64,000 nt of DNA from Cellulomonas sp. NS3 (lineage in GTDB: Bacteria; Actinomycetota; Actinomycetes; Actinomycetales; Cellulomonadaceae), in NCBI RefSeq assembly GCF_024757985.1, contig NZ_CP103289.1, positions 1,674,001-1,738,000 of the forward strand. The letters are read 5' to 3'. The position numbers were made by a program, and so were the translations under genes. The notes under the pieces were generated by a model. The model worked only from the letters and a program-made list of their open reading frames with translations. It was not told the DNA's origin and searched no databases. Shown here in pieces: positions 1 to 64,000 of this stretch; the first letter of the stretch is position 1, and the number at the start of each line of letters is the position of its first letter.

Positions 1-1337
1 GCGGCAGCGATCGACCGGCGACCGCTCGGCAGGGCCATCGCGAGCCCGACGACCGCGAACAGCGCGATCCCCGCCGCGACCAGCAGCTGCTCGACGCGGA
101 AGCGGTCGGCGAGCGGCCCGAACACCGCCATGCCGACCGGCATCGCGAGGGCCATGACGATGCCGACGAACCCGAACACCCGGCCCTGCATCTCGGGCTC
201 GACCGTCTCCTGCAGCACCGTCGTGGACGGGGTCGAGAAGAACGGCACCGCGAGCCCGAGCGCGAACATCAGGCTGAAGAACACCCACATGTTCGTCGAC
301 AGGCCCATCGCGACCGAGAGCACCCCGAAGACGAGCGTCGAGCGCAGCAGCAGCGCCATCCGGTTCGCGTTCGCGGCCCAGGCGGCGACCGCACCGCCGC
401 CGAGCATCATCCCGACGCTGAACGCGACCTCGTTGACGGTGAGCTTCCAGACCTCGTCGCCGAACGTCCGCACGACCATGAGCGGCGTCAGGTACGAGGG
501 CGCGACGATGAGCACGAACACGACGGCGAAGAGCCCGAGCACCCAGCGCACGAACGCGTGGTGCGCGACGTACCGGAAGCCGGCGACGAGGTCGTCGAAG
601 TACCCGACGGGTGCGTCGGCGTCCGAGCGCACCAGGCGCGGCACCCGGATCGTGAGCAGCAGCGCGATCCCGACGACCGCGGTCACGACGTCGACGAAGA
701 AGATCGCGACGATGTCCCAGCCCGCGTAGAGGGCAGCGGCGGCGGCCGGCGCGAGCAGCATGAGCGCCGCCTGGATGGTGCCGTTGATCCCGTTGACGCG
801 CATGAGCCTGCTGGTGGGGACGATCTGCGGCAGGAGGGCGCCGACCGCGGGCGTCTGGATGCCCGCCCCCGCGGAGCGGATGGCCAGCGTCAGGTAGATG
901 AGCCAGAGGTCGTCGGCGCCGGCCATCATGAGCAGCGCGAGCGCGAGGGTCGTGACGGCGATCGTCGCGTCCGCCCCGATGATCAGGGCCCGGCGGTCGA
1001 GCCGGTCGGCCCACACGCCCCCGAACACCGACACGACGGCCTGCGGCAGGAACCCCACGACCGACGACACCGCCAGCACGGTGCCCGACTGCGTCGTGAG
1101 GGTCAGGTGCCACATCACCGCGTACTGCACGAGCATCGAGCCGAGCAGCGACACGGTCTGGCCCGTGAGGAAGACCGTGACGTCGCGCCGCCAGCCGGGC
1201 CGCTCCGCCTCGGCCGTCGCAGGGTCCGCCTCGGCCACCGCCGGGCCGCCCGGCGGTGCGGCGCCGTCGTGCGGGCCGGGCGTCCCGCGCTCGGGGCCTG
1301 CGCTGTCCTGGGGCGGCGTCGTGGTCACCCGCCCCAT
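1..1337 (-). CDS. MFS exporter, 3' end beyond the window
   Basis: Major facilitator superfamily drug or siderophore exporter in the cytoplasmic membrane; the substrate cannot be read. About 445 residues are visible from the ATG at 1337 to the window edge with no stop. A Pro/Gly-rich cytoplasmic tail of about 50 residues precedes the first membrane helix (FLTGQTVSLLGSMLVQYAVM), and about twelve helices follow. The loop GVWADRLDRR after helix 2 is the MFS motif-A region. The sequence resembles EntS-like or macrolide-type exporters. Few residues are likely missing, because the last visible part looks like a C-terminal tail. It lies downstream of the NYN gene on the same strand. Confidence 0.85.
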   Translation of the reverse strand, partial: MGRVTTTPPQDSAGPERGTPGPHDGAAPPGGPAVAEADPATAEAERPGWRRDVTVFLTGQTVSLLGSMLVQYAVMWHLTLTTQSGTVLAVSSVVGFLPQAVVSVFGGVWADRLDRRALIIGADATIAVTTLALALLMMAGADDLWLIYLTLAIRSAGAGIQTPAVGALLPQIVPTSRLMRVNGINGTIQAALMLLAPAAAAALYAGWDIVAIFFVDVVTAVVGIALLLTIRVPRLVRSDADAPVGYFDDLVAGFRYVAHHAFVRWVLGLFAVVFVLIVAPSYLTPLMVVRTFGDEVWKLTVNEVAFSVGMMLGGGAVAAWAANANRMALLLRSTLVFGVLSVAMGLSTNMWVFFSLMFALGLAVPFFSTPSTTVLQETVEPEMQGRVFGFVGIVMALAMPVGMAVFGPLADRFRVEQLLVAAGIALFAVVGLAMALPSGRRSIAA

Positions 1338-1392
1338 CGTGGAGACCGGGGACGGGGGAGTCCAGCGGTTTCGCTCGCGGGCCTGCTCGGGG

Positions 1393-2694
1393 TCAGCGGG
1401 GGACCAGACCGCCGCCGACCCACGCCCGGATCGCCGCGACGTCCGCGGGGCTGAGCTCCATGCGCGCACCTCGGCACAGCCCGACGACGTTGTCCGCCCA
1501 CGTCTGCGCGAGCTCGACCGCGCTCGGCCTCGTGGTCAGGTCGAGGCCCGCGAACAGCACGCCCGAGATCACGGTGTTGACGGATGCGCGGCCGATCGCC
1601 TCGCCCGCCGCCTGGCACGCGTCGCGCACGCGTCGGGCCGTCTCGGGACGCACGAACGGCGTCGTGCGCACGTCGTCCGCGAGCGCCGTCAGCAGCACGC
1701 GGTAGCGCTCGGCCGGCAGGTTGGGGATGTCGGTGACCTCGACGACCTGGCGCTGCAGCGGGGGCAGGTCGACGCTCTCGGCCGGCTGCAGGTCGGCCTC
1801 GCTGAACCGCTTGGGGTCCCACACGAAGCCCGGCGCCGGCTGCGGCGCCGTGCCGAGCTCGGCGACCGACCGCGCGAGCCACCCGAACAGGTCGCCGGCG
1901 CCGTCCCACCCGGAGCCGCGCAGCCCGGGGTCGGCCTTCCACGCCGCCTGCGCGACGACGTCACCGGGCAGGGGTCGCTCCGCCGCGCGCACGAGACGCA
2001 GGACCGCCTTGCGGGCCGGGCTCGCCGGTGCGCGTCCGCCGCCTCGGCCCGCGGCGGGCGCAGCGGGCTCGGCCCCGGCGACGGCCGCCGCCGGGGCCGG
2101 TGCGTCCCCGGCGGGGGCGACGGCGGCCGGGGCGACGAGCTCCGCGGCGGCCGGCGGGGTCACGAGCTCGACGAGCTCGTCGGCCGTGACGACGGTGTCC
2201 GCGACGGCGCGGTAGGCGCTCGCGGCGGGGCCGGCCGTGACGATCGTGACGCGCCGGTCGGCGGCCCGGCAGCGCAGCGCGAGCGGCGTGAAGTCGGCGT
2301 CGGCGGACAGGATCACGAACTCGTCGTAGCGGGTCTGCGCGCTCAGCGCGTCGACGGCGTCGAGCACGAGGTTGATGTCGGCGCTGCTCTTGCCCTGCTG
2401 GGTCAGCGACGGGCAGTCCACGACGCTGAAGCCGGCGCGCGTGAAGTTCGGACGGAACTGCGAGAACACGGACGGGTTCAGGTAGCACGCCCGCACGAGG
2501 AACCGGCGCGTGAAGTCGCCGTCGATGTCGCTGCCCTGCTCGAGCGCGCGCAGCCAGTCCCCGGGGTGCGCCGCGAACGCCTCGGCCGCCGCGGGGTCGA
2601 GCCGCTGCAGCCCGATGTACACGTTGTCGAAGTCGACGAACAGCGCGCATCGCAGTCGCCGGCCGTTCTCGGTGGTCTCGCTCGTCGTCGTCAC
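1393..2694 (-). CDS. NYN-domain (PIN-like) putative ribonuclease
   Basis: The N-terminal ~160 residues form a NYN/LabA-like domain of the PIN nuclease superfamily. The acidic motif FVDFDNVY (about residues 19-26) opens it, SSADINLVLDA and SADADFTPLA follow, and these acidic residues are the expected metal site. An Ala/Pro-rich linker leads to a C-terminal region of about 200 residues that may hold a small winged-helix-like module; I do not recognise it firmly. I start at GTG 2694, which has AGGGAAG upstream; an in-frame start at 2751 would add 19 unlikely residues. NYN proteins are proposed RNA-processing nucleases; activity here is inferred. It is divergent from the alcohol dehydrogenase. 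Confidence 0.8.
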   Translation of the reverse strand: MTTTSETTENGRRLRCALFVDFDNVYIGLQRLDPAAAEAFAAHPGDWLRALEQGSDIDGDFTRRFLVRACYLNPSVFSQFRPNFTRAGFSVVDCPSLTQQGKSSADINLVLDAVDALSAQTRYDEFVILSADADFTPLALRCRAADRRVTIVTAGPAASAYRAVADTVVTADELVELVTPPAAAELVAPAAVAPAGDAPAPAAAVAGAEPAAPAAGRGGGRAPASPARKAVLRLVRAAERPLPGDVVAQAAWKADPGLRGSGWDGAGDLFGWLARSVAELGTAPQPAPGFVWDPKRFSEADLQPAESVDLPPLQRQVVEVTDIPNLPAERYRVLLTALADDVRTTPFVRPETARRVRDACQAAGEAIGRASVNTVISGVLFAGLDLTTRPSAVELAQTWADNVVGLCRGARMELSPADVAAIRAWVGGGLVPR

Positions 2695-2872
2695 CCCGGC
2701 ATCTTCCCTGCCCAGGGGCAGCGAGCGCACACCCGCGGGTGAGCGGCACACCCGGAGGACCCGGCCCGGCGCCCGGCCCGGGGTCGGACGTGCGTCCTGG
2801 ACGGGCGGCGGGCGAACGGGCGTGCCATGGTGGAAAAACGATCTCCCGAACCTGCGGACGAGGCGGTGCTGG

Positions 2873-4021
2873 ATGCGAGCGATGGTCTATCGGGGTCCCT
2901 ACCGGATCCGTGTCGAGGAGAAGGACGTCCCGCCGATCGAGCACCCGAACGACGCCATCGTGCGCGTCACGATGGCGGCGATCTGCGGCTCCGACCTGCA
3001 TCTCTACCACGGCCTCATGCCGGACACGCGCGTGGGCATGACGTTCGGGCACGAGTTCATCGGCGTCGTCGAGCAGGTCGGCTCGTCGGTGGAGAACCTG
3101 CAGGTCGGCGACCGGGTCATGGTGCCGTTCAACGTGTACTGCGGCTCGTGCTTCTTCTGCGCGCGCGGCCTCTACTCGAACTGCCACAACGTCAACCCGA
3201 ACGCGACGGCGGTGGGCGGCATCTACGGCTACTCGCACACCGCCGGCGGCTACGACGGCGGTCAGGCGGAGTACGTGCGCGTGCCCTTCGCGGACGTCGG
3301 GCCCCAGAAGATCCCCGACTGGATCGACGACGAGGACGCGCTCCTGATGACCGACGCGCTCTCGACGGGGTACTTCGGTGCGCAGCTGGGCGACATCCAC
3401 GAGGGCGACGTCGTCATGGTGCTCGGCGCCGGGCCGGTCGGGCTGTTCGCCGCGAAGTCCGCCTGGCTCATGGGTGCCGGGCGGGTGATCGTCGTCGACC
3501 ACCTCGAGTACCGGCTCGAGAAGGCGCGCACGTTCGCCCACGCCGAGACGATCAACTTCACCGAGCACGACGACCTGATCGTGCACATGAAGAAGACGAC
3601 CGACCACCTCGGCGCGGACGTCGTGATCGACGCCGTCGGCGCCGAGGCGGACGGCAGCTTCTTCCAGCACCTGACCGGCTCGCGCCTCAAGCTCCAGGGC
3701 GGCTCGCCCATCGCGCTCAACTGGGCGATCGACTCGGTCCGCAAGGGCGGCACGATCTCGGTCATGGGCGCCTACGGGCCCATCTTCAGCGCGGTCAAGT
3801 TCGGCGATGCGGTCAACAAGGGGCTCACGCTGCGGATGAACCAGTGCCCGGTCAAGCGCCAGTGGCCCCGGCTGTTCGAGCACATCCGCAACGGCTACCT
3901 CAAGCCGAGCGACATCGTCACGCACCGCATCCCGCTCGAGCACATCGCGGAGGGGTACCACATCTTCTCCGCGAAGCTCGACGGCTGCATCAAGCCGATC
4001 ATCGTCCCGAGCGCGAGCTGA
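2873..4021 (+). CDS. Zinc-dependent alcohol/formaldehyde dehydrogenase family
   Basis: Medium-chain zinc alcohol dehydrogenase of 382 residues that oxidises an alcohol or aldehyde adduct with NAD(P). Catalytic zinc ligands sit in CGSDLH and GHEFIGVVE. The structural zinc lobe is intact, with four cysteines in YCGSCFFCARGLYSNC. The Rossmann glycine motif is VLGAGPVGLFAA. The family often carries the label glutathione-dependent formaldehyde dehydrogenase, but that subset includes many of unknown substrate. ATG 2873 gives the usual family N-terminus (MRAMVYRGPYRIRVEEKDV); 2882 is a possible alternative. It is followed after 14 bases by a small conserved partner gene. Confidence 0.88.
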   Translation: MRAMVYRGPYRIRVEEKDVPPIEHPNDAIVRVTMAAICGSDLHLYHGLMPDTRVGMTFGHEFIGVVEQVGSSVENLQVGDRVMVPFNVYCGSCFFCARGLYSNCHNVNPNATAVGGIYGYSHTAGGYDGGQAEYVRVPFADVGPQKIPDWIDDEDALLMTDALSTGYFGAQLGDIHEGDVVMVLGAGPVGLFAAKSAWLMGAGRVIVVDHLEYRLEKARTFAHAETINFTEHDDLIVHMKKTTDHLGADVVIDAVGAEADGSFFQHLTGSRLKLQGGSPIALNWAIDSVRKGGTISVMGAYGPIFSAVKFGDAVNKGLTLRMNQCPVKRQWPRLFEHIRNGYLKPSDIVTHRIPLEHIAEGYHIFSAKLDGCIKPIIVPSAS

Positions 4022-4035
4022 GGAAGGACCTCCCC

Positions 4036-4611
4036 ATGGCCTACACGCCCGAGAAGCCGCCGCTCCCGGAGACGTTCGACGAGCTGCGCGCCCGCATCCC
4101 CGGCTGGGGCGTCGACCGGGACCCGCGTGACCGGCCCGCGGTGCCGCGCGAGCGCTTCGACCCGGGGGCCAGCGGTGCGCGCTGGGAGTTCCCCGAGCGC
4201 CAGGTCGAGCACACGCCGCGCGAGCGCTCGATCGAGCACGCGTTCGTCACACCGGTGTTCGGCACCTCTGCCCCGCTCAAGGGGCTGTCGGGGGTCATCC
4301 GGCGCTACGCGTACGAGAAGTACAGCGAGGCGCGCGCCGCGCACTGGCTGCTCCTCATGGGTGCGGACCGGGTCGACGCCCTGGAGAGCGTCCTGGCGTC
4401 GTTCGCCACGCTGCGCCCGGACAACCCGGTGACCGAGACCGGCGTGCTCAGCGAGGCGTCGCACCACCCGGTCGCCTCGCGCCGCGAGGGCAGTCGCGCG
4501 GACCTCGGGCACCAGGCGCTCGACCCGCTGCTCAACGCGGTGCCGTGGGTCGTCGGCGGTGCGCTCGCGCTCGGGGGCGTGCGGTCCGTCGTGCGGGCGC
4601 TGCGCCGCTGA
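4036..4611 (+). CDS. Conserved hypothetical protein, partner of the dehydrogenase
   Basis: A 191-residue protein I cannot assign to a function. It starts at ATG 4036 with the strong site AGGAAGG at 4021-4027, directly after the dehydrogenase stop, so the two are almost certainly co-transcribed. The N-terminal 75 residues are polar and Pro/Arg-rich. The middle (about 90-135) is helical with RRYAYEKYSEARAAHWLLLMGADRVDALE. A hydrophobic stretch near the end (PLLNAVPWVVGGALALGGVRSVV) could be a membrane helix. The pairing suggests a role linked to the dehydrogenase, perhaps anchoring it at the membrane (inference). Confidence 0.75.
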   Translation: MAYTPEKPPLPETFDELRARIPGWGVDRDPRDRPAVPRERFDPGASGARWEFPERQVEHTPRERSIEHAFVTPVFGTSAPLKGLSGVIRRYAYEKYSEARAAHWLLLMGADRVDALESVLASFATLRPDNPVTETGVLSEASHHPVASRREGSRADLGHQALDPLLNAVPWVVGGALALGGVRSVVRALRR

Positions 4612-4657
4612 GCCGGGGCGGGGCGCGGGCCGGCGTCGCCGGGCCGCGGCGGGCTGC

Positions 4658-6496
4658 TCAGACGGGGTCGGGCTCCGTGCTGATCCGCAGCGCCGCGACG
4701 AGCTCGCGGTAGAGGTCGTCGGTCACGAGCAGCTCGGCGTGCGTGCCCGTCGCCCGGACCCGGCCCGCCTCCAGCACGACGATCTGCTGCGCGTCGATCA
4801 CCGTCGACAGCCGGTGGGCGATCGTCAGCACCGCGTGCTCGCGGCCGACGCCGTCGATGACGTCCTGGACCGCCGCCTCGGTGAGGCCGTCGAGCTGCGC
4901 GGTCGCCTCGTCGAGCAGCAGCACGTCCGGCACCCGCACGACCGCGCGCGCGAGGGCGACCCGCTGGCGCTCGCCGCCGGACAGGCTCGTCGCGGACACG
5001 ACCGTGTCGAGCCCGTCGGCGAGCGAGCGCACGCGGTCGCCGAGCCGGACCGCGTCGAGCGCGCGCCACACCTCGTCGTCGGTCGCGTCCGGGTGGCGGA
5101 TCACGACGTTCTCCCGGAGCGTCCCGGACAGCAGCGGGGTCTCCTGCTCGACGTACGCGAGCCGCGAGCGCACCGCGTCGATGCTCAGGTCGGTGAACGG
5201 CACGCCGTCGAGCCGGAGCGTGCCGCCCGTCGGGTCCACGAACCGCAGCAGCAGCGAGAACGTCGACGTCTTGCCGGCGCCCGACGGCCCGACGATCGCG
5301 GTGTGACCGCGGCGCGGCACGGCGAGCGAGAGCTCGTGCACCGCGGGCTCGTCCGCGCCCGGGTAGGTGAGCGTCACCCGGTCGAGCTCGAGCACCGCCG
5401 GGGACGCGGCGCCCGCCGGCAGCGCCCCGCCCGCGTGCACGTCCTCGACCTCGATGCCCTCGGTCTCGCGGATCCGCGCGGCCGCTGCGACGCCTGACTG
5501 CAGCTGCGTGAACGTCTGGGTCAGCGTCGTGATGGGGTCGATGATGTTGAAGGCGTAGAGCAGGAACGCCACGAGCGTCGAGACGGTGAGCCCGCCGGCG
5601 TCGACGCGCCAGGCGCCGATCGCGAGGATCGCGATGATCGCGAGCTGGATGCCGCCGCCCGCGATCGACCACGCGACCGCGGTGATCCACACCGCCCGCA
5701 CGCTGTGCCGTGCCGACTCCTCGGCCTCGTGCACGATGCGCTCGACCTGACGCTCCTCGGCCCGGCTGGCCTTCACGGTCCGCAGCGCGCGCAGGCTCGT
5801 CTCCAGCACCGAGCCGAGCTGCCCCACGGAGGCCTGGGCGGCGCGCTGCGCGACCCCGATCTTCGGCAGGAGCATCCCGAGCAGCACGGCGACCACCACG
5901 ATGGCCGCGAGGGTGCTGAGCAGCAGCGGCAGGTCGAGCACCGCCATGAGCACGACCGTCCCGACGAGCGAGACGAGGCCGTTGACGAGCTGCACCGCGC
6001 TCGACGACGCCGCCTCGCGGAGCAGCACGGTGTCGGAGGTGATGCGCGTGACGAGCTCCCCGGTCGGCCGCTCCGTGACGTCACCGAGCCGGCCGCGCAG
6101 GAACCGGTGCACGAGCGAGGTGCGCGCGTCGAGCACGACCTGCTCCGCGAGGCGTCCTAGCAGGACCCACTGCGCGAGCCCGCACACGAGCCCCAGGAGG
6201 AGGAGCCCGACGAGGATCCCGACGGGGCGCGAGAGCGAGGCGTCCGTGCCCAGGGTGTCGAGCACCCACTTCGTGGCGAGCGGCATGGCGAGGGTCGCGG
6301 CCGTCGCACCGAGGCCGAGCACGATCCCGACCGCGACGACCCGGGCGTGCGGGCGGACGAAGGCCCAGAGGACGCGCAGGTTCTCCCAGCGCAGCGGGAC
6401 CTTCTCCTCGGTCGCGGTCGCGGTCGCGGTGGCGGTGCCGGCGGCGGCCGGGTCTGCGGCGGCGCCGTCGCCGACGTCCGCGCGGTCGGCGCTCAC
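4658..6496 (-). CDS. ABC multidrug exporter, fused membrane and ATPase domains
   Basis: Half-transporter of 612 residues, expected to work as a homodimer pumping drugs or lipids out of the cell. An N-terminal low-complexity stretch of Ala-Thr repeats comes from a GC hexamer repeat near 6410-6445. About six membrane helices follow (about 45-330), then a nucleotide-binding domain with Walker A GPSGAGKT, signature LSGGERQRVALARA, Walker B VLLLDEAT and the H-loop IAHRLS. The GTG start at 6496 overlaps the TetR stop by four bases (GTGA), so it is translationally coupled to its probable regulator. Expression is likely controlled from the TetR operator upstream. Confidence 0.9.
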   Translation of the reverse strand: MSADRADVGDGAAADPAAAGTATATATATEEKVPLRWENLRVLWAFVRPHARVVAVGIVLGLGATAATLAMPLATKWVLDTLGTDASLSRPVGILVGLLLLGLVCGLAQWVLLGRLAEQVVLDARTSLVHRFLRGRLGDVTERPTGELVTRITSDTVLLREAASSSAVQLVNGLVSLVGTVVLMAVLDLPLLLSTLAAIVVVAVLLGMLLPKIGVAQRAAQASVGQLGSVLETSLRALRTVKASRAEERQVERIVHEAEESARHSVRAVWITAVAWSIAGGGIQLAIIAILAIGAWRVDAGGLTVSTLVAFLLYAFNIIDPITTLTQTFTQLQSGVAAAARIRETEGIEVEDVHAGGALPAGAASPAVLELDRVTLTYPGADEPAVHELSLAVPRRGHTAIVGPSGAGKTSTFSLLLRFVDPTGGTLRLDGVPFTDLSIDAVRSRLAYVEQETPLLSGTLRENVVIRHPDATDDEVWRALDAVRLGDRVRSLADGLDTVVSATSLSGGERQRVALARAVVRVPDVLLLDEATAQLDGLTEAAVQDVIDGVGREHAVLTIAHRLSTVIDAQQIVVLEAGRVRATGTHAELLVTDDLYRELVAALRISTEPDPV

Positions 6497-7308
6497 GACG
6501 CCCTCCCCGCGACGCGCGCCGCGACCCCGTCGAGCAGCAGCGCGAGGCCGGTCCGGAACGTCTCGGTCGCCTCCTGCTCGAGGTAGGGCACCGACTCGTC
6601 GTCGAGCGTGAACGCGCCCTGGCCGGCGAGGCGGGTGACCGCTGGGAACCGGGTGTCGAAGTCCGTCGCGACCTGCTCGAGCAGGGCCGAGCGCTCGTAC
6701 CACCACGCGTCCTCGGCGACGCCGGTCGCCGACTCCGCCTGCCGGGTCTCGGCGACGGTCTGCGCGACCCCGCCGACGAGCTGGACGAGCGCGCTCGCGA
6801 GCCGGCGCAGGTCCCGCGGGGGCAGCCCTGACCCCTCGACCGCCGCGAGCAGGCCGTCGAGCTGGGCGTACTCGTGGGGTCCGAGCACGGGCCGCGCGGG
6901 CGACACCTCGAGCACCCACGGGTGCCGGAGGTAGAAGGCCCACGTCGCCTCCGCCCACGACTCGACGCGCTCCCGCCACGTCGCGCCGGGGTGCGTGCGC
7001 GGGAGCTCGGCGTGGACGGCGTCGTGCATGAGGTCGACCAGGACGGCCTTGGTGGGCACGTGCGTGTAGAGCGCCATCGCCGTGCAGCCCAGGCGGTCGC
7101 CGACGGCGCGCATCGAGACCCCGGGCAGGCCGCGCTCGTCGGCGAGCGCGATCGCGGCGTCCACGACCGCGTCGACCCCCAGCGGGACGGGGGTCGACGC
7201 GCGGCCCGACGGCGGGCCTGCGGTCGCGTCCGGCGGCGCACCACCGGGTGTGGGGGACCGCCACAGGAGAGGCATGGCACGGGCGGCGCTGCCCTGGGAT
7301 GTGTACAC
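6493..7308 (-). CDS. TetR-family repressor of the ABC exporter operon
   Basis: A 271-residue regulator. The DNA-binding helix-turn-helix is at about residues 45-95 (AIALADERGLPGVSMRAVGD then LGCTAMALYTHVPTK), followed by an all-helical ligand/dimer domain like TetR_C_1. The GTG start at 7308 is preferred because AGGAG lies four bases upstream; the in-frame ATG at 7275 has no visible site. It is first in the operon and its last four bases overlap the exporter start. Two palindromic boxes at 7317-7349 cover the promoter/leader, so autorepression with drug-induced release is the likely mode (inference). Confidence 0.88.
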   Translation of the reverse strand: MYTSQGSAARAMPLLWRSPTPGGAPPDATAGPPSGRASTPVPLGVDAVVDAAIALADERGLPGVSMRAVGDRLGCTAMALYTHVPTKAVLVDLMHDAVHAELPRTHPGATWRERVESWAEATWAFYLRHPWVLEVSPARPVLGPHEYAQLDGLLAAVEGSGLPPRDLRRLASALVQLVGGVAQTVAETRQAESATGVAEDAWWYERSALLEQVATDFDTRFPAVTRLAGQGAFTLDDESVPYLEQEATETFRTGLALLLDGVAARVAGRAS

Positions 7309-7316
7309 GAGGCTCC

Positions 7317-7349
7317 TTACGCCGTAAACCGTCGACTATACGGCGTAAA
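7317..7349. promoter_or_regulatory. Double TetR operator upstream of the TetR/ABC operon
   Basis: The left box at 7317-7327 is a perfect 11-base palindrome TTACGCCGTAA centred on one base. The right box at about 7338-7348 is ATACGGCGTAA, one mismatch from the same palindrome. The two also form a 10-base inverted repeat (7317-7326 against 7339-7348). The left box starts nine bases before the TetR start codon, so a bound repressor would block transcription or the ribosome site. Such AT-ended boxes stand out in this GC-rich DNA. Confidence 0.75.
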
Positions 7350-7367
7350 GGTGCGCTGCCGCCAGGG

Positions 7368-8363
7368 TCAGTCGTCGACGACCGCGGCGGCGGCGGCGGT
7401 CGCGAGCAGGAAGAACGACTGCGCCTCCGCCGACGTGCCCGGCCGGTCGAACCGCGGCGCCCCGCACACCGGCGTGACGAACCCGCAGGGGTCGACGCGC
7501 GCCCGCGCCGCACCGACCAGCGACCGACCCACGGACGCGTAGGACGCGGGGAGCCAGCCGTCGGCGACGCCCGTGAGCACCGCGTAGGCGAGCATCTGCG
7601 CGAGGTTCGTCTCGGGGAACGTCGCCGGGTCCGTCACCACGTCGTGGAAGACGCCGTCCTCGTCCCGGTGCTCGAGGCACGCGTCGATCACCTCCCGGGC
7701 GTGCGCGGCCGCGGCGGCTCGGAAGCCGTCGCCGCCACCGGCCACGTCGAGGTCCCCGAGCAGGTGCAGCGCCCGCGCGATCCCCGCGACGACCCAGCCG
7801 TTCCCGGTGCCCCACGGCGCGGCGAGCGTCAGCCGGGCCGAGTCCTCGTCCCAGCGCGCCGAGTACAGCCCCGTCGCCTCGTCGAACAGCCGGGCGCGGT
7901 GCCCGGCGAGCTGCCGCGCCGCCTCCTCGACCTCGCCCGCGAGCACGAGCAGCGGCAGCACCATGTACACCGAGTCGACCCAGACCTCGCGCGTGCCGAC
8001 GAGGTGCAGCAGGGTGCCGTCGTCCGCTCGCGGCGCGTCGCGGGCGATCCAGCGGACCTGGCGGTCGAACGCCTCGCGCAGCGTGGCGTCGCCGGTGTGC
8101 TGCGCCGCCCGCAGCACCGCCTCGCCGTTCGCCGCGGAGTTCACGATCCCGCCGTCCTCGATCTCGGCGAGCTTGCCCTCGGCCGTCTGGCGCGTCACGG
8201 CGTCCCGCGCCACGACCTCGGCCAGGCCGGTCAGCCCGAGGTCGAGCAGCGCGTGGCTCGCGACACCCTGCTCCCACGACTGCCGCTGCATGGCGAGGAG
8301 CGCCGCGAGCACGCGCCGCTGGTCGGGGTCGAGCCGCGCCCAGGCCGCCGCGTCGTCGTCCAT
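7368..8363 (-). CDS. GH105-like unsaturated rhamnogalacturonyl hydrolase
   Basis: A 331-residue alpha/alpha-barrel protein resembling GH105 enzymes (YteR/YesR type), which remove unsaturated uronic sugars left by pectin or polysaccharide lyases. The motif REVWVDSVYMVLPLL carries Asp130, the position expected for the catalytic acid in YteR-like enzymes; the stretch APWGTGNGWVVAGIARAL is also typical. No signal peptide is visible, so it acts in the cytosol. ATG 8363 follows AGGGGG and shares one base with the upstream stop (TGATG), indicating coupling to the epoxide hydrolase. It could serve pectin breakdown with the pectate lyase at 47.4-48.8 kb. Confidence 0.78.
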   Translation of the reverse strand: MDDDAAAWARLDPDQRRVLAALLAMQRQSWEQGVASHALLDLGLTGLAEVVARDAVTRQTAEGKLAEIEDGGIVNSAANGEAVLRAAQHTGDATLREAFDRQVRWIARDAPRADDGTLLHLVGTREVWVDSVYMVLPLLVLAGEVEEAARQLAGHRARLFDEATGLYSARWDEDSARLTLAAPWGTGNGWVVAGIARALHLLGDLDVAGGGDGFRAAAAAHAREVIDACLEHRDEDGVFHDVVTDPATFPETNLAQMLAYAVLTGVADGWLPASYASVGRSLVGAARARVDPCGFVTPVCGAPRFDRPGTSAEAQSFFLLATAAAAAVVDD

Positions 8364-9598
8364 CAGTCCCCCTCCGTCGCTCGTGCGCCGACTCCTCCGA
8401 TCCTCGCCGGGACGGGGGCGGGCGGCGCGGCGGCGGCGGGCCGGCGCACGAGACGGAAGAACGCGCGCAGCTCCGCGACGAAGGACTCCGGCTGCTCGAG
8501 CGCGGGGAAGTGCCCGCCGCGGGCCGGCTCGCTCCAGTACCGGAGGTCGGTGAACCTGCGCTCGGCCCAGCGCCGCGACGGGCGCTGGTTCTCGCGCGGG
8601 TAGACCGTGCCCCCGGCCGGGACGTGCACCGGGTCCGCGCCTGGCACCGTCAGCACCCGGTGCACGTCGTCGATGCTCTCGGCATACAGGCGGGCCGACG
8701 ACGCGCCCGTCCCCGGGAGCCAGTACAGCATCACGAGGTCGAGGAGCCGGTCGCGCGGGACGACGGCCTCGAGGTGCCCGTCGCCGTCCGTCCACGCCCA
8801 CAGCTTCTCGAGCACCCAGGCGGCCAGGCCGACGGGGGAGTCGACGAGCGAGTACCCGACGGTCTGCGGGCGCGTGGCGTGCACGCGCGCGTAGCCCGAG
8901 TCCTCCTCGCCCTGCCGCAGGCTCTCGAGGGCCGAGCGCTCGGCGTCCGTCAGGTCGTCGAACGTCGCGGGGTCGGGCGCGGCGAGCGGCGGCATCAGGT
9001 GGACGCCGGCGACGTGCTCCGGGTCGAGCCGTCCGAGCGCGGCGCTGATGCTCGTGCCCCAGTCGGTGCCCTGCGCGCCGTAGCGGTCGTACCCGAGCCG
9101 CGCCATGAGCTCGGCCCAGGCGGCGGCGATCCGCTCGACGCCCCAGCCGGGCCCCGACGGCTTGTCGCTGAACCCGTACCCGGGCAGCGACGGGACCACC
9201 ACGTGGAAGGCGTCGGCGGCGTCGCCCCCGTGCGCCGGCGGGTCCGTCAGCGGGTCGACGACGTCGAACAGCTCGGCGACCGAGCCGGGCCAGCCGTGGG
9301 TGAGCACCACCGGGAACGCGCCCGGGTGCGGCGACCGGACGTGCAGCGCGTGGATGCCCAGGCCGTCGATCTCGGTGCGGACCTGCGGCCAGGCGTTCAG
9401 CCGCGCCTCGGTCGCACGCCAGTCGTACGTCTCGAGCCACGTGCGGCAGACGTCCCGCAGGTGGTCGACCGGCACGCCCTGCGCCCAGCCGTCCGCCGTG
9501 GCGGGCTCCGGGAAGCGGGCGCGCCGCAGCCGGTCGGCGAGGTCGTCGAGCTGCTCCTGCGGGACGTCGACCCGGAACGGGACCAGGCGGCGGCTCAC
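8363..9598 (-). CDS. Epoxide hydrolase (EPHX1-like, EHN domain)
   Basis: Alpha/beta hydrolase of 411 residues that opens epoxides to diols. The N-terminal ~100 residues match the epoxide hydrolase N-terminal domain (VPFRVDVPQEQLDDLADRL). The oxyanion motif HGWPGS is at about 101-106, the nucleophile Asp179 in QGTDWGTS, and the catalytic His in RGGHFPALEQP near the C-terminus. The GTG start at 9598 overlaps the stop of the YjbR-like gene by four bases; an upstream in-frame GTG/ATG would reach deep into that gene. The C-terminus ends in a Pro/Ala-rich tail. The natural substrate is unknown. Confidence 0.87.
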   Translation of the reverse strand: MSRRLVPFRVDVPQEQLDDLADRLRRARFPEPATADGWAQGVPVDHLRDVCRTWLETYDWRATEARLNAWPQVRTEIDGLGIHALHVRSPHPGAFPVVLTHGWPGSVAELFDVVDPLTDPPAHGGDAADAFHVVVPSLPGYGFSDKPSGPGWGVERIAAAWAELMARLGYDRYGAQGTDWGTSISAALGRLDPEHVAGVHLMPPLAAPDPATFDDLTDAERSALESLRQGEEDSGYARVHATRPQTVGYSLVDSPVGLAAWVLEKLWAWTDGDGHLEAVVPRDRLLDLVMLYWLPGTGASSARLYAESIDDVHRVLTVPGADPVHVPAGGTVYPRENQRPSRRWAERRFTDLRYWSEPARGGHFPALEQPESFVAELRAFFRLVRRPAAAAPPAPVPARIGGVGARATEGD

Positions 9599-9987
9599 GG
9601 GGACGCGGGCGGGTTCTCGGCCAGCCACCGGCGGCGCAGCGTCACGGGTGCGCGCACGAGCCACGCATCCGTCACGACCTCGGCGAGCTCGTCCGGGTCC
9701 AGCGCGTCTACCCGCCCGAGCACGAGCGGGTAGCCGTCGAAGTGCGGCGTGGTGAACCAGACCTCCGGCTCGCTCGCGAGCAGCGCCTCCTTCGCGCCGA
9801 GGTCCTCGACCCAGGCGCCGAGCGGGGCGTCGACCGGCGCGAGGTCGCCGAGCGCGGCGCGGTCCGCGGCGCGCAACGGCCGCTCGAACACGAAGGCCCG
9901 GCCGCGCACGGACCAGTGGCGCTCGGGCTGCTCGGTCGTCTCCGGCAGCGTCCCGGCGCAGCGGCGCACGTCCGCCCAGGTGGCCAT
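9595..9987 (-). CDS. MmcQ/YjbR-family protein
   Basis: A 130-residue protein of the MmcQ/YjbR fold (CyaY-like), often annotated as DNA-binding, though its biochemical role is not established. Typical features are the start with ADVRRCAGTLPETTE, then WSVRGRAFVFERPL, and the C-terminal helix LAEVVTDAWLVRAPVTLRRRWL. ATG at 9987. It is first in a three-gene overlapping operon with the epoxide hydrolase and GH105 genes; the link looks like co-transcription rather than one pathway. Confidence 0.85.
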   Translation of the reverse strand: MATWADVRRCAGTLPETTEQPERHWSVRGRAFVFERPLRAADRAALGDLAPVDAPLGAWVEDLGAKEALLASEPEVWFTTPHFDGYPLVLGRVDALDPDELAEVVTDAWLVRAPVTLRRRWLAENPPASP

Positions 9988-10054
9988 GGACCGACCGTAC
10001 GCCGGGCCACCGACACGCCCCCGGCCGGACGACGTCGCGTCCGCGGCAGAACGG

Positions 10055-11605
10055 TCAGTGACCCGGGCCGCCGGTCAGCGGGCCCCGCTCGCCCTCGCCG
10101 GGGACCGCCGTCGCGCCGTCGCCGCCGGAGCCTCCGCCCGGGACGGGCGCCGCCGCGAGGCTCCTCCCGAGGCGGCTGTGCCGACGGCCGTACAGCACGT
10201 AGATCACGAGCCCGACGACCATCCACGCGAGGAACCGCAGCCAGGTCTCGAGGGGCAGGTTGATCATGAGCCAGCCGCACGCGACCACGCCGAGGATGGG
10301 GACGACCGGCGCGCCGGGGGTCCGGAACGCGCGCGGCAGGTCGGGGCGCGTGCGTCGCAGCACGAGCACGCCGAGGCACACGACCACGAAGGCGAACAGC
10401 GTGCCGATGCTCACGAGCTCGGACAGGGCCGAGAGCGGGACGAAGCCCGCGAGGATCGCCACCGCGCCCGCGACCACCACGGTGATGACCCACGGCGTGC
10501 CGAAGCGCGGGTGGACGCGCGCGAGCGACGGCGGCAGCAGGTGGTCGCGCGACATCGCGAACAGCACGCGCGTCTGACCGAGCATGAGCACGAGGATCAC
10601 GCTCGTGATGCCCGCGACGGCTCCGAGGGCGATGAGCCGGGCCGCCCACGTGATGCCGACGGCCTCGAACGCCTCGGCGAGCGGTGCGCCGGTGTTGAGC
10701 TCGGTGTAGGGCACCATCCCGGTGAGGACGAACGACACCGCCATGTACAGCACGGTGCAGATCGCGAGCGAGCCGAGGATGCCGCGCGGCATGTCGCGCT
10801 GCGGGTTCTGCGTCTCCTCGGCGGTGGTGGCCACGATGTCGAAGCCGATGTACGCGAAGAACACGACGGAGGCCGCAGCGACGACCCCGAAGGCCCCGAA
10901 GTGCGTCGGCTCGAGCCCGAGGAACGCCTGCACGATCGGCTGGTGCAGCACGCTGCCGCGCGCGCCCTCGGCCGCCTCCGCGGGCGGGACGAACGGGGAG
11001 TAGTTCGCGGTGTCGACGTACATCGCGCCGAGGCCGATCACGAAGAGCACGATCGCGACCTTGACCACGACGAGCACGCCCGTGAACCGGCTCGAGGCCT
11101 TCGAGCCCCGGATGAGCAGCAGCGCCAGCACGACGACGATCGCGATCGCCGCGACGTCCGGCCGCGCCGCGTCGCCCGCGAGCCACGGCGGCAGGTCGAG
11201 CAGCGACGCGAGGTACGCGGACCAGCCTCGCGCGACGACGGCGGCGCCGAGCATGAGCTCGAGCAGCAGGTCCCACCCGATGATCCACGCCACGAGCTCC
11301 CCGAGGGTCGCGTAGGAGAACGTGTACGCGCTCCCCGCGACGGGCACGGTCGACGCCAGCTCGGCGTAGCAGAGCGCCGCGAGCCCGCAGGTGATCCCGG
11401 CCAGGAGGAACGACAGGACGACGGCGGGACCGGCGTTCGTCGCGGCCTGCTGACCGGTGAGGACGAAGATGCCGGTGCCGATGATGACCCCCACGCCGAA
11501 CACCACGAGGTCCCAGGCCCGGAGCGTGCGCTTGAGGCGGTGGCCCGGCTCGTCGGTCTCGGCGATGGACTGCTCCACGGACTTCACTCGCCAGATGCCC
11601 GCCAT
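10055..11605 (-). CDS. APC-family cationic amino acid permease
   Basis: Amino acid permease of 516 residues with 12 or more membrane helices, close to the CAT subgroup (YfnA-like) that imports Lys, Arg or other amino acids. The first helix carries the family motif GVGVIIGTGIFVLTG at about 36-50, followed by AGPAVVLSFLLAG. The consensus amphipathic segment VFFAYIGFDIVATTAEET lies mid-protein. The C-terminus is a Gly/Pro-rich cytoplasmic tail. It stands alone between the YjbR operon and a divergent DUF2945 gene. The exact substrate cannot be told. Confidence 0.9.
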   Translation of the reverse strand: MAGIWRVKSVEQSIAETDEPGHRLKRTLRAWDLVVFGVGVIIGTGIFVLTGQQAATNAGPAVVLSFLLAGITCGLAALCYAELASTVPVAGSAYTFSYATLGELVAWIIGWDLLLELMLGAAVVARGWSAYLASLLDLPPWLAGDAARPDVAAIAIVVVLALLLIRGSKASSRFTGVLVVVKVAIVLFVIGLGAMYVDTANYSPFVPPAEAAEGARGSVLHQPIVQAFLGLEPTHFGAFGVVAAASVVFFAYIGFDIVATTAEETQNPQRDMPRGILGSLAICTVLYMAVSFVLTGMVPYTELNTGAPLAEAFEAVGITWAARLIALGAVAGITSVILVLMLGQTRVLFAMSRDHLLPPSLARVHPRFGTPWVITVVVAGAVAILAGFVPLSALSELVSIGTLFAFVVVCLGVLVLRRTRPDLPRAFRTPGAPVVPILGVVACGWLMINLPLETWLRFLAWMVVGLVIYVLYGRRHSRLGRSLAAAPVPGGGSGGDGATAVPGEGERGPLTGGPGH

Positions 11606-11742
11606 GGGGACCCCCGCTGCTGCTCTCGCACGTGTCTTCCCGGTCGGCCCGACACTAGCGGCGCACCTCGGCGACCGCCCTGGGACGAGGGTCCGGCACC
11701 GGCCGGGGTCCGGTCCGCTACGGGGGAGGGCTCGCGCGGGAG

Positions 11743-11770
11743 GGTGGCTCCGCGGTGGCTCCGCGGTGGC
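11743..11770. repeat. Short tandem repeat, 11-base unit
   Basis: The unit GGTGGCTCCGC occurs twice in tandem (11743-11753, 11754-11764) with a partial third copy. It lies in the 218-base gap between the amino acid permease and the DUF2945 gene. No function is evident; it may vary in copy number between strains. Confidence 0.6.
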
Positions 11771-11823
11771 GCCGGGCGGCGGCGCGGTCGACGCTGGGAG
11801 TCTGCCGACGACAGGAGCGCACG

Positions 11824-12033
11824 ATGGGCGACGAGCTGCACAAGGGCGACGAGGTGACGTGGCGCAGCCACGGCACGACGGTCGAGGGGATGGTCGAGAA
11901 GAAGATCACGGCGGACACCGAGGCGGCCGGGCGCACCGTCCGCGCCTCGAAGGACGACCCGCAGTACCTCGTGCGCAGCGACAAGACGGGTCGTGAGGCG
12001 GTGCACAAGCCCTCGGCGCTCGAGAAGGACTGA
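11824..12033 (+). CDS. DUF2945 (hypervirulence-associated TUDOR-like) protein
   Basis: A 69-residue protein of the DUF2945 family, small SH3/Tudor-like barrels seen in many bacteria and of unknown molecular function. Typical features are KGDEVTWRSHGTTVEGMVEKKI and the C-terminal DPQYLVRSDKTGREAVHKPSAL. ATG 11824 has GGAG about seven bases upstream. It is encoded alone between a divergent permease and a convergent TIGR03086 gene. The family label hypervirulence says nothing about this organism. Confidence 0.85.
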   Translation: MGDELHKGDEVTWRSHGTTVEGMVEKKITADTEAAGRTVRASKDDPQYLVRSDKTGREAVHKPSALEKD

Positions 12034-12135
12034 CCCCGGCGCGACGGGCGAACCGCTCCGGCGCGACGACACGCCGGGCGGTCCGGACGGGCCGGCGACG
12101 ACGGCCGCCTCGGGGGACGCCCCGGTCTGTCCTGG

Positions 12136-12711
12136 TCAGGCCCGGCGCCCGAACAGGGCGAGCAGCCGCGTCTGCTGGTCCGCGCCGTCCGGCACGTCGA
12201 GCGGCCCGGCGAACACGGACCCGGGGCCGAGCTCGTCGGTGCGGTCGGACCACTCGACGAGCAGCCGGTCGACCGTCGAGGGATCCATGTCGTCCTCGAC
12301 CCCGAGGCCGCGGGCGAGGTCCCACCCGTGCACCGCGAGGTCGGTGAGCATCTCGTCGAGGTAGTCGTGCGCCGCGGTCGGCCCCCGGCTCAGGTCGACG
12401 GTCCGGCCGAGCGCACCGGCCTCCGCGAACGCGGCCAGGGCGGCGGCGATCGCGGCGTCCCAGGCGGCGACCGGGTCCTCGCCGAGCACGTCGCCGTCGA
12501 ACCGGTCCCCGACCTCGGCCACGGTCCGGCCGGCGAGGAGCTCGGGCGCCCACAGCTGCTCGGACGTGAGGTGGTTCACGAGGTCGCGGACCGTCCAGTC
12601 GGTGCAGGGCGTCGCCCTCCGCCACGCGGGGCTGTCGGGCGGGCCGACGCGGTGGACCAGGCGGGAGAAGCGCTCGGCGTTCACACGGTGCAGGCTCAGC
12701 AGCTCGTCCAT
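12136..12711 (-). CDS. TIGR03086-family DinB/mycothiol-type metal-binding protein
   Basis: A 191-residue four-helix-bundle protein of the mycothiol-dependent maleylpyruvate isomerase N-terminal superfamily (TIGR03086). Signature parts are ATPCTDWTVRDLVNHLTSEQ near residues 33-52, carrying the first metal-ligand His, and DLAVHGWDLARGLG, carrying a second. Members are proposed thiol-dependent transferases using mycothiol, the actinobacterial thiol; the reaction here is unknown. ATG 12711. No operon partner is visible. Confidence 0.85.
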   Translation of the reverse strand: MDELLSLHRVNAERFSRLVHRVGPPDSPAWRRATPCTDWTVRDLVNHLTSEQLWAPELLAGRTVAEVGDRFDGDVLGEDPVAAWDAAIAAALAAFAEAGALGRTVDLSRGPTAAHDYLDEMLTDLAVHGWDLARGLGVEDDMDPSTVDRLLVEWSDRTDELGPGSVFAGPLDVPDGADQQTRLLALFGRRA

Positions 12712-12815
12712 GTCCCCAGGGTGCTCCGGGCCGCCGGGACGCGCTCGCCGGGCGGCCCCCCCGGCCCCCGCCGTACGGTGGCCTCTCGACCGTCACGCGG
12801 ACTCGGGAGGCACTC

Positions 12816-13280
12816 ATGGGCTCGGTCAAGCTGCGTCACCTGCCGGCGCGCGCGGCGATCGGCGCGTACGTCCTGGACTCGGGGCTGAGCAAGCGGGGGG
12901 CCGACGCGGAGACCGCGGCGGGCCTGCACGGGATGGCCGCGCAGGCGTACCCGTTCCTCGCCGACGTCGACCCGCGCACCTTCGTCCGGCTGCTCTCGGC
13001 GGCGGAGATCGCGCTCGGCGCCGCGCTGCTCCTCCCGGTCGTGCCGACGGGGCTCGCCGCCGCCGGCCTCACGGCCTTCTCGGGCGGGCTCGTCGGGCTG
13101 TACCTGAAGACACCCGGCATGACGCGGGAGGACGGCATCCGGCCCAGCCAGGAGGGCATCGGGCTCGCGAAGGACGTGTTCATGCTCGGCAGCGCCGTGG
13201 GACTGCTGGTCGACGTGGCGGGGGACCGCGCGCGGACGGCGGCCACGCGCCTGCGGCCGTCGCTCCGACGCAGCTCCTAG
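12816..13280 (+). CDS. Small membrane protein, DoxX-like
   Basis: A 154-residue protein with about three hydrophobic segments (AAEIALGAALLLPVVP, GLAAAGLTAFSGGLVGLYL, DVFMLGSAVGLLVDVAGD), resembling DoxX-like membrane proteins. The loop TPGMTREDGIRPSQEGIGLAKD is conserved-looking and polar. ATG 12816 is preceded by a GGGAGGC site. Its TAG stop lies in CTAG at 13277-13280, which also supplies the stop of the convergent GH16-like gene. Function unknown. Confidence 0.7.
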   Translation: MGSVKLRHLPARAAIGAYVLDSGLSKRGADAETAAGLHGMAAQAYPFLADVDPRTFVRLLSAAEIALGAALLLPVVPTGLAAAGLTAFSGGLVGLYLKTPGMTREDGIRPSQEGIGLAKDVFMLGSAVGLLVDVAGDRARTAATRLRPSLRRSS

Positions 13281-14110
13281 GGCAGCCCGCTCGGCCCGTC
13301 GGCGCGCCGGTACCCGCGCACGTGCTCGACGACGAAGTCCTTCGGGTAGGGCCCGGGCGGCGGGCCGCCGTCGGGCGCCGGGAACGCGTACACGTTCAGC
13401 ATGAGCTGCATCGGGTACGCGGGGGACTGCGCGACCCGGGTGACGTGCACGCCGTCGACGAGGAAGTCGACGTGCTCGGGCGTCCAGTCGACGGCGTAGG
13501 TGTGCGCCTCGCGCGCGTCGATCGCGACGGGGTGCGCGGCGAACTCGTCGACGATCGTGGGGTCGCCGAAGGGGTGCACGCCCATGCCGACGAGCGCGCG
13601 GTCGGGGCGGACGTCCCGGCCGAAGATCTCCGCGACGCAGATCTCCGCCGAGCGCTCGGGCGTGTCCTCGACGCCGATCATCCACAGGGCGACCATCGCC
13701 GCGGGGTCGTCGGTCGCGCGGGCGCGCATCTCGACCCAGCCGTACTGCGGGGTCCAGAGCCGTTGCTCCTCCTGGGCCTCGCGCACGACCGCGTCGGGGT
13801 GGAACCGGTGCTGACCGACGCGGCTGCCGACGGGACCCGACAGCACCCCCGTCTGGAGCGAGGAGACGCGCAGCTGCCCGTCGAGGTCGGGGCACCACGG
13901 CGGCTGGTCCGCCTCGACGCGCAGCCGCAGCGTGCCGTCCCCGAGCACGTACCGGGCGGCCGACTCGGCGCGCGAGCTCCACTGCGGCAGGTAGTGCGGG
14001 ACCCACCGGGCCGGGTCGAGCGTCGTGCCGTCGAAGGTGTCCTCGAGCTCGAGGACGTAGCGGTCGGGGTCGGGCGGGCCACCGGACGCGGGCGCGGGCC
14101 CTGGGGTCAC
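13277..14110 (-). CDS. GH16-like beta-glucanase fold protein with altered active-site motif
   Basis: A 277-residue protein with the GH16 (laminarinase/licheninase) layout: opening LEDTFDGTTLDPARWVPHYLPQW, sheet segment YGWVEMRARA, and the block HTYAVDWTPEHVDFLVDG. The catalytic signature, normally E-[ILV]-D-x-x-E, reads EICVAE here: Glu156 and Glu161 are kept but the central Asp is Cys158. No signal peptide is visible, unusual for GH16. The GTG start at 14110 overlaps the ArsR-SRPBCC stop by four bases, making this the second gene of that operon. It may be a divergent enzyme or a non-catalytic binding protein. Confidence 0.75.
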   Translation of the reverse strand: MTPGPAPASGGPPDPDRYVLELEDTFDGTTLDPARWVPHYLPQWSSRAESAARYVLGDGTLRLRVEADQPPWCPDLDGQLRVSSLQTGVLSGPVGSRVGQHRFHPDAVVREAQEEQRLWTPQYGWVEMRARATDDPAAMVALWMIGVEDTPERSAEICVAEIFGRDVRPDRALVGMGVHPFGDPTIVDEFAAHPVAIDAREAHTYAVDWTPEHVDFLVDGVHVTRVAQSPAYPMQLMLNVYAFPAPDGGPPPGPYPKDFVVEHVRGYRRADGPSGLP

Positions 14111-14880
14111 GCGCGGTCCCGGGCCCACGGCACCTCGGCCAGGGTCCGCCCGGTCTCGACGAACGTCTTGAGGTTGGACAGCACGGCCGCCCACCCGGAG
14201 GCGGCCTGCCGGCGATCCTCCTCGGTGAGGTCGACGTGCGTGACCGTCAGCCGGGTGATCGTGCCGTAGCGCGCGACGTCGAACGTCACGCGCGAGGCGC
14301 CCTCGACAAGGTCATCGCCGGGCAGCGCCCAGGTCGTCACGAGCCGGTGCGGGGGCTCGCTCTCGAGCACCGTGCCCACGACGTCGGCCGTCCCGCTGCC
14401 GTCGGTGCGCCGGTGCTCCCAGCCGGAGCCCACCTGCCAGTCGGACACGTTGCTGTGGCCCCAGTACTGCGCGGTCAGGTCGGCGTCGGTGAGCGCCTCC
14501 CAGACCCGCTCCGGGGTCGCGTCGATGTAGGTCACGTACACGAACGCCGGCGTCTCGGCCATGGCGTCCTCCGCTCGTCGTCGTAGGTCGCTGAGGGCCC
14601 GCAGCCGCGGGCGCTCGAACTTGTCGATCCACCGCTCCTGGATCTCGTGGAGGGGGACGGGGTTGAGGTAGTGCAGCCGGGCCCGGCCCTGCCGCACGGT
14701 GCTGACGAGGTTCGCGGCCTCGAGCAGGTCGAGGTGCTGAGTCACGGACTGCCGAGCCATCCCGGTGCCGTCGGCGAGCTCGCCGAGCGTCTGACCGTTC
14801 CGCTCGTGCAGCCGGTCGAGCAGCAGGCGGCGCGTGCGGTCGGCGAGCGCCTTGAACACGTCGTCCACGTCGTCGGCCAC
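14107..14880 (-). CDS. ArsR-type HTH fused to an SRPBCC (AHSA1) domain
   Basis: A 257-residue two-domain protein. Residues ~1-95 are an ArsR winged helix (VFKALADRTRRLLLDRLHER, then GMARQSVTQHLDLLEAANLV). Residues ~108-245 are an SRPBCC/AHSA1 hydrophobic-pocket domain (YIDATPERVWEALTDADLTA; WEHRRTDGSG). The pair more often occurs as two adjacent genes; here it is one chain. The pocket probably senses a small molecule and the HTH represses its own operon through the palindrome 12 bases upstream (inference). Its stop overlaps the start of the GH16-like gene. Confidence 0.88.
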   Translation of the reverse strand: MADDVDDVFKALADRTRRLLLDRLHERNGQTLGELADGTGMARQSVTQHLDLLEAANLVSTVRQGRARLHYLNPVPLHEIQERWIDKFERPRLRALSDLRRRAEDAMAETPAFVYVTYIDATPERVWEALTDADLTAQYWGHSNVSDWQVGSGWEHRRTDGSGTADVVGTVLESEPPHRLVTTWALPGDDLVEGASRVTFDVARYGTITRLTVTHVDLTEEDRRQAASGWAAVLSNLKTFVETGRTLAEVPWARDRA

Positions 14881-14892
14881 ACCTCACGTTAG

Positions 14893-14908
14893 GCAGGTAT
14901 ATACCTGC
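14893..14908. promoter_or_regulatory. Palindromic operator of the ArsR-SRPBCC gene
   Basis: Perfect 16-base palindrome GCAGGTATATACCTGC lying 12 bases upstream of the ArsR-SRPBCC start codon. Size, symmetry and position fit an ArsR-family operator overlapping promoter or leader. The AT-rich core is conspicuous in this DNA. Confidence 0.72.
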
Positions 14909-14930
14909 ATGTCAAGGACGGCGGTTCGGC

Positions 14931-15791
14931 TCAGCCCGCGAAGAACGCCGCGAGCGCCTCGGTCAGCGGGCCGGGGGCCTCCTCCGCCACGTGGTGCCCC
15001 GAGTCGATCCCGTGACCGCGCACGTCCCGCGCCCAGTCGCGCCAGATCCGCAGCGGGTCCCCGTAGAGCTGCTCCAGGTCGTCGCGCGTCGACCACAGCA
15101 CGAGCAGCGGCGGCTCGACCCGGCGCCCGGCGGCCCGGTCGGCCTCCTCGTCGCGCCGGTCGACCGTGAGCCCGGCGCGGTAGTCCTCGAGCATCCCGCG
15201 CACGACCTCCGGGTCCCGCACCGCCGCACGCCACTCGGCGTGGTTCTCGGGCCCCATCACCTCGGGGTCGCCGCGGTACCAGGCGTCCGGGTCCGCGGTG
15301 ATCACGCGCTCCGGGATCCCGGGCTGGGCGTAGAAGAACCAGTGCCACCAGGCGGTCGCGAACCGCGCGTCCGCGCGGGCGAGGTGCTCGCTGATCGGCA
15401 GGCAGTCGAGGAGCGCGACGCGGTCCACGACGTCGGGGTGGTCCAGCGCCAGACGCAGCGCGGCGTAGCTGCCGCGGTCGTGCCCGGCGACGCCGAAGCG
15501 CTCGTGCCCGAGTGCCCGCATCGCCGTGCGCAGCCGCTCCGCGACCGCGCGCTTGGAGTGCGGCTCGTGCCCGGGGGCGGGCACCGGCTTCCCCGACCGC
15601 CCGTATCCGGGCAGGTCCGGGCACACGACCGTGAACCCGCGCTCGACGAGCAGGGGCGCGACGCGGTGCCACGTCGCCGACGTGCGCGGGTGCCCGTGCA
15701 GCAGCAGCACCGCCGGACCGCTGCCGCCGTGACGCACCAGCAGGTCCACGTCGCCGGCGGGGACCCGGTCCTCCGCGAAGCCGTCGAACAC
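14931..15791 (-). CDS. Alpha/beta hydrolase, haloacetate dehalogenase-like
   Basis: A 286-residue alpha/beta hydrolase. Oxyanion motif LLLHGHPRTSATW; nucleophile Asp105 in GHDRGSY; catalytic His in DSGHHVAEEAPG; cap segment TAWWHWFFYAQPG. An aspartate nucleophile in GHDRG with a HWFF cap is the haloacetate/fluoroacetate dehalogenase pattern. However, the second Arg that binds carboxylate in fluoroacetate dehalogenase (GHDRGGR) is replaced here by Tyr109, so the substrate may differ. GTG 15791 follows the VOC gene after three bases, so they form an operon. Confidence 0.8.
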   Translation of the reverse strand: MFDGFAEDRVPAGDVDLLVRHGGSGPAVLLLHGHPRTSATWHRVAPLLVERGFTVVCPDLPGYGRSGKPVPAPGHEPHSKRAVAERLRTAMRALGHERFGVAGHDRGSYAALRLALDHPDVVDRVALLDCLPISEHLARADARFATAWWHWFFYAQPGIPERVITADPDAWYRGDPEVMGPENHAEWRAAVRDPEVVRGMLEDYRAGLTVDRRDEEADRAAGRRVEPPLLVLWSTRDDLEQLYGDPLRIWRDWARDVRGHGIDSGHHVAEEAPGPLTEALAAFFAG

Positions 15792-15794
15792 GCC

Positions 15795-16190
15795 TCAGTC
15801 CCGCGGGCTCAGCACGCAGAACTCGTTGCCCTCGGGGTCGGCGAGCACGATCCACGAGACGTCGGCGCCCTGCCCCACGTCCGCCCGCGTCGCCCCGAGC
15901 GCGAGCAGCCGCTCGACCGCCTCCGCTTGGTCCTCGCCGGCGCGCGGCGCGAGGTCGAGGTGCAGCCGGTTCTTGACCTGCTTGCGCTCGGGCACCGCGC
16001 CGAAGCACAGCCCGGGGCCGCGCTCCTCGACGGGGACGTCCCGCGACGCGTCGAACGCGTGCGGCGGGACGAGCATCGACTCCTCGCCGGACTCGTACGC
16101 TACGACCCAGCCGAGCACCTGCGCCCACCACGCTGTCTGTGCGCGCACGTCGGTGCAGTCGACCTCCACGGAGTACCAGCGGACGGGCAT
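15795..16190 (-). CDS. VOC (glyoxalase-like) family protein
   Basis: A 131-residue single-domain vicinal oxygen chelate protein, glyoxalase_6 type. It has the usual beta-alpha-beta-beta-beta repeats: RWYSVEVDCTDVRAQTAWWAQVLGW, LHLDLAP, and the C-terminal SWIVLADPEGNEFCVLSP with the conserved Glu. It is likely a dimer. ATG 16190 has GGAG upstream; an in-frame start at 16232 is less likely. Co-transcribed with the dehalogenase-like hydrolase, so it could act on the same small-molecule pathway. Substrate unknown. Confidence 0.85.
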   Translation of the reverse strand: MPVRWYSVEVDCTDVRAQTAWWAQVLGWVVAYESGEESMLVPPHAFDASRDVPVEERGPGLCFGAVPERKQVKNRLHLDLAPRAGEDQAEAVERLLALGATRADVGQGADVSWIVLADPEGNEFCVLSPRD

Positions 16191-16374
16191 GGGTGTGCTC
16201 CTCGTCGTCGGGCCTCGCGGACGCCCCTCCACGCACCGGGCCGGCCGCCGTTGACCCCTGTCTACCGGCGCCCGCCCACACGCGCCGCCCGTGGCCCACG
16301 GGTGCCGGGCGCCGGGGCCGCCGGCGGCCGCCGGGACCCGCCGTCCCGACCCGCTCGTTCCGGACCCCGCACCC

Positions 16375-16726
16375 GCGCGCTCTGCTCGCCGACCCGGCCC
16401 TCGACGGCGACCTCCCCGTGGTGCTCCTGGGCGACCTCAACGCCGGCCCGGGCACGCCCGAGCCCGCGCCGCTCGACGCCGTCGCGACCGACCTGTGGAC
16501 CGCGGGCGGCGGGGACCCGGACGCCGTGACGCTCAGCTCCGCGGTGCCCTTCGCGCCGCTCGAGGCCGTCAAGCAGGTCGACCGCCGCATCGACCACGCG
16601 TACGCCCGCCCCGGGCGACCGGGCGGGGCGGGCGTCGCGCACGGCAGCGTGCTCGCGGGCACGGCGGAGGTCGACGGCGTGCTGCCGTCGGACCACGACG
16701 CGGTCGTGACCGACCTCGAGGTGTGA
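16375..16726 (+). pseudogene. Endonuclease/exonuclease/phosphatase remnant, 5' truncated
   Basis: The frame ending at TGA 16724-16726 encodes only the C-terminal third of an EEP-superfamily domain: DLPVVLLGDLNAGPG (metal/catalytic GDLN), QVDRRIDHAYARPG (IDHA) and LPSDHDAVVTDL (SDH catalytic His). The N-terminal half with the first metal-binding Asn and Glu is absent: 16191-16374 translates to low-complexity Arg/Pro sequence with no EEP motifs and no good start. I read it as a decayed gene. A short active protein is unlikely because essential residues are missing. Confidence 0.7.
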
Positions 16727-16748
16727 GGTCGCTGCCGGGCCGCGGGGG

Positions 16749-16777
16749 AGGGCCGGCACGCCGCGGACGCCGGCCCT
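16749..16777. terminator. Convergent terminator hairpin
   Basis: Perfect 9-base stem AGGGCCGGC / GCCGGCCCT with an 11-base loop. It lies between the EEP remnant (+) and the ABC permease (-), where a shared terminator is expected. No T-tract is seen. Confidence 0.55.
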
Positions 16778-16794
16778 GCCCGGGGAGGATCACG

Positions 16795-17691
16795 TCAGGA
16801 CGAGACGTCCGCCGTCGTGAACCGGCTCCACGCGAGCGCGCCGAAAAGGACGACCCACGCGCCCTGCACCGCGAGCCCCTGTGCCAGCACGTCCCAGCCC
16901 ACCTCGACGCGCAGGAACTCCGCGAAGTCGAGCCAGTGGTGCGTGAGCAGCCCGCCGTGGATCGCGGAGAGCTGCGGCAGCGTGTCGAGCACCGCGGAGA
17001 CGATCGCGACGACGACGGTCGCCGCCATGGCCCCGACCGGCACCTCGGTGAGCGTCGAGAGGAAGAGCCCGACGGCCACGAGCCCGGTCATCGACAGCGC
17101 GACGTACGCGACGACGCCGGCCATGCGCGCGATGCCGTCGCCGAGCGGGATCGTCGACCCGGACAGCAGCGCGACGTCGTCGAGCCCGAAGTACGCCGCG
17201 CCCGCCACGAACGCGACGACCGCGATCGCGAGGACCGCCGCGCCGGCGAACGCGAGCGCGCCGAGCGCCTTGACGCCGAGCAGCCGCGTGCGCGAGACCG
17301 GCACGGTCAGCAGGTAGCGCAGCGTGCCCGCGGACGCCTCGCCCGCCACGGCGTCGCCCGACGCGATGCCGATGGTCAGCGGGAGCAGGAACGGCAGGCA
17401 CAGGAACAGCGCGGCGACCACGAGGAACAGCCCGTTGCCGGTGACCCGCCCCACGAACCCGGGCCCCTGGCCGCCGAGCGCCGAGTCCTGCGTGACGAAC
17501 AGCACCGTGCCGAGCAGCAGCGGCACGGCGGCGAGCCCGGCGAGCAGCACCTGGTTGCGGCGCCGGCCGAACACGAGCCGGAGCTCGCTGCGCATGAGCC
17601 GCGCCCACGCACCGCGCCGGCGCACGGCGGGGACCGGCGGCGTCGACGTCCGTGCGGCGGCGGCGCCGTCGAGGACCTCAGCGTGCGACAT
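16795..17691 (-). CDS. ABC-2 type transporter permease
   Basis: A 298-residue integral membrane subunit with about six helices. It follows a polar N-terminal segment (AWARLMRSELRLVFGRRRNQ) typical of ABC-2 permeases that load from the membrane. The motif DAVAGEASAGTLRYLLTVPVSR is the common ABC-2 coupling region. Its start (17691) overlaps the ATPase gene end by 14 bases. It is the third gene of the LolA-like/ATPase/permease operon. The exported substrate is unknown. Confidence 0.87.
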   Translation of the reverse strand: MSHAEVLDGAAAARTSTPPVPAVRRRGAWARLMRSELRLVFGRRRNQVLLAGLAAVPLLLGTVLFVTQDSALGGQGPGFVGRVTGNGLFLVVAALFLCLPFLLPLTIGIASGDAVAGEASAGTLRYLLTVPVSRTRLLGVKALGALAFAGAAVLAIAVVAFVAGAAYFGLDDVALLSGSTIPLGDGIARMAGVVAYVALSMTGLVAVGLFLSTLTEVPVGAMAATVVVAIVSAVLDTLPQLSAIHGGLLTHHWLDFAEFLRVEVGWDVLAQGLAVQGAWVVLFGALAWSRFTTADVSS

Positions 17692-18700
17692 CGAAGCCCT
17701 CCCCGGTCAGCTCCACGAAGACCTGCTCGAGGCTCGGCCGCGTGACCTCGAGCCCCACGAGGTCGAGCCCCGCGTGCACGATCGCCGCCGAGATCTTCTC
17801 GGGCGGCGTGCTCGCGAGGAGGGCACGCAGCGTCGGCCCGTCGGTGGTGACCTCGGTGAGCCCGAGGCCCGTGAGGACCTCCGCCACGGCGCCCACGTGC
17901 GCGAGCGACGTCGTGACGCCCACGTGCGCCGTGCCGCGGTCCGTCAGCGCCTGGCGCTCGCCCTGCAGCAGCAGGTGGCCGCGGCTCATGATCCCGATGT
18001 GCGTGCAGACCTGCTCGATCTCCGCGAGCAGGTGCGAGGAGACCAGCACGGTCGTGCCGGCGTCGGCGAGCTCCCGCACGAGGTGGCGGACCTCGCGGGT
18101 GCCCTGCGGGTCGAGCCCGTTGGTCGGCTCGTCGAGCACGAGGAGCTCGCGCGGGCGCAGCAGCGCGGCGGCGAGGCCGAGGCGCTGCTTCATGCCGAGC
18201 GAGTACTGCCGGTACGGCTTCGCGGCGGCGGCGGAGAGCCCGACGCGCTCGAGCGCGTCCTCGCTGCGCCGGTGCGACGTGCGCGGGTCGGCCGTCGCGT
18301 CGCTCGCGTCGAGCCGGGCGAGGTTGGCCCGGCCGGTGAGGTACGGGTGGAACGCGGGGCCCTCGACGAGCGCACCCACGCGCGGGAGCACCGTGGCGCC
18401 CGCCTCGGGCATCGCACCGTCGAGCAGCCACGCCCGCCCGCTGGTCGGGCGCACGAGCCCGAGCAGCATGCGGATCGTCGTCGTCTTGCCCGAGCCGTTC
18501 GGGCCGAGGAAGCCGTACACCGAGCCACGGGGCACGCGCAGACCGATCCCGTCGACCGCCACCTGCCCCGACCGGAAGCGCTTGGTCAGGCCGTCGGTCC
18601 GCACCGCGAGGTCGTGGTCGCCGGGCGCGCCGCCGACGGCGGGCAGCTGTGCGCTGCCCGCCGTCGCGGTCACGTCCGACGCCACGGTGGTCCCCGTCAC
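17678..18700 (-). CDS. ABC transporter ATP-binding subunit
   Basis: A 340-residue ATPase pairing with the adjacent ABC-2 permease. Walker A GPNGSGKTT, signature SLGMKQRLGLAAALL, Walker B LLVLDEPTNGLDP, and the H-loop region VLVSSHLL are all intact. The C-terminal ~90 residues (TSLAHVGAVAEVLTG to SLEQVFVELTGE) match the extension seen in drug/lipid exporters of the DrrA/NatA kind. The GTG start at 18700 overlaps the LolA-like stop by four bases. Confidence 0.9.
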   Translation of the reverse strand: MTGTTVASDVTATAGSAQLPAVGGAPGDHDLAVRTDGLTKRFRSGQVAVDGIGLRVPRGSVYGFLGPNGSGKTTTIRMLLGLVRPTSGRAWLLDGAMPEAGATVLPRVGALVEGPAFHPYLTGRANLARLDASDATADPRTSHRRSEDALERVGLSAAAAKPYRQYSLGMKQRLGLAAALLRPRELLVLDEPTNGLDPQGTREVRHLVRELADAGTTVLVSSHLLAEIEQVCTHIGIMSRGHLLLQGERQALTDRGTAHVGVTTSLAHVGAVAEVLTGLGLTEVTTDGPTLRALLASTPPEKISAAIVHAGLDLVGLEVTRPSLEQVFVELTGEGFDVAR

Positions 18701-19965
18701 GCCATCCCGCGCAGGACGTCCGCGGGGACCGCCCCGGCCAGGACGCGGCCGTCGGTCGTGACGAGCACGCTCAGCAGCGACGAGCTGAGCAGCCGGCCCT
18801 CGGGGACCTCGGTCGTGAGCTGCTCGTAGAGCGCGCTCGTGTCGAGGTCCGGCACGCCGTGCTGGCCGTTCTCGTCGGTCGGCGCGAACTCCTGGATGAG
18901 GTCCTGCGCGCTCTCGGAGCCGAAGCTCTTCCCCGCGCCCGGGACGCTCGTGAGCGCGGCCGGGTCGCCCGCGACGAGGTTGGCGACGTCGAGCCCGGTG
19001 ACCTCGGTGACCGACTCCCAGCCGGTGCCGGTGACCGTGACGCCCGGGGGCAGCTCCTGCGCGTCCTTGGCCGAGGGCACCTGCGCGAGGTCCGCGGCGC
19101 TCGGCAGCGGGACCTCGACGTCCTTGACGCTCGCACCCGCCGGGGCGGAGAACGCGAGCACCGCGTCGTCGGGGGCCTCGAACGCGACGTCGGTGAAGCC
19201 GACCTCGAGGGCCGGGGCGCCGTCGTCCTGCGTGCTCCAGACCTGCACGCGCAGCGGCGTCGACGTCTCGGCGTCGACCGCGACCACGGTGCGGGCGACG
19301 AGCGTGTCGGCGCCGCCCTTGGGCGTCACGACGAGCTGGTAGGCGTCGCGCCCGGCGACCGTCAGCTCGGCGTCGAGCGTGACCGAGGAGAACTGCTCGG
19401 CCTGCGCGAGCACGTGCCCGGCGACCTCGTCGGGCGTCGGCAGCTCGCCCGCGACCTCGGGGAGCGACCCGGCGCGCGCCTGCTCGGCGAGCGCGTCGTA
19501 GCGGGTCTGGTCCTCGGGGCTCAGCGCGTAGTGCACGACCTCCTCGTCGGAGCTCGAGTACGTCCACGCCTCGGCGCCGTCCCGGACCACCGAGTACTCG
19601 GAGACCGAGCCCAGCAGCGAGACGCGCGAGCGCTCCGTCCCGTCGGTCCAGACGCGCAGCGTCGAGCTGCCGCCGAGCAGGGCGATCGGGTCGGCGCCAC
19701 CGACCTCGCCGAACGGGATCTCGGGGAGCCCGAGGCGCGCGGTGTAGACGAGCGTGCCGCTCATCGGGACGGGCTGGGCGGCGGCGACGGAGCTGATGAG
19801 CTCGGCCGGGGTCACGTCGGGCAGGCCCTCGGCGCCCGCGGAGGCGAGCAGCGGGGGTGCGACGAAGGCGCCCGCGACGGCCACGGCGGCGACGGCCGGG
19901 ACCGCCCAGCGGGCGCGCTGGGAGAAGGTTCGGGGAGTGCTCGAGGGCTCGGTCGTCTCGGTCAT
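18697..19965 (-). CDS. LolA-like exported or membrane-anchored protein
   Basis: A 422-residue protein with one N-terminal hydrophobic segment (WAVPAVAAVAVAGAFVAPPL) after a short polar start, so it is secreted or anchored. The body resembles actinobacterial proteins labelled LolA-like/DUF2092, with lipoprotein-carrier type folds (SGTLVYTARLGLPEI; DAYQLVVTPKGGAD; TPLRVQVWSTQDDG). The final ~60 residues resemble a domain that follows it in this group. ATG 19965 has GGAG upstream. First in an operon with an ABC exporter and divergent from a two-component system, so envelope sensing or lipid handling is likely (inference). Confidence 0.75.
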   Translation of the reverse strand: MTETTEPSSTPRTFSQRARWAVPAVAAVAVAGAFVAPPLLASAGAEGLPDVTPAELISSVAAAQPVPMSGTLVYTARLGLPEIPFGEVGGADPIALLGGSSTLRVWTDGTERSRVSLLGSVSEYSVVRDGAEAWTYSSSDEEVVHYALSPEDQTRYDALAEQARAGSLPEVAGELPTPDEVAGHVLAQAEQFSSVTLDAELTVAGRDAYQLVVTPKGGADTLVARTVVAVDAETSTPLRVQVWSTQDDGAPALEVGFTDVAFEAPDDAVLAFSAPAGASVKDVEVPLPSAADLAQVPSAKDAQELPPGVTVTGTGWESVTEVTGLDVANLVAGDPAALTSVPGAGKSFGSESAQDLIQEFAPTDENGQHGVPDLDTSALYEQLTTEVPEGRLLSSSLLSVLVTTDGRVLAGAVPADVLRGMA

Positions 19966-19987
19966 GGCTCCACTGTGCGCCCCGGCG

Positions 19988-20004
19988 GCTGAGGGCGCGC
20001 TGAG
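19988..20004. promoter_or_regulatory. Direct-repeat site, likely OmpR-type regulator box
   Basis: GCTGAG occurs at 19988-19993 and again at 19999-20004, an 11-base period (one helical turn), in the gap between the LolA-like gene and the response regulator gene. OmpR-family regulators bind tandem direct repeats with this period. The same CTGAG pair with 11-base period recurs at 46363-46379. Confidence 0.55.
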
Positions 20005-20059
20005 AGGCCGTCCGGTCCGGCTGTGGGGTCCGCGGCGCGCGCGGTGGGATGCTCCTCCT

Positions 20060-20713
20060 GTGCGGGTCCTGGTGGTCGACGACGAACGCGGGCTCGTGCG
20101 CGCCCTGCACCGCGGGCTGACGGCCGAGGGCTTCGCGGTCGACGTCGCGTTCGACGGCGCGACCGGGCTGCACCTCGCGACCGAGAACGAGTACGACGCG
20201 ATCGTGCTCGACATCATGCTGCCGCGCCGCAACGGCTACGACGTCGTCACCGACCTGCGGGCGCTGGGCGTCTGGACGCCCGTGCTGCTCCTGAGCGCCA
20301 AGGACGGGGAGCACGACGTCGCCGACGGGCTCGACGTCGGCGCGGACGACTACCTCACGAAGCCGTTCTCGTTCGTGGTCCTCGTGGCCCGCCTGCGCGC
20401 GCTCGTGCGCCGGCCCGCGCACGCCCGGCCCGCCGTCCTGCAGGTGGGCGACGTGGTGCTCGACCCCGCGACGCGCGTCGTGACCCGCGCGGGCGAGGTC
20501 GTCGCGCTCACGACCCGTGAGACCGCGCTGCTCGAGTACCTCATGCGCCACGCCGACCGCGTCGTCGGCAAGGTCGAGCTGCGCGACCACGTGTGGGACG
20601 GCTCGGGGGAGGACCTCAACGTCGTCGAGGTCTACGTCGGGTACCTGCGGCGCAAGCTCGGGCGGGACGTCGTCGCGACCGTGCGCGGTGCGGGGTACCG
20701 CGCGGCCGGATGA
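20060..20713 (+). CDS. OmpR-family response regulator
   Basis: A 217-residue regulator. The receiver domain (1-115) has acidic residues VDDE (7-9), phosphoacceptor Asp51 in VLDIMLPRRNGYD, the Ser of LLSAKD and Lys in DDYLTKPFS. A winged-helix trans_reg_C domain follows (LTTRETALLEYLMRHADRVV; VVEVYVGYLRRKLG; VRGAGYR). The GTG start at 20060 gives the canonical N-terminus. Its stop overlaps the kinase start (ATGA). It probably controls the divergent LolA-like/ABC operon through the direct repeats in between. Confidence 0.93.
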   Translation: MRVLVVDDERGLVRALHRGLTAEGFAVDVAFDGATGLHLATENEYDAIVLDIMLPRRNGYDVVTDLRALGVWTPVLLLSAKDGEHDVADGLDVGADDYLTKPFSFVVLVARLRALVRRPAHARPAVLQVGDVVLDPATRVVTRAGEVVALTTRETALLEYLMRHADRVVGKVELRDHVWDGSGEDLNVVEVYVGYLRRKLGRDVVATVRGAGYRAAG

Positions 20714-22107
20714 CCGGGCCGGGTGCGCCCGGGACCGAGCCTGTGCCGGCCCGCGGTCCGGGGCGCTGGTCGCTGCGCCTGCGGCTGACCCTGCTCACCT
20801 CGGGCGTGCTGTGCGCGGGCCTCGCCGCCGGCGCACTCATCCTGACGAACGTGCTCTCGGTCAGCCGGGTCGACGCGCTCGACGACATCGCGCGCGACCG
20901 GGCGCTCACGGTGGCGACGCTCGTGGGCGACGACCGGCTGCCCGAGGCACTCCCGGTCGGTGAGCCGGGGGAGCTCGTCCAGCTCCTCGACGCGGACGGC
21001 GCCGTCGTCGCGTCGTCCCCGAACGCGAGCCGCACGCTCCCGGTGCTGCCGCCGGACGCGGTGCGCGGGCTGCGCGCCGAGGCGGCCGCGACCGGCGACG
21101 TCCTCGTCACCGGGACCGACCGCAGCGCCTACGACGGGGACGCCCGCGTCGCGGTCCTCGCCGAGACCTACCGGGACGCCCCGGTGACGGTCGTCGCGAC
21201 CGTGCCGCTCGCGGAGGTGCGCGGGCTGCTCGACGCCCTCCGGCTCGCGCTCGTCGGCGTCGTCCCGGTCCTCACCGCGCTGCTCGCCGTCGTGATCTGG
21301 ACCGTCCTCGGGCGGGCCCTGCACCCCGTCGAGCAGCTCCGGCAGGCGGCCGCGCAGGTCGCCCGGACCGGGGGCCCGGGCTCGCTCCCGGTGCGGCGCG
21401 CGCACGACGAGCTCGGTGCCCTGACGCGGACGCTCAACGAGATGCTCGACCGGCTCGAGGTCGCCGCCGCCCGGCAGCGCACGTTCGTCGGCGACGCCGC
21501 GCACGAGCTGCGCTCGCCGCTCGCGTCGCTGCGGACCTCGATCGAGGTGGCCCGCGCGCACCCCGACGCCTACACCGGCGCCGAGCTCGCGGAGGACCTC
21601 GAGGGCGAGGTGCTGCGCATGCAGGCGCTCGTCGACGACCTCCTGCTGCTCGCGCGCGTGGGGTCGACGCGCGCCCAGCGTGTCGAGCTCGACCTCCTCG
21701 ACGTCGTGCGGGGCGCCGCCGAGGCGTCCGGGGCGGTCGCGGCGCGCGCGGACGTGAACGTCGCCGTCAGCGGCTCGGGCCGCGCGCACGCCGACCCCGC
21801 GGCGGCGCTCCGCGTCGTGCGCAACCTGCTCGACAACGCCGTCCGGCACGCGGCGGGGCGCGTCGAGGTCACCGTCGAGGACGGTGCGATCACCGTGGAC
21901 GACGACGGCGCCGGGATCCCGGCGGCGGACCGCGAGCGCGTGTTCGAGCGCTTCGTGCGGCTCGACGACGCCCGCGAGCGCGAGGCGGGCGGCAGCGGGC
22001 TCGGGCTGGCGATCGCGCGGGAGGTCGCGCGCGAGAACGGGGGCGACGTGGAGCTCGGTGACGCGCCGCTCGGCGGTGCGCGCGCGGTGCTGCGGCTGCC
22101 GCGCTGA
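20710..22107 (+). CDS. Sensor histidine kinase
   Basis: A 465-residue membrane kinase. Helix 1 is at about 25-48 and helix 2 at about 180-200, enclosing a ~130-residue extracytoplasmic sensor. A HAMP domain follows, then the dimerisation/phosphoacceptor motif with His265 in GDAAHELRSPLASL. The N box is NLLDNAVRHA, with DDDGAGIP and GSGLGLAIAREV in the ATPase domain. Translationally coupled to the response regulator. The signal is unknown; the neighbouring LolA-like/ABC operon suggests envelope stress. Confidence 0.93.
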   Translation: MTGPGAPGTEPVPARGPGRWSLRLRLTLLTSGVLCAGLAAGALILTNVLSVSRVDALDDIARDRALTVATLVGDDRLPEALPVGEPGELVQLLDADGAVVASSPNASRTLPVLPPDAVRGLRAEAAATGDVLVTGTDRSAYDGDARVAVLAETYRDAPVTVVATVPLAEVRGLLDALRLALVGVVPVLTALLAVVIWTVLGRALHPVEQLRQAAAQVARTGGPGSLPVRRAHDELGALTRTLNEMLDRLEVAAARQRTFVGDAAHELRSPLASLRTSIEVARAHPDAYTGAELAEDLEGEVLRMQALVDDLLLLARVGSTRAQRVELDLLDVVRGAAEASGAVAARADVNVAVSGSGRAHADPAAALRVVRNLLDNAVRHAAGRVEVTVEDGAITVDDDGAGIPAADRERVFERFVRLDDAREREAGGSGLGLAIAREVARENGGDVELGDAPLGGARAVLRLPR

Positions 22108-22150
22108 GACCCTGCTGCGGGCCGAGGCGTCCCCGCGCAGACTGGCGGCG

Positions 22151-23401
22151 ATGAGCTCGACAGCGCGCCGCACGCCGGCCTTCCTCGACCGCCGGTCGCT
22201 CGCCGGGGTCTACCTGCCCGCGCTCGTGTTCCAGGTCGGCATCGGCGCGGCCGTGCCGATGGTCGCCGTGACCGCGTCGCAGCGCGGTGCGTCGCTCGCG
22301 CTCGCCGGGCTGCTCGCCGCGATGGTCGGCGTCGGGCAGATCCTCGGCGACGTGCCCGCGGGCTGGCTCGCGTCGCGGGTCGGTGACCGCCGGGCGATGC
22401 TCGTCGCCTCGGGCGTCGCGGCGCTCACGCTCACGGGTGCGGCGCTGTCCCGGGACCTGCTCGTGCTGGCCGTGTCCGTGCTCGGCACCGGTGCGACGGC
22501 GTCGGTGTACCAGCTCGCCCGGCAGTCGTACCTGACCGAGATCACCCCGGTCGAGACCCGCGCCCGGGCGCTGTCGACGCTCGGCGGGGTGAGCCGCATC
22601 GGGTCGTTCCTCGGGCCGTTCGCCGGGGCGCTCGCGGTGCACCTCGGCGGGACGTCCGCGGCGTTCGGCCTCGCGGTGGTCACCGCGCTGCTCGCGGGTG
22701 CCGTCGTGCTGGCGGTGCCGGACGCCGCGGGGGCCGAGACGGTGCGGCGGCGCACCGCGGCTCGGGTCCCGGTGCGTGCGGTGCTGCGGGCGCACCGCCG
22801 CGTCCTCACCTCGCTCGGGGTGGCCGTGCTGCTCGTCGGCGCGGTGCGCGGTGCGCGTCAGGTCGTCCTGCCGCTCTGGTCCGAGCACCTCGGGCTCGCG
22901 CCCGCCACGACGAGCCTCGTGTTCGGGCTCTCGGGCGCCGTCGACATGCTGCTCTTCTACCCCGCGGGCCACCTCATGGACCGCCGCGGGCGGCTGTGGA
23001 TCGCGGTCCCGTCGATGCTCGTCATGGGTGTCGCCCTGCTGCTCCTCCCGCTCGCCGGGACGCTGCCCGCGCTGGCGGTCGCGGCGATGGCGCTGGGCCT
23101 CGGGAACGGCATCGGCTCCGGGCTGCTCATGACGCTCGGCGCGGACGTCGCGCCGCCGGCGGCGCGCTCGCAGTTCCTCGGGGCGTGGCGGCTCCTGCAG
23201 GACTCCGGGGTCGCCGCCGGCCCGCTCGTCGTCGCCGGGGGCGCGGCGCTCGGCAGCCTCGCGCTCGGTGTGGCCGCGACCGGCGGGCTCGCGCTGCTCG
23301 CCACGGCGGCGCTCGTGCTCACCGTGCCGCGCTGGTCGCCGCACGCGAACCGCCGCACGCGCGAGGCCGCGGGGCTCGCCCGCGACGGGACGCCGGGCTG
23401 A
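22151..23401 (+). CDS. MFS transporter
   Basis: A 416-residue major facilitator with about 12 helices and short termini. Motif-A-like loops are GWLASRVGDRRAML after helix 2 and GHLMDRRGRLWIA in the second half. The profile is that of small-drug or sugar efflux carriers; the substrate is unknown. ATG 22151 begins 43 bases after the kinase stop on the same strand, so it may be part of the two-component operon. A hairpin follows the gene. Confidence 0.87.
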   Translation: MSSTARRTPAFLDRRSLAGVYLPALVFQVGIGAAVPMVAVTASQRGASLALAGLLAAMVGVGQILGDVPAGWLASRVGDRRAMLVASGVAALTLTGAALSRDLLVLAVSVLGTGATASVYQLARQSYLTEITPVETRARALSTLGGVSRIGSFLGPFAGALAVHLGGTSAAFGLAVVTALLAGAVVLAVPDAAGAETVRRRTAARVPVRAVLRAHRRVLTSLGVAVLLVGAVRGARQVVLPLWSEHLGLAPATTSLVFGLSGAVDMLLFYPAGHLMDRRGRLWIAVPSMLVMGVALLLLPLAGTLPALAVAAMALGLGNGIGSGLLMTLGADVAPPAARSQFLGAWRLLQDSGVAAGPLVVAGGAALGSLALGVAATGGLALLATAALVLTVPRWSPHANRRTREAAGLARDGTPG

Positions 23402-23405
23402 CGCC

Positions 23406-23442
23406 GGACGCCGCCCCACCCGGCTCGGGCGGGACGGCGTCC
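23406..23442. terminator. Convergent terminator hairpin
   Basis: Stem arms 23406-23417 and 23431-23442 pair over 11 of 12 positions with a 13-base loop. They lie between the MFS gene (+) and the beta-lactamase-fold gene (-), fitting a shared terminator. Confidence 0.6.
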
Positions 23443-23462
23443 GTGGGCCGGGTCCGCCCCGC

Positions 23463-25898
23463 TCAGTGCGGCGGGTGGATGCTGACGATGCCGGTGCGCA
23501 GCCGCTGCGGCTCGCTCAGGTCGAGGTCGAACCCGGCCGACGGCCGGTTGTCGTACACCGTGCCGGCCCCCGGGTTCGGTCCCGCAGCGAGGTCCCAGAC
23601 CACGGTGCGGAAGGCGTCCGCCCCGCCCGGGCACCCGCTCGTGGCGCGCGTGGTGCACCCGTAGAAGACGAAGCCGTAGCGCCCCGACCGGCCCTGCAGC
23701 GTGCCGGTGCCCTTGGCGGCGACCTTCCCGTCCGGGGTCACGACCAGCCAGTCGACCCCTCGGTCGCCGGCGTCGAACCGGTAGGCGGCGTCGCTCCCCG
23801 CGACCCAGGTCTTCGCCGTCGCCACCGGTCGGGTGTCGTCCGAGTGGTAGTACTGCGCTCGCAGGTGGAACCACACGTCCTCGCGGGACCCCGTGCCGAC
23901 CAGCGAACCCGAGGGTGACGCGATCGAGCCGTCGGTGTTGGCCCAGCCGGCGTCCGGGTCGTACACGACGACCATGACGTCCCCGGTGCCCTGCCCGGCG
24001 TCGTCGTCGGTCACCGCGAGGTCGATCGTGAACATCCCGGCGTGCCGGTAGGTGTGCGTGGCCACGCAGCCCGCCGACCCGGTGGCCGTGACGTCCTCCG
24101 ACGTGCCGTCGTCCCACCGGATGCGGCACGTGTGGGTGTCGTTCGTGCCCGGGTCGGTGATGGGGGCACGCACGGTGACGCTCTCCCCGGCCCGGAACAG
24201 CTGCCAGTCCACCGGGGAGGCCGGCTGCCCCGCCGCAGCGGCCACCGCCGGGGCGGCACCGGCGGCTGCGACGCCGAGCGGCGCGCGCTGACCCGTCGTC
24301 CCGCCGACCGACGGGGCCACGTTGGCCGTGACCACCTGCGCGGAGTCGCTGACCGCGCCGTTCACGCCGTCGTTCGCCGTGAGCGTGAGGCGGAAGGTCC
24401 CGTCGTCGTTGCAGGTGACGGTGGTCCGCAACGACGTGGGTTCGGCGAAGGTGCACGCGCCGCCCGTGTCCACGCCGGACACCGGCTCGCTGCTCCAGCG
24501 CACCCCTGGCGTGCCGCCGTCGTCGCTGGCGAAGCCGGCGATGCTGATCGGCGCCCCCTCGTCGCCGCGGAGGTCCGGCCCGGCCCCGACGACCGGCGGC
24601 TGGTCCGTGCTCCCGCCGGGCTTCTCGCCCGTGTAGTTGAGCAGGGTGCCGTCGTCGCCGCCCAGCCCCTGGTCGGTGCGCAGCCGCAGCACGTACAGCC
24701 CGTGCAGACCCCGGACGGTGCGCTCGCACTCGCATCCCTCGCCGCCGACCGCGTCCCCCGCGTCCACGACGGTCCCGTTCGCCGCGTCGACGAGCTCCCA
24801 GTGGACGGTCGACCCGAGCTTGGCCGAGAGGTCGACGCGCACCCAGTTCTCGGTGCGGTGGGCCCACACCGGGCGGTCGGTCTCGCACGTGAGCTGCGTC
24901 GAGAAGATGTCGCAGCTGTCGTCCTGGTAGTCGACGCACGAGCCGTCGCCGTGGAGCTCACGGATGCCGCAGTTGACCACCTCGCCGATGCGGTCCAGGC
25001 GCTCGATCCCGTTGAGCGGCAGCGGCGTGAAGGGCAGCTCCGCGTTGTCGTCGCTCAGCAGCGACAGCACGTAGTCGTACCCGGCGCGCCCCCCGCTCAC
25101 GTGGCCCGTCGATGTCACGTGCCACTCGTCGTCCTCCCCGCCCAGCTTGGAGAAGCCGATCTTGACGGCGCGCTCGGTCCCGGGCGGGGCCGACGACGTC
25201 ACGCCGTACTTGCGTTCCGCCCGCCGGAGGAGGTCGAGCGCGTACTCCCGGCGGGAGTCCTCGATGAGGTCGTTCGGGTAGGCGAACAGCTTGAAGAGGG
25301 TGACCTGGTCACGGGCGGTGGTGTAGGTGTCGCCGAAGGCACCGCCGTCGTCCGGGTACGTCCCCGTCGTCCCGGCGGCCTCGAGGAAGTTGCGGAACGC
25401 CGTGCAGGGCCGGACGTTGCTGTTGTCGTCGGGGTCGCCGTCGCCGTCCTTGCCGCAGCCCAGGCTGTCCCGCCAGAGCGCGAGGGCGGTCTCGTTGTCG
25501 GACTCGATGATCATCTTCTCGACCTGGGGACGCTCGGCGTCCGTGAGCGCCTGCGGCCGGGCCAGCAGCGCCGCCATGATCGCGGCCTTCACGAGGCTGG
25601 CGGTCTGGTAGCCGGTCGACTCGTCGCTCCAGCACTCCGTCCCGGTGACCCGGTCGTAGAACGCGACGCCGGGCTGGTCGACGAATCCGTTGTGCACCTG
25701 GGACCCCGTGTTGACCGCTGCCCGCACGACGTCGGCCAGGCGACCGGCCAGCTCGGGGTGCTCCTCGGAGGTGCACGTGACGTCCGGCGCCTCGGTGAAC
25801 ACCGCTGCCTGCGCCACGGCCGGTGTGCCGACGATGCCGCCAATGGCCAGCAGCACGGCCGTCAGGACGAGCGCCGTGCGTGGTCCTCGCTGTCTCAT
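23463..25898 (-). CDS. Secreted serine beta-lactamase-fold protein with PKD-like domains
   Basis: An 811-residue exported protein; ATG 25898 gives a clean signal peptide cut near Ala-Gln-Ala (about 32). Residues ~40-285 have the serine penicillin-recognising fold: SxxK at Ser101-Lys104 (ASLVKAAI), SDN at 133-135, and Lys246-Ile-Gly where KTG is usual. The 32-residue spacing of SxxK to SDN matches actinobacterial beta-lactamase-related hydrolases rather than true class A enzymes. Beyond lie a Cys-rich segment, two PKD-like Ig domains (about 440-540 and 575-655; VTATGSAGCVATHTYRHAG) and an unrecognised C-terminal domain. Role in cell-wall or substrate binding is inferred. Confidence 0.75.
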   Translation of the reverse strand: MRQRGPRTALVLTAVLLAIGGIVGTPAVAQAAVFTEAPDVTCTSEEHPELAGRLADVVRAAVNTGSQVHNGFVDQPGVAFYDRVTGTECWSDESTGYQTASLVKAAIMAALLARPQALTDAERPQVEKMIIESDNETALALWRDSLGCGKDGDGDPDDNSNVRPCTAFRNFLEAAGTTGTYPDDGGAFGDTYTTARDQVTLFKLFAYPNDLIEDSRREYALDLLRRAERKYGVTSSAPPGTERAVKIGFSKLGGEDDEWHVTSTGHVSGGRAGYDYVLSLLSDDNAELPFTPLPLNGIERLDRIGEVVNCGIRELHGDGSCVDYQDDSCDIFSTQLTCETDRPVWAHRTENWVRVDLSAKLGSTVHWELVDAANGTVVDAGDAVGGEGCECERTVRGLHGLYVLRLRTDQGLGGDDGTLLNYTGEKPGGSTDQPPVVGAGPDLRGDEGAPISIAGFASDDGGTPGVRWSSEPVSGVDTGGACTFAEPTSLRTTVTCNDDGTFRLTLTANDGVNGAVSDSAQVVTANVAPSVGGTTGQRAPLGVAAAGAAPAVAAAAGQPASPVDWQLFRAGESVTVRAPITDPGTNDTHTCRIRWDDGTSEDVTATGSAGCVATHTYRHAGMFTIDLAVTDDDAGQGTGDVMVVVYDPDAGWANTDGSIASPSGSLVGTGSREDVWFHLRAQYYHSDDTRPVATAKTWVAGSDAAYRFDAGDRGVDWLVVTPDGKVAAKGTGTLQGRSGRYGFVFYGCTTRATSGCPGGADAFRTVVWDLAAGPNPGAGTVYDNRPSAGFDLDLSEPQRLRTGIVSIHPPH

Positions 25899-25950
25899 GA
25901 TCCCCCCCGTCGCGACGGGTGAGCGCCCGTCCGTCACTCACGCCCCCTGC

Positions 25951-25964
25951 GTGACGCGGGTCAC
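25951..25964. promoter_or_regulatory. Palindrome upstream of the beta-lactamase-fold gene
   Basis: GTGAC-GCGG-GTCAC, a palindrome with 5-base arms, lies about 53 bases upstream of the start codon. On the minus strand TAGTGT (25969-25964) could be a -10 element next to it. It is a candidate operator; the regulator is unknown. Confidence 0.4.
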
Positions 25965-26034
25965 ACTAGCGGCAGAATCGGACATTTCGCCAGGACGAGC
26001 CGCGCCCGGCCGCCACCCTCGCCGGTCGGCGTGC

Positions 26035-26061
26035 CCGGGCCCCTCCGTGCGTCGGGCCCGG
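26035..26061 (-). terminator. Hairpin after the xylanase gene
   Basis: Perfect 8-base stem CCGGGCCC / GGGCCCGG with an 11-base loop, starting 14 bases after the xylanase stop on the minus strand. Fits a GC-rich terminator without a T-tract. Confidence 0.5.
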
Positions 26062-26074
26062 CCGGTCCGCCTGC

Positions 26075-27787
26075 TCAGTCCAGCCGCGCCGGGTCGACCA
26101 GACCCCAGTACGCGGGCTTGGCCTGCAGGTCACCGTCGAAGAGCAGCGGCGCCTCGTACGGGCGCTCGGTCGGCCAGGCGCGCAGCCAGCTCCGCGCGTC
26201 GTAGAGCCCCCACACGCTCAGCGACGAGACGGCGCCGGGGTGCCGGCGGAACGCGGCGAGGAGGTCCTGGTAGTACAGGCCCTGCTCGTCGAGGCGCTCG
26301 CGCGGGGTGTGGTCGAGGGCCTCGTCGGGCGACTCCGCGATCGCGACGTCGAGCTCCGTGACGGCCTGCCGGACGCCGAGGTCCGCGAACGTCGCGATCG
26401 TGTCCTCGATCCGCGAGACCGGGACGCCCAGGTTCACGTGCATCTGGTGGCCGACCCCGTCGACCGGCACGCCCTCGTCGAGCAGCCGGCGCACCACGTC
26501 CGCCGCGGCGCGCCGCTTCGCCGCGCCCTCGGTGCCGTAGTCGTTGAGGTACAGCACCGTGTCGGGGCCGAAGGCCTCGCGCGCGATCCGGAACGCGTGC
26601 GCGACGTACTCCGGGCCGAGCACCGCGTACCACTGGTTGCGGCGCAGGCCGTCGTCCTCCTCGGGGTCGATCGCCTCGTTGACGACGTCCCACGTGCGGA
26701 CCGGGTTCGCGTCGCCGTAGCGCTCCTGGAGGTGGTCCGCGACCGCCCGCACGTGCGCCTCGAGCCGCGCGAGCAGCAGCGCCTGGTCCTCTGCGCTCGG
26801 GCCGAGCTCCCGGCCGTCGGCCGCCCGGAAGAACCAGTCGGGGGTCGAGCGGTGCCACACGAGGGTGTGGCCGTGCACGGCGAGCCCGTGCTCGACGGCG
26901 AAGTCGAGCACCTGGTCGGCCTGCTCGAACGTGAACTCGCCCTCGTGGGGCTGCAGGCTCGTGGGCTTGAGCGCGTTCTCGGGCGTGATCGTCGAGAAGT
27001 GGCGGGTCAGGAGCTCCGCGGGTGCGCCCTCGAGGTCCTGGCGCCCGACGGCGGTGCCGACCGGGAAGTCGGCGGCGAGGGCGTCGCGCAGCGCGGGGAT
27101 GTCGGTCTGCACCGGGGGCGCCTCCTTGGTCACGGTGACGTCGTCCACGAGCAGGTCGGCGAGCGTCCCCGTCGACTCGACGTAGAGCTCGGGGTGCTGC
27201 GAGCCCTCGGGCAGCGTGTACGCGGTGCGCAGCTCGACCCAGGCGTCGGTGCCCACGGGGGTGTGCACGAGGTGGTCGTAGACGCGCTCACCGTCGGCGT
27301 CGCGCCGGACGGTGAGCTGGAGCTCGTCGGCCTCGCCACCGGCGGCGACCGCCCGGTCACCGGTGTCGCCGGTCTCGTCGCCACCGGCGTCCGCCGCTGC
27401 CGGCTCGGTCCCCGCCGCGCCTGGCGCCAGGCGCACCCACACCGACAGCGTGTGCTCCGTGCCGGGGGTGACGACGCCCTGGAGGTCGAGCAGCGCGCCG
27501 TTCCACGCCTCGGTCCGTCCGCTCACGAGCAGGCTCGACGCGCCGCTGCGGGCGTCACCCTCGCGGGTCGTGACCTCGGCGGTCCCGAGCCCCTCCCAGC
27601 CGTCGGTGCCGTCCTCGAACTCGCTCGACAGGACGGTGCTCACGCGCTCGGGCGCGGCGGCGGTGCTGGCGGGTGCCGCGGCGGTGGGCTCGGGCTCCTG
27701 GCTCGGCGAGAGCGGCCCGGCGAGCAGGACCACGACGAGGACGAGGGCGCCGGCCGCGAGGATCAGCGCAGGGATGAGGCGTCGCAC
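26075..27787 (-). CDS. GH10 endo-1,4-beta-xylanase with CBM22-like module
   Basis: A 570-residue xylanase that cuts the beta-1,4 xylan backbone. An N-terminal hydrophobic segment (about 4-25) exports or anchors it. Residues ~55-220 are a CBM22-like xylan-binding module (EFEDGTDGWEG; LLVSGRTEAWNG) carrying a ~30-residue acidic Ala/Gly insertion (about 122-155). The GH10 barrel (about 230-570) has acid/base Glu371 in TWDVVNEAI and nucleophile Glu478 in VTELDVAI; GHTLVWH is also conserved. I chose GTG 27787 because GGGGGAG lies 10 bases upstream. A large hairpin lies before it. Confidence 0.93.
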   Translation of the reverse strand: MRRLIPALILAAGALVLVVVLLAGPLSPSQEPEPTAAAPASTAAAPERVSTVLSSEFEDGTDGWEGLGTAEVTTREGDARSGASSLLVSGRTEAWNGALLDLQGVVTPGTEHTLSVWVRLAPGAAGTEPAAADAGGDETGDTGDRAVAAGGEADELQLTVRRDADGERVYDHLVHTPVGTDAWVELRTAYTLPEGSQHPELYVESTGTLADLLVDDVTVTKEAPPVQTDIPALRDALAADFPVGTAVGRQDLEGAPAELLTRHFSTITPENALKPTSLQPHEGEFTFEQADQVLDFAVEHGLAVHGHTLVWHRSTPDWFFRAADGRELGPSAEDQALLLARLEAHVRAVADHLQERYGDANPVRTWDVVNEAIDPEEDDGLRRNQWYAVLGPEYVAHAFRIAREAFGPDTVLYLNDYGTEGAAKRRAAADVVRRLLDEGVPVDGVGHQMHVNLGVPVSRIEDTIATFADLGVRQAVTELDVAIAESPDEALDHTPRERLDEQGLYYQDLLAAFRRHPGAVSSLSVWGLYDARSWLRAWPTERPYEAPLLFDGDLQAKPAYWGLVDPARLD

Positions 27788-27841
27788 GACGGCGCAGCTC
27801 CCCCCGGTCGGTGGCACGTCGGTGACCCCACCGTAGGCAGA

Positions 27842-27915
27842 CGGACGCCACCCGGAGCAAGTGCGTCACGGCGCCCGAGCGGGCACCGTGACGCACCGCA
27901 CACGGGTGGCGTCCG
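27842..27915. repeat. Nested long inverted repeat between MFS and xylanase genes
   Basis: The outer arms 27842-27854 and 27903-27915 are a perfect 13-base inverted repeat. The inner arms 27861-27877 and 27880-27896 pair over 16 of 17 positions with almost no loop. Together they can form a two-tier hairpin of about 30 pairs. It starts 17 bases after the MFS stop, so it may terminate that transcript; it also sits just upstream of a possible xylanase -10 (TACGGT at 27835-27830). Confidence 0.75.
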
Positions 27916-27932
27916 CTACGTCCTGGTCTGGG

Positions 27933-29471
27933 TCAGTGCACCCCGGCGGGCGCCGACCCGGCGTCCACCGCTCCCCGCTCGGCCTTCGGCACGCGCACCG
28001 CGAACGCCGCGGGGATCGCGAGCACCGAGATCACCGCACCGACCAGGAACGCGGCGTGCACGCCGCCCGCCATCGACGTGACGGGACCGGCGCCGGTCTC
28101 GGTGAGCGTGGCCGCCCGCGCGGTGAGCACGGTGACGAACAGCGCCGTCCCCGCGGCGCCCGCGACCTGCTGGACGGTGCCGACCATCGCGCTGCCGTGC
28201 GAGTACAGGTTCGGCGTGAGCGAGCCGAGCGACGCGGTGAACAGCGGCGTGAACATGAGCGCGAGCCCGACGCTGAGCACGACGTGCCCTGTGAGCAGCA
28301 GCCACGGCGAGCTCTGCTCCCCGAGCGTGGCGAGCAGCCATGCCGCGACGCTGACGATCGTCGCCCCCGGCACGAGCAGCACGCGCGGCCCGAACCGGTC
28401 GTACGCGCGGCCCACCGACGGCGCCAGGAAGCCCATGAGCAGCCCGCCCGGCAGCATGAGCAGGCCGGTCTGCAGCGCCTCGAGCCCAAGCACCTGCTGG
28501 GCGTAGAGCGGCAGCAGGATGATCGTGCCGAACAGCGACATCATGCTGATCGCCATGAGCACGATCGCCACCGTGAACACCGGGGAGCGGAAGGTGCGCA
28601 GGTCGAGCAGCGCCGCGTCGGTCCGCTGCAGCACGAGCTGGCGTGCGACGAACAGCCCGAGGGTAACGAGCCCGACACCGAGCGCGGTCCACGCCGCGCT
28701 CGCCCCGCCGCCCGCGGCCGACTCCCCGACACGGCTGAGGCCGTACACGATCCCACCGAACGCGAGCGCCGAGAGGACGACCGAGACGACGTCGACGCGG
28801 GCCTCGCGCGGCGTCGTGAGGTTGACGAGGCGGGCGGCACCGAGCGCGAGCGCGCCCACGGCGATCGGGAGCACGAGCCCGAACAGCCAGCGCCAGTCGA
28901 GCACGCTGAGCACGAAGCCGGAGATCGTCGGGCCGAGCGCCGGCGCGACCGAGATCACGACGGAGATGTTGCCCATCGTCCGACCGCGGCTCGCGGGCGG
29001 GGTCACGGTCATCACCGTCGTCATGAGCAGCGGCATCATGATCGCCGTGCCGCTCGCCTGGACGACCCGGCCGAGCAGGAGCACCTCGAACCCGGGCGCG
29101 AGCGCGCAGACCAGCGTCCCGACGCTGAACAGGCCCATCGCCGCGAGGAACGCCGCGCGCGTCGTCGTGCGCTGCAGCACGAAGCCCGTGACCGGGATGA
29201 CCACGGCCATCGTCAGCATGAACGCGGTCGTGACCCACTGGGCCGCGCTCGCGGTGATGCTGAGGTCCTCCATGAGCCGCGGGAGGGCGACCCCCATGAC
29301 GGTCTCGTTGAGGATGACGACGAACGCGGACACGAGGAGCAGCGAGACGGCCGTGCGGTCGCGGGCCGTCATGCGGTCGGGGGAGTGGTCCGGCGCGTGG
29401 CCGGACGGGAGGTCGGTCCCGGTGGCGCCCGGTGGGGTGCTCGGGGCCGGTTCGGTCCGGGTCTGGGTCAC
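27933..29471 (-). CDS. DHA2-type MFS drug exporter (EmrB/QacA family)
   Basis: A 512-residue proton-driven exporter with about 14 helices. Family motifs include the start LLVSAFVVILNETVMGVALP, motif C-like GPTISGFVLSVLDWRWLFG, and a motif-A loop. It probably expels drugs or toxic metabolites. GTG 29471 overlaps no other gene. It is divergent from the YCII/ECF sigma pair across a 235-base gap, so a shared regulatory region is possible. Confidence 0.9.
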   Translation of the reverse strand: MTQTRTEPAPSTPPGATGTDLPSGHAPDHSPDRMTARDRTAVSLLLVSAFVVILNETVMGVALPRLMEDLSITASAAQWVTTAFMLTMAVVIPVTGFVLQRTTTRAAFLAAMGLFSVGTLVCALAPGFEVLLLGRVVQASGTAIMMPLLMTTVMTVTPPASRGRTMGNISVVISVAPALGPTISGFVLSVLDWRWLFGLVLPIAVGALALGAARLVNLTTPREARVDVVSVVLSALAFGGIVYGLSRVGESAAGGGASAAWTALGVGLVTLGLFVARQLVLQRTDAALLDLRTFRSPVFTVAIVLMAISMMSLFGTIILLPLYAQQVLGLEALQTGLLMLPGGLLMGFLAPSVGRAYDRFGPRVLLVPGATIVSVAAWLLATLGEQSSPWLLLTGHVVLSVGLALMFTPLFTASLGSLTPNLYSHGSAMVGTVQQVAGAAGTALFVTVLTARAATLTETGAGPVTSMAGGVHAAFLVGAVISVLAIPAAFAVRVPKAERGAVDAGSAPAGVH

Positions 29472-29625
29472 AAGTCACACCTGTCGGTCGGGAGGAACGG
29501 GGCTGCGCGGCGTCGCGCGGTGCACGTCGCGCCGGTGGTGCGGCGCGGGCGGGGAGCCACCAGTGTGCTGGTCCCCACCGACACCGGTCGACCTGTTTGC
29601 GGGCGAGAACTCATCGGTCGCTGCA

Positions 29626-29652
29626 CGTCGATCTCGTGGGCGGCCGTTCGTG
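29626..29652 (+). promoter_or_regulatory. Possible ECF42-type promoter of the YCII/sigma operon
   Basis: CGTCGA at 29626-29631 and CGTG at 29649-29652 are separated by 17 bases, 55 bases before the YCII start. This is one mismatch from the TGTCGA -35 element described for ECF42 sigma factors, with a CG-type -10. It would make the operon self-activating. The match is short, so it is only suggestive. Confidence 0.35.
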
Positions 29653-29706
29653 TAAAAGGTGAGAGGCCGGCGCAGGGTCGGCCGAGATCCCCAAGGAGGG
29701 GTTCCC

Positions 29707-30060
29707 ATGACGCAGTACCTCCTCAGCGTGATGCAGCCCGACGGCCCGGCGCCCGAGCCGGAGGCGCTCGCGCCGATCATGGCGGCGGTCGAGGAGCTCG
29801 ACGCCGAGCTGCGCGCCGCCGGCGTCTGGCTGTTCACGGGCGGCCTGCACGACGCGAGCACCGCGACGGTCCTGCGCGCGAAGGACGACGAGGTGCTCGT
29901 GACCGACGGCCCGTACCTCGAGGGCAAGGAGCACCTCGGGGGCCTCACGGTCATCGACGTCCCGGACCTCGACGTGGCGCTCGACTGGGGTCGTCGCATG
30001 GCGCAGGCGACAACGCTCCCCGTGGAGGTCCGCCCTTTCCAGTTCGCGCAGGGGCGCTGA
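29707..30060 (+). CDS. YCII/DGPF-family protein
   Basis: A 117-residue protein of the YCII-related (DGPF) family, a dimeric ferredoxin-like fold. The family motif reads [13 protein letters not shown] near residues 74-86, and the start [14 protein letters not shown] is typical. ATG 29707 has a strong AAGGAGG site. These proteins occur next to ECF42 sigma factors in many actinobacteria, as here with a 7-base gap. Their biochemical role is not known; a sensing or small enzyme partner of the sigma factor is inferred. Confidence 0.9.
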
Positions 30061-30067
30061 CCGTCGC

Positions 30068-31285
30068 ATGACCACGATCGGCCTCGCGGACGTCGAGCGC
30101 GTGTTCCGTGAGGAGCACGGGCGGGCCGTGGCGGTCCTGACCCGCGTCCTCGGCGACCTGGACCTCGCCGAGGACGCGGTGCAGGACGCGTTCGCCGCGG
30201 CCGTCGAGCGCTGGCCCGCGACCGGGCTGCCGCCGAGCCCGGCGGGCTGGATCCTCACGACCGCCCGCCGCAGGGCGATCGACCGGATCCGGCGCGAGTC
30301 CAGCCGTGCGGACCGCCACGCGCAGGCCGCGCTCCTGCACGCCCCGCCCGAGCCCGTCGAGGAGGGCCCCGTGCACGACGACCGGCTCCGCCTGGTGTTC
30401 ACCTGTTGCCACCCTGCGCTCTCCCCGGCGGCGCGCGTCGCGCTCACGCTGCGGATGGTCGGCGGGCTCACGACCACCGAGATCGCCCGTGCGTTCCTCG
30501 TCGAGGAGCCGACGATGGCGCAGCGGCTCGTGCGCGCGAAGGGCAAGATCCGCGACGCCCGCATCCCGTACCGGGTCCCGGACGACGCCGAGCTGCCCGA
30601 CCGGCTCCGTGCGGTGCTCGCGGTCGTGTACCTCGTGTTCACCGAGGGGCACACCGCGAGCGCGGGCGACGCGCTCGTGCGTGCCGACCTGTGCGCGGAG
30701 GCGGTCCGGCTCGCACGGCTGCTCGCCGAGCTCATGCCCGACGAGGAGGAGGTCGCGGGCCTGCTCGCGCTGCTCCTGCTCGTCGACTCCCGCCGAGCCG
30801 CCCGGACCGCGCCCGACGGCGCGCTCGTGCCCCTCGCGGAGCAGGACCGGAGCCGGTGGGACCGCGCGCTCGTCGCCGAGGGGCAGGACCTCGTCCGGTG
30901 GTGCCTGCGCCGCGGGCGACCGGGGCCGTACCAGGTGCAGGCGGCGATCCAGGCGGTGCACGCCGACGCCCCGGACGTCGCCTCGACCGACTGGGCGCAG
31001 GTGCTCGCGCTCTACGACCACCTGCTGACCCTCACCGGATCACCGGTCGTCGCGCTCAACCGGGCGGTCGCGGTCGCGGAGGTCGAGGGTCCCGAGGTGG
31101 CGCTCGCGGCCGTCGACCCGCTGGGCCTCACGACGTTCCACGTCTTCCACGCGGTGCGCGCCGACCTGCTGCGCCGGCTCGGCCGCCGGGGCGACGCGGT
31201 GGCGGCGTACGACGAGGCGCTCGCCCGGTGCGCCAACGCGGCCGAGCGGGCGTTCCTCGAGCGGCGCCGGAGCGAGCTCGTCTGA
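30068..31285 (+). CDS. ECF sigma factor, ECF42-like with long C-terminal extension
   Basis: A 405-residue sigma factor. Region 2 is at about 8-75 ([36 protein letters not shown]), region 4 at about 125-170 ([20 protein letters not shown]). The remaining ~230 residues form the SigJ/ECF42-type extension with helical, TPR-like repeats ([20 protein letters not shown]-like sequence; [35 protein letters not shown]). No anti-sigma gene is adjacent, as expected for ECF42, where the extension takes part in control. It follows the YCII gene in one operon. Confidence 0.9.
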
Positions 31286-31428
31286 GCGCGTCGCCGCGGG
31301 GACCGCGCGGGCACCGTGGTGACCGGGGAAAGAGGCGGTCGGCGGACCGAGCCGGGCACCGATGAGTTCCGCGCGCCTGCCCGGTCTCCCCGGTGTCCGC
31401 CGCCCGAGCCCCGAGAAGGCAGGTCCCC

Positions 31429-32091
31429 GTGCCGCTGCTGCGTGTCCACAACCTCGCGATGTCGCTCGACGGCTACGTCGCCGGCCCGCACCAGGGCCTG
31501 GAGCACCCGCTCGGTGTCGGCGGCGAGCGCCTGCACGACTGGCAGTTCGCGACCCCCTCGTTCCACGGCGGCGAGGGGCGGGACGGCGACACCGCGGGCG
31601 AGCGGGGCGTCGACGACGGCTTCGTGCGGCGCGGCGAGACGGGGATCGGCGCCACGCTCATGGGCCGGAACATGTTCGGACCGGTGCGCGGGCCGTGGCC
31701 CGACGAGTCCTGGCGCGGCTGGTGGGGGCCGAACCCGCCCTTCCACCACCCGGTGGTCGTCCTGACGCACCACCCGCGCCCCGCGCTGACGATGGAGGGC
31801 GGGACGACGTTCCACTTCGTCGACGACCCGGAGCTCGCCCTGGAGCGGGCGTTCGAGGCGGCGGACGGCCGGGACGTGCGGCTCGGCGGCGGCGCGCGGA
31901 CCGTCCGGCTGTACCTGCGCGCCGGCCGGGTCGACGAGCTGCACCTCGTGGTCGTCCCCGTCTTCCTCGGGGCGGGCGAGCGGCTGTTCGACGACCTCGA
32001 CGGCGGCCCGACGGGCTTCACGTGCACCGAGCTCGTGAGCTCACCGGCGGTGACGCACGTGCAGCTCGTCCGGACGGGGCAGGACGGGTGA
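31429..32091 (+). CDS. Dihydrofolate reductase-like (RibD C-terminal domain) protein
   Basis: A 220-residue NAD(P)H-dependent reductase-fold protein of the YwjB/YyaP group, related to the RibD C-terminal domain and DHFR. Features: LRVHNLAMSLDGYVAGP at the start, TLMGRNMFGPVRGPW in the middle, and the nucleotide-binding VRLGGGARTVRLYLRAGRVDELHLVVVP. The substrate is unknown. I chose GTG 31429, which has AGAAGG upstream; another GTG at 31393 lacks a site. Shares a strand with the sigma factor but with a 143-base gap. Confidence 0.85.
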   Translation: MPLLRVHNLAMSLDGYVAGPHQGLEHPLGVGGERLHDWQFATPSFHGGEGRDGDTAGERGVDDGFVRRGETGIGATLMGRNMFGPVRGPWPDESWRGWWGPNPPFHHPVVVLTHHPRPALTMEGGTTFHFVDDPELALERAFEAADGRDVRLGGGARTVRLYLRAGRVDELHLVVVPVFLGAGERLFDDLDGGPTGFTCTELVSSPAVTHVQLVRTGQDG

Positions 32092-32103
32092 CCCGGGCGG
32101 GTC

Positions 32104-32820
32104 TCACGACCCCTCGCGCACCGACCCCGAGCCGTCGACGTCCGACGTCACCCGCGCGCCGCCCGTGTGCGTGACCGACCCGCTCCCGGACACGCTCGCC
32201 TCGAGCGTCCCGGTGACGTCCACCGTGGCGTCGCCCGACCCCTCGACCGCCACCGCCGCCTCGCGGGTCCGCAGAGCCGCGGCGTCGTAGCCCCCGGACC
32301 CGGCGACGGTGACGCGCTGCACGTCCGCGGTGCCGGCGAGCGTGATCCGGCCGGAACCCTGGCTGCTCGCGTCGACCTGGTCCACGTCGACGCCCTCGAC
32401 GACCACGTCGCCCGACCCCTCGAGCAGGACCGCGAGCTCGTCGCGCGTCGCGACGTCGCCGTCGACCCGCACGTCCCCGGAGCCCTCGAGCCGGATCGCG
32501 TCGAGGTGGTCGACCACGAGGCGGTACTCGACCGTGCCGGTGCGCGACCAGCCGGGCCGGTCGTCGTGGTCGAGCACGAGGACGCCGTCGCGCACCTCGC
32601 TCGTGAGCCGGGGCAGGACGTTGCGGCCCGCGGTGACGGTGAGCGACGGCTCGTCGCCGTGCTCGATCACGAGGGTCCCGGACGTCGAGAGCTCGACGGC
32701 GGTGACGCCGTCGGCAGGGCGCTCCTCCGTGGTGGACGGACCGAACGCCGCCGCCCCGCACCCGGTGAGCAGGAGCAGGGCACCGACGGAGGTGACGGCG
32801 AGCACGGGACGCAGCGACAT
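32104..32820 (-). CDS. DUF2807 lipoprotein with GSG-repeat adhesin-like fold
   Basis: A 238-residue lipoprotein. The signal ends in the lipobox LLTGC, so it is anchored by a diacylated Cys on the outer membrane face. The body matches DUF2807 (GIN domain). It has a ladder of short repeats, each with a SG/GSG turn: LEGSGDVRVDGD, LEGSGDVVVEG, SQGSGRITLAG, VEGSGDATVDV, VSGSGSVTHTG, VDGSGSVREGS, suggesting a right-handed beta-helix. ATG 32820. Function unknown; adhesion or a structural surface role is possible. Confidence 0.85.
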   Translation of the reverse strand: MSLRPVLAVTSVGALLLLTGCGAAAFGPSTTEERPADGVTAVELSTSGTLVIEHGDEPSLTVTAGRNVLPRLTSEVRDGVLVLDHDDRPGWSRTGTVEYRLVVDHLDAIRLEGSGDVRVDGDVATRDELAVLLEGSGDVVVEGVDVDQVDASSQGSGRITLAGTADVQRVTVAGSGGYDAAALRTREAAVAVEGSGDATVDVTGTLEASVSGSGSVTHTGGARVTSDVDGSGSVREGS

Positions 32821-32953
32821 GGGTGACCTCACGTTGAGCACGTGGCCCGGGACGTCCGGACCGTGCTCCACGCTCGCACCGTGCGGGGGCCGGGTCATCG
32901 GGTACGTCCCTGACCCGGCCCCTGAACGACCCCTGAGGGGTGCCGGTGCGGGG

Positions 32954-33661
32954 TCAGTCGCGCGGGACCACGCGGTGCAGCGCGGCGAGCACGACGCTCG
33001 CGGACCGCTGCGCGGCGTCGTCGACGTGCGTGAGGAAGTCGTCGTTCGCCGCGGGGCCGCACAGGTCGGAGATGCCGCGCACCGAGAGGAACGGGACCCC
33101 GTACAGGTGGCAGGTCTGCGCGAGCGCCGCGGTCTCCATGTCGGTCGAGAGCGCGTCGGGGAACGAGGCGCGGACCGCGTCCACGAGCGAGGCGTCGATG
33201 AACGCGTCGCCCGAGAGCATCGTCCCCGCGCGCACGGTGAGGCCGTCGTGGGGGACGGCGAGGGTCGCCTCGAGGAGCGCCTCGTTCGCGACGAACCGCG
33301 CCGGCATCCCGGGGACCTGCCCGAGCGCGTAGCCGAACGCGCGCGCGTCGGCGCCCGAGTACACGAACTCGGTGCCGACCACGACGTCGCCGACGCGGAC
33401 CTGCTCGCCGACGCCGCCGGCGCTCCCCGCGCTGATCACGACGCTGGGGCGGGTCCCGCTGATCGCGACGGCCGCGGCCGTCGCCGAGCTGACGAGCCCG
33501 ATGCCGCACTGCACGAGCAGGACCCCGCGGCTCTCGACCGACAGGACCCGGTGCAGCGCGTGCCCGACCTGGGCGACGGGGCCGACGAAGTCCGCGCGCT
33601 CGACGAACGCCTCGGCCTCGTCGGCCATCGCGGTCACGACGACCGCGTCGACGGCGATCAC
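32954..33661 (-). CDS. mtnN: 5'-methylthioadenosine/S-adenosylhomocysteine nucleosidase
   Basis: A 235-residue nucleosidase (Pfs/MtnN) that removes adenine from S-adenosylhomocysteine, giving S-ribosylhomocysteine, the LuxS substrate. Signature parts are [20 protein letters not shown], the [14 protein letters not shown] block with the ribose-binding Met-Glu and [10 protein letters not shown] with the catalytic Asp. Its GTG start at 33661 overlaps the luxS stop by four bases, so the two enzymes of AI-2 synthesis and SAH recycling are translationally coupled, with luxS first. Confidence 0.92.
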
Positions 33662-34125
33662 GCGGTCACCTGGCTCCACCCGTCGCGCGCGGCGAGGAAC
33701 GTGCGGGCCGCCTCCTGCGCGCCCTCGAGCGTGTGGTTCGCGCCCCAGCCGCACTGCACCTCGTTCGCGGCGGGGACCTCGGTCGCCCGCGTGACGTCCT
33801 CGAGCGTCTCCTGGACGAGGCCCATGACGGCCTCCGGCTCCCACTCGCCCTCGAGGATCAGGTAGAAGCCCGTCTGGCAGCCCATCGGGGAGAAGTCGAT
33901 GACCTGGGTCGAGTGGTTGCGCGAGTGCTCCGCGAACAGGTGCTCGAGCGAGTGCACGACCGGCATCTCGAGGTGGCCCTGGTTGGGCTGCGTGAAGCGC
34001 ACGTCGAACTTGCTCAGGACGTCGCCCGCCGGGAGGACCTTGCGGTCCGCGAGGCGGATGTAGGGCGCGGCGACGGTGCGGTGGTCGAGGTTGAACGACT
34101 CGACGTTCATGCGGGGCTGGTTCAC
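33658..34125 (-). CDS. luxS: S-ribosylhomocysteine lyase (AI-2 synthase)
   Basis: LuxS of 155 residues splits S-ribosylhomocysteine to homocysteine and DPD, the precursor of autoinducer-2. The metal site is intact: H58-S-L-E-H62 plus a Cys in VQCGWG near 130; the active-site Cys83 lies in [12 protein letters not shown] start at GTG 34125, which has AGAAGG six bases upstream; ATG 34110 (MNVESF) is the other option with a poorer site. Activity may serve methyl-cycle detoxification rather than signalling; no Lsr import genes are in the window. Confidence 0.95.
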
Positions 34126-34279
34126 GGTCGGCCTTCTCGTCAGGACGGGCGGGGTTCGCCCCATTGTGTCGCACGCGTCCGTCACGGCGTCGGCGTGCTC
34201 GCGTCCGGTCCTCGTGCCGCCCGGGTCGTCGACGCCGCCGACCTGCCCGCGCACGCCCGGCGGGGCTAGCGTGCTGTGC

Positions 34280-35521
<1,242 letters not shown>

Positions 35522-35531
35522 GCACGCCGGC

Positions 35532-36851
35532 TCACCGCCCGGTCACGCTCCACCGGCCCGCCGCGAGGTCGAGCAGGCGCGGCAGGATCACGTCGCCCGC
35601 GACGCGCAGGCCGTCGTGCAGGAGCTCGTTGGTCACCCACACCTGCGTCGCCCCCACGCGCGACGCGGTGTCGAGCGCGAGGTCGAGGTCGACGTACGGG
35701 TCGTCGTAGTACTGCGCCGCGGCCACGGGGACCTCGTTCGACGCGAGCCGGTCGGGGTCGTAGAGCGCGGGCCACGACGTGCGCGCGGCCAGCTCCTCGG
35801 CGACCGCCCGGAACGGCCGCAGCGACCCGATCTGCTCGTACATCCACGGGAACATCGCCTCGCCCGTCAGCAGGAGCGGCCGGGCACCGGGCGCGAACGC
35901 GTCCCGCCGCTCGTGCTCGGCCTGCGCCGCCCAGCCGCCCGCCCGCTCGCCCTGGTGGTAGATGACCTCCTGGAGCACCGCGTACAGCGGGTTGTCGACG
36001 AACGACGTCCCCTGTGCGAGCGCCGCGAGGAACGGGTCGGCGAGCTCGCCCGTGGTGTCGAGCGCGGTGTCGAGGAGCCAGTGCAGCGCGTCGACGCCGG
36101 TGCTCATGCCGAGCGGCATCCCGAGCAGCTGCAGCCGCTCGACGGTGAGCACGTCGCCGTCGGGCAGGTGGACGTCGCCGGCGGACACGCGGTCGGCGAT
36201 CCGGCCGAGCAGCGCCACGTCCCTGGGGTACCGGCGCGCGAGCTCCCGGTTGCGGGCCGCCTGCCGCGGGTAGGTGCGCGCATAGGTCTCCTCGGCGCTC
36301 GCGGTCAGCGGCGGCAGGCCGCCCGTCACGAGGCACTCCGTGAGCGCCTCCGGGTGCCGCGAGAGGTACGCGAGCGTGACGAAGCCGCCGTAGGACTGCC
36401 CGAGGGTCGCCCAGCGCCGCCCCCCGTAGACGGTGCGCCGCACGTGCTCGGCGTCGGCCACGATCGCGTCGGCCCGGAAGCACGCGAGGTACGCCGCGCC
36501 CTCGGCGGGGGTCCCGAGCGCGGCCACCTCGCGGGCCGCGATGCGCGTCGAGCGACCCGTCCCGCGCTGGTCGAGCAGCACGACCCGGTGGGTCGCGAGC
36601 AGCGTCGTCCACCAGCCGCTCCCGAGCGGGCGTGGGCTCGCTCCGCCGGGCCCGCCCTGCAGGAACAGCAGCAGGGGGAGGTCCTCGCCGGCGCGGCGCG
36701 GGTCGACGAGCTCGCGCACGAAGACCTCGATCGGCGCGTACCGCTCGGGCGCGGACCAGTCGACGGGGACCGCGACGCGGTGCTCGCGCACCACGAGGCC
36801 GGGGACGGGGTACTGGGTCGACGTCGGCGCGGGCGCGCCCGTCCGGGTCAT
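35532..36851 (-). CDS. S33 peptidase / proline iminopeptidase-like hydrolase
   Basis: A 439-residue alpha/beta hydrolase. Features are the oxyanion segment LFLQGGPGGASP, VLLDQRGTGRST, and nucleophile Ser153 in LGQSYGGFVTLAYLSRHP. This pattern is that of proline iminopeptidases that free N-terminal proline or other residues from peptides. A catalytic His is expected in LLHDGLRVAGD near the C-terminus. Its ATG at 36851 overlaps the stop of the DoxX-like gene by four bases. No signal peptide, so cytosolic. Confidence 0.87.
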   Translation of the reverse strand: MTRTGAPAPTSTQYPVPGLVVREHRVAVPVDWSAPERYAPIEVFVRELVDPRRAGEDLPLLLFLQGGPGGASPRPLGSGWWTTLLATHRVVLLDQRGTGRSTRIAAREVAALGTPAEGAAYLACFRADAIVADAEHVRRTVYGGRRWATLGQSYGGFVTLAYLSRHPEALTECLVTGGLPPLTASAEETYARTYPRQAARNRELARRYPRDVALLGRIADRVSAGDVHLPDGDVLTVERLQLLGMPLGMSTGVDALHWLLDTALDTTGELADPFLAALAQGTSFVDNPLYAVLQEVIYHQGERAGGWAAQAEHERRDAFAPGARPLLLTGEAMFPWMYEQIGSLRPFRAVAEELAARTSWPALYDPDRLASNEVPVAAAQYYDDPYVDLDLALDTASRVGATQVWVTNELLHDGLRVAGDVILPRLLDLAAGRWSVTGR

Positions 36852-37288
36852 CGGGTCGAGCCCGACGCGACCGGTGCGGTGACCTTGGCGGCGCGCGCAC
36901 CCCGCGCGACGGCGAGCGCCCAGCCGACGAGCGGCACCTGGAGCGGCAGCCGCCCCCACGCGACGACCCGCCGCGTCGTGATCCCGGGGGCCCCGCGGCG
37001 GGTGCGCAGCGCCATCGTGACGTTCCCGGGGAACACGGCGACGAGCAGCGCAGCCGTCGCGAGCGCCCCGGCGTTCCGGGTCCGCGCGGGCACGAGCGCG
37101 GCCGCGCACGCGAGCTCGGCGACGCCGCTGCCGAGCACCCATGCGCGCGGGTTCCCGAGCGGGCGGGGGATGAGCGGCTCGTAGACGCGCGGCACGACGA
37201 GGTGCAGCACGCCCGAGAGCGCGAGCACCGCGCCGAGCACGGCGGCGGACGCGGGGGAGGGCGGACGCGGCCGGGACGACGGGGTCAT
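36848..37288 (-). CDS. DoxX-family membrane protein
   Basis: A 146-residue membrane protein with four hydrophobic segments, similar to DoxX/DUF4267-like small membrane proteins: SAAVLGAVLALSGVLHLVVP, GSGVAELACAAALVP, GALATAALLVAVFPGNV and LPLQVPLVGWALAVAR. Function unknown; some relatives take part in redox processes. ATG 37288; the stop overlaps the start of the S33 peptidase gene. Confidence 0.8.
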   Translation of the reverse strand: MTPSSRPRPPSPASAAVLGAVLALSGVLHLVVPRVYEPLIPRPLGNPRAWVLGSGVAELACAAALVPARTRNAGALATAALLVAVFPGNVTMALRTRRGAPGITTRRVVAWGRLPLQVPLVGWALAVARGARAAKVTAPVASGSTR

Positions 37289-37422
37289 CGGGCCACGCTA
37301 GCGGCGGGCCCGCCGCGGTGGGCGGGTGCGGGCGTGCGGGTGCGCGACGCGCGGGGCAGGGCGGACCGTTCCCGGCTCGCTCCCGAGGGAGTCGGCGCGG
37401 GGGCCCGACGGCTGCCCGACGG

Positions 37423-39768
37423 TCAGCGCGGTGCGGGCGCCGCCGCCGCGGCGCGTGGTGCCGGGACGCCGTCCCGCCGCGCCGGTGCCACAGGTGCGCG
37501 CGTGCGGGTGATCTCCGCGATGACCGCCGGGATGCCCGCGGCGGGCCCGGGACGCGCGAGGCCGAACCCCTGCGCGGCGTAGCAGCCCATCTCCGAGAGC
37601 ATCGCGAACGTCGCGTCGTCCTCGACACCCTCCGCGACGACCGACAGCCCGAGGTGCCGCGCGAGCTCGATCGTGGACCGGACGATCGCCTCGCTGGCAC
37701 GGTCCTGCGCGATGCCGCCCACGAACGCGCGGTCGAGCTTGAGCCGGCCGACCGGCAGCCGGTGCAGGTACGCGAGCGAGCTGTGGCCCGTGCCGTAGTC
37801 GTCGACCGCGAGCTCGACACCGAGCCGCTCCAGCGCGTCCAGCGCCTCGAGCGCGCGCTCCGGGTCGCTCATCGCACTGCTCTCCGTGATCTCGAGCTCG
37901 AGCGCGGACGCCGGCAGCCCGTGGCGCGCGAGCGCGGCGCGCACGTCGGAGACGATCTCGGGGTCGAGCAGGTTCTGCGCCGCCAGGTTGACCGCCACCG
38001 CGATGTCGAGGCCGTCGGCGCGCCAGCCCGCGACCGCGCGCAGCGCCTGGTCGAGGACGTCGCGCGTGAGCGGACCGATCACGCCCGTGCGCTCCGCGGT
38101 GGGGATGAACAGGTTCGGGGTGAGCAGGCCGTGCTCGGGGTGCTGCCAGCGCACGAGCGCCTCGACGGCGAGGACGCGCCCGGTGCTGACCTCGACGATC
38201 GGCTGGTAGTGCAGCACGAGCTCGCCGCGCGAGATGGCGCCGAGCAGCGTGCCGCCCAGCGCGGGGGCGAGGGTGCTGGCCGAGCTCATCGAGGCGTCGT
38301 AGCGCGCAGGCAGGCGCGAGCCGCGCTTCGCGGTCGAGAGCGCGACGTCGCCGCGGTGCAGCAGGTCCAGCGGGTCCGTGCCGTCGTCGGGCGCGACCAC
38401 GAGCCCGACGCTCACCTGGACCCGCACCTCGAGGTCGTCGAGCCGGACGGGACGGGCGAGCGCGTCGTGCACCGACTGCGCCAGGTTCATCGCCGTGCCG
38501 CTCCCGGGCACGTCGCGGAACAGGATCGCGAACTCGTCGCCGCCCGGCCGGGCCACCAGGCCGGCGTGGCCCGCGACGGACCGCAGCCGCTCGCCGATGC
38601 GGATCAGGACCTCGTCGCCGGTGCGGTGCCCGAACGTCTCGTTGATCTCGCTGAAGCGGTCGACGTCGACCAGCACGAGCGCGACGCGGGCCCGCGGTGC
38701 CGCGAGGGCGTCCCGGATCTCCCGGACGAGCAGCCGCCGGTTCGCCAGGCCGGTCACGATGTCGGTGTCGGCGGCGCCGCGCAGGCTCTGCGCCTGCTCC
38801 TCGAGCCACCGGGTCATGCGCGCCATCCGGATGAGCGAGAGCACCGTCAGGGCGACGGCCGCGACCGCGGCGGCCCACACGTCGACGGTGCCGCCGAGCA
38901 CGAGCTGCACCACGAGCACCGTGGGCGCCATGAACACGGCGGGGCCGACGAGCATGAGCCGTTGGCGGCCCTTGCGCTGCTCGGGCTCGACCGCGCGCTC
39001 GGACATCAGGCGCATGCCGGGGTCGAGCGCGGCGGCACCGAACAGCGCGTAGGAGACGAGCCAGCCCGCGTCGAGCAGCAGCACGTGCTCCTCGAGCGCC
39101 GGCACGAGCGCCGAGAGCTGGAACAGCGCGTCGACCGCCATGAGCGACCCCGTCGCGCTCACGAGCAGGACCGACGCGGTCGACCGGGCCCCGGGCGCCG
39201 TCAGGAGCCGGACGAGGAGCCCGATCAGGATGATGTCGACGATCGGGTACGCCGCTCCGACGACGGTGCTCGCGAGGTCCAGCTCGGGGTCGCGCAGCGC
39301 GGGCGCGACGAGGGTGACCCAGGCGACCAGCCCGAGCCCGATGGACACGAGCAGGCTGTCGATCGCCGCGGTCGGGTGCCGCTCGCTGCCGCGGGCCCGC
39401 GCCAGCATGAGCAGCCCCGCACCGAGGAACGGGTACGCGGCGAGGTAGACGACGTCCGCGGCCGAGGGGTACGGGTCGGTCTCGAGCACGAGCTCGAACC
39501 AGGACCACAGGAAGTCCCCGACCGTCATGAGCGCGATGCCCACGGTCAGCAGGTACCAGGGGAGCCGGGCCGCCGGTGCGTTGCGGCTGATCCCGACGAG
39601 CATGACCGCGACGGAGAGGAAGCCGACGGACACGTAGACGATGCCGCGCGGGAACCCGAGGGGGAGCAGCAGGTGCAGCACGGCGACCGCGGAGGAGGCC
39701 GCGAGCCAGCGGGACCACGCGCTCCTCACCCAGATCACGCACCAATCGCATCGACGACGAGGCCCCAC
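37423..39768 (-). CDS. Membrane-anchored GGDEF-EAL cyclic-di-GMP protein
   Basis: A protein of about 781 residues. Residues ~20-315 form about nine membrane helices. A GGDEF domain follows with the intact motif GGDEF at 409-413, then an EAL domain with EAL at 536-538 (VEALVRWQHP), VNLAAQNL, LEITESS and the loop DDYGTGHSSL. Both domains look catalytic, so the protein could make and/or break cyclic-di-GMP. The start is uncertain: GTG 39768, 39738 and 39729 are in frame and none has a good site. No partner gene. Confidence 0.9.
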   Translation of the reverse strand: MGPRRRCDWCVIWVRSAWSRWLAASSAVAVLHLLLPLGFPRGIVYVSVGFLSVAVMLVGISRNAPAARLPWYLLTVGIALMTVGDFLWSWFELVLETDPYPSAADVVYLAAYPFLGAGLLMLARARGSERHPTAAIDSLLVSIGLGLVAWVTLVAPALRDPELDLASTVVGAAYPIVDIILIGLLVRLLTAPGARSTASVLLVSATGSLMAVDALFQLSALVPALEEHVLLLDAGWLVSYALFGAAALDPGMRLMSERAVEPEQRKGRQRLMLVGPAVFMAPTVLVVQLVLGGTVDVWAAAVAAVALTVLSLIRMARMTRWLEEQAQSLRGAADTDIVTGLANRRLLVREIRDALAAPRARVALVLVDVDRFSEINETFGHRTGDEVLIRIGERLRSVAGHAGLVARPGGDEFAILFRDVPGSGTAMNLAQSVHDALARPVRLDDLEVRVQVSVGLVVAPDDGTDPLDLLHRGDVALSTAKRGSRLPARYDASMSSASTLAPALGGTLLGAISRGELVLHYQPIVEVSTGRVLAVEALVRWQHPEHGLLTPNLFIPTAERTGVIGPLTRDVLDQALRAVAGWRADGLDIAVAVNLAAQNLLDPEIVSDVRAALARHGLPASALELEITESSAMSDPERALEALDALERLGVELAVDDYGTGHSSLAYLHRLPVGRLKLDRAFVGGIAQDRASEAIVRSTIELARHLGLSVVAEGVEDDATFAMLSEMGCYAAQGFGLARPGPAAGIPAVIAEITRTRAPVAPARRDGVPAPRAAAAAPAPR

Positions 39769-39942
39769 GTCGCCGGGGCACCGACCGCGCGGCGGCCGGA
39801 CCTCGGCGGGTCCTTCGTGGAGGTGATCGGCCGGGGACGGCGGCGTGCGAGGTGTGCGCGGGGTGAAAGGTGCACGTCGGGCCGGTGCGGGCGCCCCGGA
39901 CCCGACCGGGGAGCCCGTGACCGGTGGTGCCGGCGAGGAGCG

Positions 39943-40257
39943 CTAGCCGACGACCTTGAGGCCGACGACGCACCCCACGATCCCGAGCAGCAGGAGGACC
40001 CGCACGAGCGACACCGGCTCGGCACCGGTCGCCATCGCGTAGGCCACGGTCAGCGCCGCGCCGACCCCCACCCACACGGCGTAGGCGGTCCCCGTCGGCA
40101 GCTCGCGCATCGCGTACGCGAGCCCACCCATGCTCAGCACGAGCGCGACGGCGAAGACCACGGTGGGGACCCAGCGGGTGAGCCCCTCCGACCGCCCGAG
40201 CGCGGTCGCCCAGACGGCCTCGAGAACACCGGACAGGACCAGCACGAGCCAGGACAT
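39943..40257 (-). CDS. gdx: SMR guanidinium exporter (Gdx/SugE type)
   Basis: A 104-residue small multidrug resistance protein with four membrane helices. The essential Glu13 in helix 1 lies in SGVLEAVWATALG, with Trp16 conserved as in Gdx/SugE rather than EmrE-type pumps; LPTGTAYAVWVGVGA in helix 3 is also Gdx-like. Gdx proteins export guanidinium in exchange for protons. The assignment is strengthened by a guanidine-III riboswitch right before the ribosome site (GAGGGAG at 40270-40264). ATG 40257. Confidence 0.95.
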   Translation of the reverse strand: MSWLVLVLSGVLEAVWATALGRSEGLTRWVPTVVFAVALVLSMGGLAYAMRELPTGTAYAVWVGVGAALTVAYAMATGAEPVSLVRVLLLLGIVGCVVGLKVVG

Positions 40258-40271
40258 GACGATCTCCCTCG

Positions 40272-40313
40272 GCGCCGTCTTGTCGCACTCCGGGTACGGC
40301 GCACCTCGTCCGG
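40272..40313 (-). ncRNA. Guanidine-III riboswitch (ykkC-III)
   Basis: On the minus strand the leader starts CCGGACGAGGUG (40313-40302) and ends ACAAGACGGCGC (40283-40272). The stem GCGCCGU (40302-40296) pairs with ACGGCGC (40278-40272), and CCGG at 40313-40310 can pair with CCGG at 40293-40290 as the pseudoknot. Sequence and spacing match the known class III guanidine riboswitch almost base for base; the variable part is the short AGUGCG loop. The ribosome site abuts the 3' end, so guanidine binding probably controls translation of gdx. Confidence 0.93.
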
Positions 40314-40380
40314 GAACCCGTGGGGGCCCTGCCTCCAGGGTCGCACGCCCCCGCGTCCCGGCCCAGGAGGGGAGCGGTGA

Positions 40381-40406
40381 GGTCGGTCACCGGGGTCGGT
40401 CACCGG
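40381..40406. repeat. 13-base perfect tandem duplication
   Basis: GGTCGGTCACCGG is repeated exactly, 40381-40393 and 40394-40406, in the 374-base gap between gdx and the SGNH esterase gene. Each unit holds GGTCGGTCACC, so it could be a double regulator site for the esterase; no regulator is known. Confidence 0.6.
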
Positions 40407-40631
40407 GGGCTCGGGGGCGCGCTGCTCCGGCACCGGACGAGGACCGGTCCCTGCGCCGCGCCGCCCACGGGGGCCCGCGCGGAACCGTCGGCGACGCGGC
40501 GCCCACTTAATGGATTCGTCCGCGGGCGCGTCCTGGCGCCGTCCCGCGAGCGCCCGTCAGGCTGCCAGTCCGGCCCGCGCGCTGTCCCCGCGCGTCCCGT
40601 CCCCAGCCCCCTCGAGAGGGAGACCTGCGCC

Positions 40632-41744
40632 ATGACGACGCCGTCCGCACACCCGAACCGCCGCTCCCTGCTCGCCCTCGTCGCGGTCGCCGCGCTGCTC
40701 CTGGCCGGGGTCCTCGCCGCCGCGGCTCCGAGCCGCGCGGCCGCCTCGGCGCCGGTCCGCATCATGGCCCTCGGCGACTCGATCACGGGCTCACCCGGCT
40801 GCTGGCGGGCGCTGCTGTGGCAGAAGCTCCAGAACGGCGGGTACACGGACGTCGACATGGTCGGGACGCTGCCGACGCAGGGCTGCGGCATCGCGCACGA
40901 CGGCGACAACGAGGGCCACGGCGGCCTGCTCGCGACGAACGTCGCCGCGGAGGGCCTCCTCACCGGGTGGCTCGCGCAGACGCGCCCGGACGTCGTCCTC
41001 ATGCACTTCGGCACCAACGACGTGTGGAGCAACCGCTCGACGACCCAGATCCTCGCGGCGTACACGACGCTCGTGCGCCAGATGCGCGCGAGCAACCCGG
41101 CCATGAAGGTGCTCGTGGCGCAGATCATCCCCGTCGCACCCCCGACGTGCGGCGAGTGCGCGCAGCGCACCGTCGCCCTCAACGCCGCGATCCCCGCCTG
41201 GGCCGCCTCGCTCAGCACCAGCGCGTCGCCGATCACCGTCGTCGACCAGTGGACCGGCTGGAACTCTGCGGCGGACACGTCCGACGGGGTGCACCCGAAC
41301 GACGCCGGCATCGTCAAGCTCGCGGACCGGTGGTACCCGGCGCTCGCGGGCGTGCTCGACGGCGTGACCCCGACGCCCACGCCGACCCCGACCCCGACGC
41401 CCACGCCGACCCCGACGCCCACCGCGACCCCGACGCCCACGCCGACCGCCGGCGCCGGCTGCACGGCGGTCTACCGCGTCGCGAACAGCTGGCAGGGCGG
41501 GTTCATCGGCGCGGTCACGGTGACCGCCGGCTCGGCGCCCGTGACCGGCTGGACCGTGACCCTCGCGCTCCCGGACGGCGGGGTCGCGAACGTCTGGGGC
41601 GGCCAGGCGAGCACGGCGGGGACATCGGTGACCGTGCAGAACGCCGCGTGGAACGGCTCGCTCGCCGCGGGCCGCAGCACCGAGCTCGGCTTCCAGGGCA
41701 CCGGCTCCGGTGCGGGTGCGACCGTCAGCTGCTCTGCGCGCTGA
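40632..41744 (+). CDS. Secreted SGNH/CE3-like esterase with CBM2
   Basis: A 370-residue exported carbohydrate esterase. A signal peptide spans about 1-40. The SGNH domain (about 41-238) has nucleophile Ser50 in MALGDSITGS, the Asn block HFGTNDVW, and Asp/His in DGVHPNDAG, matching CE3-like acetyl-xylan esterases. A Pro-Thr linker of about 30 residues (41370-41450) leads to a C-terminal CBM2 (about 275-370; TAVYRVANSWQGGFIGAVTV, then TGWTVTLALP) with bounding Cys and surface Trp for cellulose. ATG 40632. Confidence 0.92.
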   Translation: MTTPSAHPNRRSLLALVAVAALLLAGVLAAAAPSRAAASAPVRIMALGDSITGSPGCWRALLWQKLQNGGYTDVDMVGTLPTQGCGIAHDGDNEGHGGLLATNVAAEGLLTGWLAQTRPDVVLMHFGTNDVWSNRSTTQILAAYTTLVRQMRASNPAMKVLVAQIIPVAPPTCGECAQRTVALNAAIPAWAASLSTSASPITVVDQWTGWNSAADTSDGVHPNDAGIVKLADRWYPALAGVLDGVTPTPTPTPTPTPTPTPTPTATPTPTPTAGAGCTAVYRVANSWQGGFIGAVTVTAGSAPVTGWTVTLALPDGGVANVWGGQASTAGTSVTVQNAAWNGSLAAGRSTELGFQGTGSGAGATVSCSAR

Positions 41745-41829
41745 CCACGAACGCCGGCGCGCCCCGGGGTGCGCCGACGACCGGCGGGCGGACGCCGGTG
41801 GGCTGACAGGCGCAGGGCCCCGTCAGCCG

Positions 41830-41861
41830 CGGTGCCCCGGTCCTCACGGGCCGGGGCACCG
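41830..41861 (+). terminator. Terminator hairpin after the esterase gene
   Basis: Stem CGGTGCCCCGG (41830-41840) with CCGGGGCACCG (41851-41861), 11 pairs with a 10-base loop, 86 bases after the esterase stop. The rest of 41745-42144 holds no gene I can support. Confidence 0.6.
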
Positions 41862-42064
41862 TCCTGCGCCGGGGCCGGTGCGGTCCTGGGGCCGGTGGGG
41901 TGCTGCGACTCCGTAGGGCGCTGCGGCTGTGCATGGACGCCACCGGGCGCTTCCGGCGGCGGCACGCCGGGTCCACGGCCCGACCCCGGTCGAGGACGGG
42001 CTCGGCCCCGTGGTGACCAACGCGGCCGCGCGGACTCCGTGCCGCCGACAGGTGCCTGGAGACG

Positions 42065-42100
42065 ACAGAACCGCCCCGGCCGAGGCCGGGGCGGTTCTGT
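42065..42100. terminator. Strong bidirectional hairpin terminator
   Basis: The arms 42065-42081 and 42084-42100 are a perfect 17-base inverted repeat with a 2-base spacer. It lies between the esterase (+) and the cold shock gene (-), 44 bases beyond the cold shock stop, fitting a shared terminator. Confidence 0.8.
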
Positions 42101-42144
42101 GTGCTGGGTGCCGACCGGTGAGGGTCAGCGCGCCGATCCGAGGA

Positions 42145-42348
42145 TCAGAGGGGCTGAATGTTCTCCGCCTGCGGGCCCTTCGGGCCCTGCGTGACGTCGA
42201 ACTGCACCTTCTGGTTCTCCTCGAGCGAGCGGTAGCCGCTGCTCTGGATGGCCGAGTAGTGCGCGAAGACGTCGGCGCCGCCGTCGTCAGGCGCGATGAA
42301 GCCGAAGCCCTTTTCGGCGTTGAACCACTTCACGGTTCCAGTCGTCAT
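42145..42348 (-). CDS. cspA: Cold shock protein
   Basis: A 67-residue CspA-type RNA chaperone, a five-stranded OB fold binding single-stranded nucleic acid. RNP1 is KGFGFIAP and RNP2 is VFAHYSAI; the start [12 protein letters not shown] and end [10 protein letters not shown] are typical. ATG 42348 follows AAGGGAGCAACC. An in-frame start at 42432 would fall in the leader and is rejected. The long leader upstream fits post-transcriptional cold control. Confidence 0.97.
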
Positions 42349-42733
42349 GGTTGCTCCCTTGCGGGTTAGGGGACGACCCCGGGTGTCGGGGGCGATATCA
42401 CGGTGTCGTCGTCCGCTCCCTAGAGAACGCAACGCCGAGGCTCAGCCCCGACGGTCAAGGACGTGCGAATCACAGTAACTCCGGGCACGACAATAGCCGG
42501 TGTGCGGCCCGGATGCGAGACCTGCTCGCGTGTCCGCTCCCCGCGGACCGCTCCGGACTCCCCAGTGTCCGCTCCCCGTGCGGGCGAGCGCGACTGCTGG
42601 AGCGGGTGATCACGCGCCGATCGGCCCGCGCGGCCGGGCGGACGGCCGCACGCGCGCCCCGCGCCGCGCCCGGCGGTGCGTTCGGCGGGTCCCGGGGTTC
42701 CGCCCGGACGACGTCCGCCGTACCGTCGGGAGC
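42349..42733. other. Non-coding region: cspA leader and DUF2277 upstream DNA
   Basis: A 385-base gap between divergent cspA and the DUF2277 gene. The part next to cspA (to about 42480) is less GC-rich and would be its promoter and leader; TTGACC on the minus strand at about 42461-42456 is a possible -35 element. No gene, hairpin of note or repeat is supported in the rest. Confidence 0.5.
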
Positions 42734-43006
42734 ATGTGCCGGAACATCCACACCCTCCACAACTTCGAGCCGCCCGCCTCGCAGGACGAGGTGCACGCGG
42801 CGGCCTTGCAGTACGTGCGCAAGGTGAGCGGCTCGACCGTGCCGTCGCAGGCGAACCGCGAGGCGTTCGACCGCGCCGTCGAGGAGATCGCGCACGCGAC
42901 GCGCCACCTGCTCGACGCGCTCGTCACGTCAGCGCCGCCCAAGGACCGCGAGGTCGAGGCCGAGAAGCGCAGGGCCCGGTCGGCCGAGCGGTACGCGACC
43001 GCCTGA
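42734..43006 (+). CDS. DUF2277 family protein
   Basis: A 90-residue protein with the DUF2277 signature MCRNIHTLHNFEPPASQDEV at the start, followed by AALQYVRKVSG and PSQANREAFDRAVEEIAHATRHLLDAL. The family is a small helical bundle of unknown function, common in actinobacteria. ATG 42734 has a GGGAG site. Convergent with pgi. Confidence 0.9.
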   Translation: MCRNIHTLHNFEPPASQDEVHAAALQYVRKVSGSTVPSQANREAFDRAVEEIAHATRHLLDALVTSAPPKDREVEAEKRRARSAERYATA

Positions 43007-43061
43007 CCGCCGGACCCGCAGCCGGCCGGGCGACGGACCCCGCCGCCCGACCCGGGTGCGG

Positions 43062-44747
43062 TCAGGCGTCCCGGTGCGCCCGGTAGTACTCGATGAGCCC
43101 GCGCGTCGACGGGTCCTGCGCCGCGATGGCGTCGGCGTCGCCGGACACCGCAGGGGAGATCTGCATCGCGAGCACCTTGCCGAGCTCGACGCCCCACTGG
43201 TCGAAGCTGTCGATGCCCCACACGACGCCCTGGACGAACGTGATGTGCTCGTAGAGGGCGATCAGCTGGCCGAGCACGGAGGGCGTGAGCGACGGCGCCA
43301 TGATCGACGTCGTCGGTCGGTTGCCGGGGAACACCCGCGCCGGGACGATCTCCTCCGCCACACCGTCGGCGCGCACCTCGTCGGCCGTCTTGCCGAACGC
43401 GAGCGCCTTGGTCTGCGCGAAGAAGTTCGACAGGAAGAGCTCGTGCACGTCGGCGTCGCCGTCCTGCAGGGGGTGCGCGGGTGTCGCGACGGCGATGAAG
43501 TCCGCCGGGATGAGCCGCGTGCCCTGGTGGATGAGCTGGTAGAACGCGTGCTGGCCGTTCGTGCCCGGCTCGCCCCAGAAGATCTCCCCGGTGTCCGTCG
43601 TGACGGGTGTGCCGTCCCAGCGCACGGACTTGCCGTTCGACTCCATCGTGAGCTGCTGGAGGTAGGCCGGGAAGCGGTGCAGGTGCTGCGCGTACGGGAG
43701 CACCGCGTGCGTGTGCGCGTCGAGGAAGTTGACGTACCAGACGTTGAGCAGCCCCATGAGCACGGGCACGTTCTGCGCGAAGGGCGTGCTGCGCAGGTGC
43801 TCGTCGACCGCGTGGAAGCCGGCCAGGAGGTCGCGGAACCCGTCGGGGCCGATCGCGATCGCGAGCGACGTGCCGATCGCCGAGTCGAGCGAGTACCGGC
43901 CGCCGACCCAGTCCCAGAAGCCGAACGCGTTCGCGGGGTCGATGCCGAACGCCGCGACCTTGTCGAGCGCGGTCGAGACCGCGACGAAGTGCTGGGCGAC
44001 GGCTTGCGTGCGCGCCTGGTCGGTGTCCTCGATCGCGCCGGCCGCGAGGAGCTGCTCCCAGAGCCAGGTGCGGGCGAGCCGCGCGTTGGTCAGCGTCTCG
44101 AGCGTGCCGAACGTCTTGGACGCGACGATGAACAGCGTCGTCGTCGGGTCCAGGCCGCGCACCGTCTCGGCGAGGTCGGTCGGGTCGATGTTCGACACGA
44201 ACCGGACCTCGAGGCCGTCCTGGACGTACGGCTTGAGCGCCTCGTAGGCCATGACCGGCCCGAGGTCCGACCCGCCGATGCCGATGTTGACGACCGTGGC
44301 GACGCGCGCGCCCGTGACGCCGGTCCACTCGCCGCTGCGCACCTTGTCGGCGAACGCGGAGACCTTGGCGAGCTCGGCCTGCACGTCGGCGTCGACGTCC
44401 TGGCCGTCGACGTGCAGCGCCGGGGACGCACCCGCGGGGCGGCGCAGCGCCGTGTGCAGCACCGCGCGGTCCTCGGTGACGTTGATGTGCTCGCCCGTGA
44501 GCATCGCCTCGATGCGCCCGGGGAGCCCGACCTCGTCGGCGAGCCGGACGAGGAGCTCGAGGGTCTCGTCGGTCATGAGGTTCTTGGACAGGTCGACGTG
44601 CAGGTCCCCGACCGTCCGGGTGAGGCGCGTCGCACGCTCGGGGTCGGTGGCGAACCAGCCGCGCAGGTCCGGCGTGAGCGCCGACCGGTGGGCCGTGAGG
44701 TCCTGCCAGGCGCTCGTGCTCGTGGCGTCGATGGGTGTGGTGGTCAC
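43062..44747 (-). CDS. pgi: Glucose-6-phosphate isomerase
   Basis: A 561-residue enzyme interconverting glucose-6-phosphate and fructose-6-phosphate in glycolysis and gluconeogenesis. Signatures: [50 protein letters not shown] (PGI family signature 2 region), [29 protein letters not shown] (catalytic Glu/His) and GVELGKVLA. The GTG start at 44747 has GGGAG upstream. Length matches the long bacterial/eukaryotic form. Single gene, divergent from a small membrane protein. Confidence 0.97.
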
Positions 44748-44882
44748 GGTGCTCCCTCTCGCGATGTCGTGGCACCACCGTATTGCGGCGCGGGGGACCG
44801 GTCCTGGGACGTCCGCGCGCAGGGGCCGTGCGGGGCGGACGGGATGCGACGGAACCGACGGGCGCTGCCTAGAGTGGCGCGC

Positions 44883-45218
44883 ATGAGCCGCCTGCCGACC
44901 GCCGTGATCGCCGCCGTGACCCTCGTCGTCGGCTTCGCCGTCGCCCAGGGGACCGGGGTGCGCTGGCTCGGCGGGGTCGTGCTCGCGGCGGGGCTGCTCT
45001 GGTGCGCGGCCCGTTCCGTCCGGCGGGCGGGGCCCGTGCGCACCGCGGGCGCCGGTGCCGTGGCGCTCGCGGCGTTCGCCGGCTCGCACGTGGTCGCGGA
45101 CGTGCTCGGGCCCTGGCCGTCGGTCCTGCTGGCGGCGCTCGTCGCGGGCGTGGGCGTGTGGCTGCTCGTCGACCGGGCCGACGCGGGGCGTGCCGTCCGC
45201 GTGACGACGCACGCCTGA
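44883..45218 (+). CDS. Small membrane protein of unknown function
   Basis: A 111-residue hydrophobic protein with about four short helices: [56 protein letters not shown] and [18 protein letters not shown], with Arg-rich loops. I do not recognise the family. ATG 44883. It is divergent from pgi and 133 bases before the sugar kinase gene. Confidence 0.7.
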
Positions 45219-45351
45219 CCGGTCCACGTCGGCGCCGGCCGGCCGGCCGGCCTGCGCTCACCGTCGGCCCGCCGGGTCCGGGGACGAGCGTGCCGGGCGG
45301 GGTCCCCGGCGGGCGGGTCCTGCGCCGGGTCGGGCGCGGCAGGATGGGCGC

Positions 45352-46308
45352 ATGACGTCCACGCTGCCCCTCGTCGTCGCGTGCGGGCTCGTGACCCTCG
45401 ACGTGCTGCAGGACGTCGACCACGTGCCGGCGCCGGACGAGAAGCTCGTCGCGACCCGGCTCGACGTGACGTTCGGCGGGCCGGCCGCGAACGCCGCGGC
45501 GACGGCGGTCGCGCTCGGCGTGCCGGCCCGGCTCGTGACCGCGCTGGGGTCGGGCCCGGTGGCCGCGCTCGTGCGTGCGGGCCTCGACGAGGCGGGCGTC
45601 GAGGTCGTCGACCTGCTCGACGGCGTACCCGCGTCGCCCGCCGTCTCGACCGTGCTCGTCACGCGCGGCACGGGGGAGCGCGCGGTCGTGTCCGTCAACG
45701 CGAGCGCGTCGGGCGACCTCGCACCCGCCGCCCGCTCCCGGGCCGCCGCGGTGCTCGAGGGCGCGGACGTCCTCCTCCTCGACGGTCACCACCTCGGTGC
45801 GGCGCTCGTGCTCGCCGAGGCCGCCCGTGCGCGCGGCGTCCCCGTCGTGCTCGACGGCGGCAGCTGGAAGCCGCGCACCGACGAGCTGCTCGGGTACGTC
45901 GACCACGCGGTGCTCTCGGCGGACTTCCGCCTGCCCGAGGGCCTGCGCGGCGCGGCGCAGGCCCTGACGGCCGGCGCGCCCGACGACCACGACCTGGCCG
46001 CCGTCGCGCTCCTCGGCCCGGCGTTCGTCGCGCGTTCGGCAGGACCCGGGCCGGTGCGGTTCCGCCGGCGGGTCACCGGTGCGCCCGACGCGGAGGTCGG
46101 CGCGGTCGAGCCGTCGACGGTCCCGGCCGTGGACGTCGTCGACACCCTCGGCGCGGGCGACGTGCTGCACGGCGCCTTCGCGGAGCAGCTCGCGCGCGGC
46201 GTCGACCCCGTGACCGCGCTGGCCGCGGCGACGCGGGTCGCGAGCCGTTCGGTGCAGGCGCGGGGTGCGCGCGGCTGGGTCGCCGGCCCTGCGGCCGGGA
46301 GGCGCTGA
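45352..46308 (+). CDS. PfkB-family carbohydrate kinase
   Basis: A 318-residue ribokinase-like sugar kinase. The N-terminal GGPAANAAATAVALG is the family entry motif and the C-terminal VVDTLGAGDVLHGAFAEQLA carries the catalytic Asp and anion hole (DTLGAGD). The central LLDGHHLG and VLDGGSWK resemble kinases of the sulfofructose/fructoselysine type, but the substrate is unresolved. ATG 45352. It may form part of carbohydrate catabolism downstream of the secreted hydrolases. Confidence 0.88.
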   Translation: MTSTLPLVVACGLVTLDVLQDVDHVPAPDEKLVATRLDVTFGGPAANAAATAVALGVPARLVTALGSGPVAALVRAGLDEAGVEVVDLLDGVPASPAVSTVLVTRGTGERAVVSVNASASGDLAPAARSRAAAVLEGADVLLLDGHHLGAALVLAEAARARGVPVVLDGGSWKPRTDELLGYVDHAVLSADFRLPEGLRGAAQALTAGAPDDHDLAAVALLGPAFVARSAGPGPVRFRRRVTGAPDAEVGAVEPSTVPAVDVVDTLGAGDVLHGAFAEQLARGVDPVTALAAATRVASRSVQARGARGWVAGPAAGRR

Positions 46309-46362
46309 GCGCAGGCGAGCACCCGCGAGCACCCGTGTGCGTGTGCGGCCGTGCACACCGAC

Positions 46363-46379
46363 CTGAGACGCCGCTGAGA
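46363..46379. promoter_or_regulatory. CTGAGA direct repeat, OmpR-type site
   Basis: CTGAGA at 46363-46368 and 46374-46379, an 11-base period, 43 bases before the MpaB-like start codon. It is flanked by an inverted CCGACC / GGTCGG pair (46358-46363, 46381-46386). The layout matches the repeats at 19988-20004 by the two-component system. Confidence 0.5.
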
Positions 46380-46421
46380 AGGTCGGTTCGCGACCCGCCC
46401 CCCGGGCGGTGACCATGAGGC

Positions 46422-47270
46422 ATGTCCGTCGCCGAGTCCGCCCGCACCCGCCTCGCGACCGCGCTGCTCGGCCGCGTCGCGGGCGACGACCACCGCGACA
46501 AGCACGACCGCATCCACTTCACTCCGGGTGACCGCTGGTTCGAGCCCGGCAGTGCGATCCAGCGCGTGCACGGCGACGCCTCGATGTTCGTCGGTGGCCT
46601 GCGCGCGCTGCTGCTCCAGTCGCTGCACCCGCAGGCCATGGCCGCGGTCGCCGGGCACTCGGGCTACCGCGGCGACCCGTGGGGCCGGCTGCAGCGCACC
46701 AGCACCTTCCTCGCCGTCACGACGTTCGGCACCGCCGCCGACGCCGAGCGCGTCGTCGGGCACGTGCGCGACGTGCACGAGCGCGTGCGCGGCAAGGACG
46801 AGGACGGTGTGCCCTACCGGGCCTCCGACCCGCACCTGCTCGACTGGGTGCACGTCGCCGAGGTCGACAGCTTCCTGCGCGCGCACCAGCTCTACGGCGA
46901 GAACCCGCTCGACGACGCCGGCTGCGACGAGTACGTCGCGCAGGCCGCGGTCGTGGCCCGCAAGCTCGGCGGCGCGGACGTGCCGACCGACGTCGCCTCG
47001 CTCGAGCGCGCCCTCGCCCGGTACCGGGGCGAGCTGCGCGGCACGCAGGCGGCCCGGGACGCGGCGCGGTTCCTGCTCGTGCACCCGCCGCTCCCGCTCC
47101 CCGCCCGCATGCCGTACGGGGCGCTCGCCGGGGCCGGCGTCGCGATGCTGCCGCGGTGGACGCGTCGTCCGCTGGGCCTGCCCTACGCGCCCCCGGTCGA
47201 GGCGACCGTGGTGCGGGCGTCGGGGCACGCGATGGTCCGCGCGATCCGGTGGGCGCTCGCCGACTTCTGA
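46422..47270 (+). CDS. MpaB-like oxygenase (DUF2236)
   Basis: A 282-residue protein of the DUF2236/MpaB oxygenase family, which includes the latex-clearing and mycophenolic acid pathway oxygenases that use heme. Signature segments are WFEPGSAIQRVHGDASMFVG, LLLQSLHPQAMAAVAGHSGY (conserved His), LLDWVHVAEVDSFLRAHQLYG and RRPLGLPYAPP. No signal peptide. ATG 46422. The substrate is not known. An OmpR-type direct repeat upstream hints at stress control. Confidence 0.85.
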   Translation: MSVAESARTRLATALLGRVAGDDHRDKHDRIHFTPGDRWFEPGSAIQRVHGDASMFVGGLRALLLQSLHPQAMAAVAGHSGYRGDPWGRLQRTSTFLAVTTFGTAADAERVVGHVRDVHERVRGKDEDGVPYRASDPHLLDWVHVAEVDSFLRAHQLYGENPLDDAGCDEYVAQAAVVARKLGGADVPTDVASLERALARYRGELRGTQAARDAARFLLVHPPLPLPARMPYGALAGAGVAMLPRWTRRPLGLPYAPPVEATVVRASGHAMVRAIRWALADF

Positions 47271-47285
47271 CGGCCGGACGCAGCA

Positions 47286-47324
47286 CGCCCGGCCCGCCGC
47301 AGGGGGGGTGCGGCGGACCGGGCG
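47286..47324. terminator. Convergent terminator hairpin
   Basis: Arms 47286-47301 and 47309-47324 pair at 15 of 16 positions around a seven-G loop. They lie between the MpaB-like gene (+) and the pectate lyase (-), so act for both. Confidence 0.75.
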
Positions 47325-47392
47325 TGGTCCTGGGGTGACCCGAGGTCACCGCGGGGGTTCGGCGGGGTCGGGGTCGGGGGGCGACCCCGGCG

Positions 47393-48757
47393 TCACCGGT
47401 AGACGATCGTGGACGGGGTGTACCCGCACGCGGCGGACGGCCCGGAGGAGACCTTGCTGGGCTCGCCGGAGGTCACGCCCTTGTACTCCTCGCAGATCGC
47501 GATCTTCTTCGCGGGGTCCCCGACGATGGTCAGGCCCGAGAGGGTCGCCTTGTCGCCGAGGTTGGGGTTGATGCCGACGAGGGACTTCGCCGGGGCGGTG
47601 ACGGTGACGTTCTGCACGACGACGGTGCGGGCGTGCTGCGTGGAGCAGTTGCCGCACGAGCGGTAGAGCTTGCCGATGTCGGAGACCTGGAAGTTCTTGA
47701 TGACGAACGTGCCGGGGCCGTTGTGCTGGAAGACCTTGTCGCTCGCGGAGCGGGCGCCGCCGCCGTTGATCGTCATCGTCTGCGAGGCCGAGGTGCCCTT
47801 GAACGTCGCGGCGTCCTCGCCGACGTCCTCGAACCACACGTTCTCGACGGTGCACGTGCCGGTGCAGTGGATGCCGTCACCCGCGCCGGTGCCCAGGATG
47901 ACGTTGCGGAGCACCGCGCCGTCGGCGAGCCTGAACATCGGCGGCTGGCTCTCGCCCTGGTCGCCGGAGGAGATGCCGTGGTAGCGCACGAGGCCCATGT
48001 CCTTCGTGCCGCTGATCTCGATGGTCGCCGAGACCTTCTGGGACGACGTCGGCGTGGGCCAGGCGCCCGTCGCGGGCGGCGGGGTCGGCCGCGCGGTGGC
48101 GGTCGGGGTCGCGCCCGCGGTCGGCCTGGGCGTCGCGCCGGCGGTCGGCCTGGGCGTCGCGCTGGCGGTCGGCGCCGGCGTCGTCGGGCTCGGGGCGCTG
48201 CCCTGGGCGACGAGCGTGAACTGCTGGTGGTTGGCGTTCGTGTCCGCCGCCTGCTCGAGGCGCGCGCCGTTCTCCTTCGACGCGCCGACGACCTGGAGCG
48301 CGAGGCCGCTCGCACGGCTGACGAGCTTGATGCGGCCGGACGAGCCGGCGGCGACCGTGAACTGCTGCGTCGCTGCGCCCGCGGGCGTCGACTGCGTCGC
48401 GAGCGAGCCCGAGCCGGTCGCGATGGTCAGGGCGAGGCCCGAGTGCCGCGCGCGCACCTCGTAGAACCCGCCGCCGACCGCGACGAACTGGAACTGCTGG
48501 TTCGTCGCGCCCGTGGGCGTCCACTGCGCGACGGCCGTGCCGGAGGCGGTCGAGGACCCGGCGACGTCGACCGCCTTCTTGCTGCGCCAGCTGACGAGCG
48601 AGTACCAGGCGCCGGTGTCGATGCCGGGCGCTGCCTGCGCGGAGCCGGCGACGGCCACGCCGCCGAGGGCGGCGACCGCGCCGACCACCAGGGTGGCGAC
48701 GGCGCGGGACCAGGCCGACCGACCGCCTCGCGCACGTCGGGGATGCTGCATGTTCAC
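47393..48757 (-). CDS. Secreted PL3 pectate lyase with N-terminal ricin-type domain
   Basis: A 454-residue exported enzyme. The signal peptide ends near AQA-APG (about 41). Residues ~45-180 are a ricin-type beta-trefoil carbohydrate-binding domain with QW-type repeats (AVAQWTPTGATNQQFQFV, TNANHQQFTLV). A linker of repeated ATPRPTAG units follows (about 187-225). The C-terminal ~215 residues are a PL3 pectate lyase (VENVWFEDVGEDAATFKG, with the Ca-binding acidic cluster; FQHNGPGTFVIKNFQV), cutting pectate by elimination. I chose GTG 48757 (eight bases from GGAAGG); ATG 48751 is nearly as good. Confidence 0.9.
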   Translation of the reverse strand: MNMQHPRRARGGRSAWSRAVATLVVGAVAALGGVAVAGSAQAAPGIDTGAWYSLVSWRSKKAVDVAGSSTASGTAVAQWTPTGATNQQFQFVAVGGGFYEVRARHSGLALTIATGSGSLATQSTPAGAATQQFTVAAGSSGRIKLVSRASGLALQVVGASKENGARLEQAADTNANHQQFTLVAQGSAPSPTTPAPTASATPRPTAGATPRPTAGATPTATARPTPPPATGAWPTPTSSQKVSATIEISGTKDMGLVRYHGISSGDQGESQPPMFRLADGAVLRNVILGTGAGDGIHCTGTCTVENVWFEDVGEDAATFKGTSASQTMTINGGGARSASDKVFQHNGPGTFVIKNFQVSDIGKLYRSCGNCSTQHARTVVVQNVTVTAPAKSLVGINPNLGDKATLSGLTIVGDPAKKIAICEEYKGVTSGEPSKVSSGPSAACGYTPSTIVYR

Positions 48758-48859
48758 GCTCACTACCTTCCGTCGTCCGCCACGCGGGGGCGCAGCGGGG
48801 GAGGCCGCGCTGAGGCAGGCCGCCGATCGGGGGAGGCGGCGACCGCACGCGGCGACGTC

Positions 48860-48889
48860 AAGGTAGACGGGCGTCCGGAATGCCGTCAA
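48860..48889 (-). promoter_or_regulatory. Housekeeping-type promoter of the pectate lyase
   Basis: On the minus strand TTGACG (48889-48884) and TACCTT (48865-48860) are 18 bases apart, a good sigma-70 type promoter. Transcription would begin near 48853, giving a leader of about 95 bases. A palindrome lies 16 bases upstream of the -35. Confidence 0.7.
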
Positions 48890-48904
48890 TGACCGATGTA
48901 CAAC

Positions 48905-48920
48905 GTGAGAGATGTCTCAC
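48905..48920. promoter_or_regulatory. TGAGA-N4-TCTCA operator upstream of the pectate lyase
   Basis: GTGAGA-GATG-TCTCAC, a palindrome with 6-base arms, upstream of the -35 box, a position that suits an activator. The same TGAGA-N4-TCTCA pattern is upstream of GH81 at 62890-62903. Confidence 0.6.
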
Positions 48921-49018
48921 GGCAGGGCTCTGACCTGCGGGAGCGTGTCCACCCGCGTTGCGCGGCCGAGGGTGCGACGAACCGCTTCGACACGGGGCTC
49001 GGGGGAGCTCAAGACCCG

Positions 49019-50068
49019 TCAGCCGCCGAGCGCCTCGCGCACGAGCGGGGCGACGCGCGTCCCGAGCAGCTCGATCGCGCGCAGCGACTCCTTCTGCGGG
49101 ACCCCCGAGAGGTCCATCTGGAACGCCTGCCGGTCATGGTGCAGCACCTCGTGCAGCGCGACGACGCGCTCGGCGACCTCCTCCGGCCCGCCCACGAAGT
49201 AGGCACCGCCCCGGGCCGCCTGGGACTCGAACGAGATGCGGTTCGGCATCGCGAACCCGCGCTCCGAGGCGATCCGGCGCATCGAGTCGTGCCAGTACGG
49301 GTAGAAGAAGTCGCGTGCGGCGCGCCCGTCGTCCGCGAGGAAGCCCATGCCCGCGACCGAGACCTTCCGGGTGGACGCGTCGTGCCCCGACTGCTCGTGC
49401 GCGCTGCGGTAGAGGTCGACGAGCGGCGCGAACTGCGCCGGCTGCCCGCCGATGATCGCGTAGCTGATCGGCAGGCCGAGCACGCCCGCGCGCACCGACG
49501 ACTCCGGGTTGCCACCGGTCGCGACCGCGATGTCGAGGTGCCGGCCGCGGCCTGGTCGGTCGTACGGGCGCGGCAGCACCAGCGCGTCGTCCAGGGCGGG
49601 CCGGAACCGCCCCGACCACGTGACGCGCTCGTCGGCGTCGAGGCGGAGCAGGAGCACGATCTTCTCGTCGTACAGCGCGTCGTAGTCGTCGAGCGAGGCG
49701 CCGAACAACGGGTAGGACTCGATGAACGAGCCGCGCCCGGCGAGCAGCTCGACCCGTCCGCGCGAGAGCAGGTCCATGGTCGCGAACTGCTGGTACACCC
49801 GGACCGGGTCCTCGGTCGACAGGACCGTGACGGCGCTGCCGACGGTGACCCGCTCGGTCTGCGCGAGGGCGGCGGCGATGACCGTCGAGGGGGAGGAGAT
49901 GGCGTAGTCGGGCCGGTGGTGCTCCCCGATGCCCACGTAGTCGAGGCCGACCTGCTCGGCGAGCCGCACGCGCTCGAGCACGTCGGCGAGGCGCTGCGCC
50001 GGGTCGGTGACCGCGCCGGTCACCGGGTCGGGGTGGATGTCGCCGAACGTGTAGAAGCCGAGTTCCAT
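49019..50068 (-). CDS. LLM-class flavin-dependent oxidoreductase
   Basis: A 349-residue luciferase-like monooxygenase family barrel. It begins MELGFYTFGDIHPDPVTG and has LAEQVGLDYVGIGEHHRPDYAISSP, the typical group motif, and VLSTEDPVRVYQQFATMDLLSRGR. Such proteins use reduced FMN or F420 to oxidise unknown substrates; this subgroup is often an uncharacterised alkanal-type oxidoreductase. ATG 50068. Same strand as, but not clearly co-transcribed with, the PadR pair. Confidence 0.9.
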   Translation of the reverse strand: MELGFYTFGDIHPDPVTGAVTDPAQRLADVLERVRLAEQVGLDYVGIGEHHRPDYAISSPSTVIAAALAQTERVTVGSAVTVLSTEDPVRVYQQFATMDLLSRGRVELLAGRGSFIESYPLFGASLDDYDALYDEKIVLLLRLDADERVTWSGRFRPALDDALVLPRPYDRPGRGRHLDIAVATGGNPESSVRAGVLGLPISYAIIGGQPAQFAPLVDLYRSAHEQSGHDASTRKVSVAGMGFLADDGRAARDFFYPYWHDSMRRIASERGFAMPNRISFESQAARGGAYFVGGPEEVAERVVALHEVLHHDRQAFQMDLSGVPQKESLRAIELLGTRVAPLVREALGG

Positions 50069-50114
50069 GGCGGCGACAACGCCCGGGGGTCCCGTGTGCT
50101 TCCCGCCGCCCGGG

Positions 50115-50870
50115 TCAGCCGCGCAGGAGGTGGTCCAGGGCCAGCGTCACGCCTGCCGAGACCGCACCGCAGAGCGGCAGGGCCCACGTCAGGAGGGTGT
50201 CCGCGCGGCGCGAGCGACGCCGGACCGAGGCGGGGTCCTCGAGCGGGCCGGCGAGGACGTCGGCGCTGTCGAGCGAGCCGCGGAGCTGGGCGACGAGGGC
50301 GGGGACGACGAGCACCGCCGCCGCCACGGCGGTGAGCGGGGCGGACGGGACGGTGGCGCCGACGCCGGGCAGCAGGTGCGCACCGAGGAGGCCGAACCCG
50401 ACGGCGAGCCACGCCCCGACCTGCACCGCGACCCAGGCGAGCCAGGGGCGCGTGGTGCACCAGCGCACGAACGCCGTGAGGTGCCCGACGAGCAGGCCCA
50501 GGGCGACGAGCGCCACGAGGGCGACGGCGACGTGCGCGGCGCCGAGCCGGAGCGGCTCGTCGCGTGCCCAGGAAGCGGCCGACATCCCGACGAGGGCGAC
50601 CGCGAGCATACCCACGGCGTACCGCACCAGCGTCGAGCGGCTCAGCTCGACGCCAGGAGTCGGGGTGGCGGAGCCGCTGGGCAGCCGGAGGCTCGCGGCG
50701 TGCTCCCGCGCCGGCCCGAACGCCTCCTCGGCGTCCCGGTCGGCGTCGGCGCAGAAGGACTCGACGTGCGCGAGCGCGTCGCCGATGTCCGCACCGGACA
50801 CGTCGCGCTCGCGCAGCGCGAGGACGAGCTCGTCGCGCCAGGCCCGGGGGATCCGCTGGGTCGTGGTCAT
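50115..50870 (-). CDS. PadR-linked HAAS-type membrane protein
   Basis: A 251-residue protein. The N-terminal ~60 residues form a helical HAAS-like domain (WRDELVLALRERDVSGADIGDALAHVESFCADAD), which often accompanies PadR regulators. About six membrane helices follow from residue ~85. ATG 50870 lies nine bases after the PadR stop, so the two are an operon and the PadR protein probably controls this gene. Function of the membrane part is unknown. Confidence 0.78.
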   Translation of the reverse strand: MTTTQRIPRAWRDELVLALRERDVSGADIGDALAHVESFCADADRDAEEAFGPAREHAASLRLPSGSATPTPGVELSRSTLVRYAVGMLAVALVGMSAASWARDEPLRLGAAHVAVALVALVALGLLVGHLTAFVRWCTTRPWLAWVAVQVGAWLAVGFGLLGAHLLPGVGATVPSAPLTAVAAAVLVVPALVAQLRGSLDSADVLAGPLEDPASVRRRSRRADTLLTWALPLCGAVSAGVTLALDHLLRG

Positions 50871-50879
50871 GGTGGCCTC

Positions 50880-51311
50880 TCAGCTCGGGGTGGTGGCGCG
50901 TGCGCCGGGTGCGGGCGGTGCGGGGGTGCCGTGGCCTGCGGAGCGGGCGACGACGGCCGCCGTCGTCGCGGCGAACCGCGTCCAGGCCGCCCCCTTCGTC
51001 GCCAGCGCGGTCCGGCCGAGGTCGGTCAGCGTGAAGTACTTGCGGCCGGGGCCGCCCTCGCCGGGCCGCCACTCGACGGTCACGGCCCCGGACTCCTCGA
51101 GGCGCGCCAGCAGGGGGTAGAGGGTCCCGCCCTTGACCGTCCCGAGGCCGAGCTCGTCGAGGCGCGTGGTGATCGCGTAGCCGTAGGTCGGTCCCTCGTC
51201 GAGCACCGCGAGGACGCACACCTCGAGCGCGCCGCGGAGCCACTCGCCCGGCCAGGGGTCGCCGGCGGGCGCGTGGGCCGGCGAGCGGGTCGCCGCGGCG
51301 TCGGTGGACAC
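50880..51311 (-). CDS. PadR-family transcriptional regulator
   Basis: A 143-residue regulator. The winged helix is at about 28-105: RGALEVCVLAVLDEGPTYGY, then LGTVKGGTLYPLLARLEESG and RKYFTLTDLGR. It probably dimerises through its C-terminal helix. The GTG start at 51311 coincides with the predicted transcription start of a good promoter, so the mRNA looks leaderless. CTAG-containing palindromes within that promoter suggest autorepression. Confidence 0.9.
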   Translation of the reverse strand: MSTDAAATRSPAHAPAGDPWPGEWLRGALEVCVLAVLDEGPTYGYAITTRLDELGLGTVKGGTLYPLLARLEESGAVTVEWRPGEGGPGRKYFTLTDLGRTALATKGAAWTRFAATTAAVVARSAGHGTPAPPAPGARATTPS

Positions 51312-51317
51312 AACTAG

Positions 51318-51346
51318 AAGGTATGCCTGACTAGTCGGCGCGTCAA
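51318..51346 (-). promoter_or_regulatory. PadR promoter with CTAG operator, leaderless start
   Basis: On the minus strand TTGACG (51346-51341) and TACCTT (51323-51318) are 17 bases apart. The GTG at 51311 is seven bases beyond the -10, where transcription should begin. GACTAGTC (51329-51336) lies in the spacer and ACTAG/CTAGT arms (51313-51317, 51331-51335) overlap the promoter. CTAG is rare in such DNA, so the cluster is a plausible operator. Confidence 0.65.
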
Positions 51347-51429
51347 CCTAGTCCGCTCGTGGCGCGGCGCGCGGACGCGCGGGGGACGGACCTCGGCGGT
51401 GTCGGTCCGGCGCCGTAGACTCGGACCCC

Positions 51430-51762
51430 ATGAGCGAGCCCCTGCCCCCCAGCACCGGTCCTGACGACCCGTTCGGGGCGGACCCCGGCTCGGGCACCTC
51501 GACGAGCGTCCTCGAGCGGTCCGAGACGACCGAGCAGGTCGAGCCGGGCGACCACGAGCGCTTCGCCCACTACGTCCGCAAGGACAAGATCATGGCCTCC
51601 GCCCTGTCGGGGAACCCGGTGATCGCGCTGTGCGGCAAGGTCTGGGTCCCCGGGCGCGACCCCAAGAAGTTCCCGGTCTGCCCGGTGTGCAAGGAGATCT
51701 ACGACGGCCTGCGCCCGCCGCAGGACGACAAGGGCTCCGGCGACTCCTCCGGCGGGAAGTGA
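51430..51762 (+). CDS. DUF3039 zinc-binding-like protein
   Basis: A 110-residue protein. The family part is residues ~44-95: RFAHYVRKDKIMASALSGNP, VIALCGKVWVPGRDPKKFPVCPVCKEIYDGL. Three Cys (ALCG, PVCPVC) plus a His likely bind zinc. It is widespread in actinobacteria and of unknown function. Its TGA overlaps the GTG of the helicase gene, an arrangement conserved enough in relatives to suggest a joint role in nucleic acid metabolism (inference). Confidence 0.88.
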   Translation: MSEPLPPSTGPDDPFGADPGSGTSTSVLERSETTEQVEPGDHERFAHYVRKDKIMASALSGNPVIALCGKVWVPGRDPKKFPVCPVCKEIYDGLRPPQDDKGSGDSSGGK

Positions 51763-53591
51763 GCGCGCCCCAGCGCCTGCCCTCCGTCCCCTCGACGCAC
51801 GCGTCCACGTCGGCCGCGCAGCACCTGCCGCCGGCGTTCCCGGCGCGCGCGCCGTGGGGGACCGCGGGCAAGCTCCGGGCCTGGCAGGCCGAGGCGATCG
51901 AGCTGTACCGCACGCGCAACCCGCGCGACTTCCTCGCGGTCGCGACGCCCGGCGCCGGCAAGACGACGTTCGCGCTGCGGATCGCGACCGAGCTGCTCGA
52001 GGCCGGCGCGGTCCGACGCGTCACGGTGGTCGCGCCGACCGAGCACCTCAAGCGCCAGTGGGCCGACGCCGCCGCACGCGTCGGGATCACGCTCGACCCG
52101 AACTTCAAGAACGCCCAGGGCCGCCACGGCCACGGGTTCGACGGCGTCGCGGTCACCTACGCGCAGGTCGCGAGCAAGCCCGCGCTGCACGCCGCGCGCA
52201 CGGGCGCCGCGCCGACCCTGGTGATCCTCGACGAGGTGCACCACGGCGGCGACGCGCTCTCGTGGGGAGACGCGGTCCGCGAGGCGTTCGAGGGGGCGAC
52301 GCGGCGCCTGTCGCTGACCGGCACGCCGTTCCGCTCGGACACCGCGGCGATCCCGTTCGTGACGTACGAGCGCGGCGAGGACGGCATCCGGCGCAGCGCC
52401 GCGGACTACACCTACGGCTACGGCGACGCGCTGCGCGACCACGTCGTGCGCCCCGTCATCTTCCTGTCGTACTCGGGCGCGATGCGCTGGCGCACGAAGG
52501 CGGGCGACGAGGTCAGCGCGCGCCTCGGCGAGGCCCTGACCAAGGACATGACCGCGCAGGCGTGGCGCACCGCGCTGAACCCGAACGGCGAGTGGATCCC
52601 GTCGGTGCTCGCGGCCGCGGACCGCCGGCTGACCGAGGTCCGGCGCGCGGTGCCCGACGCGGGCGCGATGGTGATCGCGACCGACCAGACCGACGCGCGC
52701 GCGTACGCCGGGCACCTCGCGCGGATCACGGGGACGTCGCCGACCGTCGTCCTCTCGGACGACGACGGCGCGAGCGACCGGATCGACGAGTTCTCGGCGT
52801 CGGACTCGCGCTGGCTCGTCGCGGTGCGCATGGTCTCCGAGGGGGTCGACGTCCCGCGGCTCGCGGTCGGCGTCTACGCGACGAGCACCGCGACGCCGCT
52901 GTTCTTCGCCCAGGCGGTCGGGCGCTTCGTGCGTGCCCGGCGGCGCGGCGAGACCGCCTCGGTGTTCCTGCCGAGCGTGCCGCAGCTGCTCGTGCTCGCG
53001 AACACGCTCGAGGCCGAGCGGGACCACGCCCTCGACCGCCCGCTGACCGCGGAGGAGCAGGGCGACGACTACAACCCCGAGGACGCCCTGCTCGCGGCGG
53101 CGAGCTCGGCCCGCGGGGGAGCGGACGCCGTGGGCCCCGACGGGCTGCAGGGGTCCTTCGAGGCGCTCGAGGCGCAGGCGTCGTTCGACCGCGTGCTGTT
53201 CGACGGCGGCGAGTTCGGCACGGGTGCGGACGTCGGCTCCGAGGAGGAGCTCGACTTCCTCGGGCTGCCGGGCCTGCTGGACGCGGACCAGGTCACGACG
53301 CTGCTCCGGCAGCGCCAGGCCGACCAGCTCAGCGGCAAGCGGCGGCCCAAGGCCGGCGCGCAGCAGGAGGCCGAGCGCCTCGCGGAGATGGACCACCGCA
53401 AGCAGGCGGAGCTGCGCAAGGAGCTCGCGCAGCTCGTCGGCGCGTGGTCGCGGCGCAGCGGTCAGCCGCACGGCGCCGTGCACACCGAGCTGCGCCGCCG
53501 CTGCGGCGGTCCGGAGGTCGCGCTCGCGGACCCCGACCAGCTCGCGGCGCGCGTCGAGATGCTCCGGGGCTGGTTCGTCGGCAAGCGCTGA
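51759..53591 (+). CDS. DEAD/DEAH-box superfamily 2 helicase
   Basis: A 610-residue helicase or ATP-dependent translocase. Walker A ATPGAGKTT at about 62-70, Walker B variant LDEVHHGG, motif III-like LTGTPFRSD, and the second RecA lobe with VRMVSEGVDVPRL and motif VI FFAQAVGRFVRARR. The C-terminal ~150 residues are charged and helical (QQEAERLAEMDHRKQAELRK). GTG 51759 overlaps the DUF3039 stop by four bases. Similar to actinobacterial helicases of unknown role in DNA repair or RNA handling. Confidence 0.9.
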   Translation: MSAPQRLPSVPSTHASTSAAQHLPPAFPARAPWGTAGKLRAWQAEAIELYRTRNPRDFLAVATPGAGKTTFALRIATELLEAGAVRRVTVVAPTEHLKRQWADAAARVGITLDPNFKNAQGRHGHGFDGVAVTYAQVASKPALHAARTGAAPTLVILDEVHHGGDALSWGDAVREAFEGATRRLSLTGTPFRSDTAAIPFVTYERGEDGIRRSAADYTYGYGDALRDHVVRPVIFLSYSGAMRWRTKAGDEVSARLGEALTKDMTAQAWRTALNPNGEWIPSVLAAADRRLTEVRRAVPDAGAMVIATDQTDARAYAGHLARITGTSPTVVLSDDDGASDRIDEFSASDSRWLVAVRMVSEGVDVPRLAVGVYATSTATPLFFAQAVGRFVRARRRGETASVFLPSVPQLLVLANTLEAERDHALDRPLTAEEQGDDYNPEDALLAAASSARGGADAVGPDGLQGSFEALEAQASFDRVLFDGGEFGTGADVGSEEELDFLGLPGLLDADQVTTLLRQRQADQLSGKRRPKAGAQQEAERLAEMDHRKQAELRKELAQLVGAWSRRSGQPHGAVHTELRRRCGGPEVALADPDQLAARVEMLRGWFVGKR

Positions 53592-53837
53592 GCGCCCGGG
53601 GCGGCGCTCCGGGCGGCGGCCACGGGCTGCCGGGGTCCCGGCGACCCCTCGACGGAGGCGGCCGGCGCGATCGACCTCGCACCCGTCTCACATGATGGAC
53701 AGGGGGTTGCGCTCTTTCATCAAGTTCTCATGTGTGCGTTCGTGCAGGTCAGGGCGCTGGACGCGTGACCACTTACCAGCGAACCGCGCGTCCGCAAGCG
53801 CAGCGCAGCGGATGCCGAGCCCGCACGCCGGTGCCAC

Positions 53838-53865
53838 GGTTGAGCCGTCACCCAGCACCGGGTAC
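53838..53865 (+). promoter_or_regulatory. SigB-like stress promoter before the 52-residue gene
   Basis: GGTTGA (53838-53843) and GGGTAC (53860-53865), 16 bases apart, match the actinobacterial general-stress sigma pattern GNNT-N14-16-GGGTAC. It lies 55 bases before the small membrane gene. The rest of the 329-base gap 53592-53920 holds no gene that I can support. Confidence 0.5.
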
Positions 53866-53920
53866 CCCCGGTCAGCTGAAGCGAACGGCCTCCGGGTCGT
53901 CTGAACGGAAGGGGCGCATC

Positions 53921-54079
53921 ATGCCGTCCTGGCTCCTGCTCATCCTCGTCGGCGTCGTCCTCATCGTGCTCGGGGTCGCGACCGAGATCGGCCAGTTCCT
54001 GCTGTGGATCGGTGTCGCGGTCCTCGTGGTCAGCCTGATCCTCGGCCTCGTCGGCCGTGGCCGCGGCGCACGCATCTAA
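53921..54079 (+). CDS. 52-residue hydrophobic membrane protein
   Basis: A tiny protein of two membrane helices: PSWLLLILVGVVLIVLGV and GQFLLWIGVAVLVVSLILG, then a short basic tail ending RGRGARI. ATG 53921 follows GGAAGGGG at a good distance, which supports a real gene. It resembles small DUF-type membrane peptides found in actinobacteria. A SigB-like promoter upstream suggests stress induction. It is convergent with pncB, three bases apart. Confidence 0.75.
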   Translation: MPSWLLLILVGVVLIVLGVATEIGQFLLWIGVAVLVVSLILGLVGRGRGARI

Positions 54080-54082
54080 CAC

Positions 54083-55501
54083 CTACGACGCGACGTCCGC
54101 GGCGGCGGTCCCCCCACCCAGCCGCAGCGTCCCCGTCGGAACCGCGGCCTCGTCCGCGGACAGGCGCCGGGCCCCCCGAGGCAGCTCGTCTCGGGAGGCC
54201 CGGTGTCGTTCTGCCGCCGTCCGGACGCCCGCAGCCCCGGTCCAGCGCGTGTCGACGGCACCGTGCACGACGAGCGGCACGTGCAGCGGCCGCATCGCCT
54301 GGTCGTCGGGGCTCCACGACGTCACGTCCGAGTCGGCGCCCGTGATCAGCAGCTCCTCGACCGCCCGGCCCTCGTCGTCGAGCCGGCGCGCCGCACCCTT
54401 GCGGCCCCCCACGCTCGTCTTGAGCCGCGAGGCCTTCGCGACCGGCTCGAGCGTCCCGTCCCGCCCCTCGCGCGCGACGAGCTTGTAGACCATCCCGCAC
54501 GTCGGCGCGCCCGACCCGGTCACGACCGAGGTCCCCACGCCGTAGGAGTCGACCGGCGCGACCGCGAGCGAGGCGATGGCGTGCTCGTCGAGGTCCGAGG
54601 TCACGACGATCCGCGTCCCCGTCGCCCCGAGCGCGTCGAGCTGGGCGCGCACCTCGAGCGCGAGCACCCCGAGGTCGCCCGAGTCGAGCCGGACCGCCCC
54701 GAGTCCCGGACCCGCGACCCGGACCGCGGTCTCGACGCCGCGACGCACGTCGTAGGTGTCGACGAGCAGCGTCGTGCCGGGCCCGAGGGTCGCGACCTGC
54801 GCGCGGAACGCCGACTCCTCGTCGTCGTGCAGCAGCGTGAACGCGTGCGCCGCGGTCCCGATCGTCGGGATCCCGTACCGGCGGCCCGCCTCGAGGTTGG
54901 ACGTCGCCGCGAAGCCCGCGACGGCGGTCGCCCGGGCTGCCGCGACCGCCGCGTCCTCGTGCGCGCGCCGCGAGCCCATCTCGAGGCACGGCCGCCCGAT
55001 CGCCGCACTGGTCATGCGCGACGCGGCGGACGCGACCGCCGAGTCGTAGTTGAGCACCGAGAGCACCAGCGTCTCGAGCAGCACCGCCTCGGCGAACGAG
55101 CCCTCGACGACCAGCACGGGAGACTGGGGGAAGAACATCTCCCCCTCGGCGTACCCGTGGATCGACCCTGTGAACCGGTAGCCGGCGAGGAAGTCGAGCG
55201 TCGCCGCGCTCACGACGCCCGCCTGCGCGAGCCACTCGAGCTCGGTCTCCTCGAACCGGAAGTCGGCGAGCGCCTCGAGCACGCGGCCGGTGCCCGCGAG
55301 CACGCCGTACCGGCGCCCGGCGGGCAGCCGCCGCGTGAACACCTCGAACACGCAGTGCCGCGACGCCGTCCCGTCGTTGAGCGCCGCGTCGAGCATCGTG
55401 AGCTCGTAGCGGTCGGTCAGGAGCGCGGTGCTGCGGTGGCGGGCGGCGCGGCGGTCCGTCGCGGCGTCGGGCAGGGCGGCGGCGGTCTGCGGAGCGCTCA
55501 T
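54083..55501 (-). CDS. pncB: Nicotinate phosphoribosyltransferase
   Basis: A 472-residue enzyme joining nicotinate to PRPP, the first step of NAD salvage from nicotinic acid. Signature parts: LLTDRYELTMLDAALNDG, RRYGVLAGTGRVLEAL, GRPCLEMGSRRAHEDAA with the phosphoribosyl-binding residues, GTAAHAFTLLHDDEESAF and VRLDSGDLG. ATG 55501. Divergent from clpS, as in many actinobacteria including M. tuberculosis (pncB1 beside Rv1331). Confidence 0.95.
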   Translation of the reverse strand: MSAPQTAAALPDAATDRRAARHRSTALLTDRYELTMLDAALNDGTASRHCVFEVFTRRLPAGRRYGVLAGTGRVLEALADFRFEETELEWLAQAGVVSAATLDFLAGYRFTGSIHGYAEGEMFFPQSPVLVVEGSFAEAVLLETLVLSVLNYDSAVASAASRMTSAAIGRPCLEMGSRRAHEDAAVAAARATAVAGFAATSNLEAGRRYGIPTIGTAAHAFTLLHDDEESAFRAQVATLGPGTTLLVDTYDVRRGVETAVRVAGPGLGAVRLDSGDLGVLALEVRAQLDALGATGTRIVVTSDLDEHAIASLAVAPVDSYGVGTSVVTGSGAPTCGMVYKLVAREGRDGTLEPVAKASRLKTSVGGRKGAARRLDDEGRAVEELLITGADSDVTSWSPDDQAMRPLHVPLVVHGAVDTRWTGAAGVRTAAERHRASRDELPRGARRLSADEAAVPTGTLRLGGGTAAADVAS

Positions 55502-55550
55502 GGCGCAAACGTAGGCGGACGGGTGTCGCGCCCGCACCTAGAGTGGGCGC

Positions 55551-55844
55551 GTGGTCGCCCAGCTCGCTCCCGAGGAGACCGTCGCCGCCGAGGAGCAGAC
55601 GGGGCTCGGCGACGCATGGGTCACGATCGTCTGGAACGACCCCGTCAACCTCATGAGCTACGTGAGCTACGTCTTCCAGTCCTACTTCGGCTACCCGCGC
55701 GCCACGGCCGAGAAGCTCATGCGCCAGGTGCACGAGGAGGGGCGCGCCGTCGTCTCGACCGGCAACCGCGAGACCATGGAGGTCGACGTGCAGGCGATGC
55801 ACGGCTTCGGCCTCTGGGCGACGATGCAGCGCGGGGGGCAGTGA
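55551..55844 (+). CDS. clpS: ClpS adaptor of the Clp protease
   Basis: A 97-residue adaptor that feeds N-degron proteins to ClpAP/ClpCP. Family features: [20 protein letters not shown] with the N-end-rule binding Asn-Asp, [23 protein letters not shown] and the C-terminal [20 protein letters not shown] 55551. Its stop shares one base with the DUF2017 start (TGATG). First in a conserved block with murI, rph and rdgB. Confidence 0.95.
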
Positions 55845-56458
55845 TGCGGGGGTTCCGGCGCGAGCGCGGGGCGTTCGTCGCGGAGCTCGACGCGCAGGAG
55901 CGCGAGGTCGTCGCCTCGGTCGTCGCCGACGTCGCCGAGCTGCTCGGCGCCGCCCGCTTCGAGGACGGGCCGCCGCCGGAGACGGGCCACCCCGATCCGC
56001 TCGGCCTGCGGATGGACGAGGAGTGGGTCGCCCCGCCCGAGGACGCGGCCGTGCGCCGCCTGCTCCCCGACGCGTCGCGCGAGGACCCCGCGGTCGCCGC
56101 GGAGTTCCGGCGGCTCACGGAGGCGGACCTGCGCCGCACCAAGATCGCGCGCCTCGCGGCGGTCTGGCAGCAGCTCACGTCCGGGGACGGGCGCGGGGGC
56201 GCGCTCGTCGTGCAGCCCGGCGACGCGCAGGCGCTCGCCGCGACGCTGACCGACCTGCGGCTCGTGCTCGCGGAGCGGCTCGGGATCGTCGACGAGGAGG
56301 CCGCCGACGCCCTCTACGAGACGCTCGAGGCGGAGGTCGGGGAGGACGACCCCGCCGGTCAGGCGCGGCAGTACCTCGGGTCGGTGTACGCGGCGCTGAG
56401 CTGGCTCCAGGAGTCGCTGCTCGCCGTGATGCTCGAGGACCTGCGCCGCTCCCGCTGA
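55844..56458 (+). CDS. DUF2017 family protein
   Basis: A 204-residue protein of DUF2017, found beside clpS throughout actinobacteria and of unknown function. It begins [20 protein letters not shown] and has DPLGLRMDEEWVAPPEDAAV and LPDASREDPAVAAEFRRLTE, then a helical second half. ATG 55844 shares its A with the ClpS stop, so the two are translationally coupled. A role together with ClpS is inferred from context only. Confidence 0.92.
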   Translation: MRGFRRERGAFVAELDAQEREVVASVVADVAELLGAARFEDGPPPETGHPDPLGLRMDEEWVAPPEDAAVRRLLPDASREDPAVAAEFRRLTEADLRRTKIARLAAVWQQLTSGDGRGGALVVQPGDAQALAATLTDLRLVLAERLGIVDEEAADALYETLEAEVGEDDPAGQARQYLGSVYAALSWLQESLLAVMLEDLRRSR

Positions 56459-56578
56459 CCGGCCCCGGGCCTCCGGTGGCAGCCGGACCCGGCGCCGGGC
56501 CGCCGCCGACACGCACGCGAGCCGCGTCACACCCGCAGGGGACCGGTCCGTCGCGGCGGAGCGGTTAGGCTCGGCCGC

Positions 56579-57409
56579 GTGAACGACGCCCCGATCGGCA
56601 TCTTCGACTCCGGTGTCGGCGGGCTGACCGTCGCGCGGTCGATCCTCGACCAGCTGCCGCAGGAGTCGACGCTGTACATCGGCGACACGCTCAACACCCC
56701 GTACGGCGAGAAGCCGCTCGCCGCCGTCCGGGCGCACGCGCTCGAGGTCATGGACGACCTGGTCGACGCGGGCGTGAAGATGCTGGTCATCGCGTGCAAC
56801 ACGGCCTCGTCGGCGGTCCTGCGCGACGCGCGCGAGCGGTACACCCAGCGCCGTGGCATCCCCGTCGTCGAGGTCGTCCTGCCCGCGGCCCGCCGTGCCG
56901 TCGCCGCCACGCGCACCGGGCACATCGGCGTGATCGCGACCCGGTCGACCGTCGAGTCCCGCGCGTACGACGACGCGTTCGCCGTCGCCCCGGGCGTCGA
57001 GCTCGTGACGCGCGCGTGCCCGCGGTTCGTCGGCTTCGTCGAGGCGGGCATCACCTCGGGGCCCGAGATCCTCGCCGCCGCGCACGAGTACCTCGACCCG
57101 GTGCGTGACGTGGGCGTCGACACCCTCGTGCTCGGCTGCACGCACTACCCGCTGCTCACGGGCGTCATCTCCTACGTCATGGGGGAGGGCGTCACGCTCG
57201 TCTCGAGCGCCGAGGAGACCGCGAAGGACGTGTACCGCACGCTCGTCGCGCACGACCTCGAGCGCGACCCGGCCGCGGGGCCGCCCGAGCACCGGTTCCT
57301 CGCGACCGGCGACCCGGCGTCGTTCCACGTGCTCGCGCGCCGCTTCCTCGGGCCCGAGGTCGGGGCCGTCGAGGACCGGCTCGCGCTGCGCTGGCAGGCG
57401 CACCGGTGA
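56579..57409 (+). CDS. murI: Glutamate racemase
   Basis: A 276-residue cofactor-independent racemase that makes D-glutamate for peptidoglycan. The two catalytic Cys are both present: [16 protein letters not shown] (first) and [14 protein letters not shown] (second). The opening [18 protein letters not shown] and [14 protein letters not shown] are also typical. GTG 56579. It precedes the MBL gene after 22 bases in a syntenic block with rph and rdgB. Confidence 0.96.
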
Positions 57410-57431
57410 GTCACCGCGCGGGGGGCGCACG

Positions 57432-58235
57432 ATGAGGCTCGTGGTGGTGGGCTGCGCCGGGTCGTTCCCGGGCCCGGACGCGGCGGCGTCCGCGTACCTC
57501 GTGCAGGCCGAGGGGCCCGACGAGCGCACGGGCGTGGTGCGCACCTGGACGGTCCTGATGGACCTGGGCAACGGCGCGCTGGGCCCGCTGCAGCGCCTCG
57601 CGGACCCGACCGCGCTCGACGCGATCGCCGTGTCCCACCTGCACTCCGACCACGTCGCGGACCTCGTGGTGCTCAACGTGCTGCGCCGGTACCGGCCCGG
57701 TGGTCCCTGCCCGCCCGTGGCGGTGCACGCTCCCGAGGGTGCGTCCGAGCGCCTCGCGCTCATGGCCGGCAAGGACCCCGCGACCGAGGTGTCCGGGCAG
57801 TTCGCGTTCCGCACGTGGGAGCCCGGCGTGCCCGTCGTCGTGGGGCCGCTGACGTTCGTGCCCGTGGCGGTCGAGCACCCGGTCCCCGCGTTCGGCTTCC
57901 GCGTGACCGGACCCTCCGACCACGACGCCTCGCGCACCGTGACGCTCGCGTACACCGGGGACACCGACGAGTGCCCCGGGCTCACCGAGCTCGCGGACGG
58001 GGTCGACCTCCTGCTCGCGGAGGCCGCGTACCTCGAGGGCCGGGACGACGGGCTGCGCGGCGTGCACCTGACCGGGCGCCGCGCCGGCCTCGCCGCGGCC
58101 GCAGGCCGTGCCGGACGCCTCGTCCTGACGCACATCCCCGCGTGGAACGACTCCGCGGAGACCCTCGCCGAGGCCGGTGCGGTGTACGCGGGCCCGCTCG
58201 ACCTCGCGCGGACCGGCGACGTGCACGTCCTCTGA
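57432..58235 (+). CDS. MBL-fold phosphodiesterase-like protein (Rv1339 type)
   Basis: A 267-residue metallo-beta-lactamase-fold hydrolase. The metal motif is SHLHSDHVADLVVLN (HxHxDH); further ligands lie in VEHPVPAFGF, LAYTGDTDECPGL and LTHIPAWND. The place between murI and rph matches M. tuberculosis Rv1339, reported as an unusual cyclic-AMP phosphodiesterase. That activity is a reasonable guess here but not shown. ATG 57432. Confidence 0.88.
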   Translation: MRLVVVGCAGSFPGPDAAASAYLVQAEGPDERTGVVRTWTVLMDLGNGALGPLQRLADPTALDAIAVSHLHSDHVADLVVLNVLRRYRPGGPCPPVAVHAPEGASERLALMAGKDPATEVSGQFAFRTWEPGVPVVVGPLTFVPVAVEHPVPAFGFRVTGPSDHDASRTVTLAYTGDTDECPGLTELADGVDLLLAEAAYLEGRDDGLRGVHLTGRRAGLAAAAGRAGRLVLTHIPAWNDSAETLAEAGAVYAGPLDLARTGDVHVL

Positions 58236-58334
58236 CGCAGGTCGCCGGCGCTTCCCGGGATCCTGACCCCGACCTGCCCGCGCCTCCCGGGCGCTCCCGA
58301 GGCGTCGTCCGGAGCCGCCGTTAGGCTCGTCCGC

Positions 58335-59189
58335 ATGACCCCCACGACTCCCGTGACCTCCGGCACGCCCGCGACGCGCCCCGACGGCCGCCGCCCCGAC
58401 CAGCTCCGCCCCGTGACGATCACCCGGCGGTTCCTCGAGGCGGGCGAGGGCAGCGTGCTCGTGGAGTTCGGCGGCACCAAGGTGCTGTGCGTCGCGTCGT
58501 TCACCGAGGGCGTGCCGCGCTGGCGCAAGGGCTCGGGCGAGGGCTGGGTCACCGCGGAGTACTCGATGCTGCCGCGCGCGACGAGCACGCGGTCGGACCG
58601 CGAGTCGGTCAAGGGCCGGGTCGGCGGCCGGACGCACGAGATCTCCCGGCTCGTCGGGCGCTCGCTGCGCGCGATCATCGACGTCAGCGCGCTCGGGGAG
58701 AACACGATCGTGCTCGACTGCGACGTGCTGCAGGCCGACGGCGGCACGCGCACCGCGGCCATCACGGGGGCGTACGTCGCGCTCGCCGACGCGGTGGCCT
58801 GGGGACTGCAGAAGAAGGCGATCAGCCGGAGGAAGCCCGTGCTGCGCGACTCGGTCGCGGCGGTGAGCGTCGGGATCGTCGACGGCGTCCCGGTGCTCGA
58901 CCTGCCGTACGTCGAGGACGTGCGCGCGGAGACCGACATGAACGTCGTCGTGACGGGCTCGGGCGCCTTCGTCGAGGTGCAGGGCACGGCCGAGCACGCG
59001 CCGTTCGACCGCGCCGAGCTCGACGCGCTGCTCGACCTCGCCCTCGCGGGGACCGCCGAGCTCACCCGGCTGCAGCGCGCGGCGCTCGACGCGCCCGCCT
59101 CGGACGGCAGCGCGTCGCGGTCGACGCTCGTGCACACGACGGCCGAGACCGTGCCGGCCGGCGAGGTGACGGGTCCGGTGACCGCATGA
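58335..59189 (+). CDS. rph: RNase PH
   Basis: A 284-residue phosphorolytic 3' exoribonuclease that trims tRNA 3' ends. Conserved: [53 protein letters not shown] with phosphate-binding residues, [20 protein letters not shown], and [20 protein letters not shown]. The C-terminal ~30 residues are longer than usual and Ser/Thr-rich. Its stop overlaps the rdgB start (ATGA). ATG 58335. Confidence 0.96.
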
Positions 59190-59872
59190 CGGTGGCTCCC
59201 CGGCTCGTCCTCGCCACGCACAACGCGCACAAGCTCGACGAGCTCCGCGCGATCCTCGGCCCCGCGCTGCCAAACCTCGACCCCGTGAGCGTCGTCGGGG
59301 CGCGCGACGTCGGCGCCCCGGAGCCGGTCGAGGACGGCGTGACGTTCGAGGCGAACGCGCTGCTCAAGGCGCGGGCCCTCGCGCGGTTCACCGGGTTGCC
59401 GGCCGTCGCCGACGACTCGGGGCTCTCCGTCGACGTGCTCGGCGGGGCGCCCGGGATCTTCTCGGCGCGCTGGGCCGGGCGGCACGGCGACGACGCGGCC
59501 AACCTCGCCCTGCTGCTCGCGCAGCTCGCGGACATCGGCGCCGAGCACCGCGGCGCGCGGTTCACGTGCGCCGCCGCGCTCGTGACGCCGGACGGGTTCG
59601 AGCACGTCGAGACCGGGCACCTCGTGGGCCGGCTCACGGACCGGCCGCGCGGCGGCGGCGGCTTCGGCTACGACCCCGTCCTCGTGCCCGACGGCGAGAC
59701 GCGCACGTGCGCCGAGCTCACGCCCGGGGAGAAGAACGCGATCAGCCACCGCGGGCAGGCGTTCCGCGCGCTCGTCCCGGTGCTGGTCCGTGTCCTGCGC
59801 GACGGCGGGCCGAGCCGCAGCACCCCGGACGCCGGCGGCCCCGTCGCGGGCACCCCGGACGCCGGGCCGTGA
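59186..59872 (+). CDS. rdgB: XTP/dITP pyrophosphatase (RdgB/HAM1)
   Basis: A 228-residue enzyme that removes non-canonical purine nucleotides (XTP, dITP) from the pool, sparing DNA damage. Motifs: [18 protein letters not shown] at the start, [20 protein letters not shown] with the general base Asp, [16 protein letters not shown], and [13 protein letters not shown] Pro/Gly-rich C-terminal tail of about 25 residues is extra. The stop overlaps the ABC-F start by four bases (GTGA). ATG 59186. Confidence 0.95.
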
Positions 59873-61641
59873 GCGTGACGCGCGGCGGGGCACGCGGGCA
59901 GCCGCTCGGCGCAGCGGTGAGCCCGGGCGCCGCCCCGGTCACGCTCGGCGCCGTGCACCTCGTGGCCGACGCCGTGACGTTCGGCTACCCCGGGCGCGCG
60001 GTGCTCGACCGCGTCGACGTCGCGGCGCCCGCGGGGACGCGGCTCGGCGTCGTCGGGGAGAACGGCGCGGGCAAGTCCACGCTGCTGCGGGTCCTCGCGG
60101 GGGAGCTCGCGCCGCAGGACGGCACCGTCCGCCGCGCCGGGACCGTGGCGGTCGTCGCGCAGGAGCTGGACGTCGGGCCCGCGGCGACGGTGGGGACCCT
60201 CGTGGGCGAGTCGCTCGCGGGCGTCCGGGCCGCCTCCGCCCGGCTCGAGGAGGTCGTCGACGGGTTCGACCACGAGACCGGCGACCTGGCGGCGCTGACC
60301 GAGGCGATCGGGCGCGTCGAGCACCTCGCGGCGTGGGACGCCGACCGCCGCGTCGACGAGGCCCTGAGCAGGCTCGGTGCGCCGCGCGACCCGGGCCGGC
60401 GCCTCGACGAGCTGAGCGTGGGGGAGCGGTACCGGGTGCGTCTCGGCTGCCGCCTGGCCGAGCGCGCCGACATCCTGCTGCTCGACGAGCCCACGAACCA
60501 TCTCGACGTCGCCGGCATCGACTACCTGACCGCGCAGCTGCGCGGCTGGCCGGGCGTCGTCGTCATCGTCACGCACGACCGGCAGCTGCTCGACGACGTG
60601 ATGACCGCGATCCTCGACCTCGACCCGTCGATGGACGGGCGCCCGGTGCTGTACGGCGCGACCCGGTACGCGACCTACCGCTTCGCCAAGACGCAGGCGC
60701 TGCGGCGCTGGCGCGCGCGGTACACCGCGGAGCGCAAGCGCGCGGTGCGGCTCGCGGAGCGGCTCGACGCGTCGTACGAGGGGCTGTCCGACGAGTGGCG
60801 CCCGCCCAAGGGCTCGGACAAGCACCGCCGGGGCACCCGCGCCCGCCAGCACGTCAAGGCGGCGGACCGGCTCGTGCAGCGGCTCGAGGCCGAGGCCGTC
60901 GAGGTCCCGGTCCCGCCGCTCGAGCTCACGTTCCCCGACCTGCCGTCCGTCCCCGACGACTACCCCGGCGGGCCGCTGCTCGACGTGCGGGCGCCCCGGG
61001 TCGCGGGCGCCGGCGGGCGTGACCGGCTCGACCTCGCGGGGACCCGCATCGACCTGCCGCCCTGCGGGCGGCTGCTCGTGACGGGGGCGAACGGTGCGGG
61101 CAAGTCGACGCTCCTGGCGGCGCTCGCGGGCACGCTCGGTCTCGACCGCGGCACCCGCAGCGTCGCGGCGGGCGTGCGCCTGGGGGTGCTCGGCCAGGAG
61201 GGTCTCGACGGCGGCGTGCCCGCGCGGGGGAGCCGGACGGCACGGACCTCCGTCGCAGGGTCGTCCCGCGCCGGCGCCCCCGAGCGCGAGAGCGGCTTCG
61301 ACGCCTACGCGCGCCGCGCGCTCGAGCTGCTCGAGGCGGGCGCGCTCGACACGACGCGGCTCGTGCCGGTCGCCTCGCTCGGCCTGCTGACCGAGGAGGA
61401 CCTCGACCGCCCGCTCGAGGAGCTCTCGGTCGGCCAGCGGCGCCGGTTCGACCTCGCGTGCGCGCTGCTCGCCGCGCCGCACGTGCTCCTGCTCGACGAG
61501 CCGACCAACCACCTGTCGATCGGGCTCGTCGACGAGCTCACCGAGGCGCTGCGCGCGACCTCGGTGGCCGTCGTGGTCGCGACGCACGACCGGAAGATGC
61601 GCGCCGATCTCGCGGACTGGCCGGAGCTCGTCCTCGGCTGA
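59869..61641 (+). CDS. ABC-F ATPase, ribosome-associated type
   Basis: A soluble ABC-F protein of 590 residues with two nucleotide-binding domains and no membrane helices. Domain 1 has GENGAGKSTLL, signature LSVGERYRV and LLLDEPTNHLD; domain 2 has GANGAGKSTLL, signature LSVGQRRRF and LLLDEPTNHLS. The interdomain segment is Arg/Lys-rich. Domain 2 carries a ~35-residue insertion (about 445-480, RGSRTARTSVAGSSRAGAP). Such proteins protect or regulate ribosomes; whether it confers antibiotic resistance is not shown. Confidence 0.88.
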   Translation: MSVTRGGARGQPLGAAVSPGAAPVTLGAVHLVADAVTFGYPGRAVLDRVDVAAPAGTRLGVVGENGAGKSTLLRVLAGELAPQDGTVRRAGTVAVVAQELDVGPAATVGTLVGESLAGVRAASARLEEVVDGFDHETGDLAALTEAIGRVEHLAAWDADRRVDEALSRLGAPRDPGRRLDELSVGERYRVRLGCRLAERADILLLDEPTNHLDVAGIDYLTAQLRGWPGVVVIVTHDRQLLDDVMTAILDLDPSMDGRPVLYGATRYATYRFAKTQALRRWRARYTAERKRAVRLAERLDASYEGLSDEWRPPKGSDKHRRGTRARQHVKAADRLVQRLEAEAVEVPVPPLELTFPDLPSVPDDYPGGPLLDVRAPRVAGAGGRDRLDLAGTRIDLPPCGRLLVTGANGAGKSTLLAALAGTLGLDRGTRSVAAGVRLGVLGQEGLDGGVPARGSRTARTSVAGSSRAGAPERESGFDAYARRALELLEAGALDTTRLVPVASLGLLTEEDLDRPLEELSVGQRRRFDLACALLAAPHVLLLDEPTNHLSIGLVDELTEALRATSVAVVVATHDRKMRADLADWPELVLG

Positions 61642-61667
61642 CCGGCCGGGGCGGCCGGGCGCGCGGC

Positions 61668-62222
61668 TCAGGGCAGGCGGCCCACGTGCGCCATCGCCTG
61701 GCGCAGGAGGAGCCCCTGGCCGCCGGTCATCTCGAGCTGCACCTGGTGGTCGGCGGCCTGCTCGGGCGTGAGCCACGCGAGGTCGAGCGCGTCCTGCTGC
61801 GGCCGGCAGTCACCGGAGACCGGCACCACGTAGGCGAGCGAGACCGCGTGCTGGCGCGGGTCGTGGTACGGCGTGACCCCGGGCGTCGGGAAGTACTCGG
61901 CGACCGTGAACGGCTGCGGCGACGCGGGGATCTGGGGGAGCGCGACCGGCCCGAGGTCTTTCTCGATGTGCCGCAGCAGCGCGTCGCGCACGCGCTCGTG
62001 GTACATCACCCGGCCGGAGACGAGCGCGCGGGACATGACGCCCTCGGGCGTCACGCGCAGCAGGAGCCCGACGGCGACCACATCGCCGGACTCGTCGACG
62101 CGGACGGGCACGGCGTCCACGTAGAGCAGCGGGAGGGTCGCGCGCGCGTTCTGGATGGCGTCGGGGCTGAGCCAGCCGGCGGGTCGCTCGGGCTCGCGGG
62201 GGAAGTCGGCGGTGTCGGTCAC
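61668..62222 (-). CDS. NUDIX-like protein (DUF4916)
   Basis: A 184-residue protein of the DUF4916/NUDIX-like group in actinobacteria. The segment expected to be the Nudix box, GRVMYHERVRDALLRHIEKD, lacks the REXXEE core, so it may not hydrolyse nucleoside diphosphates. Typical: LLYVDAVPVRVDESGDVVAV at the start and LDLAWLTPEQAADHQVQLEM later. GTG 62222. Encoded alone, with the thioredoxin gene divergent upstream. Confidence 0.78.
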   Translation of the reverse strand: MTDTADFPREPERPAGWLSPDAIQNARATLPLLYVDAVPVRVDESGDVVAVGLLLRVTPEGVMSRALVSGRVMYHERVRDALLRHIEKDLGPVALPQIPASPQPFTVAEYFPTPGVTPYHDPRQHAVSLAYVVPVSGDCRPQQDALDLAWLTPEQAADHQVQLEMTGGQGLLLRQAMAHVGRLP

Positions 62223-62381
62223 CGTGCTGTTCTACCCTGCCCGGCGCCTGCGCCGCTCGCGGCACGCTTCGGCGCGTGCCCCGGCGTGCCCTTGCCTGCC
62301 TCTGCGTTCGCCCGTCGGGGAATACCCGGCGGCCCCCGTGCGCTCTACCGGGCGGAACCCACGACCCCGAGGAGGCACCGC

Positions 62382-62759
62382 ATGGCCACCACCGAGCTGA
62401 CCCACGACACGATCCAGCAGACCATCACGAGCAACGAGATCGTGCTCATCGACTTCTGGGCCGAGTGGTGCGGACCGTGCAAGCGGTTCGGCCCCGTCTT
62501 CGAGGCGTCGTCGGACAAGCACCCCGACGTCGTCCACGCGAAGGTCGACACCGAGGCCGAGCAGCTGCTCGCGAGCGAGCTCGCGATCACGTCGATCCCG
62601 ACCCTGATGGCCTTCCGCGACGGCATCCTGGTCTTCAACCAGGCCGGCGCGCTGCCGGGCCCGGCGCTCGAGAGCGTGCTGCAGAAGGTCAAGGAGCTCG
62701 ACATGGACGAGGTGCGCCAGCTGATCGCGGCTCAGGCCGCGGAGCCCGCCGAGGCCTGA
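62382..62759 (+). CDS. trxA: Thioredoxin
   Basis: A 125-residue thioredoxin that reduces protein disulfides. Active site WCGPC at Cys30 and Cys33 (IDFWAEWCGPCKRF); SIPTLMAFRDG holds the cis-proline. The C-terminus has an extra helix of ~20 residues (ELDMDEVRQLIAAQAAEP) common to actinobacterial forms. ATG 62382 has GAGGAGG upstream. Followed by a strong hairpin with a T-tract. Confidence 0.95.
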   Translation: MATTELTHDTIQQTITSNEIVLIDFWAEWCGPCKRFGPVFEASSDKHPDVVHAKVDTEAEQLLASELAITSIPTLMAFRDGILVFNQAGALPGPALESVLQKVKELDMDEVRQLIAAQAAEPAEA

Positions 62760-62772
62760 CCTGCGCGATCGG

Positions 62773-62806
62773 GGGCCCGTCTGCCGTCCGGCAGGCGGGC
62801 CCTTTT
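62773..62806 (+). terminator. Rho-independent terminator after trxA
   Basis: A 13-base stem (62773-62785 with 62790-62802) with one G-U pair and a 4-base loop, then TTTT at 62803-62806. Begins 13 bases after the trxA stop. It is the clearest intrinsic terminator in the window. Confidence 0.9.
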
Positions 62807-62821
62807 GCATCCTTTAGTCCC

Positions 62822-62850
62822 TTGACGGGGAATTTGTGCCTCCTTATCCT
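62822..62850 (+). promoter_or_regulatory. Promoter of the GH81 gene
   Basis: TTGACG (62822-62827) and TATCCT (62845-62850) with 17 bases between, in an unusually AT-rich stretch. Initiation near 62857 would give a leader of about 165 bases to the GH81 start. Confidence 0.8.
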
Positions 62851-62889
62851 TCGGTTTGCTCTCTGGCAAGACACGACTTACGGTGTTCA

Positions 62890-62903
62890 TGAGACCGCTC
62901 TCA
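62890..62903. promoter_or_regulatory. LacI-type operator in the GH81 leader
   Basis: TGAGACCGCTCTCA, a near-perfect palindrome with a central CG, about 35 bases after the expected transcription start, where a repressor would block elongation. Layout and symmetry resemble the CebR/CelR box TGGGAGCGCTCCCA of actinobacterial cellulase genes, with changed inner bases. It shares TGAGA-N4-TCTCA with 48905-48920. Confidence 0.6.
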
Positions 62904-63023
62904 CAGTCTGACCAAACGGGGGCCTGACGGGGAGCGGATCTCGGCGGCACGCAACGATGCGTGCCGTCCGACACACGGGGCACGGCGTCAGGACACGCGC
63001 CGGTCCCGCGGGGGCTCCAGAAA

Positions 63024-64000
63024 ATGCACTCACGCACAGAGATCCACTCACCTCAACCCTCCTCGGGCGCGCCACGCAGCGCCCGGACGCGGGTCACGTC
63101 GGCTGCGCTCGTCGCGCTGCTCGCCGCGGCCACCGTCGGCACCGTGGCGTCGTCCGCCGGTGCCGCCGTGCGCGACGTCGGGGCCGGCGGGTACACGACC
63201 GATCAGGTCGGGCCGGCGCCCGAGGGGTGCGCCGCCCTGGCGACCGACGCGCGCGCCTACGTGACGGACGACGCTCCCGAAGGGCCCGTCCCGACCAACG
63301 ACTGGTGGTCGTCGCTGCTGTTCAAGAAGTGGAACTGCACGGCGAGCGAACCGCTGCACGCGCACCCGCTCGCGTACCAGCCCAGCGCCACCGGGCTCGG
63401 CCTGTCGTACACCACCACGCCCGTGATCAGCGGGCGGTCCGGCGGGGTCGGGGAGTTCCACTACTCCTACGCGGAGGACGTCGTCGTCGGGGTCGCCGGC
63501 CTGTCCGCCGGGGTCGTCGAGGTCGCGGACTGGACCGACTGGACCGTGACCGCGTCGTGGGCCGACTCCGACCAGTCGCTGCGCGCGACGATCGGCCACG
63601 GCCTGCCGTTCAGCTGGTACCACGTGACCGGCGGTGACGCGGTGCTCAGCTCCGCGGAGGACCAGACGGTGTGGCTCAACGACGGCGAGACCGTCGGGTT
63701 CACCGCGGGCGGCACCGACTACGTCGCGTACGCCCCGAGCGGCTCGACCTGGACCGTCTCCGGCTCGTCGCTGCGCAGCACGCTCGGCGGCAAGGGCTAC
63801 CTGAGCGTCGCCTCGCTGCCGACCACCGCCGACGACACCGACGCCGACCGCAAGGCGCTCGCGGAGCAGTACGCGGAGCACGCCTACGCCGAGGTCACCG
63901 GCACCACGGTCGCCTACGAGTACGACGAGCAGGCGGGCGCCGTGCGCACCACCTACGCGCTCGAGACCACCGCGCTCGAGGGCGAGCAGTCCGGCACCGT
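63024..64000 (+). CDS. GH81 endo-1,3-beta-glucanase, 3' end beyond window
   Basis: The first ~325 residues of a secreted GH81 enzyme that cleaves beta-1,3-glucan (laminarin, fungal wall). A signal peptide spans about 1-48 with a long n-region, hydrophobic core ALVALLAAATVGTV and cut near GAA. The GH81 hallmark is PTNDWWSSLLFKKWN at about 89-103; HPLAYQPSATGLGLSYTTTP and ATIGHGLPFSWYHV follow in the beta-sandwich domain. The catalytic Glu residues are beyond the window. ATG 63024 lacks a strong ribosome site. Promoter and LacI-type operator lie upstream. Confidence 0.92.
   Translation, partial: MHSRTEIHSPQPSSGAPRSARTRVTSAALVALLAAATVGTVASSAGAAVRDVGAGGYTTDQVGPAPEGCAALATDARAYVTDDAPEGPVPTNDWWSSLLFKKWNCTASEPLHAHPLAYQPSATGLGLSYTTTPVISGRSGGVGEFHYSYAEDVVVGVAGLSAGVVEVADWTDWTVTASWADSDQSLRATIGHGLPFSWYHVTGGDAVLSSAEDQTVWLNDGETVGFTAGGTDYVAYAPSGSTWTVSGSSLRSTLGGKGYLSVASLPTTADDTDADRKALAEQYAEHAYAEVTGTTVAYEYDEQAGAVRTTYALETTALEGEQSGT

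Follow-up and report, generated by a model that had tools for sequence, protein, structure and literature searches.

Guanidinium is a toxic ion, and guanidine riboswitches were the route by which guanidine biology was opened. Guanidine-III riboswitches are described in PMC12186494 and PMC5696562 as ON switches, found mainly in Actinobacteria, that free the ribosome site and stabilise the mRNA, a mechanism that PMC5696562 calls less well established. The closest described RNA is the guanidine-III aptamer of Thermobifida fusca (ykkC-III, RF01763, PDB 5NWQ), the structure of which was solved with guanidine (PMC5696562). In the crystal numbering given there, the pocket bases are C6, G7 and G17, and G9, G10 and U11 form a triplex on C16, C15 and G14. 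The closest protein of known structure is Gdx-Clo (PDB 6WK5), for which PMC9574504 describes a central Glu, a Tyr switch and a hydrogen-bond stack of W16, S42 and W62.

Here we compare these systems with a locus in a 64-kb stretch of actinobacterial DNA, referred to as a whole as the window. Its 42-nt aptamer core was identical at 38 of the 41 positions that could be aligned with the T. fusca RNA as printed in PMC5696562. The differences, one extra base and three substitutions, are located in the loop after the 3′ arm of the pseudoknot. On the numbering of that paper, the window RNA is identical to the T. fusca aptamer at C6, G7 and G17 and at the triplex bases G9, G10 and U11.

A guanidine-III riboswitch ahead of an SMR gene

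We searched both strands of the whole window with cmscan and obtained a match to the Rfam Guanidine-III model (RF01763) at 40332-40269 on the minus strand (64.5 bits, E 5.1e-11). It spans model positions 1-67 of 67, and nothing else in the 64-kb window reached an Rfam gathering cut-off. An earlier note, made from the letters of the sequence, had claimed a 42-base element with a seven-pair stem and a CCGG/CCGG pseudoknot, its 3′ end adjoining the ribosome site of an SMR gene, and had named the Rfam covariance model as a check. The score lies well above the gathering cut-off of 36 bits, and each part of this anatomy was found. The element occupies 40313-40272 on the minus strand; in the Rfam structure line 40302-40296 pairs with 40278-40272, and direct reading pairs 40313-40310 with 40293-40290. 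GGGAG follows at 40268-40264, and then the ATG at 40257. The features are as follows.

40269..40332, minus strand: guanidine-III riboswitch, full Rfam RF01763 extent (cmscan), including a 5′ hairpin outside the 42-nt core
40272..40313, minus strand: 42-nt aptamer core, CCGGACGAGG...ACAAGACGGCGC, from alignment to the T. fusca RNA
40310..40313, minus strand: 5′ arm CCGG of the pseudoknot helix (P1 in the crystal paper), from direct reading and covariation in relatives
40290..40293, minus strand: 3′ arm CCGG of the pseudoknot helix, in the hairpin loop, from direct reading and covariation in relatives
40296..40302, minus strand: 5′ arm GCGCCGU of the seven-pair stem (P2 in the crystal paper), Rfam structure line
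40272..40278, minus strand: 3′ arm ACGGCGC of the seven-pair stem, Rfam structure line
40307..40308, minus strand: C6 and G7, ligand-contacting pocket bases, placed through their identity with the T. fusca aptamer
40297, minus strand: G17, inside the stem 5′ arm, in the crystal numbering
40317..40328, minus strand: short upstream hairpin within the Rfam model, limits approximate, Rfam structure line
40264..40268, minus strand: Shine-Dalgarno-like GGGAG, six bases 5′ of the start codon, direct reading
39943..40257, minus strand: gene for a Gdx-type SMR protein of 104 aa with an ATG start (PF00893; best PDB match 6wk5)
39768-37423, minus strand: GGDEF-EAL protein, next gene behind the exporter, profile match
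40632-41744, plus strand: GDSL lipase with a cellulose-binding domain, divergent gene in front

The GGGAG ribosome site comes directly after the end of the Rfam match and within three bases of the stem 3′ arm, and 11 bases separate the end of the match from the co-oriented ATG. A second genome of the same genus (G002) has an unchanged leader from the short upstream hairpin, itself unchanged, to the ATG, and diverged DNA further upstream.

Upstream of the riboswitch we observed an inverted repeat, CGGTGACCGACCTCACCG (40375-40392, minus strand), which is kept in G002 despite diverged flanks and recurs in part a little further upstream in the window. The genome contains one exact copy and ten further places with two mismatches, and the repeat is a possible operator. 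A scan of 39700-40700 for a sigma-70-like promoter and a terminator found neither.

The genome is a single contig of 4.78 Mb in which we found one guanidine-III match and one SMR gene. Nothing links either neighbour, the GGDEF-EAL protein or the GDSL lipase, to guanidine. The same genome holds one arginase-family gene and, outside the window, two urea-carboxylase-type genes above the curated cut-off (L325 and L326), one of which could be a guanidine carboxylase. No Rfam match was found at the two urea-carboxylase-type loci and the arginase-family locus, with 1,500 bases of flank on each side.

Covariation in relatives

Two genome sets were scanned, 99 genomes (the window's own and relatives) and 296 genomes of the class. 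We analysed 169 distinct guanidine-III loci, the window included, comprising 49 of 51 from the 99-genome scan and 120 at class level, with one duplicate dropped. Two matches of the 99-genome scan (G031 and G037) are outside the 169 loci, and an SMR match is adjacent by coordinates in both. Also outside are the class-level matches below the cut-off in G100, G307, G356 and the second of G297. Matches in G005, G061 and the second of G011 (29.9-32.7 bits, below gathering) were rejected as chance, having no SMR or CBU_0592 frame behind them.

Sequence anchors placed 165 of 166 aptamers, including the window's (L210 was left out), and all four pseudoknot pairs were formed in 159 of the 165. The pair sets were CCGG/CCGG in 128 aptamers, CCCG/CGGG in 17, GCGG/CCGC in 8, TCGG/CCGA in 3, CTGG/CCAG in 2 and CCTG/CAGG in 1, so that five sets besides CCGG/CCGG record compensatory changes in the pseudoknot. 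In a few of the other six aptamers the anchors seem to have been misplaced. At the level of sequence, the window RNA is shown to be a member of the guanidine-III family with a pseudoknot backed by covariation. For the stem, the two inner pairs were fixed by the anchors of the script and carry no evidence; the third-innermost pair was formed in 163 of 165 aptamers and covaries (C-G 139, A-T 23). Outside it, 126 of the 165 aptamers had the fourth pair, 155 the third, 103 the second and 132 the outermost, first one; 59 of 165 had the complete set of seven. Either the outer stem is looser in the relatives than in the window, or register shifts escaped the pairing script.

A Gdx-type protein behind the riboswitch

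The gene behind the riboswitch matched the Pfam SMR family PF00893 at 68.2 bits (cut-off 23.7). Its closest PDB match was 6wk5, identified as Gdx-Clo in PMC9574504 (E 7.4e-19, 71 bits), with EmrE chains near 1e-6. Glu13 and Trp16, which the earlier note had singled out, are both present, and S42, Y59 and W62 accompany them. Of the 141 SMR proteins linked to riboswitches, counted as the first behind each riboswitch, all carry E13, S42, Y59 and W62, and 134 carry W16. The other seven have Met16 (L151, L152, L155, L162, L174, L186 and L187), and their genomes belong to a single family (f35).

The arrangement itself recurs. In the 99 genomes, the window's own included, an SMR gene follows 45 of the 48 above-cut-off matches (43 by profile search, 2 by coordinates). 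For comparison, 20 SMR proteins not adjoining a riboswitch were drawn from the 30 best loci of the 99-genome SMR search, leaving out L046, which has a variant core base. All five residues were present in 15 of these 20, so the residue set marks the Gdx type with or without a riboswitch. The earlier note had held that riboswitch and exporter point to guanidine independently; the riboswitch and the Gdx-type gene were both found, with the caution that the five Gdx residues do not depend on a riboswitch being present. We conclude that the window protein is very probably a guanidinium exporter.

Switching mechanism and alternative explanations

We are highly confident that the locus comprises a guanidine-III riboswitch in a gdx leader, in which guanidinium binding would turn on a dual-topology guanidinium/H+ exporter. 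The riboswitch most likely acts on translation, as an ON switch for this predicted antiporter. Guanidinium that accumulates in the cell would bind the pocket of C6, G7 and G17 in the H-type pseudoknot, and binding would stabilise the pseudoknot and triple helix and make the adjacent ribosome site usable. According to the literature, the mRNA would also be protected on binding. The SMR protein would then be made and export guanidinium in exchange for protons. Since the genome has only one SMR gene, a dual-topology homodimer is expected. For the window system, we infer ligand binding, the direction of switching and transport.

The riboswitch could be genuine and the SMR protein a promiscuous drug or quaternary-ammonium exporter (Qac, EmrE-like), merely induced by guanidine. 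Most of the 21 NCBIfam models that matched are of Qac or multidrug type, and the protein, although it has the SMR domain and the Gdx residues, does not earn the NCBI name SugE because its score of 85.5 bits is below the curated equivalog cut-off of 126. However, SugE is by far the best-scoring of these models, with 45.6 bits for the next; the closest PDB match is Gdx-Clo; and the W16, S42 and W62 stack described for Gdx-Clo in PMC9574504 is present. We regard a promiscuous exporter as very unlikely.

A decayed or non-switching relic, no longer regulating the gene, would agree with our folding calculation, which gave no support for exposure of the ribosome site when the aptamer was imposed. In the window, the ribosome site was unpaired at 0.39 in the free RNA and 0.28 with the aptamer imposed, in a nested fold that cannot represent the pseudoknot. 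Of 152 SMR or CBU_0592 loci, 120 could be scored, and in these nested folds accessibility shifted by more than 0.05 upwards in 36 and downwards in 57. Because the nested model cannot hold the pseudoknot, this is weak evidence. Against a relic stand a core almost identical to the crystallised aptamer and a leader that has stayed unchanged in G002 while the DNA further upstream diverged, and we find a relic barely credible. The ON-switch reading is kept because of the riboswitch family and not because of the folding calculation, and the anatomy, in which the stem 3′ arm is followed so closely by the ribosome site, fits it.

Genes behind guanidine-III riboswitches elsewhere

Following the riboswitch through relatives gave a census of the genes behind guanidine-III. 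By profile search, 141 of the 169 loci (window included) have an SMR gene and 11 a CBU_0592-family gene (L014, L062, L063, L140, L159, L189, L230, L231, L234, L235 and L236). The other 17 loci were assigned by reading. In six the riboswitch is followed by an arginase-family gene (PF00491 at 256 bits in the one examined by profile), in three by a metallo-beta-lactamase-fold gene and in two by an isochorismatase-like gene, with a single representative checked for each of these. Two others have a CBU_0592-like gene whose frame is broken, one has a frame that by eye we take to be OsmC-like, and the remaining three are the chance matches. The metallo-beta-lactamase-fold proteins, of 292-304 aa, stand directly behind a riboswitch in three genomes of two families (L204, L228 and L229), and we know of no guanidine role for them. 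At L223 and L224 the riboswitch directly precedes an isochorismatase-family hydrolase; the best NCBIfam neighbour of the L224 protein is biuret amidohydrolase, far below cut-off.

CBU_0592-family genes behind the riboswitch were found in Microbispora, Kitasatospora, Catellatospora, Nocardioides, Microbacterium and other genera, all actinobacterial. In two of the 11 cases from the profile search (G113 and G252) the riboswitch scored just below the cut-off, at 34.7 and 34.8 bits. Eight of the 13 genomes with this pairing in the first census have no PF00893 match (G019, G040, G057, G106, G180, G208, G214 and G314), G019 and G057 counting as one event because their riboswitch and gene sequences are identical; the other five have one match each (G113, G181, G233, G252 and G303). 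Overall, PF00893 is unmatched in 31 of the 99 and 104 of the 296 genomes.

We then used an alignment of ten riboswitch-linked members as a query and analysed the best 80 of 142 relatives (L237-L316). An above-cut-off guanidine-III riboswitch was found at 46 of these best 80 loci, a proportion that overstates the family-wide rate because the query was built from riboswitch-linked members. Each of the 46 riboswitches ends 5 to 40 bases before the CBU_0592 match. A simple-pattern core, for which there is no chance control, occurs in eight more of the best 80, and guanidine-III was the only class of guanidine riboswitch reported for these 80. The two sets overlap, six of the 13 first-census loci matching five of the 80. 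With the NCBIfam CBU_0592 model, riboswitch linkage was found in 3 of 39 matching genomes among the 99 and in 9 of 35 among the 296.

The protein has about 80 residues and three helices, predicted with high confidence; the best structure model reached pLDDT 92.9 and pTM 0.79, and the other four models had pLDDT values of 64.8 to 88.0. N36, E59 and W62 are present in 46 of 46 linked members. All 34 members without an Rfam match have N36, and 33 of them have E59 and W62; the sequence of the remaining one is interrupted before these two positions. These residues are thus a feature of the family and not a mark of riboswitch linkage. The conserved LLEGVW motif of helix 3 is reminiscent of LEAVW, which lies close to the N terminus in Gdx. 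The family alignment had no match among PDB sequences at E up to 1, and a fold search gave 0 matches at E up to 0.001; the top match, a SWEET sugar transporter, had an E value of only 0.87, and we therefore make no fold assignment. On the grounds of riboswitch regulation and missing SMR genes, we propose tentatively, and with somewhat less than even confidence, that CBU_0592 proteins are a second guanidinium exporter family of the Actinomycetota, unrelated in sequence, that is controlled by guanidine-III and replaces Gdx where SMR genes are lacking.

Comparison with known systems

We confirm that riboswitch and probable exporter form an ordinary textbook arrangement of an already-known type, and the interest of the window finding lies mainly in the CBU_0592 side lead: the census includes this unstudied membrane family, which is directly testable as a guanidinium exporter. 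Going by family names, the window gene would be a multidrug or quaternary-ammonium exporter; the riboswitch context fixes its likely role as guanidinium export. Sequence similarity to the guanidinium/H+ antiporter Gdx-Clo (SMR family, PDB 6WK5) is only moderate at 71 bits, over an alignment that covers residues 1-102 of 104. The features described for Gdx-Clo are found in the window protein, namely E13, W16, S42, Y59, W62 and a G64-x-G66 fulcrum. The window and T. fusca aptamers share the H-type pseudoknot, the seven-pair stem, the pocket bases and the triplex bases.
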